Of a stretch of 64,000 nt of DNA, positions 1 through 64,000 are shown piece by piece. The stretch's first letter is position 1. Every line of letters begins with the position of its first letter. The notes beneath the pieces are model-generated. The model worked only from the letters and a program-made list of their open reading frames with translations. It was not told where the DNA came from and did not search any database. The position numbers were made by a program, and so were the translations under genes. The stretch spans positions 186,001 to 250,000 of the forward strand of contig NZ_CABHOU010000095.1 in assembly GCF_902168175.1 (NCBI RefSeq), in the 5' to 3' direction. This DNA comes from an uncultured Chitinophaga sp. GTDB taxonomy: Bacteria; Bacteroidota; Bacteroidia; Chitinophagales; Chitinophagaceae.

Positions 1-1
1 T

Positions 2-763
2 TATTTCCTGGACGCCACCGAGAGTTACATTGGTTTCGATAAATATGCTGAACGTATCCAGGGCCGCCAGGTGATGGTGGAGGATGGGGCTAAGTATACG
101 ATTGAGCGTATACCTACCGCTACGAGCGACCAGAACGAGTCGTATGAAAAGCGTGTGTTGCGCATCGAGGGCAACGATTTGGCCGGGGTTACGGAGCATC
201 GTTATACAGGGGAGAGTACCGAACTTCTCTTAACGCAGATCCACGGTATCAAAAAGGAAAAGTTACAGGATGCCTTACAGAGTTATCTTTCTGAAGGCAA
301 AACTCAATGTAATATTAATAACCTGCAAACTTCCAACCTGAACGACTGGAATACGGATCTGACCATGAAATACGATGTGCAGTACAAGAATGCTATCACC
401 GGTTTCGGTAATGATCTGTACCTGGAACTGGATTTCAGGAAAGAAATGAAAGGGATGGATATTGATACTTCCAAACGCCGCACAGATTTGTTGTTTCAGT
501 TCAAACGTAAGCTGGTGCATGAAACGGAGTTACTCGTGCCCGACGGATTAAAGGTGAACGAATTGCCAACGGGCATGAAAGTAAGCCGTCCTTCCTACGA
601 CTTCGTGGTTAGTTACGAGGTAAAGGCCAACAAGATCGTGTACCGCAAAGAGCTGGTGATCAAAGATACCCATCTTCCCAAAAATGCTTTTGGCCAGTGG
701 AATGAGGATGTTAAAACACTATCCCGGAACTATATGCAACAGATATCATTTACAAAAAAATAG
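2..763 (+). CDS. C-terminal part of a DUF3857-type protein (5' end outside window)
   Basis: Open frame runs to the window edge upstream of the listed ATG (YFLDATESYIGFDKYAERIQGRQVMVEDGAKY...); gene order with the following DUF3857-like protein. Confidence 0.7.
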   Translation, partial: YFLDATESYIGFDKYAERIQGRQVMVEDGAKYTIERIPTATSDQNESYEKRVLRIEGNDLAGVTEHRYTGESTELLLTQIHGIKKEKLQDALQSYLSEGKTQCNINNLQTSNLNDWNTDLTMKYDVQYKNAITGFGNDLYLELDFRKEMKGMDIDTSKRRTDLLFQFKRKLVHETELLVPDGLKVNELPTGMKVSRPSYDFVVSYEVKANKIVYRKELVIKDTHLPKNAFGQWNEDVKTLSRNYMQQISFTKK

Positions 764-770
764 ATAACCC

Positions 771-2957
771 ATGAAAAGATGGCACTTGCTGCTGGCAAGC
801 GTTATAACCGTGCTGTTAGTCACAAACGTGCATGCACAAGATAAACAGGACGCCAAATATAAGGAACGGGCGGAGGAGATAAGGAGCGAAGTGTGGGCAT
901 GGACACTGCCGGCATTCAAAAACCGTACAATTCCCGACAGTCTAAATAAAGAATCTGGTGTAGTACTGGCGCGGCATATAGATATCAGCGCCTCGGGCCG
1001 TAAACGTAAACGTACGTACATTCGTACCGTTCGCGAGATGGTGAAGATCAATGACAAGGCCGCACTGGAGGAATATTCGCAATTCAATTACCAGCAGTTC
1101 AGCCGTTCGCTGATGTCGTACCCGGTTACAGAAACGCAGGTGTTAGGTGTGCGCATCATCAAGCCCGACGGATCTGTTAAATATGTGAATGCAGATGACG
1201 CGGTAGCTACCAGCGACGATAGAACGGACAAACAACGTAAGCTGGCTATTTCTGATTTGCAGGTGGGGGATATTATCGACTACTTCATTTGTATGGAACA
1301 GGTACTGGAAGGTTACCAGCGCTTTTTGCCGGAGGTATTTGTGCTGGGCGATGATAAACCCATCCTGTCTTACTCTATCCACACCGAAATAAGCGACCGT
1401 TTCGTAACACAGTATCGGTCTATAAACGGCGCCCCGGAATTTAAAAAGCGTTATGAAGATGGCACCGTGGAGCTGGATATGCTGGTAAAAAACATTCCCA
1501 GTCTGCCGATCGGCCTTTGGATGTCGCCGTTCCGCCAGGTCCCGCTGATACGTATGAGCCTCTCTGAGCAAAATGATCCGGCGCTCGCCGCTCCGCCCAA
1601 AGGTGCAGTAATGAAAAATCCGGCCATCTACCGTATAAAAGAAACAGCTACTAATGTAGTGTTGTACGAACGGAGAGGAACATCTTACGCTACAGTGCCC
1701 TTTCTTAACGAAACGAAAGACCTGATCGCCAATTATAAAAAGACACATAGAAACGCCACCGACCGGGATGTTGTGACTTTCGCCTATTATGCCATCCGCT
1801 ACCTGGCGTTATACAGGGTGAACGCCGGTGACAAGATCCTGGTGGGCCAGTCGAGGAATTACAGCACCCTTAATCAGAAGCGTTTCCTGTTATACCTTAA
1901 TTACATCCTGGTAAAAAATGATATTAATACCGACTTCGTACTGGTAACGTCTAAATACGGGCCCAGCCAGGAAGAGGTGTTGTTGCCCGGCGATTATGAG
2001 TGGATGTTAAAGACCAGGGAAGAAAAGCCATTGTACATAAGCGTAGAAGGGATGTTTACCAATGCCGCCTACGTAGCGTCGGAGTTTGAAGGCCAGGAGG
2101 CACCGGTGGTGGAAGGTGCCAAAGTTCGCAGTAACGATGGTTTTGAGGGAGAGGTAACGGTACCTAAATCCACGGCCGACCAAAATGCCAAGCTGGAAAA
2201 AATGAAGATTACGCTGGATGCGGATATGCAGCTACTGAAGATAGATCGCACCACCACGGTGAAAGGGCACCTGAAACACGATGACCAGCAAAACCTGCTA
2301 CTGTTTGAAGACTATTATGAGCAGGAGCGCCAGGCCATGGGGGTGAAATCATCTTTTATGGAAGATTTTGCAGACAGCCGTAAGAACCGTTCGCTGGCCG
2401 AGGAATATACTAACGCCTTCGCCAAGGCCCGTAAAGACTGGAAGGAAATCTTTAAAGAAGAAATTCAGGGCTCGTTTGATATAGAGCCCAGGGAGGTGAC
2501 CAAATACAGCATTGTGAAGATGGGGTTACAGCACACCGATCCGGACTTCGTATATAACACCCAGTTCACCTTCGACGGGCTGCTGAAGCGTGCCGGTAAT
2601 AATTATATACTGGATGCCGGTAAACTCATTGGCGGCCAGTTAACGCTGAAACCATCGCAGCGCGACCGCAAGGTGGACATGTATATGCCTTTTGCCCGCT
2701 CGTTCGAGTATAATATAGAAATACAGGTGCCGCAGGGATATACCGTAGAAGGCCTGGACAAACTAAACCAGGACGTTGATAATGCTGCTGCGGCATTCCA
2801 GGTAAAAGCACAGGTGATGGGTGATAAACTGAACATCAACGTACGAAAAACGTATAAGCATGCATACGAGAAGGTGGCCGAATGGAGCAATTTAGTGAAG
2901 GTGATAGACGCCGCACTGGCCTTTCAGGACCAGAAAGTGCTGTTTAAAAAATCATAA
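771..2957 (+). CDS. DUF3857 domain-containing protein with degenerate transglutaminase-like region
   Basis: 728 aa ORF, N-terminal signal peptide (MKRWHLLLASVITVLLVTNVHAQ); DUF3857-like DGSVKYVNADDA/ISDLQVGDIIDY pattern. Confidence 0.8.
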   Translation: MKRWHLLLASVITVLLVTNVHAQDKQDAKYKERAEEIRSEVWAWTLPAFKNRTIPDSLNKESGVVLARHIDISASGRKRKRTYIRTVREMVKINDKAALEEYSQFNYQQFSRSLMSYPVTETQVLGVRIIKPDGSVKYVNADDAVATSDDRTDKQRKLAISDLQVGDIIDYFICMEQVLEGYQRFLPEVFVLGDDKPILSYSIHTEISDRFVTQYRSINGAPEFKKRYEDGTVELDMLVKNIPSLPIGLWMSPFRQVPLIRMSLSEQNDPALAAPPKGAVMKNPAIYRIKETATNVVLYERRGTSYATVPFLNETKDLIANYKKTHRNATDRDVVTFAYYAIRYLALYRVNAGDKILVGQSRNYSTLNQKRFLLYLNYILVKNDINTDFVLVTSKYGPSQEEVLLPGDYEWMLKTREEKPLYISVEGMFTNAAYVASEFEGQEAPVVEGAKVRSNDGFEGEVTVPKSTADQNAKLEKMKITLDADMQLLKIDRTTTVKGHLKHDDQQNLLLFEDYYEQERQAMGVKSSFMEDFADSRKNRSLAEEYTNAFAKARKDWKEIFKEEIQGSFDIEPREVTKYSIVKMGLQHTDPDFVYNTQFTFDGLLKRAGNNYILDAGKLIGGQLTLKPSQRDRKVDMYMPFARSFEYNIEIQVPQGYTVEGLDKLNQDVDNAAAAFQVKAQVMGDKLNINVRKTYKHAYEKVAEWSNLVKVIDAALAFQDQKVLFKKS

Positions 2958-3044
2958 GATGTTCATTTGAAACTTGTTTTAGTAAATTTTTTTGAATTAA
3001 TAATTTTTTTACCTGGAAAATTATGCAGTTCAAAAAAATCAAAT

Positions 3045-3052
3045 TATATTTG
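3045..3052 (+). promoter_or_regulatory. candidate Bacteroidota -7 box TATATTTG
   Basis: Matches TAnnTTTG in an AT-rich intergenic region 56 bp upstream of a small ORF; no clear -33 TTTG. Confidence 0.4.
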
Positions 3053-3107
3053 CTGTAGAGTTAAATAGAAATACAACAAAACAGAAGTGTTACGCAGTTG
3101 TCAAAAT

Positions 3108-3182
3108 ATGAACCAAGTGATGATTTCACGCAAGCAAACAAAGCTGGCGGAGATTGAGCGGGTATGTTATAAACAGAAATAA
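3108..3182 (+). CDS. candidate small ORF, 24 aa (MNQVMISRKQTKLAEIERVCYKQK)
   Basis: ATG..TAA read by hand; followed by intrinsic terminator; shares the VCY/TATGTTAT core with neighbouring units. May be non-coding RNA instead. Confidence 0.35.
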   Translation: MNQVMISRKQTKLAEIERVCYKQK

Positions 3183-3206
3183 CTAAAAGTTACTAAGATA
3201 TAACAG

Positions 3207-3236
3207 AAGGTCCCGCCGGAAAGCGGGACCTTTTCT
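3207..3236 (+). terminator. intrinsic terminator
   Basis: AGGTCCCGC-cggaaa-GCGGGACCT followed by T-rich tail. Confidence 0.8.
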
Positions 3237-3247
3237 TTATAAGTGAG

Positions 3248-3376
3248 ATGGAAAAGATGATGATTCAAACGCTGTCGCAGAATGCATGCACGAGGATAAA
3301 CAAATGTATTATCCGAAAGGCATCAAAGCAGGCTTTTATGCAAAAAGCAGGGCGGGTGAGGTATGTTATGATTTAA
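3248..3376 (+). CDS. candidate small ORF, 42 aa (MEKMMIQTLSQNACTRINKC...GRVRYVMI); an alternative overlapping frame is the listed ORF 3286..3486
   Basis: ATG..TAA upstream of terminator; start MEKMMI resembles MNQVMI of the preceding unit at DNA level; contains GGTATGTTATG core. Confidence 0.25.
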   Translation: MEKMMIQTLSQNACTRINKCIIRKASKQAFMQKAGRVRYVMI

Positions 3377-3400
3377 ACGAAGTAGTTTATAATTATAAAT

Positions 3401-3437
3401 GCCCGGTCCGCAAACAAGATGCAGACCGGGCTTTTTA
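3401..3437 (+). terminator. intrinsic terminator
   Basis: GCCCGGTC...GACCGGGC followed by TTTTTATTT. Confidence 0.75.
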
Positions 3438-3537
3438 TTTAGCCGTTATGGAAAAGAATAGAATAGGACATCAACATATATATTAACCGGTACGCGCTTT
3501 AAATTTTAGAAGTGGCTTGCCCCCAAAACTTGAGCCC

Positions 3538-4107
3538 ATGAGAAATGTAGTACAACTTGTAAGAGAGGCCCTGGTTGAAAACTTTAGGGAAATCGACCGT
3601 TGGTTCGATAAGGATCATTCCCTGTTGCACTTCAAACCCACGTTAGACCACTGGAATGCCAGGGAAGTATTAGAGCACATTAGTTTAGCCAACTATTTTC
3701 TGCTCCTGATTATCAGCAAAAGCACCCGCCGCGCGCTGGACCGCCGTGTAGATGGCCTTATAGTGATGCCGCCAGCCAATTACGAAGAAAAGTTTCGCGA
3801 GATCGATGTGATCAGCGATGGCGATTTTCAATGGGTTAGGCCTGAACATATGGAGCCAACGGGCTTAAAAGCAATGTCGGAAGTGCGTACGCTGCTTAAA
3901 CAGCAATATGCACAGTGCATGTATAATCTTTCCCTGCTTAAAAACGGAGAAGGCCGGCTGGTAAGTATCAATATGAGCGTTAATAACCTCGGTAAAATCG
4001 ACGTTTATCAATACATCTATTTCCTTACCATGCACATACAGCGTCACGTTGGGCAGATGCAGAAATTGGAAATGCAGTATGAGGAAACAGAAGCAATGGC
4101 TTCCTAA
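3538..4107 (+). CDS. DinB-like superfamily protein
   Basis: Helical-bundle pattern with conserved histidines (EVLEHI, MHIQRHVGQMQ); ATG at 3538 preferred over TTG at 3517. Confidence 0.7.
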   Translation: MRNVVQLVREALVENFREIDRWFDKDHSLLHFKPTLDHWNAREVLEHISLANYFLLLIISKSTRRALDRRVDGLIVMPPANYEEKFREIDVISDGDFQWVRPEHMEPTGLKAMSEVRTLLKQQYAQCMYNLSLLKNGEGRLVSINMSVNNLGKIDVYQYIYFLTMHIQRHVGQMQKLEMQYEETEAMAS

Positions 4108-4131
4108 CTAATAAGGGTACACGGAATTTAT

Positions 4132-4163
4132 TTTGCAATTCAGACTTTTCGTGTATACCTTTG
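4132..4163 (+). promoter_or_regulatory. Bacteroidota sigma-ABfr-like promoter TTTG-N20-TACCTTTG
   Basis: TTTG at 4132-4135 and TACCTTTG at 4156-4163 with 20-nt spacer, upstream of the third small unit. Confidence 0.6.
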
Positions 4164-4187
4164 TATTCAACTTTAAAATTTATAACA

Positions 4188-4286
4188 ATGCTCACGAACA
4201 GATCATATGGGAATTTGGTGGCGGCTTATGCGGATAGCATAGACTGTAGCGGGTTCGGGGCGTGTTATGTCGATCAACGAAAATAG
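4188..4286 (+). CDS. candidate small ORF, 32 aa (MLTNRSYGNLVAAYADSIDCSGFGACYVDQRK)
   Basis: ATG..TAG read by hand between a good promoter and a terminator; contains ACY/GTGTTAT core. Confidence 0.4.
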   Translation: MLTNRSYGNLVAAYADSIDCSGFGACYVDQRK

Positions 4287-4308
4287 TAGTGAACGACTAA
4301 ATATAACA

Positions 4309-4339
4309 AGGTCCGGCCGTATAAGCCGGACCTTTTTTT
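4309..4339 (+). terminator. intrinsic terminator
   Basis: AGGTCCGGC..GCCGGACCT followed by T7. Confidence 0.85.
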
Positions 4340-4523
4340 ATACCACCCATACGACGCCGCTGCCTTATGGCAGCAAACCCAGGCATACAAAATGTGGTCG
4401 CCGGTAAAATATGTTATCCCCCGGCCCTGCAACCTGCTCATGTATTCACCTGCGGATAAAAAACTTACATTCATACAGCCGGTAATGCCGTTTTACCGGG
4501 TGCAACTATCAATAACAACATCA

Positions 4524-5924
4524 ATGGCAAAATTAAAACTGCGGGGTAAAGACCTGCGTAACATTGGTTATCCCGAAAGCCCGGTGATCAGCATCGCGAT
4601 AGGGGTAATGGAACAACATTACAAACATCATTCTGCAGAAGATGCGTTGGATATTTTAGCGAAAGTACTGGCAACACCTGAGGAATACCTGGAAGACGAA
4701 GCGCTGGTAAAGATCGCCGAGCGTTTGGTGGAAGAGGAAGAAGAACAAGAGCGTGCTTTACGTACCGAACCCGTACCATACAGCGTTTATGGTGCCAATT
4801 ATATTGACCCTGCTGCTATCAGGCAAATGGAACAGGCCGTACGCCTGCCCGTAGCTGTAGCCGGCGCTTTAATGCCCGATGCTCATCATGGGTATGGCCT
4901 GCCAATTGGCGGCGTACTAGCCACCGAAAACGCCGTAATACCATATGGAGTAGGCGTGGATATAGGATGCCGTATGTGCTTAAGCATTGTGGACCTGCCG
5001 GTAAAACTGCAGGCTGGCGAGTACAACAGGTTTGTGAAAGTACTGACCGATAACACCAAGTTCGGTACAGGCGCTGCCTGGAAACATACACCTGATAACG
5101 CAGTGCTGGAGCGTAACGAGTTCCGGGAACTGCCGCTGTTGAAGCACCTGCACGAAAAGGCAGTGGGACAACTGGGTACTTCCGGTTCAGGCAACCACTT
5201 CGTGGAATGGGGTATTGTGGAAATAGCAGATGATAAGAATGAGTGGGGATTGCCTGCAGGTGATTACACTGCTATCCTTACCCACTCCGGATCGCGGGGT
5301 TTAGGTGCGCAAATAGCGGGGCATTATACCAAGCTGGCAAAGGAGCTTTGTCCGTTGCCAAAAGAAGTGCAACACCTGGCCTGGTTAGATATGGATAGCG
5401 AAGAAGGCCAGGAATACTGGCTGGCTATGAATCTGGCCGGCGACTACGCCTCCGCCTGTCATCACCTGATCCATGAAAAGATGATCAAAGCGATGGGGGC
5501 CGAAGTGCTGGTGCGGGTAGAGAACCATCACAACTTCGCATGGAAAGAAAAACATGGAGGTAAAGAGATGATCGTTCACCGTAAAGGTGCTACGCCCGCA
5601 GGTAAAGGTGTGCTGGGAATTATCCCGGGTTCCATGACCGCACCTGGCTTTATAGTAAAGGGCCGTGGGGAGTCAGCTTCGCTTGATTCCGCATCGCATG
5701 GCGCAGGGCGGGCAATGTCCAGGAGCGCTGCCAAACAAAATGTAACGCGTAATGCGATGGATAAAATGTTGCGCGATAACGGGGTTACATTAATTGGCGG
5801 TGGATTGGATGAAGCGCCAATGGCCTATAAAAACATCAATGAAGTAATGGGAGCCCAAACCGACCTGGTGGAAGTTCTCGCCCGTTTTCGGCCTACTATT
5901 GTGAGGATGGCCGATGGGGAGTAA
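4524..5924 (+). CDS. rtcB: RtcB family RNA-splicing ligase
   Basis: VAGALMPDAHHGYGLPIGGVLAT, GVGVDIGCRMC, LGTSGSGNHFVEWG, HSGSRGLG, HHNFAWKE and SHGAGRAMSRSAAK motifs; ATG at 4524 gives MAKLKLRGKDLRNIGYPES. Confidence 0.93.
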   Translation: MAKLKLRGKDLRNIGYPESPVISIAIGVMEQHYKHHSAEDALDILAKVLATPEEYLEDEALVKIAERLVEEEEEQERALRTEPVPYSVYGANYIDPAAIRQMEQAVRLPVAVAGALMPDAHHGYGLPIGGVLATENAVIPYGVGVDIGCRMCLSIVDLPVKLQAGEYNRFVKVLTDNTKFGTGAAWKHTPDNAVLERNEFRELPLLKHLHEKAVGQLGTSGSGNHFVEWGIVEIADDKNEWGLPAGDYTAILTHSGSRGLGAQIAGHYTKLAKELCPLPKEVQHLAWLDMDSEEGQEYWLAMNLAGDYASACHHLIHEKMIKAMGAEVLVRVENHHNFAWKEKHGGKEMIVHRKGATPAGKGVLGIIPGSMTAPGFIVKGRGESASLDSASHGAGRAMSRSAAKQNVTRNAMDKMLRDNGVTLIGGGLDEAPMAYKNINEVMGAQTDLVEVLARFRPTIVRMADGE

Positions 5925-5934
5925 GTACAACAAG

Positions 5935-5963
5935 AAAGGGTCGCGAATTTTCGCGACCCTTTT
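5935..5963. terminator. bidirectional terminator between convergent genes
   Basis: AAAGGGTCGCGA-at-TTTCGCGACCCTTTT near-perfect palindrome. Confidence 0.85.
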
Positions 5964-5981
5964 ACTATTTATCTAAAGACA

Positions 5982-6515
5982 CTATTTCGTTTTTAACAAT
6001 TGTTCCACTCGTGAAAACGCCAGCCGGAACCAGGGAGTAAACGTATCCGCTTCGCTGGCCAGTTGTTCGCTGATCTTAGCAAGGGCTACATATTTATAGG
6101 CACTCACCTCGCTGCTCTCCGGTACTATTTCACCATCATACCTTCCAATAAACACATGATCGTATTCATGTTCGGTGAGGCCATTATCAAATTCAACCCT
6201 GTACGTAAAGCTGAACACCTCTTTCAGCTCACAATCAAATCCCATTTCTTCTTTTAATCTGCGGTGCGCCGCCTCTTCTACCCTTTCGCCCGGGAAAGGG
6301 TGGCTGCAGCAGGTGTTGGTCCACAGTCCGGGGCAGTGGTATTTGCCGGAGGCGCGTTGTTGCAAAAGCATTTCTCCCGCTGCATTGGTAATAAATACCG
6401 AAAATGCGCGGTGAAGTAAGCCTTTTTGATGGGCCTCGATTTTTTCCATGGTACCTACCGGCTCATCGTTCTCATTTACCAGAACAACGGCAGCAGCAAT
6501 TGAAGTGCTTAACAT
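5982..6515 (-). CDS. idi: isopentenyl-diphosphate delta-isomerase (type 1, Nudix)
   Basis: LLHRAFSVFI, LLQQRASGKYHCPGLWTNTCCSHPFPGE and Nudix-like RLKEEMGF motifs. Confidence 0.93.
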   Translation of the reverse strand: MLSTSIAAAVVLVNENDEPVGTMEKIEAHQKGLLHRAFSVFITNAAGEMLLQQRASGKYHCPGLWTNTCCSHPFPGERVEEAAHRRLKEEMGFDCELKEVFSFTYRVEFDNGLTEHEYDHVFIGRYDGEIVPESSEVSAYKYVALAKISEQLASEADTFTPWFRLAFSRVEQLLKTK

Positions 6516-6742
6516 AGACGGTTAAAAATTTGGGTCTTTTAATGGTTATAAAAGATAGTCCAAGTTAAGCTTTATTCCTTATCAGAATGACAAAAGGTAT
6601 TTTGCTGCGATACAGGTGCAGTTAGCTTTGTAACAGTTAAAAGAGTAATGAATGTCAGTGTTTGTGTAAAGGTGTTGCCTGATAAAAAGGGGTGATGTTT
6701 GTTTTGGGTTATTGTAATGTTGAGGTTTTTTCCTTGCTGGTG

Positions 6743-7243
6743 TTAGTTGTTAGATACTTGTGCTTTCAGCATTTTCCTGGCAAAGTGAATACGGCTTTTG
6801 ATGGTACCTAAAGGTTCATGTAGAACATCGGCGATTTCGTAATACTTGAAACCGTCGAGAAACAACAGGAACGGCTTTTTGAAGATGATCGGCAACTGGT
6901 GAACGGCTACTTGTATGTCCTTAATCCTTAGTCCGGCTTCGGCGTGGTTACCGATAATGGTCTGGTGTGAGTTAAGCAGGAAGTCGTTGGAAGAGTTGTC
7001 GAAGCAGAGGTGTTGTTTTGATTTTCGCCGGTAGTTGTTAATAAAGATGTTCCTCATGATGGTGTACAGCCAGGCTCTGATATTTGTTCCTGCGAGGTAT
7101 TTCTCCTGGTTGGAGATGGCGCGGAACATAGTTTCCTGGTAGAGATCCTTGGCAGATTCGGCATCTTTGGTGAGGGTGATGGCGAATGGCTTAAGGAAAT
7201 CAGCATTGCTGAGTAATAGGGTGTTAAATTCAGCGGATGACAT
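6743..7243 (-). CDS. ECF-type RNA polymerase sigma factor
   Basis: Region 2 (AKDLYQETMFRAI) and region 4 (YEIADVLHEPLGTIKSRIHFARKML). Confidence 0.9.
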   Translation of the reverse strand: MSSAEFNTLLLSNADFLKPFAITLTKDAESAKDLYQETMFRAISNQEKYLAGTNIRAWLYTIMRNIFINNYRRKSKQHLCFDNSSNDFLLNSHQTIIGNHAEAGLRIKDIQVAVHQLPIIFKKPFLLFLDGFKYYEIADVLHEPLGTIKSRIHFARKMLKAQVSNN

Positions 7244-7771
7244 ATAAATAATGTTTAAGTGGTTACAATACTAATTTAAACAAAAAAGGAATTCATTCCA
7301 AGCTTTTTGAGTGGTTTTTTCGCATCACACGAAAATGTAAAGGTTGTTTAAACACTTAATAATCAACTGTAAAAATGACAACAAATAAGTACAATTGTGC
7401 TATTTTGGAATTTAGTGCTTAGTTAAAGTGTTTAACTATTTTGGGATATGAATTAAGATTAACGTGAATGTGTAGTAGCCCGTTCATATTAATGTACGTA
7501 AAGGGGAGATAAATGGTTTAGTGCCAGGGGGATAAATACAATAGATGCCGTTGTTTTTACTATGGGCATGATAAATGAGATGCTATATAATAATATTGGT
7601 ATTGTTTTACAAAAAGATGAGATTAGAATTATGCGTGCGATGGGAATAGAAAAGCTTCTTTTATATTCCTTCTATTGATAATATGCATATTTTTTTATTT
7701 AATACGACTAGTGCTTAGAGGCTTTAATCAGATTGATTTTCAATCTCCTAACATTTATGTAGTATTTTTAA

Positions 7772-7779
7772 TAAATTTG
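7772..7779 (+). promoter_or_regulatory. candidate -7 box TAAATTTG for the EPS operon
   Basis: TAnnTTTG match 71 bp upstream of the first EPS gene; -33 element not clear. Confidence 0.4.
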
Positions 7780-7793
7780 CCTGCATTTTTAAA

Positions 7794-7813
7794 CCCCAAT
7801 CCCAAAATTGGGG
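7794..7813 (+). promoter_or_regulatory. perfect inverted repeat in EPS leader (CCCCAAT-cccaaa-ATTGGGG)
   Basis: 7-bp arms, 6-nt loop, 36 nt upstream of the start codon. Confidence 0.5.
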
Positions 7814-7849
7814 CGGGAGTGTGTTATCCAAATTTCGAGAAAACGTCTT

Positions 7850-10303
7850 ATGATAAAAAAACTTTTGTTGCTTCAACTGTTCGTGCTTGTAACCCTGTGT
7901 GTTAGCGCCCAGGTACCGACTATGTCGTCTGAAGCGATGAAGCAGATGAAAGCAGAGAGCCTGAGCGACGACCAGGTAAGGCAGGTGGTAGCGGATATGA
8001 AAAAGAATAGGATGGACATCTCGCAGCTGGACACTTATGCTCAGCAAAAAGGCATTCCTTCATCGGAAGTCCAGAAGTTGAAACAACGGATAATAGCTTT
8101 AAACCTCGATAAAGAGCTGGCCACACAGTCGGCGGGAGAAGGTGGGACTACAGGAGAGCGGGGTGTTGATGGTGCTACCGACAGTCCGATGACCCAGGAT
8201 GAAATAAAAGCGGTTCAGCACCGCCGCCGCATATTCGGATCAGAACTTTTTTCTAACAAAAATCTTTCTTTTGAACCGAACCTTAGAATGGCTACGCCGC
8301 CTAACTACCAGTTGGCTACGGGCGACGAGATACTTATTGACGTGTATGGTTATTCCGAAGTACAGCATCGCCTGAAGGTAACGCCCGAAGGCTATATCCG
8401 AATTCCAAATCTGGGACCAGTGTATGTAAACGGCTTATCCATGGAAGAGGCCAAGGAAAGAATCACCAAACAACTGGGTACAATATATGGAGGCATCCGC
8501 ACGGGAAATACTTTTGTAAGCGTATCGCTGGGCAATATCCGCAGTATTAAGGTGTTATTGATCGGTGAGGTAGTAGCGCCTGCTACTTACACATTGCCCT
8601 CGCTCGCTACCGTTGCCAATGCATTGTATCTGTCGGGCGGTCCCAGCGAAAACGGTTCCTTCCGCAATATTCAGGTGATCCGTAACGGCAAGGTAGTCGC
8701 GACTTTTGACCTTTACGATTTTTTAACCCGAGGTGATCTGACGAACAATGTGGTATTGCGCGATCAGGATATTGTGCGGGTGAATCCGTATGCGACGCGC
8801 ATTGAGTTAGCCGGGCAGGTAAAAAGGCCGGCAATTTTTGAGGCGAAGGAAGGCGAAACACTGCAAACTATACTGGACTTCGCAGGAGGATATACTGATA
8901 TTGCTTATCGTGATAACATCAGCGTACAACGTATTAATAGTAGAGAACGGGAGGTATTGACCGTTAACTCTGGTGAAGTGGGCACTTTTAAGCTGAAGTC
9001 GGGCGATCGATTTTACGTGGATTCTATATTGAATACCTATACCAACAGAGTGACCATTACAGGGGCCATTTATCACCCCGGTGCATACGCGTTATCCCAG
9101 GGGATGACCCTTGCCGACCTTATCAAAAGGGCCGATGGCGTGAAGGAAGAAGCTTCGTTGAACCGTGGTTTGATCCGCAGGTTGCAGGGTGATCGCAGCC
9201 AGGCCTATGTAGCTTTCGACGTAACGAAGGTGCTGAATGGAACCCAAATAGAGGTGCTGCAGCGGGAAGATAGCGTGTTTATCTTCAGTAAATCTGATTT
9301 GCAGGAATCGTATCAGGTGAAAATTTCCGGCGAGGTAAACAAGCCTGGCTATTTCCCTTATGCAGCAAGTATGCAGCTAGAGGATCTGGTGCTGCTGGCA
9401 GGCGGCCTTACAGATGCGGCTTCGCTGCAACAGGTAGAGATTTCGCGACGTATTAGGAATGCATCTTATGAAGGGCGTGATACTGCGCTGGCCTTTATCC
9501 AGCAATTTAATATCAGCGGAGATTTGCGTACGGGCGGCGATACGAATTTTATCTTGCAACCGTTCGATGAAGTTACCATTCGCAGGTCGCCAATTTATAA
9601 TGAACAGGGTAATGTGTTTATCGATGGAGAGGTGTTGTATCCGGGTTTATATACAGTAAACGCGAAGTCTGAACGAATTTCCAATCTATTACGCCGCGCC
9701 GGTGGGCTACGCCCCGAGGCATTTCCCGAAGGAGCATTGTTGTTACGAAAAACATTTGTTAATAATGGTGACAGTGCGTTGTTGAGCAGCAAACTAGATG
9801 TGTTTTATAACAAGCTTTCCGACACCAACGCTATTGCGAAAGTACAGGGCACTATGATGAAAAACGAGCAATTGCTTGGTATACAATTGGATAAAATTCT
9901 CGCATCGCCAGGGTCAAAATATGATCTTTTCCTCGAAGAAGGTGATGTCATCCGGATCCCTAAAAAATTACAGACCGTACAGTTATTTGGAGAAGTGTAT
10001 TTCCCTAAAAAGGTCCGCTTCGACAAAAATTTCGGGTTCCGAGACTATATACGCGGTGCCGGTGGTTTTACAAGTCAGGGACTAAGAAGGAAGAGTTACG
10101 TTGTTTATGCCAATGGAGAGGTGAAGAGTACCAAACGGGTACTGTTTTTTAACAGTTATCCCAGGTTGCGACCCGGTGCAGAAATATATGTTCCTGCCAA
10201 GAAAGATGCGCGCAGGATGTCAGGTACCGAAGTGGTAGGGCTAACTACCGGCTTAGCCTCAGTGGCGTTGATCATCATTACGATCCTCGATAAAATAAAG
10301 TAA
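7850..10303 (+). CDS. SLBB-domain polysaccharide export outer-membrane protein (Wza-like)
   Basis: Poly_export pattern YQLATGDEILIDVYGYSE, repeated SLBB segments (TGAIYHPGAYAL, SGEVNKPGYFPY, DGEVLYPGLYTV), signal peptide; ATG 7850 preferred over 7808. Confidence 0.92.
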   Translation: MIKKLLLLQLFVLVTLCVSAQVPTMSSEAMKQMKAESLSDDQVRQVVADMKKNRMDISQLDTYAQQKGIPSSEVQKLKQRIIALNLDKELATQSAGEGGTTGERGVDGATDSPMTQDEIKAVQHRRRIFGSELFSNKNLSFEPNLRMATPPNYQLATGDEILIDVYGYSEVQHRLKVTPEGYIRIPNLGPVYVNGLSMEEAKERITKQLGTIYGGIRTGNTFVSVSLGNIRSIKVLLIGEVVAPATYTLPSLATVANALYLSGGPSENGSFRNIQVIRNGKVVATFDLYDFLTRGDLTNNVVLRDQDIVRVNPYATRIELAGQVKRPAIFEAKEGETLQTILDFAGGYTDIAYRDNISVQRINSREREVLTVNSGEVGTFKLKSGDRFYVDSILNTYTNRVTITGAIYHPGAYALSQGMTLADLIKRADGVKEEASLNRGLIRRLQGDRSQAYVAFDVTKVLNGTQIEVLQREDSVFIFSKSDLQESYQVKISGEVNKPGYFPYAASMQLEDLVLLAGGLTDAASLQQVEISRRIRNASYEGRDTALAFIQQFNISGDLRTGGDTNFILQPFDEVTIRRSPIYNEQGNVFIDGEVLYPGLYTVNAKSERISNLLRRAGGLRPEAFPEGALLLRKTFVNNGDSALLSSKLDVFYNKLSDTNAIAKVQGTMMKNEQLLGIQLDKILASPGSKYDLFLEEGDVIRIPKKLQTVQLFGEVYFPKKVRFDKNFGFRDYIRGAGGFTSQGLRRKSYVVYANGEVKSTKRVLFFNSYPRLRPGAEIYVPAKKDARRMSGTEVVGLTTGLASVALIIITILDKIK

Positions 10304-10329
10304 TCTCTTATAAGTGTAAAAGACCAGCT

Positions 10330-11412
10330 ATGGAGGCAAGCGAAACGCAACAACATACGGATCAGGAAGATATAACTATCAAAGACCTCATTGTAAAGAC
10401 GCAGGATTGGACCAGGTTTTTGTTTAAAAAATGGTGGATTATTCTGCTAGTCTCTGCGCTTGGTGGGGGGATAGGGCTATTACTCGCGTTTTTTTCAAAG
10501 CCTAAATATGCTGCAGAACTTACTTTTATTGTAGAGGATACTAAGGGTGGTCAAATGAGCAATTATGCAGGACTCGCCAGCCAGCTAGGGATCAATCTCG
10601 GGAATGGAGCAGCAGGAGGAAGTGTGTTTGCAGGCGACAACGTCATCGAATTTCTCCGATCCCGGCTAATGATCGAGCGTACGCTTCTGGCATCAGTAAT
10701 GGTAGATGGGAAGCAGTTGACATTGGCAGAGATGTATCTGAATGTTACGGGCCTTACAGAAGCTTGGGTAAAACATCCGAAAATGTCACGCGTGAAGTTC
10801 CCGGTAAATGCCGATCGCGAACGCTTCAGCATAGATCAGGACAGTGTGCTGAATCTTATACAGCTTTCAATTTCTAAACAACACCTTACTATCTCAAAGG
10901 CTGATAAATTGTTGAGCTTCATCACCGTCAAAATAGTTTCTCCCGAACAGCGGTTTTCTAAACTTTTTACAGAAAGATTGGTGAATGAAGCGGTGGATTT
11001 TTATGTGCAGACAAAGACGCTGCGATCGAAAAATACCGTTGAAAAATTGCAGGCGCGAGCAGACTCCATCGAATTTTTATTAAACAGGAAAACCTATTCT
11101 GCCGCCGTTACCGAAGACCTAAATGCCAATCCCGCTCGCAATGTGGCGAGGGTAGGAACGGAACTCGCATTGCGGGACAAGTTAGTGCTGCAGACGATGT
11201 ATGCCGAAATTGTGAAGAATCTTGAGTTCGCGAAAATGTCGATGGATCAACAAACGCCACTAATCCAGGTAGTGGATACTCCTCGTTTGCCTCTGAAGAA
11301 GGAGAAACTCGGTAAATTTAAAGGGCTAATGATAGGAGGTTTTACCGGGGCTTTTTTAATCATACTGTACCTTGTATTAGCAAGGCTATATAAAGAAATA
11401 ATGGCCAAATAA
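10330..11412 (+). CDS. Wzz/GumC-type chain-length determinant, no kinase domain
   Basis: Two TM segments flanking periplasmic region, VVDTPRLPLKKEKLGKFKGLMIGGFTG C-terminal motif. Confidence 0.88.
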   Translation: MEASETQQHTDQEDITIKDLIVKTQDWTRFLFKKWWIILLVSALGGGIGLLLAFFSKPKYAAELTFIVEDTKGGQMSNYAGLASQLGINLGNGAAGGSVFAGDNVIEFLRSRLMIERTLLASVMVDGKQLTLAEMYLNVTGLTEAWVKHPKMSRVKFPVNADRERFSIDQDSVLNLIQLSISKQHLTISKADKLLSFITVKIVSPEQRFSKLFTERLVNEAVDFYVQTKTLRSKNTVEKLQARADSIEFLLNRKTYSAAVTEDLNANPARNVARVGTELALRDKLVLQTMYAEIVKNLEFAKMSMDQQTPLIQVVDTPRLPLKKEKLGKFKGLMIGGFTGAFLIILYLVLARLYKEIMAK

Positions 11413-11420
11413 ATCGCTTC

Positions 11421-12713
11421 ATGGAAAAGTCATCAAATTATAAAATAGGGATCATCGGGCTTGGATATGTAGGGTTGCCGCTGGCAGTAGAATTTGCAAA
11501 AAAGTATGATGTATGGGGCTTTGATATTAAAGAAAGCCGTGTACAGGAGCTGTCTCAGGGCATTGATCATACAAAGGAAGCGGATCTGACAAGCCTCCGC
11601 GCAGTATCTCACCATTCGGATAATCAGGCGGGCAGATTGCGGTTCTCTCACAAAACGGAAGACATTGCTGGTTGTAATGTCTACATTCTTACCGTTCCAA
11701 CCCCTATCGACCATTTCAAAACACCAGACCTCCGTCCGCTGCTGAAAGCTACGGAGATGGTCGGGAAATTGCTGAAAGCCGGAGACATTGTCATTTATGA
11801 ATCAACCGTTTATCCTGGTTGTACTGAAGATGACTGCGTGCCAGTACTTGAAGCTACTTCAGGGTTAAAATTCAATAAAGACTTTTTCTGCGGATATTCT
11901 CCAGAAAGAATTAACCCCGGCGACAAAGTTAACACACTTACTAAAATCATGAAGGTGACTTCTGGTTCTACCGAAGAAGTAGCCGAAGTTGTTGATCAGT
12001 TATATCGGAGTATCATCGAAGCTGGCACCTTTAAGGCAAGCAGCCTGAAAGTGGCAGAGGCGTCGAAAGCTATTGAAAATGCACAGCGCGATGTGAATAT
12101 CAGCTTCGTAAATGAACTGGCTTTGATTTTCGCTCGTATGGAAATCGATACGAATGACGTACTGGAAGCCGCGGCTACCAAATGGAATTTCCTCAAGTTT
12201 AAGCCCGGATTAGTGGGCGGGCACTGTATTGGCGTTGATCCATATTACCTGGCACACAAAGCCGAATCGCTTGGTTATCATCCGCAGGTGATTTTGTCGG
12301 GCCGAAGGGTAAATGACAATATGGGTATGTTTGTGGCCAATTGCGTCATTAAACTAATGATTAAAAAGGGACACAAGATCAATGCCTCCAGAGCTTTGAT
12401 CCTCGGGGTTACCTTTAAAGAAAACTGTCCGGATATCCGAAATTCCCGTGTGGTCGACATCTACCATGAACTTAAGCAATTTGGATTGTTGGTAGATATG
12501 TATGATCCGCACGCGGACCCCGCTGAAGTGAAGGAAGAGTATGGGATTTTGCCGGTAGAACACCTGGATCGCAAATACGACGCAATCATCCTTGCAGTGT
12601 CTCATACAGAATTTAAAGCGCTTGATTTTACTTCACTCAGATACGATGAACAAAGCGTAATTTTTGATACTAAAGCATTCCTCGACCGGTCAATTGTTGA
12701 CGGCCGGTTATAA
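11421..12713 (+). CDS. nucleotide sugar dehydrogenase (UDP-HexNAc/hexose 6-dehydrogenase, TviB/WbpO type)
   Basis: IGLGYVGLPLAVEFAKKYDVWGFDI, ESTVYPGCTE, KPGLVGGHCIGVDPYYL motifs. Confidence 0.92.
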   Translation: MEKSSNYKIGIIGLGYVGLPLAVEFAKKYDVWGFDIKESRVQELSQGIDHTKEADLTSLRAVSHHSDNQAGRLRFSHKTEDIAGCNVYILTVPTPIDHFKTPDLRPLLKATEMVGKLLKAGDIVIYESTVYPGCTEDDCVPVLEATSGLKFNKDFFCGYSPERINPGDKVNTLTKIMKVTSGSTEEVAEVVDQLYRSIIEAGTFKASSLKVAEASKAIENAQRDVNISFVNELALIFARMEIDTNDVLEAAATKWNFLKFKPGLVGGHCIGVDPYYLAHKAESLGYHPQVILSGRRVNDNMGMFVANCVIKLMIKKGHKINASRALILGVTFKENCPDIRNSRVVDIYHELKQFGLLVDMYDPHADPAEVKEEYGILPVEHLDRKYDAIILAVSHTEFKALDFTSLRYDEQSVIFDTKAFLDRSIVDGRL

Positions 12714-12726
12714 ATATGCATCTAAT

Positions 12727-13860
12727 ATGATACCATTATCAGAACCCAATTTGGGAGGAAATGAATTGAAGTACGTTAGTGATTGCATTGAGACCAATTG
12801 GGTGTCGTCAGTAGGCAGCTATGTCGACAAATTCGAGCAAATGTCTGCCGCATATTGTGATGTAGCGAAAGGGATAGCCGCCACTAATGGTACTGCGGCG
12901 TTGCACATCAGCCTTATTTTAGGAGGGGTGCAACGTGGTGATCTAGTTATTCTTCCAAATATCACATTTGTTGCACCAGCAAATGTGATTAAGTATATAG
13001 GGGCCGATCCTTTATTAATGGATGTTGATAAAGACACTTGGCAGCTGGATACTGTACTTTTGGAGCGTTTTCTAGCTACGGAATGTGAGGTGCGCGGTGG
13101 CTACTGTTATCACGTTTCATCTGGCCGTCGCATTCCAGTTATCTTACCCGTGCATGTATTAGGTAACATGGTGAATATGGAGGCACTTATGACGCTGGCC
13201 GAAAGTTACCGGCTTACGGTTATTGAAGATGCGACCGAGGCTTTGGGCTCAACTTACAATGGGAAACCAGCAGGCTCATTTGGCCTGTTTGGTTGTTTGA
13301 GTTATAATGGGAATAAGATAATTACCACCGGTGGGGGAGGGATGATCCTTACCAATGATGAAAAGCTGGCCGCTAAGGCAAAACATCTAACAACGCAGGC
13401 GAAAGCTTCTGCGCTTGATTATTATCACGATGAACTGGGCTATAATTATCGTTTGGTAAATATTCTTGCCGCCATTGGAGTTGCGCAGATGGAGCAACTG
13501 GATGCGTTTATTGTTCGCAAAAGGGCTGTGGCAGAAATGTATTCATCTGCGTTAAAAGAGGTTCCGGGTTTCAGGCCGCAGACGGTTACAGCGAATGTTA
13601 ATCCTAACTGCTGGCTTTACACAGCAGCCTTTCACCGGTCTAAGGAATTGATTGCTTACCTAAAGGAACATCAGGTGCAGGCAAGGCCATTCTGGGTTCC
13701 AATGAATCAGTTGCCCGTATTCGAAAATGATGTGTATTACAATAATGGTGATATATCGGGCGAGGTGTTCGGTGATTGTGTAAGCCTGCCTTGCTCATCT
13801 GGAATTACTGACGAGATGGTGGCGATAGTGATTAATAAAATCAAGGAGTTTTATGCCTAA
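12727..13860 (+). CDS. LegC-like DegT/DnrJ/EryC1 aminotransferase
   Basis: MIPLSEPNLGGNELKYVSDCIETNWVSSVGSYVDKFE, VIEDATEALGS, SYNGNKIITTGGGGMI (PLP lysine region). Confidence 0.87.
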   Translation: MIPLSEPNLGGNELKYVSDCIETNWVSSVGSYVDKFEQMSAAYCDVAKGIAATNGTAALHISLILGGVQRGDLVILPNITFVAPANVIKYIGADPLLMDVDKDTWQLDTVLLERFLATECEVRGGYCYHVSSGRRIPVILPVHVLGNMVNMEALMTLAESYRLTVIEDATEALGSTYNGKPAGSFGLFGCLSYNGNKIITTGGGGMILTNDEKLAAKAKHLTTQAKASALDYYHDELGYNYRLVNILAAIGVAQMEQLDAFIVRKRAVAEMYSSALKEVPGFRPQTVTANVNPNCWLYTAAFHRSKELIAYLKEHQVQARPFWVPMNQLPVFENDVYYNNGDISGEVFGDCVSLPCSSGITDEMVAIVINKIKEFYA

Positions 13861-14494
13861 AAAACCATTAATACTGGTAGGCGGCGGCGGGCATTGCGTC
13901 TCCTGTATAGATGCGATAGAAAGCAGCGACGAATGGGAAATCCTTGGCATTCTTGAACGCGAGGCGACCGCTGTTGGCCGGCGGGTGCTGGGTTACTCTG
14001 TACTGGGTACTAACGAGGCGATACCGATGTACGTAGCAAAAGGATATTATTTCCTGGTAACGGTCGGCCAGATTAAGTCGGCTGCTACAAGGCGTACGCT
14101 CACTTCGCTGTTGGAGAAAGCCGGGGCGCGGATGGCGACAGTGGTAGCTGCAAAGTCGATTGTTTCGCAGCACGCAACACTTGGCGAAGGCACAATTGTT
14201 CATCATTTTAGTGTTGTGAATGCCGGTGCAGTAGTGGGGAAATCAAATATTTTGAATACCGGCAGTATTATAGAGCACGATGTGACGACAGGCGATTTTT
14301 GTCATATTTCCACCTCAGCTGTTCTAAACGGCAATGTTAAAATAGGAAATAATTGCTTTATTGGCAGTGGTGTAGTTGTATTGAACGGATTGCAGATTGC
14401 GGATGAAGTAGTGCTGGGAGCGGGAGCGATTGTAACCAAAAGCATACACGATTCAGGTATATATGCCGGGGTGCCTAACAAAAAAATCAAGTAA
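13853..14494 (+). CDS. NeuD/PglD/LegH-like sugar O/N-acetyltransferase (left-handed beta helix)
   Basis: ILVGGGGHCVSCID N-terminus and hexapeptide repeats; overlaps neighbours by a few nt. Confidence 0.87.
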   Translation: MPKKPLILVGGGGHCVSCIDAIESSDEWEILGILEREATAVGRRVLGYSVLGTNEAIPMYVAKGYYFLVTVGQIKSAATRRTLTSLLEKAGARMATVVAAKSIVSQHATLGEGTIVHHFSVVNAGAVVGKSNILNTGSIIEHDVTTGDFCHISTSAVLNGNVKIGNNCFIGSGVVVLNGLQIADEVVLGAGAIVTKSIHDSGIYAGVPNKKIK

Positions 14495-15516
14495 TGACGC
14501 ATACGCTTATTATAGCAGAAGCCGGGGTAAACCATAACGGCGATCTTGCAACCGCTTTTAAGCTTGTGGATGCCGCCAAGGCTGCGGGTGCCGACTTGGT
14601 TAAATTTCAGACTTTCAAGGCTGAAAAACTGGTTAGCAGAGTAGCAAGGAAGGCGGAATACCAGGTCAGGAATACGGAAAAGGAATCGGAAACGCAGTTC
14701 GAGATGTTGCGGCGATTGGAGTTGAGTGAGAGTGACCATGACGCGCTGATAGCTTACTGTCGCAAAAAGGAAATCGGGTTTTTCTCCACCGCTTTCGATA
14801 TGGATTCACTTCAATACCTGCATTCCCTGGGTATCACCATTGCAAAAGTGCCATCCGGAGAACTGACGAATCTGCCTTATTTAAGGAAGATGGCCAAGCT
14901 GTTTGACCGTATTATTATTTCCACCGGTATGGCTATGATGGACGAGGTGAAAGCCGCGCTGGAGGTGTTTTTGGCAGCCGGTACTGAGCGCTCTAATATC
15001 ACTGTGCTGCATTGTAATACAGAATATCCGACCCCAATGCAGGATGTGAATCTGCGTGCTATGCTAAGTATACGGGAACAATTGCAGATAACCGTGGGTT
15101 ATTCTGATCATACGGCTGGCATTGAGGTGCCCATTGCCGCGGTAGCCCTTGGTGCCACGGTGATAGAAAAGCATTTTACGTTAGATAAAACAATGGAAGG
15201 TCCGGATCATAGGGCTTCACTGGAACCTGCGGAACTGGCGGCCATGGTAAATGGCATCAGGAATGTGGAAGCAGCGATTGCTGGATCGGGGTTTAAAGAG
15301 CCCTCAGCATCGGAGAAAAAAAATATTGTCATTGCCAGAAAAAGTATTCACCTGAAAGAAGCGCTTGAACATGGTGCTGTTCTAAAGGAAGAACACCTGG
15401 TGATGTTGCGCCCGGGTGATGGAATTTCTCCATTTGAAATGGATAACGTCATCGGCCGCAGATTAAACGAAAACAAGGAAGCGTATCATAAACTTTCCTG
15501 GTCAGATTTAATATGA
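14494..15516 (+). CDS. NeuB/LegI-like nonulosonic acid synthase
   Basis: IIAEAGVNHNGDLATAFKLVDAAKAAGADLVKFQTF, VGYSDHTAGIEVPIAAVALGATVIEKHFTLDK, C-terminal SAF domain. Confidence 0.93.
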   Translation: MTHTLIIAEAGVNHNGDLATAFKLVDAAKAAGADLVKFQTFKAEKLVSRVARKAEYQVRNTEKESETQFEMLRRLELSESDHDALIAYCRKKEIGFFSTAFDMDSLQYLHSLGITIAKVPSGELTNLPYLRKMAKLFDRIIISTGMAMMDEVKAALEVFLAAGTERSNITVLHCNTEYPTPMQDVNLRAMLSIREQLQITVGYSDHTAGIEVPIAAVALGATVIEKHFTLDKTMEGPDHRASLEPAELAAMVNGIRNVEAAIAGSGFKEPSASEKKNIVIARKSIHLKEALEHGAVLKEEHLVMLRPGDGISPFEMDNVIGRRLNENKEAYHKLSWSDLI

Positions 15517-16634
15517 GAGTTGGTATATTGACAAGTTCCCGTGCTGATTTCGGCATTTATCTTCCGCTATTGAAGGAATTGCGGCGCCATGCGGATGTCC
15601 GGACAGAATTGATTGTGTTTGGAACACACCTGTCTCACTGTCATGGTTACACCGCACAGCATATACTAGACGAAGGTTTTTCTATTGATCATCGCATAGA
15701 GTCGATGTTGCTGGGCGATACGGAAGAAGCATTGTCGACAGGCATCGGTCTGACGGTAACAAAGTTCGCCAGTTTCTGGCAACAACATGGCAAACGATTT
15801 GATTGGGTATTGTGCCTTGGCGACCGTTTTGAAATGTTCGCAGCAGTTGCAGCAGGTATTCCCTTTAATATCAGGTTTGCACATATTCATGGCGGTGAAA
15901 CTACGCTGGGAGCTATTGATAATACTTTCAGGCATGCGATCACTCACGCTTCCAAAATGCATTTTACAGCCACAGAGGCCTTTTTAGATAAGGTAAAACA
16001 ACTGGTAGAACCACCTTATCACATCTTCAATGTGGGCGCATTGAGCCTGGACAACCTGGGTGAAATACCCCTTCATACTAATGAAGAAATTCTGCAGAAA
16101 TGGGATATTGATCTTTCGAAGCCTACCGTATTGGTTACATTTCATCCTGAGACAGTAAAGCCAGAAATAAATGACAAGTATGGTAGGGAACTGGTAGACG
16201 CACTGTTGGAACTATCGCAGTACCAGTTCGTAATAACGATGCCTAATGCCGATACCGCAGGGAATCGTTTGCGGGCACTCTTTACCAGCAGTTTCAAAGA
16301 CAGCGCCCATGTACGTTTGGTGGAAAATTTTGGAACAAGGGGATATTTTACCATGATGGCCCGAAGCCGCTTTCTGCTGGGTAACACGTCAAGTGGCATT
16401 ATTGAAGCAGCTTCGTTTGACAAATATGTGTTGAACCTCGGCGATCGCCAGCGGGGACGACTTTGCGGCAAAAATGTAATTAATATTCCGGTTTCTAAAA
16501 CCGCCATACTTGAAGCAGTAACTAATATCGAAAAATTGCCCGCATATAACGACGGTAATATCTATTGGAATGGTGGTGCCGCCGTTCATATTGTAGAGCA
16601 GTTAATCAATCATAATAACTTATCCTTGGTATGA
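15513..16634 (+). CDS. NeuC/LegG-like UDP-N-acetylglucosamine 2-epimerase (hydrolysing)
   Basis: GILTSSRADFGIYLPLLKEL, LGDRFEMFAAVAAG, HIHGGE, GNTSSGIIEA. Confidence 0.93.
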   Translation: MRVGILTSSRADFGIYLPLLKELRRHADVRTELIVFGTHLSHCHGYTAQHILDEGFSIDHRIESMLLGDTEEALSTGIGLTVTKFASFWQQHGKRFDWVLCLGDRFEMFAAVAAGIPFNIRFAHIHGGETTLGAIDNTFRHAITHASKMHFTATEAFLDKVKQLVEPPYHIFNVGALSLDNLGEIPLHTNEEILQKWDIDLSKPTVLVTFHPETVKPEINDKYGRELVDALLELSQYQFVITMPNADTAGNRLRALFTSSFKDSAHVRLVENFGTRGYFTMMARSRFLLGNTSSGIIEAASFDKYVLNLGDRQRGRLCGKNVINIPVSKTAILEAVTNIEKLPAYNDGNIYWNGGAAVHIVEQLINHNNLSLV

Positions 16635-17680
16635 ACAGGCAGTGGGAAAAACACTTAATCAGCAATAGCGCCACTATTTTACAGGCGCTGGAAAGGCTGA
16701 ATGATCTGGGAAGCAATCTCACGCTTTTTATCGTCGACGAACATAACACGCTGCATGGTTCGCTGACCGATGGAGATATCCGCCGCGCCCTCATCCGTAA
16801 CGTTACGGTGGCAGAGCGTGTGGATGCTATCATGAATAAAGATTGTAGTTACCTTGTTAATAAGAACATAGATTTTGTCGTCTTGCAGACGCTTAGAAAC
16901 CGGCAGATCAAACTATTGCCTATTGTAGACGAACAGAAGCGAATATGCCGGTTGCTGAATCTCGAAAAGGTACGGTCCGTAATTCCTGTAGATGCCGTGA
17001 TTATGGCGGGTGGAGAAGGACGTAGATTAAAACCTTTAACGGATTCAATACCAAAACCGTTGCTGCCCGTAGGCGATAAACCTATCATTGAACATAACGT
17101 AGATCGACTCGATTCGTTTGGTGTGGAAAATATCTATATCACGGTTAAATACCTGGGCGAGCAGATCGAACACTATTTCAAAAATGGAAGGGAGCGGAAT
17201 ATCTCAATCAAGTTCGTGCGCGAAGATGAGCCTCTCGGTACGCTCGGCGCATGTTCGCTGATTAAGGATTTCCGGCATGAATATGTGCTCGTCATGAATT
17301 CCGATCTGCTCACTGATATCAACTATGAAGACTTCTTTATAGAGTTTATTCGTTCGGGCGCAGATATGGCAGTGGCCACTATTCCTTATGTAATTAATGT
17401 GCCTTACGCCGTTTTGGAAACGCAGGATAATTTTGTACAAACGTTTAAAGAAAAGCCAACCTACACTTATTATTCGAATGCGGGTATTTATCTTGTCCGC
17501 AAAGAATTGCTGGAAAATCTGCCTTACAACAGTTTCTTTAATGCGACTGACCTGATGGACGATTTGATTGGCCAGAACAAAAAGGTGTTGTCTTATCCAC
17601 TACTGGGCTACTGGTTGGATATTGGCAAGCATGAAGACTATAAAAAGGCACAGGAAGATATCAAACATATTTCAGTCTAA
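16631..17680 (+). CDS. PtmE-like CBS domain plus sugar-phosphate nucleotidyltransferase
   Basis: N-terminal CBS-like LTDGDIRRALI followed by VDAVIMAGGEGRRLKPLTDSIPKPLLPVGDKPIIEHN. Confidence 0.87.
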   Translation: MNRQWEKHLISNSATILQALERLNDLGSNLTLFIVDEHNTLHGSLTDGDIRRALIRNVTVAERVDAIMNKDCSYLVNKNIDFVVLQTLRNRQIKLLPIVDEQKRICRLLNLEKVRSVIPVDAVIMAGGEGRRLKPLTDSIPKPLLPVGDKPIIEHNVDRLDSFGVENIYITVKYLGEQIEHYFKNGRERNISIKFVREDEPLGTLGACSLIKDFRHEYVLVMNSDLLTDINYEDFFIEFIRSGADMAVATIPYVINVPYAVLETQDNFVQTFKEKPTYTYYSNAGIYLVRKELLENLPYNSFFNATDLMDDLIGQNKKVLSYPLLGYWLDIGKHEDYKKAQEDIKHISV

Positions 17681-17696
17681 CAAGTTCGAAAATAGT

Positions 17697-18419
17697 ATGT
17701 CGCTTTTAATTACAATTTGTGCACGGGGTGGATCCAAAGGTATTCCCGGGAAGAACATCAAAAAAGTGATGGGACGGCCTCTCATAGACTATTCTGTTAA
17801 GATAGCGCAAGCATTTGCGGCGCGTTACGGCGGGCACGTAGCATTGTCGACCGATGACGAAGAGATTGCCACCGTGGCGATGGAGTGTGGATTAGAGAGC
17901 AATTACAGAAGGCCTGCGGAACTGGGCACCGACACGGCCGGTAAAATAGATGTGATAAACGATATCGTACTTCATGAAGAAACAAAAGTTGGGCAGATGT
18001 TTAAATATGTGCTGGATTTGGATGTAACATCGCCCCTCCGTACACTCGACGATCTGGAAAAGGCATATCGGCTAATAAACGAAAATACCGACGCCCTTAC
18101 GCTATTTTCGGTGAACGCGGCGGCAAGAAATCCCTATTTCAATATGGTGGAACAGGACGAATCGGGCTATTACCGGCTGTCGAAAAAGCTGCCAGGAAGC
18201 GTGTTGACAAGGCAAAGTGCGCCCAAAGTATACGATCTTAATGCATCATTTTACTTTTACCGCCGCGCATTTTTTGATACAGGAAAAAAATCGCCTATCA
18301 CAGAGCGTTCGCTGGTATATGTGATGGATCATGTCTGTTTTGACCTGGATCATCCGATCGATTTTGACTTTTTAACTTATTTGCTGGAGCATAATAAACT
18401 TGAGATATCGCTAATATGA
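17697..18419 (+). CDS. CMP-nonulosonic acid synthetase (NeuA/LegF family)
   Basis: MSLLITICARGGSKGIPGKNIKKVMGRPLIDYSVK; ATG at 17697 preferred over 17568. Confidence 0.9.
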   Translation: MSLLITICARGGSKGIPGKNIKKVMGRPLIDYSVKIAQAFAARYGGHVALSTDDEEIATVAMECGLESNYRRPAELGTDTAGKIDVINDIVLHEETKVGQMFKYVLDLDVTSPLRTLDDLEKAYRLINENTDALTLFSVNAAARNPYFNMVEQDESGYYRLSKKLPGSVLTRQSAPKVYDLNASFYFYRRAFFDTGKKSPITERSLVYVMDHVCFDLDHPIDFDFLTYLLEHNKLEISLI

Positions 18420-19354
18420 AAGTGCTGTTCATAGGATTAGGATCAATAGCTACTAGGCACCTGAACGCGCTTAGGCAGCTGGTGCCTGGAGTGCAATTGT
18501 ATGCCCTCCGTTCCGGTATTGGACAATCCTTCGGATGGGAAGGCATAAACGAGTTGTTTAACGCTGACGATATTCCTGCGGATATTGACTTTGGAATTAT
18601 AAGCAACCCCACCTTCCGGCACGCGGAGGCAGTGGAAATATTGTTGGCAAGGAGCATTCCCATATTCCTGGAAAAGCCGTTGGCCCACCAACTGGATGGA
18701 CTTGAGCAACTTGTGTCGCGTGTGGAAAAATCGGGTTTAATCTCTTATGTTGCCTGCAATCTCCGATTCCTGCCTTCGTTGGTTTTCCTGCGCAACCATT
18801 TGCTGCAGGCTAATGTGATAGTCAATGAGGTGAATGTGTACTGCGGCTCTTATCTGCCCAACTGGCGCCCGGGAAAGGATTTTAGGGATATGTACAGCAC
18901 TCGTCCGGAAATGGGCGGAGGCGTACATCTTGACCTGTTTCATGAATTGGATTATACTTGCTGGTTATTTGGGATGCCGCAGGAAGTAGATGTACTCCTA
19001 CGCAACAACTCCACGTTGAGGATTGCTGTGCCCGACTATGCCAATTATCGTTTGTTGTACAAGGGGTTCACCGCACAGGTTACGCTAAACTATTTCCGGC
19101 GTGATAGTAAACGCGAGTTGGAAGTAGTAACTGCGGATGGGACATTTACTTTGGACCTGAGCAACAACCACGTCACAAATGAAACCGGCGAAATACTGTT
19201 TCATGAGGATGGTGCAGGAATCGCCCAAACCTATCTGTTCCAAATGGAATATTTTCTGAAAGTGTTGCGGGGAGAGGAAAAATCATTCAATACATTAAGG
19301 GATTCCTTGTCTATATTAAAAATATGTTTGGCTGATGAGCGGAAAATTAAATGA
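18416..19354 (+). CDS. Gfo/Idh/MocA family oxidoreductase
   Basis: VLFIGLGSIATRHLNAL Rossmann start, FLEKPLAHQLDG. Confidence 0.87.
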   Translation: MKVLFIGLGSIATRHLNALRQLVPGVQLYALRSGIGQSFGWEGINELFNADDIPADIDFGIISNPTFRHAEAVEILLARSIPIFLEKPLAHQLDGLEQLVSRVEKSGLISYVACNLRFLPSLVFLRNHLLQANVIVNEVNVYCGSYLPNWRPGKDFRDMYSTRPEMGGGVHLDLFHELDYTCWLFGMPQEVDVLLRNNSTLRIAVPDYANYRLLYKGFTAQVTLNYFRRDSKRELEVVTADGTFTLDLSNNHVTNETGEILFHEDGAGIAQTYLFQMEYFLKVLRGEEKSFNTLRDSLSILKICLADERKIK

Positions 19355-20078
19355 CAAAGTAGTATTGGTCACAGGTGGTAACGGGCTGCTGGGACGAGCT
19401 ATAGCCGAACGTTTACAGCTCGATGGTGCCATTGTACTGAATGCGGACATCGCGGTTACTACAACCGCTGATCTGTCAAATATTTATTGCGATATTACGA
19501 GTGAAGCCTCTGTAAGTCAGATGCTGGAGCAGATCGTGGGGAAATACGGCCGTATCGATGCGGTGGTAAACAATGCATATCCCAGGACGAAAGACTGGGG
19601 AACGAAGTTCGAGCAGATTCCGTTTGCTTCGTGGCAGAAAAATATCGATCTGCAACTCAATAGCTATTTTCTGGTCAGCCAGCAGGCTTTGCACTATATG
19701 AAATCGGCGAAGTCAGGTGCTATTGTCAATATGTCTTCCATCTATGGTGTAGTGGGACCTGATTTTTCTGTTTATAATGGCACGGAGATGACCATGCCGG
19801 CCGCCTACTCGGCCATTAAAGGGGCGCTCGTTAATCTGACGCGATACATGGCCTCGTATTTTGGTCCTTACAATATTCGTGTCAACTGTGTATCACCAGG
19901 CGGTGTTTTTGATCACCAGCCAGATTCCTTTGTCAGCAATTATGAGGCGAAGGTTCCGTTGAGGCGTATGGCTTTACCTGCGGATATTGCACCTGCGGTT
20001 TCGTTCTTGCTCTCTGGTGACGCCAGCTATATCACAGGCCAGAACCTATTGATAGACGGTGGCTGGACCTGTATTTAA
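19335..20078 (+). CDS. SDR family oxidoreductase (PtmA-like)
   Basis: VLVTGGNGLLGRAIAERL, YSAIKGALVNLTRYMA, ITGQNLLIDGGWT. Confidence 0.9.
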   Translation: MSGKLNDKVVLVTGGNGLLGRAIAERLQLDGAIVLNADIAVTTTADLSNIYCDITSEASVSQMLEQIVGKYGRIDAVVNNAYPRTKDWGTKFEQIPFASWQKNIDLQLNSYFLVSQQALHYMKSAKSGAIVNMSSIYGVVGPDFSVYNGTEMTMPAAYSAIKGALVNLTRYMASYFGPYNIRVNCVSPGGVFDHQPDSFVSNYEAKVPLRRMALPADIAPAVSFLLSGDASYITGQNLLIDGGWTCI

Positions 20079-20106
20079 GTTTAAATTATTAATTTGTGTT
20101 CTTAAT

Positions 20107-20958
20107 ATGAATGTCCGAATCATTCCTCGCCTAGATATAAAAGGCCCAAATCTGGTTAAGGGGATACATCTCGAGGGGCTGAGAGTGTTGGGTAAACCTG
20201 AAGCATTTGCGCGCTATTATTACGAAAATGGAGCGGACGAGCTTTTTTTTCAGGATACCGTTGCCAGTCTTTACGACCGTAATAGCCTGCATGACATTAT
20301 CACGCTTACCGCCCGGGAAATCTTCATCCCACTTACTGTAGGTGGTGGACTCAGGACCATCCAGGATATACGCGATGTGTTGAGAGCCGGCGCGGATAAA
20401 GTGTCGATCAATACCGCTGCGATCAAAAATCCGGCTTTTATCAGAGAGGCAGCACTGAAATTCGGCTCTTCTACGATTGTTGTTGCTATTGAAGCGATTC
20501 GGCAACAGAATGGTGAGTACCTTGCCTACACTGACAATGGCCGCGAACATACAGGTATAGAGGTGTTGAGTTGGGCGCGACAGGTAGAAGAATTGGGTGC
20601 AGGAGAAATAGTGATTACTTCCGTGGACCGTGAAGGAACGGGCCTGGGGTTTGATGTGGAACTTACAAGAATGGTGGCCGAACAGGTGGGAATTCCTGTA
20701 ATTGCACATGGTGGTGCCAGCAGTCCTGAAGATATAGCTCGCGCAGTTACTGCCGGAAAGGCGGACGCGGTGGCTGTTTCATCTATCCTGCACTACGATT
20801 ATATCACCCATCAGCAACATGCAGGTAACTATGAGAAAGAGGGTAATACCTCGTTTCTAACCAGTGGCAGAGGATTTAACAAGATAAAACCATGTACGCT
20901 GCAGGATATCCGCGGCAAGCTTATTTCTGAAAAAATTCCAACAAGAAGCACCATATGA
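20107..20958 (+). CDS. HisF-like cyclase subunit (WbuZ-type)
   Basis: RIIPRLDIKGPNLVKG, ITSVDREGTGLGFD (both catalytic Asp contexts kept), beta/alpha barrel pattern; ATG 20107. Confidence 0.88.
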   Translation: MNVRIIPRLDIKGPNLVKGIHLEGLRVLGKPEAFARYYYENGADELFFQDTVASLYDRNSLHDIITLTAREIFIPLTVGGGLRTIQDIRDVLRAGADKVSINTAAIKNPAFIREAALKFGSSTIVVAIEAIRQQNGEYLAYTDNGREHTGIEVLSWARQVEELGAGEIVITSVDREGTGLGFDVELTRMVAEQVGIPVIAHGGASSPEDIARAVTAGKADAVAVSSILHYDYITHQQHAGNYEKEGNTSFLTSGRGFNKIKPCTLQDIRGKLISEKIPTRSTI

Positions 20959-21605
20959 AGAAGAAAGTAGTGATCGTGGACTATCAGCTTGGAAATCTGT
21001 TTAGTGTAAAGCAGGCGCTGCTCAATGTGGGCCTGGATGTGGTAATTAGTTCGCAGGCAGATGACATTAATGATGCCGACGCGGTGGTGCTGCCTGGAGT
21101 AGGCGCCTTTGCCGACGCAATGTCCAATCTGGCCAAAATGGGGCTGGTAGATCCCCTAAAGAACTATATAGCCGGGGGAAAGCCCTTTATGGGCATCTGC
21201 CTTGGCCTACAGTTATTGTTCACCAACAGTGAAGAGTTTGGAGACAGCAAGGGCCTCGATATCATTCCAGGAACGGTGAAAAAGTTCAAACCATCGCCCG
21301 AATTCCCTGTGCTTAAGGTACCTCAGATTTCCTGGAACCAAATTGGCAAGCCGGAAGGTCGGTCTTGGGACGACTCCCCATTGGGAGAAAGTAAAGAGGG
21401 GGAATATATGTATTTTGTGCACTCTTATTACGTTGAACCACAGGACCACAAGGTGGCGCTGACCGAAACAACTTATGGTGATGTTAAATATGTATCCAGT
21501 ATTCTGAAAAAAAATATTTTTGCATGCCAGTTTCATCCGGAGAAGAGTGCGGAAGAGGGATTGAAGATATATAAACGCTGGGCCCTGAACAACCAATTAA
21601 TATAA
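20955..21605 (+). CDS. HisH-like glutamine amidotransferase subunit (WbuY-type)
   Basis: VVIVDYQLGNLFSV, GICLGLQLLF (Cys), FACQFHPEKSAEEG (His/Glu). Confidence 0.92.
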   Translation: MKKKVVIVDYQLGNLFSVKQALLNVGLDVVISSQADDINDADAVVLPGVGAFADAMSNLAKMGLVDPLKNYIAGGKPFMGICLGLQLLFTNSEEFGDSKGLDIIPGTVKKFKPSPEFPVLKVPQISWNQIGKPEGRSWDDSPLGESKEGEYMYFVHSYYVEPQDHKVALTETTYGDVKYVSSILKKNIFACQFHPEKSAEEGLKIYKRWALNNQLI

Positions 21606-21609
21606 TTTT

Positions 21610-22857
21610 ATGATGGAAGATAAAAAAACACCAGTCCGCGAAGCCTACTATGGTTTGCCTCATGACGTGAAGTTTTGCTCCAAATGTGTGATGAGCAACC
21701 AGCGTCCGGCTTCTGCCATTGAATTCAAGCACACCAAAGACAGCAAAAAAACAACGCTGAATTTTGATAGTGACAACGTTTGCGATGCCTGTCGCAACGG
21801 CGACGTTAAAGACAGCATTCAATGGGACAAGCGCGAAGAAGAGCTCATTAAACTTCTGGATAAATACAGGCGGAACGATGGCTACTACGATTGTATCGTA
21901 TCGGGCAGCGGTGGCAAAGACAGCGCGTTTCAGGCACACGTGTTGAAATATAAATACGGTATGAACCCGCTGACGGTGACCTGGCCTCCAATTCTTTATA
22001 CCGATTATGGGTATGAAAACTGGAAAAACTGGATCGAAATAGGTGGCTTCGACAACATTTCCTTCAAACAGAACGGAAAGGCCATGAAGTTGCTGACAAA
22101 ACTCAGCATCGAAAACCTTTTCCATCCATTTCAGACTTTCATCCTGGGTCAGAAAAATCTGGCACCTAAAATTGCTGCCAAGTATAAGATTCCTTTGATC
22201 TTTTATGGTGAGAATGAAGCTGAATATGGCAATCCGATCGCCGACAACTCTACATCACTCAGGGATAAATCTTACTTTACGTATAACAACCTCGATGAAG
22301 TATATCTCGGTGGGGTATCCATTCGCGAGTTGACTGAGAAATACGAGCTCCGTCTTAATGAGTTAATGTGTTTCCTGCCGGCTTCCGCTTCGGAACTTGC
22401 CGAAACCAATATCGACGTACACTATCTTGGTTACTACCTGAAATGGATTCCGCAGGAAGTGTATTATTATGCAGTGGAAAATACTGGCTTCAAAGCCCGT
22501 CCGTTCAGAACACAGGGGACGTACAGCAAGTATAACAGCATCGACGATAAAATCGACGATCTGCACTACTATACAACGCATGTCAAATTTGGTATCGGCC
22601 GTGCAAGTTATGACGCTTCACAGGAAATTCGTAACAAACACCTCACCCGCGAGGATGGCGTAGCGCTCGTGAAAAAATTTGATGGCGAATTCCCCGACCG
22701 CTATTTTAATGAAATTATGGAGTATCTGGACATCAATCCTGATTTCTTCCGTAACGAGCTGTCTGATAAACATCGCTCTCCGCACCTTTGGGGTAAAAAC
22801 GACCGTGGTGAATGGCAACTGCGCCACACAGTGTCGGGTAATGGTCTCGATGACTAA
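21610..22857 (+). CDS. N-acetyl sugar amidotransferase (WbpG/PseA-like)
   Basis: N-terminal FCSKCVMSNQRP/CDACR Zn-binding pattern and PP-loop IVSGSGGKDSAFQ. Confidence 0.92.
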   Translation: MMEDKKTPVREAYYGLPHDVKFCSKCVMSNQRPASAIEFKHTKDSKKTTLNFDSDNVCDACRNGDVKDSIQWDKREEELIKLLDKYRRNDGYYDCIVSGSGGKDSAFQAHVLKYKYGMNPLTVTWPPILYTDYGYENWKNWIEIGGFDNISFKQNGKAMKLLTKLSIENLFHPFQTFILGQKNLAPKIAAKYKIPLIFYGENEAEYGNPIADNSTSLRDKSYFTYNNLDEVYLGGVSIRELTEKYELRLNELMCFLPASASELAETNIDVHYLGYYLKWIPQEVYYYAVENTGFKARPFRTQGTYSKYNSIDDKIDDLHYYTTHVKFGIGRASYDASQEIRNKHLTREDGVALVKKFDGEFPDRYFNEIMEYLDINPDFFRNELSDKHRSPHLWGKNDRGEWQLRHTVSGNGLDD

Positions 22858-22880
22858 TTTCCAAAATTAATAAATGCCAA

Positions 22881-23429
22881 ATGCTTGCTGAGATTTTTAG
22901 AAAATTGAAGTATTGGCGAAAGACTGATCGTATTGGTCCGGATATTCCCCTTACCCATTGGCGGCTTTACTTCAGGTCTACAATGTTGAAACTCTGTAAA
23001 AAGAAGTTTCATCACTTTGCGGATACAGCAGAACTTAGGCCTGGCTGTTACGTTGTTGGATGTTCACAAATATCCATTGGTAACAGGGTAGTTATCCGGC
23101 CCAATACGCAGTTACACGGAGAAACAGCCACCGCGGCGGTTAGTATCGTTATCGAAGATGATGTGCTGATCGGCAGCGGTGTGAATATTTATGTGGAGAA
23201 TCACCGGTTTAGCAATCCAGATATTCCCATCATCGATCAAGGGCATGAAAGTTCCAGGCCCGTAAGGATTTGCAAAGGCGCCTGGTTGGGCGCTAATGTA
23301 GTGGTACTACCTGGTGTAACGATCGGAGAAGGCGCGGTAATAGGTGCCGGTGCCGTGGTTACAAAAGATATACCACCTCATGGTGTGGCAGTTGGGGCCG
23401 CCGCACGCGTGGTGAAACAGCTTCGCTAG
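22881..23429 (+). CDS. hexapeptide-repeat acyltransferase
   Basis: Left-handed beta-helix repeats (GAWLGANVVVLPGVTIGEGAVIGAGAVVTKDIPP). Confidence 0.88.
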   Translation: MLAEIFRKLKYWRKTDRIGPDIPLTHWRLYFRSTMLKLCKKKFHHFADTAELRPGCYVVGCSQISIGNRVVIRPNTQLHGETATAAVSIVIEDDVLIGSGVNIYVENHRFSNPDIPIIDQGHESSRPVRICKGAWLGANVVVLPGVTIGEGAVIGAGAVVTKDIPPHGVAVGAAARVVKQLR

Positions 23430-23466
23430 TGCTCTCTCTTAATCATGTCTTCTACCAGGTAGATAA

Positions 23467-24996
23467 ATGGAAAAATATCTCAAAATATACTTCTGGCAGG
23501 TTACTTCCATTGTATTGAATTTTGTTTCTCTTTTTGTTGTTACGCCCTATCTGTCGTCTTCGCCAACCATTTATGGAATATATATGGTCGTGGTGTCGGC
23601 TCTTATCTTCCTCTCTTATGCCGACCTGGGATTTTTAAGTTCAGGGATTAAGTTCGCCAGCGAAGCCTATGCCAGAGGGGCTCGCGAGGAGGAAATGAAG
23701 GTTATCGGTTTTGCCGGGTTTGTGTTATTCGTATTTGCAGCTTTGTTTATGGCAGGCCTGTTGTATGTTTCCTTTGCGCCCGATACGCTGATAAATAATA
23801 TTGCTACCCTGGAAGAGCGGCATATTGCCAGCAAACTTTTTCTGGTGCTGGCAATGTTTATCCCGATAGTAGCGATGCAGCGAATTGTACAGATTGTTTT
23901 TTCTGTGCGGATGAAAGATTACCAGTTTCAAAAACTGATGATTCTTGCCAATATTCTTAAAATTGGCGCAGCGTTTTTCTTTTTTGGGAACGGCCGTTAC
24001 GAAATTATCTTCTATTTTATTTGCATACAAATATTTAACGCCGTCGCGGTTGTAGCCGGTTTAGTGTTGATGAAGAGGACGCTAGGTTACGATCTTCCGC
24101 AATTTTTTAAATCAGTGCGTTATTCCCGCGATTTATATGATAAAACCAAACAACTCGCCTTTAGTTCCATCGTTCTAACCCTTAGCTGGATTGCTTACTA
24201 TGAGCTGGACAGCTTCGTTATTGGTCGTTTGATGGGGCCGGGTAAAGTAGCGGTTTACGCTATCGGCCTTGGATTAACGGCTTATTTTCGCTCTTTATTT
24301 GGCGTGATGTTCTCACCCTTCACTGCCCGATTCAATTACTTTATTGGTAATAAGGATGTAGATGGCTTTAAACATTTTTTCGTCCAGGTACTGGTACTCG
24401 CTTTCCCTTTCACGACATTTCCAGTAATCACGTTTGTGATGACGGCGAAACCTATAGTGCTGGGTTGGGTGGGGCATAATTACCTGGAGGCGGTGCCAAT
24501 TGTGCGGCTACTGATCGCGAGTTATGTGTTCAGCTTCATTTCCTATCCCGCGAGCATTCTGATCATGGCAATCGAAAAAAACAAGATGGTACTGCTTACA
24601 AGCATATTGTTGCCCTTGGTATACTGGGTTGGCATCATTTTGTTTTTTAACAAGCTGGAGTTGGAAGCATTCGCACTTTTTAAGTTGATTGCCTTCGCCG
24701 TTATTGCCGTTGTTTATGCCATTATTATTGTTCGTTGGCTCAATATGCCAGCAGGCACGCTGTTCTTTTCATTCCTGTTCCAAGGTATAATCGTGAGCTT
24801 GATAATTGCCGCTGCACTATACTTCTTGAATAGCCGTATTAATCTGCCTGAAAACAAAGTGGGATTTTTCTCCATTTTACTGATCAATGGCCTCTTCTGC
24901 GCGCTGGGTATAGGACTCTATTATCTAATCAGTGCAAAGTTCAGAGCATCAGCAGGTTTAATCCTCAGTTCTCTTTTCAAGCGCCTTAAAAAATAA
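23467..24996 (+). CDS. oligosaccharide flippase (Wzx/MATE-like)
   Basis: 509 aa, about 12-14 hydrophobic helices; locus context. Confidence 0.83.
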   Translation: MEKYLKIYFWQVTSIVLNFVSLFVVTPYLSSSPTIYGIYMVVVSALIFLSYADLGFLSSGIKFASEAYARGAREEEMKVIGFAGFVLFVFAALFMAGLLYVSFAPDTLINNIATLEERHIASKLFLVLAMFIPIVAMQRIVQIVFSVRMKDYQFQKLMILANILKIGAAFFFFGNGRYEIIFYFICIQIFNAVAVVAGLVLMKRTLGYDLPQFFKSVRYSRDLYDKTKQLAFSSIVLTLSWIAYYELDSFVIGRLMGPGKVAVYAIGLGLTAYFRSLFGVMFSPFTARFNYFIGNKDVDGFKHFFVQVLVLAFPFTTFPVITFVMTAKPIVLGWVGHNYLEAVPIVRLLIASYVFSFISYPASILIMAIEKNKMVLLTSILLPLVYWVGIILFFNKLELEAFALFKLIAFAVIAVVYAIIIVRWLNMPAGTLFFSFLFQGIIVSLIIAAALYFLNSRINLPENKVGFFSILLINGLFCALGIGLYYLISAKFRASAGLILSSLFKRLKK

Positions 24997-25001
24997 ATCG
25001 G

Positions 25002-26798
25002 ATGGATATTGCACACATCAACTTACCGATCATGTCTTATAGAAGCATCTACATCGTAGAAAGTGCTTGTTTTTGGCCGGCCGTGCAAGAAGTGGTGGAT
25101 GGACAGCTCGACCTGGTGCTAACGCTTGATTTTGCGCTGAAAAATAAGTTGACAGAAGAGGGGTTAAAAGTGGTCTATCTCGATCACATATTAAAAACGG
25201 AATTCCTGGAGCGCTGTAATTTTGAGTTGCATAACTTTCTGGATAACTGGTACAAACAGCCTGATGGGAGCGATTTTTTTACTTTTCGTGATATACCCAC
25301 AGGAAATTCCTTTTTATTGAACCTTGTTAATCCGGTGTCTTATCACGTACACTTCCTCGTTAACCTGCTGGCTGTTAAAAGTTTACAATACGAGCAATTA
25401 TATGTAGCGGCGGAAGATGTTACCGTCCTTGGGCTGTTGAATGAACTGGAAATTCGTCACACGCTGTTAAGTGATGTACCGGTACGTAAAGCGCGGACCT
25501 ATTTTTTCCCGATTTCGAAATGGATGAATGAAAAAATTTCGGGGAGGAGCCTGAAGACGAAGGTGCGAGATTTTATTTACGCTGCACTTGACAAGAGTTT
25601 ATCGGTATATGACTACGTATTCACTCGTAACAAAACATATGTTATGGTGCAACACTATTTTCCTACAGCACCAATAATTCAACAGTTGCGCCAGGACAAA
25701 GCCATTTTGCTTGTGGTGAAAAATTACAGTAAAACACTTTGGGGTATTTTAAGGGAAAGGCGAATTCCGCCCGCCGCGACTGCCGACAGGTATGAAGTGC
25801 TTGGGAAAGAGGCCTTCAAACGTTTTAATGCTACGACATTTGCTTCCTGGGAGATAGGCGGTTTTGATGTTGCGGGATCGCTCAAGGTCGTGATCGAAAA
25901 CATTATTGAATCGTTAGTACCAGAGGCATTCGCTAAAGTTGGGGCGATTGCCCGTTTTTTCGGCCGTTACCCGGTTAAGCTAATGATTCCTGTCACGGAT
26001 CTCTGGATGGAGAATAGGTTGATCATGAATTACTGCAAGCAACATAAAATACCGGTGTTTATGGTTATAAACGGCTTGCTGATACATAATTTTGAAAAGG
26101 AAGGCCGCGACTGCGATTGGGTAAACGGTTACAGTCAGACGATGAAGGATGATTATTTTTACGGAGCGGAAAATGTATGGTGTCTCGGGGATCCAAGGAT
26201 GGATCACTACGCAGTTCAATCGCCCCGAAACGTTAATCGAAATACGCCCAACATTACGATCGGTGCGGCCGGGTATAGTCCTGTAGATTTAAACTCCTAC
26301 CTGGCTTATGAGTTTGAGTTTATTCATGGAATTCTGACCGCATGTAGGCTTTTGAAGCAGGAGGGCCGGGCATTTACCATTACATTAAAGATTCGCGCGA
26401 ATAATTATTCGGGACACTATAAAACCTTTGTAGATGAGTATTTCGGTGATCTTTCCGTGCAGGTGATCCAACATACGCCATTTCAGGAAGTGATTTTAAA
26501 AGCGGATGTGTACATCAGCTTTTTTTCACAAACAATATTTGAAGCGACGGCTTTGCGTATTCCAGCAATTTACTACAAGAATGATACTCAGGTACTTAAC
26601 CGCCCATTTGACCAGCAGTCAGAACTGGTGACGGTTTCGACCCCGGAGGAACTTGCAGGGGCGCTGCACGCATTTTTCGAAGCAGATGAACGGTTTGATC
26701 TGTTAATGGATAGGCAGGTACTTGAGAAGTACATCGGTCCGATGGATGGTCGCAACACCGATAGAAATATAGCGGCCATATATAGTTTGATAAAGTAA
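25002..26798 (+). CDS. putative GT-B-like surface polysaccharide glycosyltransferase
   Basis: 598 aa soluble; C-terminal half with GT-B-like pattern (WCLGDPRMDHY, FISFFSQTIFEATALRIPAIYY); locus context. Family not confidently recognised. Confidence 0.55.
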   Translation: MDIAHINLPIMSYRSIYIVESACFWPAVQEVVDGQLDLVLTLDFALKNKLTEEGLKVVYLDHILKTEFLERCNFELHNFLDNWYKQPDGSDFFTFRDIPTGNSFLLNLVNPVSYHVHFLVNLLAVKSLQYEQLYVAAEDVTVLGLLNELEIRHTLLSDVPVRKARTYFFPISKWMNEKISGRSLKTKVRDFIYAALDKSLSVYDYVFTRNKTYVMVQHYFPTAPIIQQLRQDKAILLVVKNYSKTLWGILRERRIPPAATADRYEVLGKEAFKRFNATTFASWEIGGFDVAGSLKVVIENIIESLVPEAFAKVGAIARFFGRYPVKLMIPVTDLWMENRLIMNYCKQHKIPVFMVINGLLIHNFEKEGRDCDWVNGYSQTMKDDYFYGAENVWCLGDPRMDHYAVQSPRNVNRNTPNITIGAAGYSPVDLNSYLAYEFEFIHGILTACRLLKQEGRAFTITLKIRANNYSGHYKTFVDEYFGDLSVQVIQHTPFQEVILKADVYISFFSQTIFEATALRIPAIYYKNDTQVLNRPFDQQSELVTVSTPEELAGALHAFFEADERFDLLMDRQVLEKYIGPMDGRNTDRNIAAIYSLIK

Positions 26799-26843
26799 AT
26801 TCTGCTATATTTAGTCGATTTTGTAAACACAATCAACCACTTT

Positions 26844-27647
26844 ATGAATCAAAATTGGATTGTTAAACAAGCCCTGGCTAATGTAGAACAATGGGATAGT
26901 AGCCTGACGTCTTACTATCCGGACACGCAGCGCTGGATGAATGATCCCGAAGCGTATCTGCAAAGGCTTGTTGTAGAATGCAACTATTTAAACGCAGTAA
27001 AACAACTGGATTGGACTAAGTATCTCAATCCCGGTTCTACAGTGTTGGATATGGGATGCGGTGGAGGATGGCTGAGTGCCTATCTTTCTGCCATGCCTCA
27101 GGTTGAAAAAGTGGTGTCGATCGATTCCAGCCAGAATTATTTGGATAATTTTTTACCTGCGGTGGTGCAAAAGTTAAACGGAGATATTTCTAAGATCGAA
27201 ACGATACAGGGATTTTTTTCACCGTTGATGTATGCCGATAAAAGCCTTGATGTGCTGGTAATATCCTCAGCGCTTCATCATGCAGACAATATCGCCTCTA
27301 CCATGAAAGAGTATGAACGCGTTCTGAAGCCCGGAGGTTGGTTAATTATATTGAACGAAACGCCGGCGTCTGGTGCCAGGTATATTTTCTCGGTGTCAAA
27401 AGTATTTACAACAATATTATTGGATACTGTAACGCAGAAATACCGGTCATCGGTTAAGAAAATATCCGCGGGAGGATTTCTCTATGATCCGTATCTCGGT
27501 GATGTGGATTACCCAGTATGGTACTGGAAAAAAGCAATCTCCGATGCGGGTTTTAAGCTTGAAAAAATACACCTTACAGGACTAGCGACGGTGGTTGGAA
27601 AGAAAGGCCGCGAGCTCACGCATTTTATATGTCGTAAGCCCGCTTGA
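26844..27647 (+). CDS. class I SAM-dependent methyltransferase
   Basis: VLDMGCGGGWLSAYL, VISSALHHADN, RVLKPGGWLIILNE. Confidence 0.88.
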   Translation: MNQNWIVKQALANVEQWDSSLTSYYPDTQRWMNDPEAYLQRLVVECNYLNAVKQLDWTKYLNPGSTVLDMGCGGGWLSAYLSAMPQVEKVVSIDSSQNYLDNFLPAVVQKLNGDISKIETIQGFFSPLMYADKSLDVLVISSALHHADNIASTMKEYERVLKPGGWLIILNETPASGARYIFSVSKVFTTILLDTVTQKYRSSVKKISAGGFLYDPYLGDVDYPVWYWKKAISDAGFKLEKIHLTGLATVVGKKGRELTHFICRKPA

Positions 27648-27683
27648 TTTTCAGTACGCGCGTCGGCTGAAAAATAAAATTGC

Positions 27684-28346
27684 GTGATAAAGCTGATAGT
27701 AAAAGATTTTATGCAGTATGTTGCCAGGCTAAAAGCATTGGCTAAAGTACAGCGTGTCAATCCTACTTGTGATTTTTACTCAGGTGTACAGATCGCGGGT
27801 TCGAATTTTGGCGATTATGTGGCGGTGTTTCATAACACGATTATTATCAATAGCACAATTGGAAGCCATTCCTACATACAGAAAAACGCCTTTCTCAACA
27901 ATGCAACTGTTGGGAAGTTTTGCTCCATTGCTGGGGGAGCGTTCATAGCCCCCGGCATTCACCAGGTGGCCGGTGTAAGTTCGCATCCTGCATTTTACCT
28001 GAAAAATACGCCGCTGCCCAAAATATTTGCCGACAATGATATGGTTTCAGTTGAAGAACCCGTAGAGATCGGTCACGACGTGTGGATAGGACAAAACGCA
28101 GTTGTTATGGACGGCGTAAAAATCGGGACCGGCGCAATTGTGGCAGCAGGTGCAGTTGTTACCAGGAATGTGCCCCCCTACACAATTGTGGGAGGCGTAC
28201 CTGCCAAAGTAATCCGGAAAAGATTCGATGAAGACACGATCGCGGGTCTACTTGACAGCGCCTGGTGGGATCGGGATGACCAATGGCTGAAGGCCCATCA
28301 CAAGCTATTTCTGGATCCCCGCAAATTTCTGGAGGAACTATCTTAG
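27684..28346 (+). CDS. CatB/VatD-like hexapeptide acyltransferase
   Basis: [55 protein letters not shown] start. Confidence 0.88.
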
Positions 28347-28532
28347 TTTGATAATCATGATGATATGGTATTATTTTATTTCTAATGGGTAATTAATTTT
28401 ATCTCAATTGCCAAAAAAATTATTTTCGCGTACATTTTGATTGCGGGACGTTTTGTAAGGTGTGCCTGTGGGCCGCATTCAGTTTTTCCGGACACGTTGG
28501 TGATCATCAAAGCCTCCGGCGTGTAAGAAGCG

Positions 28533-29099
28533 ATGAGATATTTAAGAAGGATATTGGGGCTCATTTATAATATATTAAATGCTGCCTTTTATAAGTCACT
28601 GCATCATAAAGCGATCATTTACTACTCTGTACGGGTGGGCGGAAAAAAGTACCTTTCGATCGGGAAAAATACCGTTGTTCAGCGTCATGGCTGGCTTTGG
28701 GCGTTAAAGTATGACGATGCAGATCCAATATTGGAAATCGGTAGCAATTGTGCCATCGGCGATTTTTCGCATATCGTGGCTATAAGAAGTGTACGCATAG
28801 ATGACGATGTATTGATTGCTAACAATGTATACATTTCGGACAATCTTCACGAATATGCCGATATTGCCATGCCGGTAAAAAATCAACCTTTGATATTCAA
28901 GGGCGCTGTAAAGATTGGCAGCGGCGCATGGATCGGTGAAAACGCCTGCATCATTGGAGCCAGCGTTGGCAAAAACTCAGTGGTCGGCGCCAATGCGGTA
29001 GTAACCTCCGATATACCGGATTATTGCATCGCGGTTGGTAGCCCGGCACGCGTAATAAAGAGATTTGACGCAACCAGTAAAACCTGGGTAAAAGTTTGA
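28533..29099 (+). CDS. hexapeptide-repeat acyltransferase
   Basis: GSGAWIGENACIIGASVGKNSVVGANAVVTSDIPDYCIAVGSPARVIKRF. Confidence 0.87.
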   Translation: MRYLRRILGLIYNILNAAFYKSLHHKAIIYYSVRVGGKKYLSIGKNTVVQRHGWLWALKYDDADPILEIGSNCAIGDFSHIVAIRSVRIDDDVLIANNVYISDNLHEYADIAMPVKNQPLIFKGAVKIGSGAWIGENACIIGASVGKNSVVGANAVVTSDIPDYCIAVGSPARVIKRFDATSKTWVKV

Positions 29100-29151
29100 T
29101 ATAGGGCTTTTACTCAATAAAGCAGCTTGTTACAAGCTGCAGCCATAAAAT

Positions 29152-30288
29152 ATGATGAAAGTTTTAATTACAGGTGGCGCCGGTTTTATCGGCTCCAACA
29201 TTGCCCGCCGTCTTATTGCCGACAACGTAAACGTTACGCTATTTGATAACTTTCACCCCCAGATCCACGGAACCAGTAAAACACTGCCCGGCGACCTGCA
29301 GGGAAAAGTAACGTTAATTGAAGGAACGGTGGAAGACAGAATTCTGTTATTTGATGCGCTCAAAGGGCATGACGCCGTTATTCATCTCGCCGCCGAAACT
29401 GGTACCGGACAATCTATGTACGATATTGCCAGGTATACAGGTGTGAATATCCAGGGTACTGCCCATTTATGTGACTATATCATCAATGAGCCGCACCAGG
29501 TAAAAACTTTAATCGTAGCATCGTCACGTTCGATATACGGAGAGGGGAAATATATCTCTCCGGAATACGGCGTCGTGTATCCAACCGCCCGCACTGCCGC
29601 GCAGATGGAACAGAGTTTTGACGTACTGTGCCCGATATCCGGCAGAAATGATCTGCAGCTGACGGCTACTGACGAAGCTTCAAAAATTCATCCTTCTTCT
29701 TTTTATGGGATTACGAAACAGGTGCAGGAGCAAATGGTGATCTTGGCCGCACGATTGAAAAATATCAATGGCTTTGCATTAAGATATCAAAACGTGTTCG
29801 GTCCGGGACAGTCGCTGAAAAATCCATATACAGGTATATTGTCCGTTTTCTCAAGATTGGCGTTAAAAAACGAACCGATTAATGTTTTTGAAGATGGAGA
29901 CGAGAGCCGCGATTTCGTTTTTATTGAAGATGTGGTAGACGCAACGGTAAAGGCGTTGTATAAGCAGGATAACCAACAGCACATCCTGAATGTGGGCAGT
30001 GGCCATGCCACAACGGTAAACGAGGTGGCCAATGAAATTGTAGCTTATCTTAAAAGTCAGTCCACCATCACCGTTTCCGGTGCATTTCGTGAAGGAGATA
30101 TTCGGCATAACTACGCCGACCTGCTGTTGTTGAAACAGGTGCTGGGAGTAAGTCCGCGTTGGAGTTTTAAGGAGGGGCTTCATGCCTTTTTGGACTGGGT
30201 TCTGCAGCAAAACGACATTCCCGAAAACAATAACGATTATAGTCAATCTCTGCGTGAGTTGCATGACAGAGGGCTATTGAAAAAATAA
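29152..30288 (+). CDS. NAD-dependent epimerase/dehydratase (resembles dTDP-L-rhamnose 4-epimerase type)
   Basis: VLITGGAGFIGSNIARRL, SSFYGITKQVQEQMV, LRYQNVFGPGQSLKNPYTGILS. Confidence 0.87.
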   Translation: MMKVLITGGAGFIGSNIARRLIADNVNVTLFDNFHPQIHGTSKTLPGDLQGKVTLIEGTVEDRILLFDALKGHDAVIHLAAETGTGQSMYDIARYTGVNIQGTAHLCDYIINEPHQVKTLIVASSRSIYGEGKYISPEYGVVYPTARTAAQMEQSFDVLCPISGRNDLQLTATDEASKIHPSSFYGITKQVQEQMVILAARLKNINGFALRYQNVFGPGQSLKNPYTGILSVFSRLALKNEPINVFEDGDESRDFVFIEDVVDATVKALYKQDNQQHILNVGSGHATTVNEVANEIVAYLKSQSTITVSGAFREGDIRHNYADLLLLKQVLGVSPRWSFKEGLHAFLDWVLQQNDIPENNNDYSQSLRELHDRGLLKK

Positions 30289-30299
30289 TAAGAACCTTT

Positions 30300-31250
30300 A
30301 TGGAAGATCTGGTTAGTGTGGTTTTTACCAGTTATAATCACATTGAGTACCTCGAACAGGCGCTTGATAGCATTGTAAACCAAACGTATCGGCAGATTGA
30401 AGTAATTGTAGTAGATGATTGTTCTACCGATGGTAGCCAGGAGGTGTTGAAGCGCTATGGCTCCCGTTCTAATGTGCAGCTTCATCTGCTCGAAAAAAAT
30501 ACCGGTAGTTATGTAAAAGCCAGTAATTACGGAGCCAGCTATGCAAAAGGTAAATACATCCTGTTTGCACAATGTGACGACTACTGTGAGCCAATCCAGA
30601 TAGCGAGGCTCGTGGCAGCGTTTAATCAACACCTCAATGCGGGCGTTGTGTTTTCGAGGAGTAAACTGGTGGACGAACATGGCACTATTCTGACCGATGA
30701 CTTTGAAGGGCGTGAAAAGCGATTCAGGGAACAATGTGCTACCGATGCGTTAATTACGGGTGCAGAAATGCGGGCTTATCTTTCTTACAGCTGCGTAATT
30801 CCCAATCTCAGTGCGGCCATGGTTCGACGCGATCTTTACGAAAAAGTAGGCGGCCTGTCCGATCGTTATCGCATGGCGGCCGACTGGGCTTTCTGGCTGG
30901 ATCTCGCGGAGTTGACAAATTTCTTTTACATTACCGAACCACTCAACTACTTCAGGCAGCATGCAACTACGATCCGTAGTAAAACGAAGATTGTTACGCA
31001 GGTAGCGGAAATTTACACGATCTTTTACGACCACATCAACCGGTATAAACTGGCCGGTCGCGAAAAAAGCATCATGAAGAGAGGCGCTGGCGCAATTTGG
31101 GGATGGTATGCTATCGATAGTCCCAAAGCCTGGTGGAGCAACCTGCCCACCCTCATGAAAGTCACTTTCGGATTCGAAAAAATGAACCTCTATTATTTAT
31201 CGCTCGGATGCGTAGCGCTACTGAGAGAAAAATTGGCCAAAAGCCGTTAG
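30300..31250 (+). CDS. glycosyltransferase family 2
   Basis: VSVVFTSYNHIEYLEQALDSIVNQTYRQIEVIVVDDCSTDGS. Confidence 0.93.
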   Translation: MEDLVSVVFTSYNHIEYLEQALDSIVNQTYRQIEVIVVDDCSTDGSQEVLKRYGSRSNVQLHLLEKNTGSYVKASNYGASYAKGKYILFAQCDDYCEPIQIARLVAAFNQHLNAGVVFSRSKLVDEHGTILTDDFEGREKRFREQCATDALITGAEMRAYLSYSCVIPNLSAAMVRRDLYEKVGGLSDRYRMAADWAFWLDLAELTNFFYITEPLNYFRQHATTIRSKTKIVTQVAEIYTIFYDHINRYKLAGREKSIMKRGAGAIWGWYAIDSPKAWWSNLPTLMKVTFGFEKMNLYYLSLGCVALLREKLAKSR

Positions 31251-31255
31251 CACCG

Positions 31256-32140
31256 ATGCCCAATCAGCCAGACATCCTCTTCTCTATAGTTATTCCAACC
31301 TACAACAGGGCCGAAAAGCTTCGGCAGTCGTTGCATGCACTTACCTTACAGACTTATCGCGCGTTTGAAGTGCTGGTTTGCGACGATGGTTCCACGGATC
31401 ATACGCTGGCGGTCGCAAAGGAATTCGATAGCCTGCTGGAAATCCGTTATTTCCATGCTGAAAATTGGGGAGGACCGGCAAAGCCGAGAAATACTGGTAT
31501 TGCTAATGCACGAGCTGAATGGATCTGTTTCCTTGATTCGGATGACTACTGGTATCCGTCGAAGCTGGAGGTTTTTAGCCGGAATCTGGAACACACGGAC
31601 GTGTTATACCATGATTTCGACATGGATAATGGCGATGGTAAACTACGCAAAATGGGGCTAAGACAGATTCGTGGCAATGCCTCTCGCGATTTGCTTGTAA
31701 ATGGCAATACAGTGGGTACATCCGGAGCCTGCGTTCGGGCGGAGAAGGTGCGTGCGGTCGGCGGTTTCACAGAGGATAAAGAACTAATCGCCGTGGAAGA
31801 TTTTGATCTGTGGATCCGTTTGGCGATGGCCGGTTGCCGGTTTCTTTACATCCCACAACAACTAGGTTGCTACTGGGCAGGCGGCGATAATATCACCGCT
31901 CAGGATGAACGCCAATTAAACCGCATCAACCGTATCTATGAACTTTACGTTCCGTCATTAAACGAGCGTGATCAGCGATTAGCGGCCAATATGAAGGCTT
32001 ATAAAATTGCCAGGGTTTATAGGCAAATGGGTCGCCGTGCTGAGGCATTACAGGGCTTTCGCAAGGCAATGTTTGCTGAAAGATGGGCAATAAGAGCTCG
32101 GGCTATTTTCTTCACGTTGCGGACTCTTGTAGGCCGTTAA
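31256..32140 (+). CDS. glycosyltransferase family 2
   Basis: FSIVIPTYNRAEKLRQSLHALTLQTYRAFEVLVCDDGSTDHT; ATG 31256 preferred over 31133. Confidence 0.92.
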   Translation: MPNQPDILFSIVIPTYNRAEKLRQSLHALTLQTYRAFEVLVCDDGSTDHTLAVAKEFDSLLEIRYFHAENWGGPAKPRNTGIANARAEWICFLDSDDYWYPSKLEVFSRNLEHTDVLYHDFDMDNGDGKLRKMGLRQIRGNASRDLLVNGNTVGTSGACVRAEKVRAVGGFTEDKELIAVEDFDLWIRLAMAGCRFLYIPQQLGCYWAGGDNITAQDERQLNRINRIYELYVPSLNERDQRLAANMKAYKIARVYRQMGRRAEALQGFRKAMFAERWAIRARAIFFTLRTLVGR

Positions 32141-33900
32141 GACCCGCTTCTGAACCTTGTAGCATATTGCTCCGGGGTAGTGGCCACATCATCTAGTTGC
32201 TTTACTCCCATTTCACGGCATTCTTTTAAAAAATGTAGTAGTACCTGTTCCCCCTCCACGTTATTTCCGGAAGCCTTTCTGGCTTTGGCATTTTTTAGCT
32301 GTTGTTGCCGCAATTGCTCCACCTTTACGTATGCCAGGTTTAGTTTCAACAGACGGATGCGATATAATGCCACCTCGTCCTTACCAGCTGCTTTGTCTGC
32401 CTGCGCCAGATAACCGTCGTATTGCCTGAGCATGGCGGGCGACAAATAACCGTTCGCATGATCTGCCGGATTATCGCCAAGACCGAGTTGTTTACCCGAG
32501 GCGACTAAACTTCTGCGCATAGCGGTTATATATTGTTGGATATATGGTGCGCTCGCCTTGCCATAAAAGGCCTCAACAAAGTCCTGCATCAGGGCTTCCA
32601 TGTCCGCATCCGGGTTTTGCATTAGTTCGGCTACCACGTAACATTTGAGTTCAGCAAATTCGCTGATAGGATGGTTGTTTCCCTGCGTAAACAGACTTTT
32701 GATACCCATTGTGCGGAAGTAAACAACGTTTGCTTTAAGCGTTTCGAAATTAGGATAGGGACATAAAAAGTGATTGAAGTTGGTGACATAGTCCCACACC
32801 ATTAACTGTGCATTCTTTTTTTTCCATGCGTTGAAGCCCTCCCGTACCGGGGCGTTGTTTGCAGCCGTAGCGATAGGCTTGTCGCGGTAGGCGTTGATGG
32901 TGGATATCTGTATCGTCACATTGTTACGCGGAACGATAGTAGCCGGCGGTGTAAAAGTATAATGGTACGCCAGCATTACAAATTGCTGCCGGGGAAAACG
33001 GGCGGCAAGCCGGTTTACGAAATCGAGTACCGAGGCACCGTGCGAATGCTCCTGTTGATCGAGCCGGTAACAATGCGGGCATAAGCAATACAGGTCATTG
33101 TCTTCCTGACTGATCGAGAACAAAGTTTTGCCGGGCTGGCTGGCTATCAGTTGTTTTATTTTTTCTGCCGCCAGCTTTTCGACCTGGGGGTTGGATAAAC
33201 ATAATTGTCCGTTTGAGATGCGCTTTCCATCGCGAAAGGAATAGTACTCGGGATGGGAAACAAAGTATTGTTGCGGCGGCAGCAGCTGGAAAAAAGAATG
33301 TCCCCACAATCCCCATTTGCTATCCGGGCTGTCAAAAAACTCAAGTTGGTGCCAACGCCGGTAGGTGGCATTGTACGGGGGATTGAAATACATTTCGCCA
33401 TAATCGAAGTGTCCGCCCACGGCTATATTTTTGACGGGTATTAGTAATTCTTTACCGCCCGCACATACCGGCTCTCCTCCCACTACCAACTTGCAGCCGG
33501 CATAATACTCCATGAATTTGTATACGGCATAATCCGCGTCCTGCCGGCGCTTTACTGATATGTAGACGTTGTTATTCTTTACTGTAATTTTTATTCCCCT
33601 GGTAGGCAATGTAATGCCATCAATCACCTGGTCGGTCAGGAGTAGACGCGGTCCGGTACCTGCTGTAGTGGATGATTTAACAGGAAGCGTTACATCAGTC
33701 AGTGATTTGAGTTGCGTCTGCAGCAGGTTGGCGGCAGATTTAAATTCGCTGATTGCTGTGTTAGCGCTGATCGTATACAACGATTTATTGCCACTGACGA
33801 GCGTTATCTTTTCCATAGGATGGCCGCATGCCTGCAAAGAAACAACCAAAAACAAGGTGCCGGTAAAGGCAAAGCATATTGCAAAGAGAATGGAGCGCAT
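32137..33900 (-). CDS. DUF4838 domain-containing putative lipoprotein (glycoside hydrolase-like)
   Basis: MRSILFAICFAFTGTLFLVVSLQACG lipobox; FSISQEDNDLYCLCPHC, YHYTFTPPA, WDYVTNFNHFLCPYPNF motifs. Internal Met start preferred over 33948. Confidence 0.82.
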   Translation of the reverse strand: MRSILFAICFAFTGTLFLVVSLQACGHPMEKITLVSGNKSLYTISANTAISEFKSAANLLQTQLKSLTDVTLPVKSSTTAGTGPRLLLTDQVIDGITLPTRGIKITVKNNNVYISVKRRQDADYAVYKFMEYYAGCKLVVGGEPVCAGGKELLIPVKNIAVGGHFDYGEMYFNPPYNATYRRWHQLEFFDSPDSKWGLWGHSFFQLLPPQQYFVSHPEYYSFRDGKRISNGQLCLSNPQVEKLAAEKIKQLIASQPGKTLFSISQEDNDLYCLCPHCYRLDQQEHSHGASVLDFVNRLAARFPRQQFVMLAYHYTFTPPATIVPRNNVTIQISTINAYRDKPIATAANNAPVREGFNAWKKKNAQLMVWDYVTNFNHFLCPYPNFETLKANVVYFRTMGIKSLFTQGNNHPISEFAELKCYVVAELMQNPDADMEALMQDFVEAFYGKASAPYIQQYITAMRRSLVASGKQLGLGDNPADHANGYLSPAMLRQYDGYLAQADKAAGKDEVALYRIRLLKLNLAYVKVEQLRQQQLKNAKARKASGNNVEGEQVLLHFLKECREMGVKQLDDVATTPEQYATRFRSGS

Positions 33901-34262
33901 CTTCCGATTTATGATAAACATTGCAAAAATATGTCCATATTTCCACATGCACCGGATGAACGATAGTTATTATTAAAATGTTTTTTTGAAACAAATACCC
34001 AGTAAGCCCAGGCTGGCGTATTATCATATATAAAAAAGGGTTTATGCTACGTTTCGCCTCTGTTCGTGTAGTCGATGCAGCTGATCGCCTGCAAGCCGCA
34101 AAATAAGCTCCATCTCCACATGCCCATTGTGATAATCGTCCAAACAGTGATAAGACCCCGTTTAAAAAAACTTCTCAGATACGAAGGATAGTAATTAATT
34201 TGCGCTGCATTAGTGTAGGGAGGTCATGTGCTATGAAAATCATATAAACGGTCAAAGGTCTT

Positions 34263-35411
34263 TTGAGCACCGCAAACAAATATATAGAAGCGATAAATAG
34301 GAATTTTGTTTATGTATTGTTCTTTTTACCGTACTCAGGAACAGGTGTACCTGCATATATAATATGTTTATTGTATATGTTTGTCAGGATACCTACTCTT
34401 AGGTTTAAGCTGGCCGACGTGTTTTTTCTGGGAGCGATCGCTGTCTGGCTCGTACTCAAAGCGCAGCAGAGTCAGATGAGCGCTACATTAATATTGCTTC
34501 GATATTATTTTGGATTCTATATCTTCTACCTGTTTTTCAATAATTACCGCTATCGCATCGACTTGGAGAAGTTGTTGTTTGCCATTTGCATTGCCGTTAT
34601 TATAGAGGCGGTGCTGGTTAACACAATTGTGAGCCCGATGTACCTGCCCAACTACCCCAAGAGCAGTGTTGGCGGAGTGATGAACTTCGAAACCCGATTT
34701 CTTGGCTTTTACCAGCGGCCGTACAGTATTGGCAATAACGCCAGTATTACAAGTACTTTAATCATGGTGCTGGTATTTACGATTGATGCGTTGAAAAGAA
34801 GCAGCGGGGAAAAACTGACTGCCCGGCAAATGATACTCGCCACTGTGGCTGTAATCATGCTCGCATCGGGCGTAGGACTAATGATCTACTTCCTTTTTTG
34901 GGTATTTAAGATAAGACCATTTAAAGATGTTCGCCGCGCCACTTTTTCAATATTAACCATCCTGCTAATTTATTTATTGATATTTGGCGCGGATATCGGT
35001 GCACAAACCGGCTTTGAGAAGATATCCGCCATATATATCAATTTCCTGATCGATTTTAAAACGATGCAGGTGGAGGATGTGTATACACAGCTAAAGGATG
35101 TTAACGGTATGTTTATCGGCATGGAATTCTTTTCGCCGAACGAACTGGTAGTTTGGGGCGACTTCGCTTGGAATGACCTGTTTTATTGTACCGGTTACCT
35201 CGGACTTTTTATTACCATCGGCTTGCTAATGATCAAAATAAACCGGTTAAATAAAGTGCCGTTGCTCATATTTATGCTTGCCACTTTTCACTATAGTGCC
35301 ATGTATGCCTTACCAGGACAAATGTTGTTGGGGTATTTTTTCTCCACGAAATTCAAACTGCTGGCAACCGACTACGAGCGTAAGGCACGCCTTAAACCGG
35401 AATTAGCATAA
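34263..35411 (+). CDS. putative polysaccharide polymerase (Wzy-like)
   Basis: Multi-TM protein without other assignable domain, in EPS locus; TTG start or a downstream ATG. Confidence 0.6.
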   Translation: MSTANKYIEAINRNFVYVLFFLPYSGTGVPAYIICLLYMFVRIPTLRFKLADVFFLGAIAVWLVLKAQQSQMSATLILLRYYFGFYIFYLFFNNYRYRIDLEKLLFAICIAVIIEAVLVNTIVSPMYLPNYPKSSVGGVMNFETRFLGFYQRPYSIGNNASITSTLIMVLVFTIDALKRSSGEKLTARQMILATVAVIMLASGVGLMIYFLFWVFKIRPFKDVRRATFSILTILLIYLLIFGADIGAQTGFEKISAIYINFLIDFKTMQVEDVYTQLKDVNGMFIGMEFFSPNELVVWGDFAWNDLFYCTGYLGLFITIGLLMIKINRLNKVPLLIFMLATFHYSAMYALPGQMLLGYFFSTKFKLLATDYERKARLKPELA

Positions 35412-35432
35412 ACTCCTAAATTTTTAAACAGA

Positions 35433-36650
35433 ATGACATCTTTACTGAATCTGGACCGCTTTATCTCGAAACATGTTACCCGCAGGGGTGAAAGTTTATT
35501 AAAGGCTGATATCGTGGCCAATCATCAGCGACTGACTGCTAATATTGAGGGTAAGTCGGCATTGGTGATAGGCGGCGCGGGTACCATTGGTTCCAACTTC
35601 ATAAAAGAATTATTATACTTCAAACCCGCCAAAGTAGTGGTGGTAGATATTAATGAGAACGGTCTTACTGAGCTGGTGCGCGATTGCCGTAGCAGCAGTG
35701 TATTTACTATGCCGAATGTGTTCATTACCTACCCTGTCAATATGGGCGACCCTATTTTTAACCGGATTGTTGAGCGCGAAGGTCCGTTCGATATTGTCGC
35801 AAATTTTGCGGCCCACAAACATGTAAGGAGTGAAAAGGATGTACTTTCCATTCAAGCCATGATCGAGAACAACGTTTTTCGCGCCGTGTCTTTGCTGGAC
35901 CTGCTGGCCAAACAACAGCCCTCGCATTTCTTTTGCGTGTCTACAGATAAGGCGGCGAATCCTGTAAACATTATGGGTGCATCTAAAAAGCTAATGGAAG
36001 ATGTTATTCTCGCCTATTCTGAAAAAATGAAGATAACTACTGCCAGGTTTGCTAATGTGGCCTTTTCAAATGGTAGCCTACTTGCTGGTTTTATAGAACG
36101 TATTATGAAACGGCAGCCATTGAGTACACCCAGCGATGTAAAACGTTTCTTTGTTTCGCCAGAGGAATCGGGGCAAATTTGCCTGTTGGCCTGCATATTA
36201 GGTCAATCAGGCGATATCCTTTTTCCGCGCCTCCACCCCGAAACGGATTTGGTCAACTTTGCGGATATTGCTACTGACTTCATCAGCTATCTCGGCATGG
36301 AACCCGCTATATGTCATACTGAAAATGAGGCAAGAAAGATGGCCGATGCCCTAACGTCTGAGAGCCTTACCTACCCACTTTATCTTTCGCCAAGCAGTAC
36401 TTCTGGCGAGAAACTGTATGAAGAATTTTATACTGATGACGAGGAGCTGGACTGGGACTCGTTCAAGATGCTGGGCGTTATAAAGAACGCTAAAAGGCGG
36501 TCGCTAACAGAACTGAGTGATGTGATTTCGGCTATTAAAGCCTTTTTTGAAAAGGATGTAGAGAAGAAAGAAGTAGTGGCTTTATTGTCCGAAATTTTGC
36601 CCAGCTTTCATCATATAGAAAAAGAAAAGAACCTTGACCAGCACATGTAA
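35433..36650 (+). CDS. Polysacc_synt_2 family (CapD/FlaA1-like) nucleotide-sugar dehydratase/epimerase, short form without TM region
   Basis: LVIGGAGTIGSNFIKELL, NFAAHKHVRSEKD, VSTDKAANPVNIMGASKKLMED, RFANVAFSNGSLL. Confidence 0.85.
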   Translation: MTSLLNLDRFISKHVTRRGESLLKADIVANHQRLTANIEGKSALVIGGAGTIGSNFIKELLYFKPAKVVVVDINENGLTELVRDCRSSSVFTMPNVFITYPVNMGDPIFNRIVEREGPFDIVANFAAHKHVRSEKDVLSIQAMIENNVFRAVSLLDLLAKQQPSHFFCVSTDKAANPVNIMGASKKLMEDVILAYSEKMKITTARFANVAFSNGSLLAGFIERIMKRQPLSTPSDVKRFFVSPEESGQICLLACILGQSGDILFPRLHPETDLVNFADIATDFISYLGMEPAICHTENEARKMADALTSESLTYPLYLSPSSTSGEKLYEEFYTDDEELDWDSFKMLGVIKNAKRRSLTELSDVISAIKAFFEKDVEKKEVVALLSEILPSFHHIEKEKNLDQHM

Positions 36651-36671
36651 TCGGCTAAGAAAAGCGTAGAT

Positions 36672-37541
36672 ATGAATAAGGATCCATTAGTGACAATTGT
36701 CCTGCCCTTTTATAACAACAAGTCAACTTTGCTGCTTGCGGTAAAGTCTGTTATTTGTCAAACATATCCCAATTGGGAATTAATATTACTGGATGATGGC
36801 TCGGTGGACGGTTCACTGGAAATAGCGAAATCGCTGGAGTCGGCCAATATACAAGTACGGAGTGACGGCCTGAATAAAGGCCTGATCGCACGCCTTAATC
36901 AGATGGCGTCTTTAGGGTCCGGAGAGTTTCTGGCTAGGATGGACGCCGATGATCTGATGCAGCCCACGAGGATTGAAGAACAGATGAAGATGTTTAAGGC
37001 GCAGCCTGAGTTGGATTTGGTGGATACTGGCACCTATTCAATAGATGAAATGGGAAATCCCGTGGGTATAAGAGGGCTGGGGCCAATTAACTACGAGCCT
37101 AAGGCAGTGCTGAAAAGTGCGATGTTGCTGCACGCAAGCGTGATCGGAAAACGTAGCTGGTTCAATCGTAACCCTTATGATCCGGATTATGTGCGGGCAG
37201 AGGATTACGAATTGTGGTGCAGAACATTCCGCCACTCTAAATTTGGCCGGGTCCCCAAGCCACTATACATTGTACGCGAAGGGAGAGTCAATATTAAGAA
37301 TTATGAAAGGAGTTCGGAGACTATCAGGAAAATTATGAGAAAATACGGTGTTGGTGTTTTTTCTCCCCTCGAACTTCAGATCGAATTGCTGAAGTCGCAC
37401 CTGAAGGTATTATTATATAGGATTTTTGGAGCCTTCAATCAACACGGCTATTTGTCAAAGAAACGGAACAATCCCTTAAGCAATACTGAAAGGGAAGAAC
37501 TTGGTGGGTTGATGCGCACCATTGAAGCCGCTAATATTTAG
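36672..37541 (+). CDS. glycosyltransferase family 2
   Basis: VTIVLPFYNNKSTLLLAVKSVICQTYPNWELILLDDGSVDGS, ARMDADD. Confidence 0.92.
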   Translation: MNKDPLVTIVLPFYNNKSTLLLAVKSVICQTYPNWELILLDDGSVDGSLEIAKSLESANIQVRSDGLNKGLIARLNQMASLGSGEFLARMDADDLMQPTRIEEQMKMFKAQPELDLVDTGTYSIDEMGNPVGIRGLGPINYEPKAVLKSAMLLHASVIGKRSWFNRNPYDPDYVRAEDYELWCRTFRHSKFGRVPKPLYIVREGRVNIKNYERSSETIRKIMRKYGVGVFSPLELQIELLKSHLKVLLYRIFGAFNQHGYLSKKRNNPLSNTEREELGGLMRTIEAANI

Positions 37542-37549
37542 TAAAGGAA

Positions 37550-38683
37550 ATGGAGAAAATAATTTTAGTATCAAATACTTCCTGGTATTTGTTCAATTTC
37601 AGATTATCGATCATTAAGCTGTTACAGCGTGCCGGTTATGAAGTTGTGTGCATCGCCAATGAAGACGAATACAGCGAACGCCTGGTAAAAGAAGGCGCTA
37701 CCTTTATTGCATGCAAGTTGGCGAACAAAGGTAAAAATCCGTTTAAAGACTGGGCTTTTTATGTGTTTTTAAAACAACAATACCAGCAGATAAAGCCGGT
37801 GTTTATTTTTCATTATACCGTAAAGCCCAATATTTACGGAAGCCTTGCCGCCAAAGCTGCCAAAGTTCCTTCGATAGCGATTGTATCCGGGGCCGGTTAC
37901 GCTTTCCTGAAAGAAGGGTTGTTGAATAAATTGGTAAAGGCCCTTTATACAAGGGCTGCAAAATGTTCGCGCGAGTTGTGGTTTGTGAATGAAGAAGACC
38001 AGGCACTGTTTGTTGGAAACAACATTGTTGACGAATATCAAACCAAGGTGCTACCCGGTGAAGGTATAGATACGGCAAGATTTTTACGGGATGCACCTTA
38101 CAACGTTGATAAAAGTTGTTTTACCTTTTTGCTTTCGGCAAGGATGTTGTGGGATAAGGGCGTCGGAGTATACGTGGAAGCTGCCCGGAAAGTGAAACAG
38201 CTGTACCCGCAATCGCGTTTTCAACTATTAGGATTTATCGACTCCGCTAATCCATCTGCCATCTCCTCCATGCAAATGGAAGCATGGCAAAGCGAGGGTG
38301 TGATTGAGTACCTAGGGGTCACGGATAACGTAAAGCAATATCTAATGAAGGCGACCTGCTTCGTCCTGCCGTCGTATTACCGAGAAGGCGTTCCACGAGC
38401 GTTGTTGGAGGCTGCAAGTCTTGAAATTCCCATCATTACAACAGATAATGTCGGATGCAAAGAAGTGGTGGATCACCAGGTAAATGGCCTGATCTGTAAA
38501 TTGAAAAGTGTGGATGATCTCGCCGATAAGATGATCCGGATGCTGGATGCCGACGCTTCGGTACTAACAGAAATGGGCCGGCAAGGCCGGATCAAAGTGG
38601 AACAGGAATTTCATGAACGTCTGGTACTCGCGTATTACGAAAGTGCCATCGCTCAGTATCTTATGGGGAACGAAAAGAACTAA
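37550..38683 (+). CDS. glycosyltransferase family 4
   Basis: GT-B pattern; FLLSARMLWDKGVGVYVEAA, FVLPSYYREGVPRALLEAASLEIPIITTDNVGCKEVV. Confidence 0.92.
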   Translation: MEKIILVSNTSWYLFNFRLSIIKLLQRAGYEVVCIANEDEYSERLVKEGATFIACKLANKGKNPFKDWAFYVFLKQQYQQIKPVFIFHYTVKPNIYGSLAAKAAKVPSIAIVSGAGYAFLKEGLLNKLVKALYTRAAKCSRELWFVNEEDQALFVGNNIVDEYQTKVLPGEGIDTARFLRDAPYNVDKSCFTFLLSARMLWDKGVGVYVEAARKVKQLYPQSRFQLLGFIDSANPSAISSMQMEAWQSEGVIEYLGVTDNVKQYLMKATCFVLPSYYREGVPRALLEAASLEIPIITTDNVGCKEVVDHQVNGLICKLKSVDDLADKMIRMLDADASVLTEMGRQGRIKVEQEFHERLVLAYYESAIAQYLMGNEKN

Positions 38684-38713
38684 AATGCCTGCATGGAATA
38701 TTAAAATCTTATC

Positions 38714-40315
38714 ATGATAAAAACATTGCCCATGAAGTATTGGCAGGGAACAATCATCCTGTTGCTGACGATGAACAACGTATTTGCCCAGGAAAATTCG
38801 CCGGTGATTATGCCTTATAATTATACCAATATGCGGGAGCTATATCTCGATAAGGAAAACAGGCATACCGCGCTTAAAGGCATCTTATATGAAGATACAA
38901 CTGTATTCGACCGTGCCGGGAAAAGCTGGCTTTATCGAAAACTCTTCCACGAACATCTGGTCGAGGTGCGCCAACCCGACTTCAACGTTTTCATGGACCT
39001 CCACGCCGACCTTAACGTTGGCCGCACTAACGCAGGCGGCGGTAAAAACACCTGGCTCAACACCCGCGGCGCATCCATTCAGGGAAACATCGGTAAACAA
39101 CTTTACTTCGAAACTTACTTCTTCGAAAACCAGGGCGCATTCCCTGCCTATCTCGATACATTCATAAGAAAATACCGCGTTGTTCCGGGCCAGGGAGAAA
39201 TACGCAACTTCTCCGGAGGCAAAGCTTTTGACTATGCATATGTAAACGCCAAACTTTCTTACACCCCCAGCAAGTTTTTAAATTTAACCGCGGGGTATGG
39301 AAGCAATTCCATCGGCGATGGATATCGCTCATTAATTCTGTCGGATGTTCCGTTCAGCTACCCCTATTTAAAAGCAACAATTAACCTGGGCAATGTGCAG
39401 TATACATCTATGTGGGCACAGTTCCAGGATATGAAAAGCCTCTCTTTCCGTGAAGCGGAAACGGATGCCGGCTACTACAAAAAATGGGGCGTGTTCCACT
39501 TCCTCGACTGGAATATCAACAAGAAAATCACGGTCGGCCTCTTCGACGCGGTCATGTGGAGCGACTATGATACCACCTCTAAACGCAAACGCGGCTTCGA
39601 CTGGACGTACATGAACCCGATCATCTTCCTGAGACCCGCCGAATTCTCCGTAGGCTCGTCTGACAACGCCATGATAGGCCTCAACGTAAAATATAAAGTC
39701 CTGCCCAAACTCACCACCTACGGCCAGTTCATGCTCGACGAGTTCAAACTGAGTGAGTTCTTTGGCGGCGAAGGCTGGTGGGCTAACAAATGGGCCATGC
39801 AGCTCGGCTTCCGCTCATTTGATCTTTTCAAAGTAAAACAACTCGACCTGCAGGGAGAATACAATGTAGTAAGACCTTACACTTACTCGTTCCGTAACTC
39901 CTTCGCTAACTACGCTCACTATAACCAATCCCTCGCCCACCCACTAGGCGCCAACTTCCAGGAAGTACTGGGCATAGCGTCGTATACCTACAAACGCTGG
40001 TACCTGAGGGGCCAGTTAACGTACGCTAACTACGGGCTCGATCCGGATGAGGCGACTAACTACGGGAAAGACATCGTGTTAAAAGACTACACCACCAGGG
40101 CACAGGAGTATGGTAACAAAATCGGGCAGGGTATTAAAACAGATCTCATTTACCTAACCGGCTCCCTCGCCTACGTCCTCAACCCAAAATATAACCTCCG
40201 CCTCGAGGCTTCGGTTACCGGCCGCAGGCAAAAGAACGAATTAGGCACCACCGGCGAAACCATGTTCCAGTTCGGCCTCCGCACCACCTTCCGCCAGTTT
40301 TACTACGATTTCTAA
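38714..40315 (+). CDS. outer-membrane beta-barrel, Wzi/RemB-like
   Basis: Signal peptide, alternating aromatic beta-strand pattern, C-terminal aromatic residue (RQFYYDF); end of EPS locus. Confidence 0.7.
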   Translation: MIKTLPMKYWQGTIILLLTMNNVFAQENSPVIMPYNYTNMRELYLDKENRHTALKGILYEDTTVFDRAGKSWLYRKLFHEHLVEVRQPDFNVFMDLHADLNVGRTNAGGGKNTWLNTRGASIQGNIGKQLYFETYFFENQGAFPAYLDTFIRKYRVVPGQGEIRNFSGGKAFDYAYVNAKLSYTPSKFLNLTAGYGSNSIGDGYRSLILSDVPFSYPYLKATINLGNVQYTSMWAQFQDMKSLSFREAETDAGYYKKWGVFHFLDWNINKKITVGLFDAVMWSDYDTTSKRKRGFDWTYMNPIIFLRPAEFSVGSSDNAMIGLNVKYKVLPKLTTYGQFMLDEFKLSEFFGGEGWWANKWAMQLGFRSFDLFKVKQLDLQGEYNVVRPYTYSFRNSFANYAHYNQSLAHPLGANFQEVLGIASYTYKRWYLRGQLTYANYGLDPDEATNYGKDIVLKDYTTRAQEYGNKIGQGIKTDLIYLTGSLAYVLNPKYNLRLEASVTGRRQKNELGTTGETMFQFGLRTTFRQFYYDF

Positions 40316-40338
40316 TGTTGGCAAGCATATAATAAAGG

Positions 40339-40366
40339 AAAAAGCCTCGCTCCGGCGGGGCTTTTT
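40339..40366 (+). terminator. intrinsic terminator
   Basis: AAAAAGCCTCGCtccgGCGGGGCTTTTT. Confidence 0.8.
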
Positions 40367-40545
40367 CACGCCCCCCTCCCACAAACGTGTCATTCTGACA
40401 CACCCAACTCATCCATCAAAAGGCCATCCACAACAATAAACTGCGTTATTATAGCAAAAAAATTATCCCCCTAAAGTGGTTGTTGCAACACCAAAAACTT
40501 TCTTACCTTACATATGTCGAGTCAATCAATTTAAATCTAGAGCAA

Positions 40546-40641
40546 ATGCACAACTTTCTGAGTCATCTATTAGCCATGACTACAGTTACCGCATTCTTCG
40601 CCGCGTTCCGGTGGCTTACAATGGGTAAAAAGCACGGCTAA
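40546..40641 (+). CDS. candidate small hydrophobic peptide, 31 aa
   Basis: MHNFLSHLLAMTTVTAFFAAFRWLTMGKKHG; single TM-like stretch with basic tail; upstream TTG-N18-TACCTTAC resembles a promoter. Confidence 0.3.
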   Translation: MHNFLSHLLAMTTVTAFFAAFRWLTMGKKHG

Positions 40642-40857
40642 CTTAACGAAACAGTGAAACTTTAATCACCTAACCAACGAAACTGTAAGCAATCTGCACG
40701 GCACCAACCGGCACCCACGTTTAAATGGCTCCCCCGTCCGCTTGCCAGCGCGGGCCACCATCTAATGTGTTCAAATTTGTTTCGATCTACGTGTAGCTAT
40801 ACGGCATCCCGCAAGCTTGCCAGCTGAGGTCCCATATAATGCACTGGATCAAAAACC

Positions 40858-40884
40858 AAAAGCCCCGGCATGTGCCGGGGCTTT
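40858..40884. terminator. palindromic terminator
   Basis: AAAGCCCCGGCA-TG-TGCCGGGGCTTT. Confidence 0.7.
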
Positions 40885-41264
40885 CTATCTGGATTAAGGG
40901 GAGACAAACAAAAGAAACCGCATGGATTAAGGCCGGGCATTCGTCCCGCAAATGGGAACTACTGTGCATCCTCCTTACCCTGTCGCGGCTTGTCAATATC
41001 ACATGGGAGTATACACGAGATCTTATTGCATTTGTCGATCCTGTATAAATTTCCAGTCTGTTATATAATTATGATTATTTGAAATGTTTGGATGATGGCA
41101 ATAGTGTCTACACTGTCAATGTCGCTGTGCCGGTGCTGTCAGATCAATAGGATTCATCATTTTCTATAATGAATATACGAAATAATATTTGGAAACCATA
41201 TAAGAAAATTGCCGTTTTTCCGTTTGCCCTACCCTAAATTGCCGGATATCCTTAACTTCGCCGC

Positions 41265-43163
41265 ATGCATTATGTTACTGTAGAAGGTTTGACTAAATCT
41301 TACGGAGAAGCGCCTTTATTCGAGAATATTTCATTTCATATTGAAGAGGGAGATAAAATTGCGCTCGTTGCCCTTAACGGTAGCGGCAAATCTACCCTGC
41401 TTCGCATACTCAGCGGTACGGAAGTTCCTGACTCTGGCAAAGTGTGGATCCACAAAGGTGTAACAGTGGTAATGCTGGAGCAAACGCACGACTTCGATAT
41501 GAACAAAACGGTAATTGAGAATATCTTCAATTATAATCACCCCATTATCAACGCTATCCGTGAATACGAGTTGCTGACAGATGAGGATGCTGAGCCGGAT
41601 ATGGACAAACTGACCGACGCCATCGCAAAAATGGATGATCTCAACGCCTGGCACTTCGATGCTAAAGTGAAACAGATCCTCGGTAAGCTTAATATTCATC
41701 ACCTCGACCAAAAAATCGGAACGCTTTCGGGCGGTCAGCAGAAACGTGTGGCCCTGGCCAAAGTGCTGATCGACATCGGTTTCGAACATAAGCATACGCT
41801 GCTGATCATGGACGAACCGACCAACCACCTTGATGTATCGATGATCGAGTGGCTGGAAAATTACATGGACCAGGAAAAGGTGACCCTGCTGCTCGTAACG
41901 CACGACCGCTACTTCCTGGACAGTGTTTGTAACGAAATTATGGAGCTGGATAACCAGCAACTCTATATCTACAAAGGCAATTACGAAAACTACCTGGAGA
42001 AAAAGGCCGCCCGTGAGGAATCGGACAAGGCCAGCACCGAGAAGGCACGGAACACGTACCGTAAGGAACTGGAGTGGATGCGTAAGCAGCCGAAGGCCCG
42101 TACCACCAAGTCGAAGTCCCGCCAGGACGCCTTTTACGAAGTGGAGAAAAGGGCATCGGCACGCCTGGAACAGCAACAGCTTGAACTGAACGTGAAGATG
42201 ACGCGCCTCGGTGGCAAGATCATCGAAATGAAGAAGGTGTATAAGTCTTACGGCGAAAAAGTGATACTCAAAGGCTTTGACTATACCTTTAAAAAGGGCG
42301 AACGCGTTGGTGTGGTAGGTAAAAACGGGGTCGGCAAATCGACTTTCGTGAATATGCTGCTGGGCAGCGAGCAGGCCGATTCGGGCAAGATCAACGTGGG
42401 CGAAACCATCGTTTTTGGCAACTACTCGCAGGAGGGGCTGCAGGTTAAGGAAGATATGCGTATCATCGAGTTCGTGAAAAACATCGCCGAACACTTTCCG
42501 CTGGCCGATGGCACAAAGGTGAGCGCAGCGCAGTTCCTGCAACTGTTCCTGTTCCCGCCTGAAAAACAATACACCTTTATCTCGAAGTTGAGCGGTGGCG
42601 AGCGCCGTCGTTTGCACCTGCTGTCGATCTTGTTCCGCAACCCGAACTTCCTGGTACTTGATGAGCCCACGAACGATCTCGATCTCCCTACGCTGAGCAT
42701 ATTGGAGGATTTTCTGCTCAACTACCAGGGTTGTATCCTGATCGTAAGCCACGACCGTTACTTTATGGATAAACTGGTGGACCACCTGTTTGTATTTGAA
42801 GGTGACGGCGAAATCCGCGACTTCCCGGGTAATTACAGCCTTTACCGTGAGTGGGAAAAGGACCAGGAAAAGATAAAGTCTGAACCTAAAAGAGTAGAGC
42901 AGGCACCTGAAAAGCCTGTTGAAGTAATTGTTCCGGAAGTGAAGGGCCGCAAAATGTCTTTCAAAGAGAAACGTGAAATGGAACTACTGGAAAAGGATAT
43001 GGCCAATCTCGAGGTGGAGAAGAAAAAGCTGGAAGATCAGATGGCCGCCGGTAACATGGGCTACGACGAATTGCAGGCTGCTGCCGGCCGCATAGGCACC
43101 ATCATACAACAGCTCGACGAGAAAGGCCTTCGTTGGCTGGACCTCAGCGAAATGGAATCATAA
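41265..43163 (+). CDS. ABC-F family ATPase (Uup/EttA-like)
   Basis: Two ABC cassettes (GSGKST, LSGGQQKRVALAK, GVGKSTF, LSGGERRRLHLL), linker and C-terminal coiled coil; no TM. Confidence 0.93.
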   Translation: MHYVTVEGLTKSYGEAPLFENISFHIEEGDKIALVALNGSGKSTLLRILSGTEVPDSGKVWIHKGVTVVMLEQTHDFDMNKTVIENIFNYNHPIINAIREYELLTDEDAEPDMDKLTDAIAKMDDLNAWHFDAKVKQILGKLNIHHLDQKIGTLSGGQQKRVALAKVLIDIGFEHKHTLLIMDEPTNHLDVSMIEWLENYMDQEKVTLLLVTHDRYFLDSVCNEIMELDNQQLYIYKGNYENYLEKKAAREESDKASTEKARNTYRKELEWMRKQPKARTTKSKSRQDAFYEVEKRASARLEQQQLELNVKMTRLGGKIIEMKKVYKSYGEKVILKGFDYTFKKGERVGVVGKNGVGKSTFVNMLLGSEQADSGKINVGETIVFGNYSQEGLQVKEDMRIIEFVKNIAEHFPLADGTKVSAAQFLQLFLFPPEKQYTFISKLSGGERRRLHLLSILFRNPNFLVLDEPTNDLDLPTLSILEDFLLNYQGCILIVSHDRYFMDKLVDHLFVFEGDGEIRDFPGNYSLYREWEKDQEKIKSEPKRVEQAPEKPVEVIVPEVKGRKMSFKEKREMELLEKDMANLEVEKKKLEDQMAAGNMGYDELQAAAGRIGTIIQQLDEKGLRWLDLSEMES

Positions 43164-43178
43164 ATCATAAGCTATTGA

Positions 43179-43206
43179 GGGCGGCGGTGTATACGTCGCC
43201 CTTTAT
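43179..43206 (+). terminator. intrinsic terminator
   Basis: GGGCGGC...GTCGCCCTTT (one G-T or G-C imperfection). Confidence 0.6.
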
Positions 43207-43515
43207 ATTTAAATAATCAGGTAACGGGCGATGGAACACCTATCAGCCGCCGTTGTGTCACTCCCTTCAGCGGCAGTAACAACATTGGGCAACGTTCCGT
43301 TCTTCCATCGCTTGTGGTATTTACACCGCAACGGAAATCTAAAGGAACAACTACATCTGCGGTGTTTGCCTGTCGCAAACGCACCCGCGAGCGTAAAACA
43401 TGTCTTACGATCTGCTCCCCTTACTTTTACATAGCCTAACCCTCCCCACTCAACCGAAATATCTTCCTTTTCTCCGCTTTTTTTCTAGCTTTAGCCACCT
43501 AACCAAAATCCGTTT

Positions 43516-44634
43516 ATGAGCCAACAACGCTTTCTATCCTTAGATGTATTCCGCGGTTTAACGGTTGCCTGTATGATATTGGTGAACAACCCGGGCAGCT
43601 GGCAATTTATTTACCCGCCATTGGGGCACGCCCATTGGCACGGCTGGACGCCTACCGACATGGTGTTCCCGTTTTTCCTGTTTGCTGTTGGTAATGCGAT
43701 GAGTTTCGCACTTAAAAAGTATGAAGCGCTCGGTAACGCGGCGGTGCTGCAAAAGATATTCAAACGCACCTTCCTCATATTTATCATCGGACTGTTGCTG
43801 AACTGGTTCCCTTTTGTTCGCTGGGACGGCGACAACCTGGTATTTAAGTCGCTCTCGAACCTGCGTATACTCGGCGTGCTGCAGCGTATTGCGCTTTGTT
43901 ATGGCATAGCTGCCCTGCTTATCCATTACCTTAAACCTAAAGGGGCGTTAATTGCCGCAGTGGTACTGCTGTTCGGCTACTGGGGCATACTGCTGGCCTT
44001 TGGCCAGGGCGACCCTTACAGCCTGGAAGGTAATGCAGGGCTGTTCATCGATAAGGCGATTCTTACCGAAAATCACATGTACCGTGGCGAAGGCGTTCCG
44101 TTTGATCCGGAAGGCCTGCTCAGCACGATGACCGCCATCGTAAACGTGATATTCGGCTACCTGGCCGGCGATTACATTCAGCGTAAAGGCAAAACCAATG
44201 CTACCGTACTCCGCCTGGCAGCGGTCGGTGCAGGATTAATCGCACTCGCATATCTCTGGAACATCTGGTTCCCCATCAACAAAAAAATATGGACCAGCTC
44301 TTATGTGCTGCTTTCTGTGGGCCTCGCGCTTATCTTAATAGCCATACTCATAAATCTTATAGAGATCCAGAACTGGCGTAAAGGCTGGAGCTTTTTCGAA
44401 GTATTCGGTAAAAACCCGCTGTTCATATTCGTGATGTCGGGTGTACTGGTAAAGGTGTATGGGTTGATACGGCCTGCGCCTGGCAAAAACTTCTATGGCT
44501 GGTTGTATGAAACGGTGTTTCAGCCGCTGGCAGGTAATATGAACGGCTCGTTATTATTCGCCATTTTCCACGTGCTGCTGTTTTGGTTATTAGGTTGGTG
44601 GATGGATAAAAAGAAGATTTATATTAAAGTGTAG
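43516..44634 (+). CDS. heparan-alpha-glucosaminide N-acetyltransferase-like / DUF5009 membrane acyltransferase
   Basis: RFLSLDVFRGLTVACMILVNNPGSW, GWTPTDMVFPFFLFAVG; multi-TM. Confidence 0.88.
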   Translation: MSQQRFLSLDVFRGLTVACMILVNNPGSWQFIYPPLGHAHWHGWTPTDMVFPFFLFAVGNAMSFALKKYEALGNAAVLQKIFKRTFLIFIIGLLLNWFPFVRWDGDNLVFKSLSNLRILGVLQRIALCYGIAALLIHYLKPKGALIAAVVLLFGYWGILLAFGQGDPYSLEGNAGLFIDKAILTENHMYRGEGVPFDPEGLLSTMTAIVNVIFGYLAGDYIQRKGKTNATVLRLAAVGAGLIALAYLWNIWFPINKKIWTSSYVLLSVGLALILIAILINLIEIQNWRKGWSFFEVFGKNPLFIFVMSGVLVKVYGLIRPAPGKNFYGWLYETVFQPLAGNMNGSLLFAIFHVLLFWLLGWWMDKKKIYIKV

Positions 44635-44647
44635 TTTTTTATAATGA

Positions 44648-44679
44648 GAGCCGGGCAACAACGCCGGCTCTTTCTTTTT
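44648..44679 (+). terminator. intrinsic terminator
   Basis: GAGCCGG..CCGGCTC followed by TTTCTTTTT. Confidence 0.75.
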
Positions 44680-44903
44680 GATTAATAATCAACCATTTAC
44701 AGAATTCCTTCCCTTTGTTAGCTAACATGAAAGTGCTACTCCGGATAGCGTATGTTTATGTAATTTCGCCCCGTTGTTTTTTACCCATTCCAATGAAGAA
44801 ACCACCGCGATGAATGTTCGCAGAGAATTAGTTTAATTAACCGGTTGCCCAATGGCCTATACCTCCATTACCGTATACCCGCTACCCGCCGGCAACCAAA
44901 TTT

Positions 44904-47900
44904 ATGTGCATGAATAGAATTTTTACCCTTGTCCTGGTATTGTTAACCAGTTTTTCCGGCCTGCGCGCTCAGAACCCGTGGGACACCACCGCTTTTAACA
45001 TTGTAGTAATGGGCAGTTCTACTGCCTGGGGAAAGGGTGCTTCGGTGCAGGATAGCGCCTGGGTGTTCATATATTCCAGGTATGTAAAAGGCCTGCAGAG
45101 TAAAACTGCTGTTTACAACATTGCGCAGGCGGGTACCACCACCTACGATGCTAACCCCAGCTGGTTCAACGAGCCGGGTAAACCCCGGGGCGATGCTTCC
45201 ATGAACATCACAAGGGCGCTTAGTTACAAGCCGGATGGTATCATTATCAGCTTCCCCAACAATGATGCTGCGCAGGGTATTCCGCTGGACGAACAAAAAG
45301 CGAACTTCAACCGTATAGTGGCGGCGGCCGACTCACTGAACATTATGGTGTGGATATGTTTGCCGCAACCGCGTAACGCCGACGCTACTTTCCGTAATAA
45401 CCTCTTACAGCTGCGCGACTGGATGCTCACCCGTTTCCCGTCGAAAACGATCGACTTCTGGACTCCACTCGCCGATGAAAATGGCCGGATAAAAACGATT
45501 TACTCCAGCGGCGATGGAACGGAGAATGATGGTATTCACGTAAACAATGCGGCGCACCGGGTGCTTTACCAGGAAGTATTGAAGGCCAACCTGCTCGACT
45601 CGCTGTATAACAGTATGGTAAGGCTCGTACAACTCACGGCCACTCCTATGCCCAGCAGGAACCGCATTACTTTCCAGACGCACACCGAACGTTCGCTCGC
45701 ACGGTTTAACCTCGAGCGTAGCATAAACAATGGGACCAGCTGGGATTCGGTAGGTGTTGCGCTGGCAAAGGGAGGTAAACCAGGTGTTTTTGAATATGCA
45801 ATAGACGACAATACGCCGCCTGCTTCTAAAGCTGCTTACAGATTAGTGGCTATAGATACCAGGGGCCGTAAATTTTATACTTATAACCGTGTTGAATTGG
45901 AAGCCGGGCAAGGCACTTTCGCTCTCGCTGCTTTCAGTGGCGCGGCGGTGAATAATACGGTACAGCTGAACTGGACGACGACCGCCGAAAACAATCTCGC
46001 CCGTTATGTGATTCAACACCAAAACGGACAAAACTGGGACTCGGTTGGTCAGAAGCCTGCAGCTGGCGCTTCGGCTTACAGCTTTGTACATGCCGGCACC
46101 AGCAATGTAATTGGTAATTACCGCCTCATGGGCAGAACGAACGCCGGTAATACGGTGTTTTCCGAATCGGTGTCGGTAAAGGCAGACAGTGCATACTGGA
46201 ACCCTTTCGCGCTGGCTTCATTTAAAGTGCTGAAGGTAAATGATAAGGCAGAACTGAGCTGGAGCACCACCGCTGAAATTAAGACCCTGAAATTTAACAT
46301 ACAACGCCTGAACGGTACAACCTGGACGACCATCGCTTCGGTAAATGCCTCCGGGAACAGTGCGGCTTTAAAGAACTATCAGTACGCAGATAACCTGCAA
46401 ACACAGGATGTATATTACCGGCTGGATATGGAAAGTGCACCAGGTGTGCATGTGATAAGCGGACAGGTGGTGTTGTTGTATAACTCGGACCCTTACGTGC
46501 TTTCCGCTTATACGGCGGCAGCGGATATGGATGTGGCACGGGTGAACTGGAGTACCACTTCAGAAAAGAACCTGAAAACAATTACGGTTGAAAAGAGCCT
46601 GGATTCCGCGCAGTGGACTGCCGTAAAAAAAGTAGCGGCCTGGGGTGCTTACCATCCTTACGAATTCCTGGATAGCAGCTATGCGCAGAACACGGTGTAC
46701 TATCGTCTGAATCTGGAAGATGGTAACAGTACACATTTTTATACGGAAGGAATTAAGGTAACACCAGATCCAATGTACGCGAAACCCTACTGGTTAGAAC
46801 AGTTTTACTATAGGGGGGGCGGTTACCTGCCGGCGGTAGAATGGATCACCCTCAGGGAAAAGGCATTGGTAAAAATTAATCTTGAGTGGTCGGCCGATTC
46901 ATCGAACTGGGAGCCAGTGGCAAATGGTTCGAGATGGGCCACTAACAATAATTCCTGGTCCGGCTATTCGGTAGAAGAGCCCGCGTTGTACAATAAAACC
47001 GTTTATTACAGGCTGGTGTTTGAAGACAGACTGGGACGCAAGTTCTACGAAGGGGGTGTTCATGCAGATCCATCCGTGGCAGAACACGTACTGGAAAGCT
47101 TTACCGGCGAAGGTGACTTTGGTAGCGTAAACTTAAAATGGAAAACTTCCAAAGAAGTAAACTCGAAACTTGTTGTGCTTCGCCGCAGTTCCGACAAACA
47201 AACCTGGCCGGCCATCAGCTACCAGACTGCGGTAAATAACATAAACGGGAAAGAATATACTTACAAAGATGCTAACGTTCCGCAAACACCATTCTACTAT
47301 CGTGTAGGCATTGAGGGGACCAACGGCCGTACCACTTACTATTTACCAGACATCCTGGTACACCCCGACTCCCTGTACGCCAAACCCTACCGCATAGCGA
47401 GCATCACCGGCACACAGAATGCGAACCAGCAAACTATTGCAGTAAAAACATCTGTAGAGAAAAAGACGGTTAGGATGTTTGTAGACAGAAGTAACGACGG
47501 CACGAACTGGGCTTTTGGCGTTGATACCCTGCAAGCAGGTACCAGTGCGAATGGCAGACTGTATACTAAAACATACACTTACAACATATCCACTACAACC
47601 AACGCAGTGCATTATCGCGTGCGTTTTGTAGATAGCCTTAACCGTTATTTCACCGCTACCGAAACGGTAAGGATCGCTGCAGATAGTAACTACGCCAATC
47701 CATTCCGCCTGGCAACGTTCACCGCAACAAGGCAGGCCACCAAACAAAGCCTTGCCTGGTCTACCGCCAAAGAATGGAATACGCGCAACTTCCGCATCGA
47801 ACGCAGGGTAAGCTCCGGCGCCTGGACGGTCATCGATTCCGTGGCTGCAGCGGGCATGTCGACCGTAGTGAAAACATACAGCTTTGACGATACAGCTTAC

Positions 47901-49460
47901 ACTCACCTCGATCATAGTTACCGCCTGGTAATGAATGATACTTACGGCCGTTCCTTTACGAGCCCGATAGCATCACAGCCCCTGGATACCAACTATACCA
48001 CGCCGGTTCGCTACGGCCCTTATTCCGTTAAACGCGAACTCGATAAACAGGCCATTACCTGGACGACCAATAAAGAGTGGAGGCTAAAACAGTTCCGCAT
48101 TATCCGTATGGAAGGTAGTGTGAATGTAAGGATAGACAGTGTGCCGGCTACAGGCGCAGGTACCTACAATTTCATCGATACCGCTTACAAGGAAAAAGAA
48201 ACCTACTATAAAGTAGAAGCGCGTGATGATTTCGGACGCTCTTTTATTACAAATGAAATGTTTGTACGGATTGACAGTAACTACAATACGCCGGTAAGGT
48301 GGGCTTCTGTAGGCGGCGAAAGAGCGGCTACCGGGCAGGTGATCAACTGGGCTACAACTAAGGAATTCCGGTCTGAACAGTTTGCCGTTCAGCGTAAAGA
48401 TGCAGCCGGTAACTGGATACAGGCGGGTGTTGTAAACGCTGCAGGACTAGCTATGACCGGTAAAACTTATTCCTTTACCGATACTCCTTTCGTACAGGCA
48501 GCCATTAGCTACCGCCTCCAGCTCACCGATCTTTCCGGTCGGGTGTTTAACAGCCAGGAGTACCGGTTTGCGGCAGATACTAACTATACCAAACCTTTCG
48601 GTATAAATGCGTTTACAGTTGCGCAGAAAAAAGATCAGCAGGTTATTTCATGGAGTACTTATAAAGAATTCAATATCGAAAGTTTTGAAGTACAACGTCA
48701 GCTTGTGTCCGCGTCGAATGGTCGCGAGATGGAGGTGAGTTGGGAAGTAATAGCGACCGTGCCTGCTAAAGGCGGCTCTTCTTCTTATGTATATACCGAC
48801 ATGCAAACGCAGGACAAACAAGTGGCCTACCGCGTAGTAGCCATCGATAAACTGGGCCGTCCTTTTAACAGTCCGGGCGTAACGCTCACGCCTGATCTTA
48901 GCTACCGCAACGCCTTTAACCTGAAAGGAGGCCTGTCCGTAGCACGCCAGAACGAAAAACGCCTGCTGCAATGGACTACCGCTACCGAAAACGGTTCCCT
49001 GCGTTTCGTGATAGAACGTAGCACCGATTCTGTACAATGGAACAGGATAGACAGTATCCTGGCGAAAGGTACTTCCGATGCAGACCAGGTGTACAGCTTC
49101 ACCGACAGTTACAATACCCAGACTGTATGGGTGTACTACAGACTGGTAATGGTAGATAACAAAGGCGAACGTAAGATCAGTAACGCCGTTAAAACGGTAG
49201 CACTCATTACTGCTAACCCTGATGGCCCGCAGCAGCCCGCCGGTAAGGTATTTGCTTACCCCAACCCGGTAACATCGCATGTAAAGATCGCCGGCTTCGC
49301 CAATGCGGTGGATGCGGAGATTTATAACAGTAAAGGTATAAGAGTGTACCAGAACATGCAGTACAACGGCGAAGCAATTCACACTTCAGCATGGCCTGCA
49401 GGTCTATACTTCATCATCCTCGAAAAAGGCAAATACAGGCTTAGTCTTATTAAGATGTAG
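44904..49460 (+). CDS. SGNH-hydrolase domain protein with 12 repeated beta-sandwich-like modules and T9SS type A sorting domain
   Basis: NIVVMGSSTAWGKG, FPNNDAAQG, DGIHVNNAAH catalytic blocks; repeated W(S/T)T..E...F.I.R...W motif; C-terminal FAYPNPVTSHVKI...GLYFIILEKGKYRLSLIKM. Confidence 0.85.
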   Translation: MCMNRIFTLVLVLLTSFSGLRAQNPWDTTAFNIVVMGSSTAWGKGASVQDSAWVFIYSRYVKGLQSKTAVYNIAQAGTTTYDANPSWFNEPGKPRGDASMNITRALSYKPDGIIISFPNNDAAQGIPLDEQKANFNRIVAAADSLNIMVWICLPQPRNADATFRNNLLQLRDWMLTRFPSKTIDFWTPLADENGRIKTIYSSGDGTENDGIHVNNAAHRVLYQEVLKANLLDSLYNSMVRLVQLTATPMPSRNRITFQTHTERSLARFNLERSINNGTSWDSVGVALAKGGKPGVFEYAIDDNTPPASKAAYRLVAIDTRGRKFYTYNRVELEAGQGTFALAAFSGAAVNNTVQLNWTTTAENNLARYVIQHQNGQNWDSVGQKPAAGASAYSFVHAGTSNVIGNYRLMGRTNAGNTVFSESVSVKADSAYWNPFALASFKVLKVNDKAELSWSTTAEIKTLKFNIQRLNGTTWTTIASVNASGNSAALKNYQYADNLQTQDVYYRLDMESAPGVHVISGQVVLLYNSDPYVLSAYTAAADMDVARVNWSTTSEKNLKTITVEKSLDSAQWTAVKKVAAWGAYHPYEFLDSSYAQNTVYYRLNLEDGNSTHFYTEGIKVTPDPMYAKPYWLEQFYYRGGGYLPAVEWITLREKALVKINLEWSADSSNWEPVANGSRWATNNNSWSGYSVEEPALYNKTVYYRLVFEDRLGRKFYEGGVHADPSVAEHVLESFTGEGDFGSVNLKWKTSKEVNSKLVVLRRSSDKQTWPAISYQTAVNNINGKEYTYKDANVPQTPFYYRVGIEGTNGRTTYYLPDILVHPDSLYAKPYRIASITGTQNANQQTIAVKTSVEKKTVRMFVDRSNDGTNWAFGVDTLQAGTSANGRLYTKTYTYNISTTTNAVHYRVRFVDSLNRYFTATETVRIAADSNYANPFRLATFTATRQATKQSLAWSTAKEWNTRNFRIERRVSSGAWTVIDSVAAAGMSTVVKTYSFDDTAYTHLDHSYRLVMNDTYGRSFTSPIASQPLDTNYTTPVRYGPYSVKRELDKQAITWTTNKEWRLKQFRIIRMEGSVNVRIDSVPATGAGTYNFIDTAYKEKETYYKVEARDDFGRSFITNEMFVRIDSNYNTPVRWASVGGERAATGQVINWATTKEFRSEQFAVQRKDAAGNWIQAGVVNAAGLAMTGKTYSFTDTPFVQAAISYRLQLTDLSGRVFNSQEYRFAADTNYTKPFGINAFTVAQKKDQQVISWSTYKEFNIESFEVQRQLVSASNGREMEVSWEVIATVPAKGGSSSYVYTDMQTQDKQVAYRVVAIDKLGRPFNSPGVTLTPDLSYRNAFNLKGGLSVARQNEKRLLQWTTATENGSLRFVIERSTDSVQWNRIDSILAKGTSDADQVYSFTDSYNTQTVWVYYRLVMVDNKGERKISNAVKTVALITANPDGPQQPAGKVFAYPNPVTSHVKIAGFANAVDAEIYNSKGIRVYQNMQYNGEAIHTSAWPAGLYFIILEKGKYRLSLIKM
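45620..49230 (+). repeat. 12 tandem ~100-aa protein modules in the first SGNH protein
   Basis: Manual alignment on the W-[ST]-T-x-x-E and YYRL motifs. Confidence 0.75.
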
Positions 49461-49486
49461 GCAATAATATGGCAGTCATCTACACG

Positions 49487-49519
49487 GCCCGTTCAGTTTT
49501 ACCGCTGAACGGGCTTTTT
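49487..49519 (+). terminator. intrinsic terminator
   Basis: GCCCGTTCAG..CTGAACGGGC followed by TTTTT. Confidence 0.85.
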
Positions 49520-49695
49520 CGTGCCTTTAAATGGAGTTAAATTAAGGGTAATAGCATGAATGTGCTATATAAATCAACGTGCGGTGGGATTACTTTAGTA
49601 GTGTCGACCTTTAATAAGGTACGCCTGATAATTTGCCATACTTTAGAAGATCCCCGGAAACAGCTATTTTTTATTGAGCCTCAAAATTGCTTAGC

Positions 49696-52600
49696 ATGAA
49701 ACGTTTTTATGCACTGGTGCTATGCGCACTTGTCAGTGCCTCCTCCACGTATGCCCAGATCTGTACAGATAAGGGGTTTAGATTAGTGATTGTTGGATCT
49801 TCCACCGCTGCGGGGTGGACTGGCCCCACCAGTATTGATAGTTCCTTCGGTCGCCGTTTGAAACGTCATCTCGAAGCTATTCACCCCGACTGGCGGGTAC
49901 ACAACATTGCGTCCAGCGGTATTAATAGTTACAGTGTGCAGCCTAACTGGTACAAACCGCCAGTAATTCCCGGCGACTCGCGCCCCTCACCCGATCCGGC
50001 CATCAACATTACAAGGGCTATTAATGAATTTAGTCCCGATGCAATTCTGATTGCCCTACCCTCTAATGATGCAGCTGCAGGTTATCCGCTGGCCGAACAA
50101 CAGGCCAACTTTAACCGCATCTGGGCAACGGCCGATTCAATGAACATCGCCGTGTGGGTTACTTCTACACAACCGCGCGATCAGATGTGGGGCGCACCCA
50201 GGCAGCCGTTAATGGATATGCGCGACTGGCTGGCCACACGCTTTGGTGCTAAGTACATCGACTTCTGGTCGGGCTTTGCCAATACAGACGGTACTATTAA
50301 TAGTACTTATGCTTATGGCGACGGTATCCACCTGAACAATCTTGCCCATAAAATAATGTTCGAGCGGATTGCTGCAGAAGGTATACCGGATACTTTGTGC
50401 AAAGGCCCCATCCGCCTGCAACACCTCACGGTGGCCGCCGCGGGTGCTGGTCGCCAGGTAACCTGGCGTACTACGGGGGAACGACTGATGTCGAAGTACG
50501 CCGTTCAGCGCAGCCTCGATTCGCTTACCTGGGATTCTGTTGGTGTGGTGAATGCAGGTGGTAGCAATATCAATATTATTAATTACGCTTTTACCGATAA
50601 CAGTACACAATCTGCCGCAGTGTACTATCGCCTTAAACTACGCGATACCCGTAACCGTGTGTTTTATACAAGGGGGGTGAAGTACGATGCGCAGCCCATT
50701 CCATACCAGGTATCGTCGTTTACCGGTGTTGCCAGCCTGAACACCGCGAAGCTCGATTGGACAACCAGCCTGGAAGTAAAACTGGCACGTATCAAGGTAC
50801 AACGCAGAACTGCGGTCGTGGGCTGGTCGCAGGTGGCCGACTTTGCGGCCTATGGTAATTCTACCACACCACGTAATTATACTTACACGGATACGCTTAC
50901 TTCCGATACTACTTATTACTATCGCCTGCACCTCAGCGATAGCAGCGGACGACAGTTCTATACCGATAGTATAAAGGTAGTAGCCGACAGTGGTTACTGG
51001 AAACCCTTTTCTATTCAAAACTTTACCGTTACAGGCGCTGTTAACTTAGCTTACCTGCAATGGCAAACCATTAAAGAGAAGTATACCCAAAGCTTCATCG
51101 TCCAGCGCAATACCGGTACCGGCTGGCTTAACATCGATACCATTGCCGCCGCACTCCATTCCAGCATATTACGCAACTACTCCGCCACCGACAGCTCGCG
51201 CTACACTTATGATATACATTATCGTTTATGTATGGTAGATACGCTGGGCCGCTCCTGGCACACCGACTCAATTAAACTCGGCAAACTACAGCCTTCCTTT
51301 GTACTCGACAGCTTTAACGTAACCTCCGACTGGGACCAGCGTAAACTGGGCTGGAAAACCAGTTCGGAGAATGGTGCGTTATCATTCACCGTAGAGCGCA
51401 GCGCCGATTCCATTACCTGGAATGCTGTCAGCCTGGTGAATGCCACCGGTACATCCGCCACAGCCCGTAATTACTCATACACAGATAAAAACGTACCCTT
51501 CAAGGTGTTTTACTACAGGCTGAATATGGAAGATAACTGGCAACGTCACTCCTTTTCAGATGTTGTTAAAACCCTGCCCGACAGTGCTTACCTGCAACCT
51601 TTCGTATACCAGGGCCCCACGGTTACACGACAGAGCAGCCTGCCCTTAGTACAATGGTCTACATCCAAAGAAAAGAATACCCTGCGTTTCACCGTACAAC
51701 GCAGGCAGGCCTCAACGGCCTGGGTTACGGTCGGCACGGTGAATGCTGCCGGCAACAGCGGTACTGTAAGGCAATACAGCTTTGCCGATAATACCGTGTT
51801 TGACGAAGATGTATACTATCGTTTAAAGATGGAAGATACCAGCCTGCGTGCTTTCTACACCGATTCGGTAGTACTCGCCAAACTGGTACAGCCATTTGTC
51901 CTCACCGCCTTTAGCGGTACTGCCGACTTCAACCAGCGTAACCTTAGCTGGACAACCGCCAGTGAAAAGAAGTCGCTCCGGTTTATAGTAGAAAGAAGTG
52001 CCGACTCGGCTACCTGGAATGTGCTGGGTAATGTGCCTGCCAGTGGTATTTCATCCACCCCCATTCATTATGCCTACGCTGATGTAAATGTGCCGCAGCA
52101 GGTATGGTACTACCGTTTGAAGATGGAAGACAGCACTAACGCCCATTACTACAGCGCGGGTATTAAAATACAACCAGATCCGCTGTTCGCGCAACCGTTT
52201 ATATACACAGGGCCAACCGTTACCAGCCAGGGCAACTTCCCTTATGTAACCTGGTCGACAACCCGCGAGAAAAATACGTTGTTGTTTACTGTACAACGCA
52301 GTTTGGATAACAGTACCTGGACTACCGCCGGTACTGTGAACGCAGCCGGTAATTCCACTACTGCACGTAATTACAGTTTTACCGATAACACCAGTTTCAC
52401 GCAAAACGTACACTATCGCCTGAAGATGGAAGATACCGGCTACCGTGCATTTTACAGCGCCACTGCAACACTGGTATACGCCACTGGCCCCTTCGCCCTT
52501 AACAGCTTCACCGTTACGCGTGATTATGACGATAGTTACATGAACTGGCAAACTGCTTCGGAAACCAGTACCGCCAAATTCGTATTGCAGCGCAGTACCG

Positions 52601-53355
52601 ATTCCGTAACCTGGCAAATACTGGCGTTCGTAAATGCAGCCGGTACAAGCACCACGCCCCGCGATTATAGTTACAGAGATCCGATGGTGCCTGCCATCAA
52701 CTTCTTCTATCGGTTAAAAATGGAAACTACCAGCGGTGCCGCTACTTACAGTCCTGCATTGAAAACAGTACCCGATCCCGTAATGCTGCAACCTGTACAG
52801 TTAAAATCGTTCACTGCGGTACTGGTAGGTGGTAAACCGACCGTGAACTGGGTAACTACGGTAGAAAAGAAATCATCGAAGATGATCTTACAACGTTGCA
52901 CCAACGGCTGGCAGTGGGTAACCGTAAGTACACAAAATGCAGCAGGGCGCTCCAATACCGACAGAGCATATACTTACAACGATAACTTCACTGTTACCGC
53001 GGCCACACAGTATCGCATACGTATTGAAGATTCGGCGGCGCGCACCTTTAACAGTGCCGCTATAACAGTAAATCCCGGTCAGACTTCCCGCATAGGCGCC
53101 TTTTCAGCACCTGCGTTATATGAAGAAGTAACCGCCGGCGTTCTTACACCTAACCCCACCGCTTCCACTTTCCGCATAACCGGCCTCACTGCCGGTGCGC
53201 ACCTGGTAGAAGTGTACAACAGCAGCGGTGCCCTGGTGTTCCGCCATCGCAACTACGCAGGCGGCAGCAACATTGATGTCCGCAACTGGAGTTCGGGCCT
53301 CTACTACATTGTGGTAAACGGAGGTGCCGTAAAACTCACGCTCGTAAAACAATAA
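49696..53355 (+). CDS. SGNH-hydrolase domain protein with 9 repeated modules and T9SS type A sorting domain (paralog of preceding gene)
   Basis: LVIVGSSTAAGWTG, LPSNDAAAG, DGIHLNNLAH; module repeats; C-terminal LTPNPTASTFRI...GLYYIVVNGGAVKLTLVKQ. Internal ATG 49696 (MKRFYALVLCALVSASSTYAQ) preferred over 49687. Confidence 0.87.
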   Translation: MKRFYALVLCALVSASSTYAQICTDKGFRLVIVGSSTAAGWTGPTSIDSSFGRRLKRHLEAIHPDWRVHNIASSGINSYSVQPNWYKPPVIPGDSRPSPDPAINITRAINEFSPDAILIALPSNDAAAGYPLAEQQANFNRIWATADSMNIAVWVTSTQPRDQMWGAPRQPLMDMRDWLATRFGAKYIDFWSGFANTDGTINSTYAYGDGIHLNNLAHKIMFERIAAEGIPDTLCKGPIRLQHLTVAAAGAGRQVTWRTTGERLMSKYAVQRSLDSLTWDSVGVVNAGGSNINIINYAFTDNSTQSAAVYYRLKLRDTRNRVFYTRGVKYDAQPIPYQVSSFTGVASLNTAKLDWTTSLEVKLARIKVQRRTAVVGWSQVADFAAYGNSTTPRNYTYTDTLTSDTTYYYRLHLSDSSGRQFYTDSIKVVADSGYWKPFSIQNFTVTGAVNLAYLQWQTIKEKYTQSFIVQRNTGTGWLNIDTIAAALHSSILRNYSATDSSRYTYDIHYRLCMVDTLGRSWHTDSIKLGKLQPSFVLDSFNVTSDWDQRKLGWKTSSENGALSFTVERSADSITWNAVSLVNATGTSATARNYSYTDKNVPFKVFYYRLNMEDNWQRHSFSDVVKTLPDSAYLQPFVYQGPTVTRQSSLPLVQWSTSKEKNTLRFTVQRRQASTAWVTVGTVNAAGNSGTVRQYSFADNTVFDEDVYYRLKMEDTSLRAFYTDSVVLAKLVQPFVLTAFSGTADFNQRNLSWTTASEKKSLRFIVERSADSATWNVLGNVPASGISSTPIHYAYADVNVPQQVWYYRLKMEDSTNAHYYSAGIKIQPDPLFAQPFIYTGPTVTSQGNFPYVTWSTTREKNTLLFTVQRSLDNSTWTTAGTVNAAGNSTTARNYSFTDNTSFTQNVHYRLKMEDTGYRAFYSATATLVYATGPFALNSFTVTRDYDDSYMNWQTASETSTAKFVLQRSTDSVTWQILAFVNAAGTSTTPRDYSYRDPMVPAINFFYRLKMETTSGAATYSPALKTVPDPVMLQPVQLKSFTAVLVGGKPTVNWVTTVEKKSSKMILQRCTNGWQWVTVSTQNAAGRSNTDRAYTYNDNFTVTAATQYRIRIEDSAARTFNSAAITVNPGQTSRIGAFSAPALYEEVTAGVLTPNPTASTFRITGLTAGAHLVEVYNSSGALVFRHRNYAGGSNIDVRNWSSGLYYIVVNGGAVKLTLVKQ
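51298..52491 (+). repeat. two consecutive 597-nt (199-codon) two-module units inside the second SGNH protein
   Basis: FVLDSF/FVYQGPTVT unit 51298-51894 and FVLTAF/FIYTGPTVT unit 51895-52491; equal lengths, with a 303+294 nt split in each. Confidence 0.7.
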
Positions 53356-53378
53356 CAGTTGATTGTTTGGAGGATAAG

Positions 53379-53408
53379 AAAGACCGCCTTGTAATGAGGC
53401 GGTCTTTT
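53379..53408 (+). terminator. intrinsic terminator
   Basis: AAGACCGCCT-tgtaatg-AGGCGGTCTTTT. Confidence 0.85.
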
Positions 53409-53523
53409 CATTATGATACCATTTCCCCTGGCGGGAACGAAGCCGTACTCTGCTTGTATAGAATGCCCACCGCTCCAAGGGGGCGGTGTATACACCTGTA
53501 AGCCGATGGATGCAGGATGCCTC

Positions 53524-53626
53524 AAGGATCCTTTAAGGATCCTGGCTATATACTTCGTACAAGTAAGGTGGATACTAGGTTGATTCTAGGCTATCATACC
53601 TAGGATGAACCTAGGATGAACCTAGA
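53524..53626. repeat. cluster of short repeats: AAGGATCCTTTAAGGATCC and five CTAG-centred repeats, including CCTAGGATGAA in tandem
   Basis: Direct reading of intergenic sequence. Confidence 0.6.
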
Positions 53627-53764
53627 ATGGAGCAACTATCCTGCAACCCTCCCAGCGGGGATTCGGCAGGGGGCCTCGTACTGCTATAGGTTTACACCTG
53701 TTGTTAGGAAATACTGAATTGGGTTTACAAAGATCTTGGTTGTCCTGAGGCCGGTTTACAGGTT

Positions 53765-53973
53765 TCATGAATAGTCCTGTTGGAGGTTGGCACCTCTTTT
53801 TGGAGGTGCTTTCCATTGTTTTTTAGGTATTCCATGATAATAAGTCACGTTGAACTCTTTGGCAATAGAGCCATAGCCTCCAGTACTGGCTAAATAAGCA
53901 GATACAACCTGGCGCATGAAAGTTGGCTCATACTTAAAGGAGCCGCCCCTTTTTTTTGTTGGATTTTATCCAT
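53765..53973 (-). pseudogene. truncated, frame-disrupted transposase OrfA-like (HTH) fragment
   Basis: Minus strand reads MDKIQQKK then, one frame away after an A8G4 tract, GSFKYEPTFMRQVVSAYLASTGGYGSIAKEFNVTYYHGIPKKQWKAPPKRGANLQQDYS*, resembling the N-terminus of an IS3-like transposase. Confidence 0.5.
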
Positions 53974-54125
53974 GTTTACTCTTTTGAAGGTGTAAACCTT
54001 TTTTAGGACGTGACCGGATCCGGCAGGGATGGCGCTGAGATGAATAGGTACTGTGGCGAACGCTCTACTACTGCGCGGTAACAATAAATAATCACTATCT
54101 TAGACCGTTACAACAGCTATTGTTT

Positions 54126-56528
54126 ATGAAGAAATTATTACTCTCAGCCTTGCTGCTGGCGGCTTATCCGGTGTTTGCACAAGACGAGCTCAGGTACCAG
54201 CGGCCCGACCAGTCGATCTACGACCTTGCCATGGCGCCGGCCACGCCCGCAGCCAATTTTAATGAGAAAGGAACGATCATGCTGCTGCTGGGGCGCAGCA
54301 CTTACCCCACTATAGAAGAGCTGTCGCAGCCGGAGTACAGGCTGGCAGGGGTAAGGATTAATCCTGCCACATTCGGGCAAAGCCGCAGCGCTTATTATAC
54401 CAGCATTACCGTAGTAGATCCTGCTACGAAAAAACAGGCTCCCGTTACCGGTTTGCCTGCCGATGCGCGCATTGGCGCTATCAGTTGGTCGCCGTCCGAA
54501 AAGTATATTGCCTTCCTGGTTACAGGCGCAAACGGCATTACGCTCTGGAAAGCAGACGTGGCAACGAAGATAGCCACCCAGGTTAGCCAGCGTAAAATAA
54601 ACGCCACCCTGGGCAATCCTACCGTGTGGCTGGATGATGAACATATTTTAATACAATCGGTACCCGCCGCCCTTGGCGCCGCACCTCCCAAACCTTTGGC
54701 CGCAGAAGGGCCTACCGTACAGGAAACGAAGGGTAAGGCAGCACCCGCAGCTACCTACCAGGACCTGTTAAAGAACCCGTACGACGAAAAGCTGTTCGAC
54801 TATTACTTTCAGACGGAGCTGGTAGTTGTGGGCGGTGGAGCGGAGAAAGTCATTGGCGGTGCCGGTATATACACCAGCGTACGTCCATCGCCCGATAAGC
54901 AATATTTACTCATCAACCAGCTGCGTAAACCATATTCCTACCTGGTACCTGCCGAACGTTTTCCTACCAATGTGGAAGTATGGAAAGTTACCGGTGAAAA
55001 AGTAAAAACACTGGCAGAGAATCCGTTGGATGAAATTCGTCCCACCGGTTTTGATGCCACCGTTAGCTTTCCCCGCGCCTTTAACTGGCGGGCGGACGTA
55101 GCGGCTACTATCGTATGGGCACAGGCGTTGGATGGTGGTGATCCGCGTAAACGTATTGCGATACGTGATGAGGTGAAAATGCTGGCGGCTCCGTTTACGG
55201 GAGAGCCGGTAAGCCTGGCCCGCACCGCCATGCGTTACCGTGGCATCCAGTGGGGTAACAGTCAGCTGGCGCTGTTGGCAGAAGGTATGCGCAGCCTGCA
55301 GAAAACAAAGATTAGTAAGATAGATCCGTCTAACCCGGCGAAGGAGCCAGTTACGTTTATCGAACGTTCCGACAACGATCGTTACAACGATCCCGGTGAT
55401 CCGGTTACGGTGAAGAACAGCTTTGGTGCGCGGGTGTTGTACATCTCTCCTGCTAAAGATCTGCTGGTTACTTCCGAGGGCGCTTCGCCCGAAGGCGATA
55501 TGCCATTTGTAGCCACCTGGAACCTGGAAACAGGCAAACAAACGATCAAATGGCGCAGCGCAGCGCCTTATTACGAGTCGCCGGCAGAGATCATCGATCC
55601 TGCAAAGTTACTGGTAATTACCAGCCGCGAATCTGTAACAGAACCTGCGAACTATTTCCTGCGCGATATCAGTAAAAAGAAATCAACCCAGCTCACTTTC
55701 TTTACCCACCCGCAACCACAATTGCTGGGTGTAACGAAACAGCTGATGAAGTATAAACGCAAAGACGGTGTAGACCTTACCGCGATGTTGTACCTGCCCA
55801 AAGGTTACGACTCCACCCGCGACGGCCGCCTGCCTGTACTCATGTGGGCTTACCCCCGCGAGTATAAAAACGCCAGCGATGCAGCACAGGTAAGAGGCTC
55901 GCAATATCGCTTTACACGTGTAGGTTACGGCTCCGCCATCTTTTGGGTAACAAGAGGTTTTGCCGTGATGGATGCCGCCGAAATGCCAATTGTAGGCGAG
56001 GGTAATAAGGAGCCGAACGATAACTTCCTCGAGCAACTGGTCATGAATGCTGAAGCCGCTGCCGATAAAATTACCGGTATGGGTATTGGCGACAGGAATC
56101 GCCTGGCAGTTGGTGGGCACTCGTATGGCGCGTTTATGACCGCTAACCTGCTGGCGCATACCGACATCTTTAAGGCCGGTATTGCCCGCAGTGGTGCCTA
56201 CAACCGTACGCTTACCCCTTTTGGTTTCCAGAACGAGCAACGTACTTACTGGCAGGCTCCGGACATCTATTATAAAATGTCGCCCTTCTCTTATGCAGAT
56301 AAGATCAAAGAACCGATACTGATGATACACGGAGAGGCCGACAACAACTCCGGCACCTTCCCGATACAGAGCGAAAGGTTGTACAATGCCATCAAAGGTA
56401 ATGGCGGCACCGCCCGCCTGGTGTTCCTGCCACAGGAAAGTCATGGTTATGCGGCAAAAGAAAGCATTTTGCACATGTTGTGGGAAATGGACAACTGGTT
56501 AATCAAGTATGTGAAAGACGCTAAATAG
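54126..56528 (+). CDS. S9 family peptidase (prolyl oligopeptidase family), secreted
   Basis: Signal peptide; GGHSYGAFMTANLLAHT nucleophile motif, HGEADNNSGTFPIQSERLY, PQESHGY. Confidence 0.9.
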   Translation: MKKLLLSALLLAAYPVFAQDELRYQRPDQSIYDLAMAPATPAANFNEKGTIMLLLGRSTYPTIEELSQPEYRLAGVRINPATFGQSRSAYYTSITVVDPATKKQAPVTGLPADARIGAISWSPSEKYIAFLVTGANGITLWKADVATKIATQVSQRKINATLGNPTVWLDDEHILIQSVPAALGAAPPKPLAAEGPTVQETKGKAAPAATYQDLLKNPYDEKLFDYYFQTELVVVGGGAEKVIGGAGIYTSVRPSPDKQYLLINQLRKPYSYLVPAERFPTNVEVWKVTGEKVKTLAENPLDEIRPTGFDATVSFPRAFNWRADVAATIVWAQALDGGDPRKRIAIRDEVKMLAAPFTGEPVSLARTAMRYRGIQWGNSQLALLAEGMRSLQKTKISKIDPSNPAKEPVTFIERSDNDRYNDPGDPVTVKNSFGARVLYISPAKDLLVTSEGASPEGDMPFVATWNLETGKQTIKWRSAAPYYESPAEIIDPAKLLVITSRESVTEPANYFLRDISKKKSTQLTFFTHPQPQLLGVTKQLMKYKRKDGVDLTAMLYLPKGYDSTRDGRLPVLMWAYPREYKNASDAAQVRGSQYRFTRVGYGSAIFWVTRGFAVMDAAEMPIVGEGNKEPNDNFLEQLVMNAEAAADKITGMGIGDRNRLAVGGHSYGAFMTANLLAHTDIFKAGIARSGAYNRTLTPFGFQNEQRTYWQAPDIYYKMSPFSYADKIKEPILMIHGEADNNSGTFPIQSERLYNAIKGNGGTARLVFLPQESHGYAAKESILHMLWEMDNWLIKYVKDAK

Positions 56529-56532
56529 TAAC

Positions 56533-56564
56533 ATGCCGGGTGATGATCGCCCGGCATTTTTTTT
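56533..56564 (+). terminator. intrinsic terminator
   Basis: ATGCCGGG-tgatgatcg-CCCGGCAT followed by T run. Confidence 0.85.
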
Positions 56565-56575
56565 ATCTTTACTTT

Positions 56576-57034
56576 ATGAACCGTATCCTGATTACCCTGT
56601 TTTGCATGCTGGGCGCATGGCAGTTGCATGCCCAAACCGTTAAGCCACTTACTTCGGGCATTTACCGTATTGTACCCAAAGGAACTAACGCCTATAAAGA
56701 TCAAAGCACCAATGAGACTTACTACCTTAGCGCCGCTGGTGCTGTTACCGTAAAAGATATGAAGTCGATAGCAACGGGCATCGCCAGCAACGGTTATGCA
56801 GAATTAACGATACAACTTAATGAGGCGGGTAAACTCCTTTTTTCAAAACTAACGCAGAAGAATGTAGGCAAAAAACTGGCGGTGCTGGTGAATGGCAAAG
56901 TGGTAATGGCCCCTCAGGTAATGTCGCCTATTACTGGTGGCAGTTTGAGTGTTAGCGGCTCCTTTAGTTTTGCGGAAGTAGATGCGATGAAGAAAGGACT
57001 GGACAAAGAAATGAAATCTGCACAAAAGAAATAA
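56576..57034 (+). CDS. small secreted protein resembling the SecD P1 head subdomain
   Basis: Signal peptide (MNRILITLFCMLGAWQLHAQ); LTIQLNEAGKLLFSKLTQKNVGKKLAVLVNGKVVMAPQVMSPITGGSLSVSGSFSFAEVDAMK. Confidence 0.6.
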   Translation: MNRILITLFCMLGAWQLHAQTVKPLTSGIYRIVPKGTNAYKDQSTNETYYLSAAGAVTVKDMKSIATGIASNGYAELTIQLNEAGKLLFSKLTQKNVGKKLAVLVNGKVVMAPQVMSPITGGSLSVSGSFSFAEVDAMKKGLDKEMKSAQKK

Positions 57035-57050
57035 CCAAATCACCTTACCT

Positions 57051-57536
57051 ATGAAACACCTGTTAAAAATTGGTCTGGCCCTCATCGCCATGGCACCCCT
57101 CAACGTAAAAGCGCAGAGCGCAAAGAAATTACCTACAGGCATATACGAAATTGTACCTAAAAGTGCTTTCGGCTTCAAAGACGCCACTACCGGCAAGCCC
57201 GTATTCGTAGAACCTAAAACAGCCGTTACCATCAAACATTGCGTGGAACTGATCAAAGATTATGATATCAATGACGCCTCGCCGCTCATCAGTGTAAAAC
57301 TCGATAGCGCGGGCACAGTGCTGCTGAAGAAGCTGACAGGCCGCTTTGTAGGCAAAAAGATGGCGATCATAGCAGGCAATCAGCTGATAAGTACACCAGT
57401 GATCTCCGCACCGCTTTCCACCGGCTTCTTTCCGATCTCTAATCATTTTAACAATGCCGAAACCGAACGGTTAAAGGAGCAGTTGCAGGCAGAACTGGCT
57501 GCGACGAAACAGGTGCCGGCTACGGCGGTAAAGTAA
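57051..57536 (+). CDS. small secreted protein, paralog of the preceding gene, SecD P1 head-like
   Basis: Signal peptide; ISVKLDSAGTVLLKKLTGRFVGKKMAIIAGNQLISTPVISAPLSTGFFPI. Confidence 0.6.
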   Translation: MKHLLKIGLALIAMAPLNVKAQSAKKLPTGIYEIVPKSAFGFKDATTGKPVFVEPKTAVTIKHCVELIKDYDINDASPLISVKLDSAGTVLLKKLTGRFVGKKMAIIAGNQLISTPVISAPLSTGFFPISNHFNNAETERLKEQLQAELAATKQVPATAVK

Positions 57537-57670
57537 GGCGTAACCGGACGGGCAATGTCCAATATCGTACATCTGCGTTTTTATAATAATGTTTAATCAG
57601 ATTCATTATTAGGGAAATGCATTTTGGTATGGGGGATGCAGTGACAGGTTACCCAAAACCTTATGCAAAC

Positions 57671-60061
57671 ATGTTCAGGAACTATTTTAAGATCGCTTAC
57701 CGCAATCTGAAGCGTAACAAGAGTTACGCGATCATCAATATTGCTGGTCTGGCAACAGGCATTGCCGCCTGTGTACTCATTTTCCTGGTGCTGCACTACC
57801 AGCTCAGTTTCGATAACTTTCATCCCGATAGCGAACGCCTGTACCGGGTAGTGGTGGCGGATACCGGAGTAACCGGTGCCAGCCGCACAGATGCAATTGC
57901 ATTACCCATGCCCGGCGCGTTTAAACAGGAACTTACCCAGTTCGAGTACGTAAGCGGTGTGGCTAAAACCGATGGCGATCAGATATTGGTGAAAGAAGGT
58001 AGTGGCGAGCCAAAGAAGTTTTCGCAGGACAATGTGTTTTTCATAGACCCGGACTTCTTCAGCATGACTGGTTTTAAGTTCCTGGCAGGGGATAAAACGG
58101 TACTGAACGATCCCGATAATGCTGTGCTGAGCAGGCAAACGGCCGAACGGATGTACGGCTCCTGGCAGAACGCCTTGGGTAAAACCTTTAAGTACCGTAA
58201 TCGCCAGGATTGTAAAGTAGCTGCTATCATCGAAAATCCACCTGCAAATACAGATTTTAATATCCAGATGGCGTTTCGTCATCGTAATACCTATTTCGGC
58301 GGGTTTGAGGATTGGGTGAGTATCTCCAGCGGCTCCAACTTGTACGTGAAACTGCGCCCTGGTGTATCTGACGAACTGGTGCGCCGCGAAATGCGGGCGC
58401 TGGTGGTACGCCATGCGGCTAATTCGAAGCGCACGCCTTTCCTGCAACCGATGAACGAAGTACATTTCGATACCGATTATGAAAACCTGAGCGGTACCGT
58501 GGTGAGTAAAGCAAGCCGTATCACCTTGATACTGATCGGTGTGTTCCTGCTCATTACCGCCTGCGTGAATTTTATCAACCTCGCCACAGCGCAGGCCGTA
58601 AGCCGCTCCTGTGAAATAGGCGTGCGCAAAACACTGGGTAGCAGCCGCCGGCAGCTCATTATCCAGTTTATGAGCGAAATGCTGCTCATTACCATTACCG
58701 CTATGATAATTGGGGCCATCATTGCAGTGGTAACCCTTCCTTTTATAAACGATCTGCTGGAAACACGTGTAAGTCTGAACGCACAAAACATATTACCACT
58801 GGGCCTGTTCCTGGTAGGCATCACGCTTGTGGTGACGCTTCTCTCCGGGTTTTACCCGGCCATTGTATTATCGGGCTTTAACCCGGTGATGGCGCTGAAG
58901 AACAGGATTACGACCAGGACTATCGGCGGATTGTCGTTGCGCCGTGTACTGGTGGTATTCCAGTTCATGATCGCGCAGTCGCTGATTATAGGCACCCTGG
59001 TGGTATTGCAGCAAATGAATTATTTCAGCAGCACATCCATGGGGTATAATAAAGAATCGGTGGTAAACGTGCCTATACCACCAGACAGTGCCAGTCGCTC
59101 GAAAGTAGAAGTGTTACGCCAGCAATTGCTCGAATATCCGGGCATTACTATGATCAGCGCCAGTTCCGTAACGCCTTCCGATTTCGGGCATTGGTGGTCG
59201 GGTTTCCGGTACGATAACCGGGCCGAAGGCACTGGTTGGGCTACTACTATTAAATGGGGCGATGCAGATTTCTTTAAAGTGTACGATATACAGTTTGTAG
59301 CAGGGCATAGTTATTCCATGCAGTCGGACACCGTGCGTGAGTTTATTGTAAACGAGGCACTGGTGCGCAAGCTGGGGTTAAAAAGTCCGCAGGAGATCAT
59401 TGGGAAACGAATTAATTTATGGGATAAGATAGATGCGCCCGTAGTAGGTGTAGTAAAAGATTTTCATGGCAGCTCACTGCATGAGGCCATCGCCCCGATG
59501 CTGATGTCGTCGGCCATGCGCCAATACCGTACGCTGAATATACGCCTGTCTGCGGCCAATGTTAAACCGGTGATGGAACATATTGAAAAGTACTGGAACG
59601 CCGCTTATCCGGATTACACTTATTCCTATCAGTTCCTCGATGATAAAGTAGCCAGTTTTTACCGAGAAGAGCAGCAGCTGGCAACAGTGTACGAAATATT
59701 TGCGGGTATCGCCATCTTTATTTCCTGCCTGGGATTATATGGCCTGGTATCGTTTATGGCTGTGCAGCGGCAGAAGGAAATGGGTATCCGTAAGGTGATG
59801 GGAGCTTCCATCTCCAACATATTGTACCTGTTTTCCAGGGAGTTTACCATTCTTACACTGATTGCTTTCGTGATAGCAGCACCGTTGGCAGGATATTTTA
59901 TGAAATCGTGGCTGGAGAACTTTGAGTTCGGCATTAAACTGGGGGCAGGTATTTTCCTGGCCGCCATCGCATTGTCGGTGATGATTGCCTGGTTAACAGT
60001 AGGCGGCCGTGCGCTGAGTACTGCGCTGGCCAATCCGGTGAAAAGTCTGAAAGCAGAGTAA
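57671..60061 (+). CDS. ABC transporter permease, FtsX/MacB-like
   Basis: MFRNYFKIAYRNLKRNKSYAIINIAGLATGIAACVLI, two FtsX-like regions, RQKEMGIRKVMGAS; ATG 57671 preferred over 57617. Confidence 0.92.
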   Translation: MFRNYFKIAYRNLKRNKSYAIINIAGLATGIAACVLIFLVLHYQLSFDNFHPDSERLYRVVVADTGVTGASRTDAIALPMPGAFKQELTQFEYVSGVAKTDGDQILVKEGSGEPKKFSQDNVFFIDPDFFSMTGFKFLAGDKTVLNDPDNAVLSRQTAERMYGSWQNALGKTFKYRNRQDCKVAAIIENPPANTDFNIQMAFRHRNTYFGGFEDWVSISSGSNLYVKLRPGVSDELVRREMRALVVRHAANSKRTPFLQPMNEVHFDTDYENLSGTVVSKASRITLILIGVFLLITACVNFINLATAQAVSRSCEIGVRKTLGSSRRQLIIQFMSEMLLITITAMIIGAIIAVVTLPFINDLLETRVSLNAQNILPLGLFLVGITLVVTLLSGFYPAIVLSGFNPVMALKNRITTRTIGGLSLRRVLVVFQFMIAQSLIIGTLVVLQQMNYFSSTSMGYNKESVVNVPIPPDSASRSKVEVLRQQLLEYPGITMISASSVTPSDFGHWWSGFRYDNRAEGTGWATTIKWGDADFFKVYDIQFVAGHSYSMQSDTVREFIVNEALVRKLGLKSPQEIIGKRINLWDKIDAPVVGVVKDFHGSSLHEAIAPMLMSSAMRQYRTLNIRLSAANVKPVMEHIEKYWNAAYPDYTYSYQFLDDKVASFYREEQQLATVYEIFAGIAIFISCLGLYGLVSFMAVQRQKEMGIRKVMGASISNILYLFSREFTILTLIAFVIAAPLAGYFMKSWLENFEFGIKLGAGIFLAAIALSVMIAWLTVGGRALSTALANPVKSLKAE

Positions 60062-60080
60062 CTGCCAATTTTATATGTTG

Positions 60081-60116
60081 AAGCCGGGAGTTGTACAGCT
60101 CCCGGCTTTCTTTTTC
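60081..60116 (+). terminator. intrinsic terminator
   Basis: AAGCCGGGAG-ttgtacag-CTCCCGGCTT followed by TCTTTTT. Confidence 0.85.
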
Positions 60117-60181
60117 CCACCCAGCCTCTCCTCCTTTAAAAGTCCAATTCATTTCCTTATTTTACAGGAATAATGTTTGGT

Positions 60182-60189
60182 TAGCTTTG
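60182..60189 (+). promoter_or_regulatory. candidate -7 box TAGCTTTG of the ECF sigma gene
   Basis: TAnnTTTG match ending 8 nt before the ATG. Confidence 0.4.
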
Positions 60190-60197
60190 TCTAATAC

Positions 60198-60797
60198 ATG
60201 TCAGAGATCCGTAGTACAGATGAAATCTTACGCAGCTGGTGGGAGGCGGTCTTGAATGGTGATACACAGGCATATGCACACGTTCATGAGCTGCTGCACC
60301 CGGTATTGTACCGGTACGCCTTTGCTATGCTTAACGACGATGCATTGGCCAACGATGTAGTGCAAGACCTTTTCATAAAGATATGGTTCCGCAGAGAACG
60401 CATAGGTATGCTGCAGAGCGTGAAGGCCTATTTCCTGATTTCCCTGCGCCGCCAAACGCTGAACCAGCTACGAAGTTTGCGCCGCCTGCAGATACTGGCC
60501 CCTACCGAGCCGGATATTGAATTTTCCGCAGAAGATATTATTATAGAAGAAGAGCATAAGCAGGACCTGCGCGATAAACTGGCCCGTTACCTCAACGAAT
60601 TGCCTAAACGCCAGAAGGAGGTTGTGTACCTGTACTATTACGAAGAACTTTCCTACGAAGAAATAGCGGCCATTATGGAGATTAATTACCAGTCGGTACT
60701 CAATCTCATGCAAAAAGCGATTAAACAACTGCGCGGCCTTGTGTCTCAAATTCCTTTACTGGGGCCAGTTTGGCTGGTGTCCACGATTATTTTTTAA
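60198..60797 (+). CDS. RNA polymerase ECF sigma-70 factor (Bacteroidota family)
   Basis: ALANDVVQDLFIKIWFRRE, LPKRQKEVVYLYYYEELSYEEIAAIMEINYQSVLNLMQKAIKQLR. Confidence 0.92.
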   Translation: MSEIRSTDEILRSWWEAVLNGDTQAYAHVHELLHPVLYRYAFAMLNDDALANDVVQDLFIKIWFRRERIGMLQSVKAYFLISLRRQTLNQLRSLRRLQILAPTEPDIEFSAEDIIIEEEHKQDLRDKLARYLNELPKRQKEVVYLYYYEELSYEEIAAIMEINYQSVLNLMQKAIKQLRGLVSQIPLLGPVWLVSTIIF

Positions 60798-60863
60798 AAA
60801 TCTTTAACAAAAAGGAGTATCCGGGTATTTAATCGGGTGTCTTACTTACAAAAGCGCGCAATT

Positions 60864-61757
60864 ATGGAAGAGCGTTCTGTGCCAGGCAAAGATGGATCGA
60901 TGCCCATCCGGTTCAGACAACGACCGGTGACGGAGGAAATGACCAAGGAGAACTGGAGTAACGTGGAAGCGGGTATCGAAAAGGAGTATACCTCTGCTAA
61001 AAAGCGGGGGACTATGCGCCGTGCGGTCGCAGTGCTTTCTATTATGTTGTTGTTAGCCGCAGGCGGTTATATTGGACGGATGATCTATTGCGCCCGTACA
61101 ACTAATTTTACCACCGCTTACGGCGAAATTAAACGCCTGGTGCTGCCCGATAGTTCCATTGTATACCTCAACGCCAACTCCTCTATTAGTATTCCTGCGG
61201 TATGGGACTCGGAAGAAAGCAGGAGTGTGTGGCTGAAAGGGGAAGCGTATTTTGAGATTACGAAGAGGCCGGGGCAGGGTAATGCGAAATTCATCGTTCA
61301 TACTAATAATGTAGATGTGGAGGTATTGGGTACAAAGTTTAACGTAAATATCCTTTCCCAAAAAACCACCGTATCGCTAAAAGAAGGTAAAGTGCAGCTG
61401 ATGGCGAAAGAGGTGCCCGAGGCGGGCCCTGGGACTTATGTGATGAGTCCTGGCGAAGAAGTACAATTTTCGGAAAAGAAACCTTTTCATAAAGTATTTA
61501 CCAATGTAGAACAGATAGCGGACTGGCGCAATCACCGTTATCATTTCGATAACACTACACTGGCAGATATTACGGAACTGATACGCACGAAGTTTGGTTA
61601 TGAAGTAGTAATCGCCGATACGGCCCTTAATGGTCGTAACATCAGTGGCGACCTCTCCGCCAACGATATCGACCAGTTTACAAAAGCGTTGTCAATTACC
61701 ATGAATATCAAAATCGAAAAGAAAGATCAGCAATTGATTTTTAAAACAAAGAACTAA
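60864..61757 (+). CDS. FecR family anti-sigma factor
   Basis: TM segment, RLVLPDSSIVYLNANSSISIP, VWLKGEAYFEITK, VEVLGTKFNVN, DUF4974-like C-terminus. Confidence 0.92.
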   Translation: MEERSVPGKDGSMPIRFRQRPVTEEMTKENWSNVEAGIEKEYTSAKKRGTMRRAVAVLSIMLLLAAGGYIGRMIYCARTTNFTTAYGEIKRLVLPDSSIVYLNANSSISIPAVWDSEESRSVWLKGEAYFEITKRPGQGNAKFIVHTNNVDVEVLGTKFNVNILSQKTTVSLKEGKVQLMAKEVPEAGPGTYVMSPGEEVQFSEKKPFHKVFTNVEQIADWRNHRYHFDNTTLADITELIRTKFGYEVVIADTALNGRNISGDLSANDIDQFTKALSITMNIKIEKKDQQLIFKTKN

Positions 61758-61994
61758 ATCTGCTTATAAGCTTTTTTCAAGCACGGTATACGGCTTTGAT
61801 TATGAGAGAAACCTGGAAACAGGACTGTTTATTGACCTATTAGAAGACGCACGTTATAGTTCCTGGCAAACGGATCTTACATCAGGATCGGGTAGAAAGT
61901 ACCCGTGAGAATCTGAACAACTGCTAAATGCACAAATCAACTAAAACTAGGTAGAAGAAAAAAATCATTAACGCTTACAAACAAATTCCACATC

Positions 61995-64000
61995 ATGAAA
62001 AAGCGAATTTTGTTTTGCCGGCAAAGCCTGCTCACCGCGGCATTTGCAGCAATCAGCTATTCGTCATTTGCGGGCATTCCGCAAGACCTGGCACTGAATC
62101 GCGGTAACTTCACAGAAAAACAAGGGGGTAAAGCCAAGCAGAAAACCCTGGTAGTACTGTTAAAAGAAATTCACAAAAATTATAAAGTAGATCTGCTTTA
62201 CGAAGCAAAGAAATTGCCCGATGTGAAGGTAGATTTCGACCCCGCAAAGTACCGCGCCGTAGATGAAATGTTACGTGCGTTACTGGCCCCGCTGGGTTTG
62301 GACGCGCAGGTAGTACAACCTAACACATATGCCATAGTGCCCGCCCCGGGCGAAAGCGCACCTCGTACCAGCATACCCGTTACACCGGTATCAAAAGACA
62401 AAAAAGACGATATCCTGTTACTGATGTCTGTTCCTAAAACAGGGGCCGGCAATGGCTATACACAAGTGGCCGATACCGTGCGCCCGGTAAGAGTTACCGG
62501 TACTGTAACCGATAACAGCAGCAGCGATGCATTGCCTGGTTCCAACGTATTGATCAAAGGCGAGAACAGGGGTACGCAGGTAAAAGCAGATGGCACATTT
62601 AGCCTGGATGTACCTGTGGGCAAAACCCTGGTGTTTTCCCTCATCGGTTACGACCCAAAGGAGGTGCTGGTGACCAGCGCTACCAATATTGCCATACAAC
62701 TGGAAGCCAGCAATAAAGCATTGAATGAAATAGTAGTAGTAGGGTATGGCGCCCAGAAAAAGAGCCTGGTAACAGGTGCTATCTCTTCTGTAAAAGCAGA
62801 ACAGATCGCCACCGTATCGTCCAGCCGTATAGAGCAGGCCTTACAGGGCCGTACGCCCGGTGTTAGTGTGTTGCCGGCCTCCGGTTCGCCAGGCAGCGGT
62901 ATGCGTGTAAGGGTACGCGGTACAGGCTCCAACGGTTCTGCCGAACCGCTGTATATTATTGATGGTGTAAGGGCAGGCGGTATAGAATACCTGGACCCTT
63001 CCGAAATAGCCAGTGTGGAAGTGCTGAAGGATGGCGCTTCGGCAGCTATCTACGGTGCGGAAGGTGCTAACGGTGTAGTAATCATTACTACCAAAACCGG
63101 GAAGGCCAACAGCAGCGAAATAAACTTCAGTATGCAATACGGTCAGCAGTCGTTAAAAAACCCGATGAAGCTGATGAACGTAGAACAATATTCCACTTAC
63201 CTGACCGAGTCCAATACGCCCAACCGCCCTACCCCGGCCGATATAAACGGCGTACAAACTACCGACTGGCTGGGCAAGATATTTGAAACAGCTCCTTTGC
63301 AGCGTTATGCGTTGAACCTCAGCGGCGGCACCGATAAATCAAACTACCTTATTGGTGGTACCGTCTTTTCGCAAGACGGTGTAGTAGGTGGCAGCAAAGC
63401 CCAGTTCGACCGTTATACACTGCGTATTAATACAGACTATAAGGTAAGAACATGGTTAACCGTTGGTAACCGTTTTTCCTTCTCCCACTTCACCAGGAAA
63501 GGAGTAACAGAAGATTCTGAGTTTGGCGGTGTGATCAATAATGCCATCCTCATCGATCCTATTACTCCCGTGGTATATGATGGCACCTTACCCGCGCACG
63601 CGCAGGCCGCACTGGATGCAGGTCATCCCTTAAGCAGGGACGATCAGGGCCGGTACTATGGTATTTCCAATTTCATCAAAGGAGAAATATCTAACCCGAT
63701 CGCCCAGATGCATAATACCAATCAGCAAACCAAACAAAGCAAAATAGTAGGCAACGTATTTGGCGAACTGGAACCCATTAAAGGACTGAAACTGACCACC
63801 CGTTTTGGTATAGATGCTGCTTTCCAGCGTAACCACTCCTGGACGCCTACCTTCTGGTATTCTGCCGAAAGACTTAACACCGTTTCGTCGGTAAGCGATA
63901 ATAACGAGAGCTGGTTTAACTGGCAATGGGAGAACTTTGCGAACTACAGCAAACGTATAGGTAAACATAACTTCACCGTGCTGGCAGGTATGTCGGCCAT
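61995..64000 (+). CDS. SusC/RagA family TonB-linked outer membrane protein (3' end outside window)
   Basis: Hand translation from ATG 61995: STN domain, CarboxypepD_reg (VTGTVTDNSSSDALPGSNVLIKG), NEIVVVGYGAQKK, plug domain; open to window end and absent from the ORF track. Confidence 0.92.
   Translation, partial: MKKRILFCRQSLLTAAFAAISYSSFAGIPQDLALNRGNFTEKQGGKAKQKTLVVLLKEIHKNYKVDLLYEAKKLPDVKVDFDPAKYRAVDEMLRALLAPLGLDAQVVQPNTYAIVPAPGESAPRTSIPVTPVSKDKKDDILLLMSVPKTGAGNGYTQVADTVRPVRVTGTVTDNSSSDALPGSNVLIKGENRGTQVKADGTFSLDVPVGKTLVFSLIGYDPKEVLVTSATNIAIQLEASNKALNEIVVVGYGAQKKSLVTGAISSVKAEQIATVSSSRIEQALQGRTPGVSVLPASGSPGSGMRVRVRGTGSNGSAEPLYIIDGVRAGGIEYLDPSEIASVEVLKDGASAAIYGAEGANGVVIITTKTGKANSSEINFSMQYGQQSLKNPMKLMNVEQYSTYLTESNTPNRPTPADINGVQTTDWLGKIFETAPLQRYALNLSGGTDKSNYLIGGTVFSQDGVVGGSKAQFDRYTLRINTDYKVRTWLTVGNRFSFSHFTRKGVTEDSEFGGVINNAILIDPITPVVYDGTLPAHAQAALDAGHPLSRDDQGRYYGISNFIKGEISNPIAQMHNTNQQTKQSKIVGNVFGELEPIKGLKLTTRFGIDAAFQRNHSWTPTFWYSAERLNTVSSVSDNNESWFNWQWENFANYSKRIGKHNFTVLAGMSA

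Follow-up and report, generated by a model that had tools for sequence, protein, structure and literature searches.

The three short units that flank a DinB_2 superfamily gene and precede the gene of the RNA ligase RtcB in the window (the whole 64-kb stretch of Chitinophaga DNA that was analyzed) are quite probably ribosome-mediated transcription attenuators, which would control a regulon of RNA-repair and backup-tRNA genes and would likely respond to impaired translation. This assignment draws on promoter motifs, leader ORFs, mutually exclusive structures, covariation, conservation and gene association, all of which are visible at the sequence level. The direction of control, the signal and repair as the purpose of the regulon we infer from the anatomy of the units and from the gene content. 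A sequence-only reading had placed the units at about 3108-3236, 3248-3437 and 4188-4339, and they were found there in the window sequence. The inverted repeats that it described are also present, namely TGTTAT (3165-3170) with ATAACA (3200-3205) in unit 1, the same pair at 4263-4268 and 4303-4308 in unit 3, and TAACT (3180-3184) with AGTTA (3188-3192) inside unit 1. It had proposed a small RNA family or a family of tiny peptide genes; a multi-copy RNA family and tiny ORFs do exist, but free-standing status does not hold, as the anatomy is that of cis-acting attenuators in mRNA leaders. The gene order in the window is a DUF3857 protein, unit 1, unit 2, the DinB_2 protein, unit 3 and RtcB, with the following features:

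3045-3052, plus strand: putative unit 1 promoter, Bacteroidota-type -7 element TATATTTG (sequence)
3087-3182, plus strand: unit 1 leader ORF with GTG start, MLRSCQNMNQVMISRKQTKLAEIERVCYKQK followed by a stop (ORF list and relatives)
3158-3170, plus strand: 5´ side of the unit 1 antiterminator, GCGGG (3158-3162, pairs with 3212-3216) and TGTTAT (3165-3170, pairs with 3200-3205)
3180-3192, plus strand: unit 1 internal hairpin, TAACT-aaa-AGTTA (sequence and fold)
3200-3216, plus strand: 3´ side of the unit 1 antiterminator, ATAACA and CCCGC
3207-3237, plus strand: intrinsic terminator 1 (stem 3207-3232) with its T tail (terminator scan and fold; stem kept in alignment A1)
3248-3376, plus strand: unit 2 leader ORF of 42 aa, MEKMMIQTLSQ..RVRYVMI followed by a stop
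3352-3357, plus strand: 5´ arm of the unit 2 antiterminator, GCGGGT (covarying helix with 3406-3411)
3374-3389, plus strand: unit 2 internal hairpin, TAAAC..GTTTA (sequence and fold)
3401-3440, plus strand: intrinsic terminator 2 (stem 3401-3431; located in nearly all species, stem kept in alignment A2)
3497-3537, plus strand: third conserved element 5´ of the DinB start codon, a hairpin and CCCCAAAA (kept in the relatives displayed)
3538-4107, plus strand: DinB_2 superfamily protein, putative controlled gene (Pfam PF12867, E=8e-7)
4131-4163, plus strand: putative unit 3 promoter, TTTTG, 20 nt, TACCTTTG (sequence)
4188-4286, plus strand: unit 3 leader ORF, MLTNRSYGNLVAAYADSIDCSGFGACYVDQRK followed by a stop, with a GACY ending as in the tRNA-operon leaders
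4249-4340, plus strand: candidate unit 3 attenuator with antiterminator, internal region and terminator (stem 4308-4334), matched by models R1 and R2 (E-values below)
4524-5924, plus strand: RtcB RNA ligase, putative controlled gene (Pfam PF01139, E=6e-86)

A short leader ORF separates promoter and gene, and an intrinsic terminator lies 5´ of the gene. The CCCGC on the 3´ side of the unit 1 antiterminator is also part of the 5´ arm of terminator 1, and the 5´ arm of terminator 2, GGTCCGC, doubles as the 3´ arm of the unit 2 antiterminator. The leader stop codon falls between the antiterminator arms in the relatives of unit 1 and in the species with unit 2; in unit 1 it lies within the 5´ arm of the internal hairpin. 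Because terminator and antiterminator are mutually exclusive and the end of the ORF forms one of the arms, the units are built like ribosome-mediated attenuators. In the window, the unit 2 leader adopts the antiterminator fold once the 3´ arm of the terminator is omitted. The predicted fold of truncated unit 1 speaks against the proposed pairing, as another GGCGG segment pairs there with the same terminator arm.

On this anatomy, RNA polymerase would start at the promoter 5´ of unit 1, or at the separate promoter of unit 3, and transcribe the leader ORF. A ribosome that reaches the stop codon would cover the 5´ arm of the antiterminator, formed by the end of the ORF, so that the terminator would form and transcription would end early. 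When the ribosome is stalled upstream or is not loaded, the arm would pair with the 5´ arm of the terminator, and read-through would follow. Units 1 and 2 would act in series before the DinB_2 gene and unit 3 before rtcB; the serial arrangement would hold basal expression down. Stalled or absent translation of the leader would lead to expression of repair enzymes or spare tRNAs, with the sensing done by the ribosome itself. The likely signal is impaired translation, which may result from cleaved or missing tRNAs, damaged ribosomes or ribosome-targeting drugs.

Unit 1 lies upstream of the DinB_2 gene, which has one ortholog per genome, in 79/79 Chitinophaga genomes, as located with R1, a covariance model built from unit 1 and its orthologs; homologous units in related genomes are thus confirmed. 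In nearly all of the relatives checked, the motif TAnnTTTG is found 17-42 nt 5´ of the start codon of the leader ORF, which is itself kept in nearly all and is about 30 aa long. The 24-aa reading from an ATG proposed earlier gives way to a conserved ORF of 31 aa that starts from the GTG at 3087. The peptide occurs in three forms: MSRNCTYKMKV..MRACYSW, MQLISTYKISAMACKQKQV..MRACCTDC and MKRNPKYTISAMSCKQKQV..LRVCCTNC, each directly followed by a stop. The TGT and TAT codons of the core, which had been thought never to vary, appear in relatives as TGT-TGC, CGT-TGC, GGT-TAT or AGT-TAT. Over 50 species, GCGGG at the end of the ORF and CCCGC are paired in 98.8% of cells, and among these orthologs no covariation was seen in the antiterminator, whose helix hardly varies. 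Across paralogs the two arms of unit 1 do co-adapt: the own arms pair with -15.7 kcal/mol, compared with -9.0 and -10.6 kcal/mol with the arms of other groups.

Covariation is clear in unit 2. Its antiterminator helix occurs as ACGGAC/GTCCGT, ATGGGC/GCCCAT, GCGGA/TCCGC and ACCGGAA/TTCCGGT; 86.4% of cells are paired, and both sides change in 6/7 pairs. The covariation score is 0.434 versus 0.239 ± 0.019 in shuffled and at most 0.135 in slid controls, and the own 5´ and 3´ arms outpair permuted ones (0/2000 permutations as good). A leader ORF of the unit 2 layout, ending 21-35 nt 5´ of terminator 2, is found in 75/76 species, compared with 11.7 ± 3.4 in shuffled sequence. Terminator 2 itself is present upstream of DinB in nearly all of the 79 genomes; its automatic pick was poor for three loci (L081, L108 and L111). 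The V-C-Y tripeptide that the sequence-only reading assigned to this leader sits in a different frame, as the conserved 42-aa frame ends in RYVMI. No promoter is visible in the sequence of unit 2.

The hairpin at 3497-3537 appears in many species as GTTATGTGC..GTGCATAAC followed by CCCCAAA. Unit 3 has syntenic copies in C. sedimenti and in genome G069, and further species have a copy after DinB. In C. japonensis, the pair of units 1 and 2 sits 5´ of rtcB. The idea that unit 3 acts on RtcB alone was rejected because most species have other ORFs between DinB and RtcB. A NUDIX protein (5982-6515, minus strand) adjoins the RtcB region, and a sigma-70-family (region 2/4) protein is encoded nearby (6743-7243, minus strand). 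In genome G093 (C1:6131377-6132763), RtcB is split by an in-frame TAA; this genome is 65% complete and the split may be a sequencing error.

The units belong to a family that extends over several loci. R1 matches unit 3 in the 64-kb window with E=5.6e-4. A second covariance model, R2, was built from tRNA-operon and RNA-ligase places only, window units not included, and it matches unit 1 (E=6.9e-7) and unit 3 (E=0.016) in the window, which argues against a chance origin of the units and, since R2 holds no window unit, places unit 3 within the attenuator family. In a search of the own genome at E≤0.01, R2 finds exactly two places, a locus on contig C22 (1e-19, included in the model) and unit 1 (7.2e-5, not included). 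The core also stands above background: a strict pattern gave one further match in 6.6 Mb and the reversed control gave 0. At the C22 locus, two attenuators are followed by tRNA-Ile(UAU), Lys, Ile(GAU), His, Arg and Gln, and then by an RNaseH_like protein (PF04308) and a Band_7/slipin protein. Identity between the tRNAs of this operon and the housekeeping tRNAs compared does not exceed 70%. Spare tRNA arrays here (L244, 2238-2768) and at similar loci diverge strongly in sequence from housekeeping tRNAs and mostly begin with tRNA-Ile(UAU), a tRNA that is unusual in bacteria.

R1 matches a second conserved place in many genomes of the genus. Among the 33 second places, counted without matches that resemble plain terminators, 31 lie 5´ of tRNAs and 2, in two Chitinophaga genomes, lie 5´ of an RNA ligase (TIGR02306). 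At one pair of the tRNA-operon antiterminator, GC, GU and AU are all seen. R2 further matches other genera of the bacterial family with E down to 5e-17. Outside the genus, 15/16 of the places fetched at E<1e-4 are at RtcB, at an AAA gene (whether or not RtcB is in view), at arrays of as many as ten tRNA genes, or at TROVE (Ro60); the sixteenth (L349) resembles a plain terminator. Weak R1 or R2 matches at L255, L257-L262, L349, L352 and L356 were omitted on the same ground. In several genera (L344, L348 and L341), the attenuator is accompanied by a gene for an AAA ATPase, which has rtcB or tRNA genes as neighbors and may belong to the repair system. The divergent array of spare tRNAs, slipin and rtcB thus share one device. 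PADLOC gave no match for five regulon proteins. RtcR was found above the cut-off in 0/79 Chitinophaga genomes, and the E. coli control was positive.

A weaker R2 match within the same bacterial family (genome G192, locus L355, near 1500) lies before trpE, and its leader, MQQVNNKQWWWHTNSSGVM followed by a stop, contains WWW, three Trp codons. The trpE leader has the same attenuator layout as the units, which provides an internal check that ribosome-mediated attenuation employs such a layout in this bacterial family. A run of a single codon is absent from all attenuator leaders except this one. The leaders of the tRNA operons are enriched in His, Gln and Ile. The enrichment of leader residues correlates with the array tRNAs (Spearman 0.44, P=0.05) no better than in the out-of-frame control (0.47, P=0.035); the idea that the residues track the array tRNAs is not supported. 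The KQKQ codons of the DinB leaders are not claimed as a stall site, because by eye the segment also forms a CCTGC..GCAGG hairpin and its conservation may be structural. In the tRNA-operon leaders, a hairpin 5´ of the antiterminator arm is stronger than in shuffled sequence (13.8 versus 9.4 ± 0.6), and we suggest that it may serve as a polymerase pause site. More tentatively, and with considerable doubt, each leader peptide could be an integrity sensor for several tRNAs, whose codons (R, I, Q, H, K, N and Y) would probe the targets of anticodon nucleases; the loss of any one tRNA would then stall the ribosome and release the matching spare tRNAs together with RNA-repair enzymes. Translation itself would sense RNA damage, in cis and with no regulator protein.

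Over the first 18-20 codons the leaders show a dN/dS of 0.44-0.52, and one shifted frame in one clade gives a similar value; the N-terminal half may owe part of its conservation to the peptide. Conservation at the protein level was rejected as the main signal, since dN/dS is only moderately low and the shifted frame behaves alike in that clade. The GCGGG region shifts frame in several species while its letters stay unchanged; the antiterminator region is thus kept as RNA. The frame across the unit 2 antiterminator likewise varies by clade, and CGGCGGAGAAGGTATG is read in two frames in different species. These observations bear on whether the ORFs encode functional micropeptides (a RiPP precursor, or a metal-binding or toxin-like peptide) with RNA folds that serve only expression. 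A dN/dS near 0.5 and the Cys-rich ends, such as RACCTDC before the stop, fit such peptides, but the C-terminal frame changes in several species while the RNA letters stay, the same unit 2 nucleotides are used in two frames, the peptides have no Pfam family match beyond a single sub-threshold one, and the association with RNA repair is left unexplained. There is thus very little chance that this account is correct.

Another account, which we consider very improbable, is that of small trans-acting RNAs about 180 nt long: each unit would be a gene in its own right, with promoter and terminator, and the ORFs would be incidental. Units 1 and 3 are indeed bounded by a promoter and a terminator, and a strong terminator would yield a short RNA. 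However, the units always lie directly 5´ of the same genes, their ORFs persist in 75/76 species for unit 2 and in nearly all for unit 1, a covarying antiterminator shares sequence with the terminator, and unit 2 lacks a visible promoter. Switching between terminator and antiterminator before tRNA-related targets would also be expected of a metabolite- or tRNA-binding (T-box-like) riboswitch in which the ORF takes no part, a reading that we think very unlikely to hold. A large conserved aptamer is absent, and the leader ORFs are conserved with their stop codons within the switch. The Rfam search that had been suggested gave 0 matches in the window at the gathering threshold, T-box included, and a permissive scan of the region gave weak matches only, every one below the gathering score and none of them a T-box.

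Ribosome-mediated attenuation, if true, would tell how RtcB and silent tRNA arrays are turned on in a bacterial family whose genus Chitinophaga lacks RtcR. It would also connect translation stress with the DinB_2, AAA, slipin and RNase H-like proteins, and would put a reporter at hand for both tRNA cleavage and drugs that target the ribosome. In the literature searched we found no account of leader-peptide attenuation that controls RNA-repair or backup-tRNA genes.

Leader-peptide attenuation is textbook knowledge for amino-acid operons and for some resistance genes. The units resemble the trp, his and ilv attenuators in the leader peptide, in the stop codon inside exclusive structures and in the hairpin before the antiterminator; those attenuators control biosynthesis, whereas here the targets are RNA-repair and tRNA genes, a single-codon run is missing and two attenuators stand in series. 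Within Bacteroidota, signs of leader-peptide attenuation before amino-acid operons have been described in Flavobacterium psychrophilum (PMC9723704). Antibiotic-induced attenuators of resistance genes, in which the leader RNA lets expression follow drug exposure (PMC5418344), share attenuation by leader RNA with the units, but they serve resistance genes and not a multi-locus family at repair genes and tRNAs. In Salmonella, RtcR senses tRNA halves and activates transcription of rtcBA and rsr-yrlBA-rtcBA upon tRNA damage (PMC7790460). The genes for RtcB and Ro60/Rsr (TROVE) are common to both systems, whereas the regulator RtcR is found in none of the 79 genomes here. In Anabaena, a silent extra tRNA array (the trn operon) is induced by translation-targeting antibiotics, and the ribbon-helix-helix repressor TrcR is common to the trn array, rtcB and a slipin gene (PMC10272220). 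Much the same gene set is involved here, under a putative RNA attenuator in cis in contrast to the repressor protein of Anabaena. Since RtcR is absent, and since RtcB, Ro60, slipin and tRNA arrays are elsewhere turned on by translation stress or tRNA damage, the simplest reading would be that the ribosome does the sensing.
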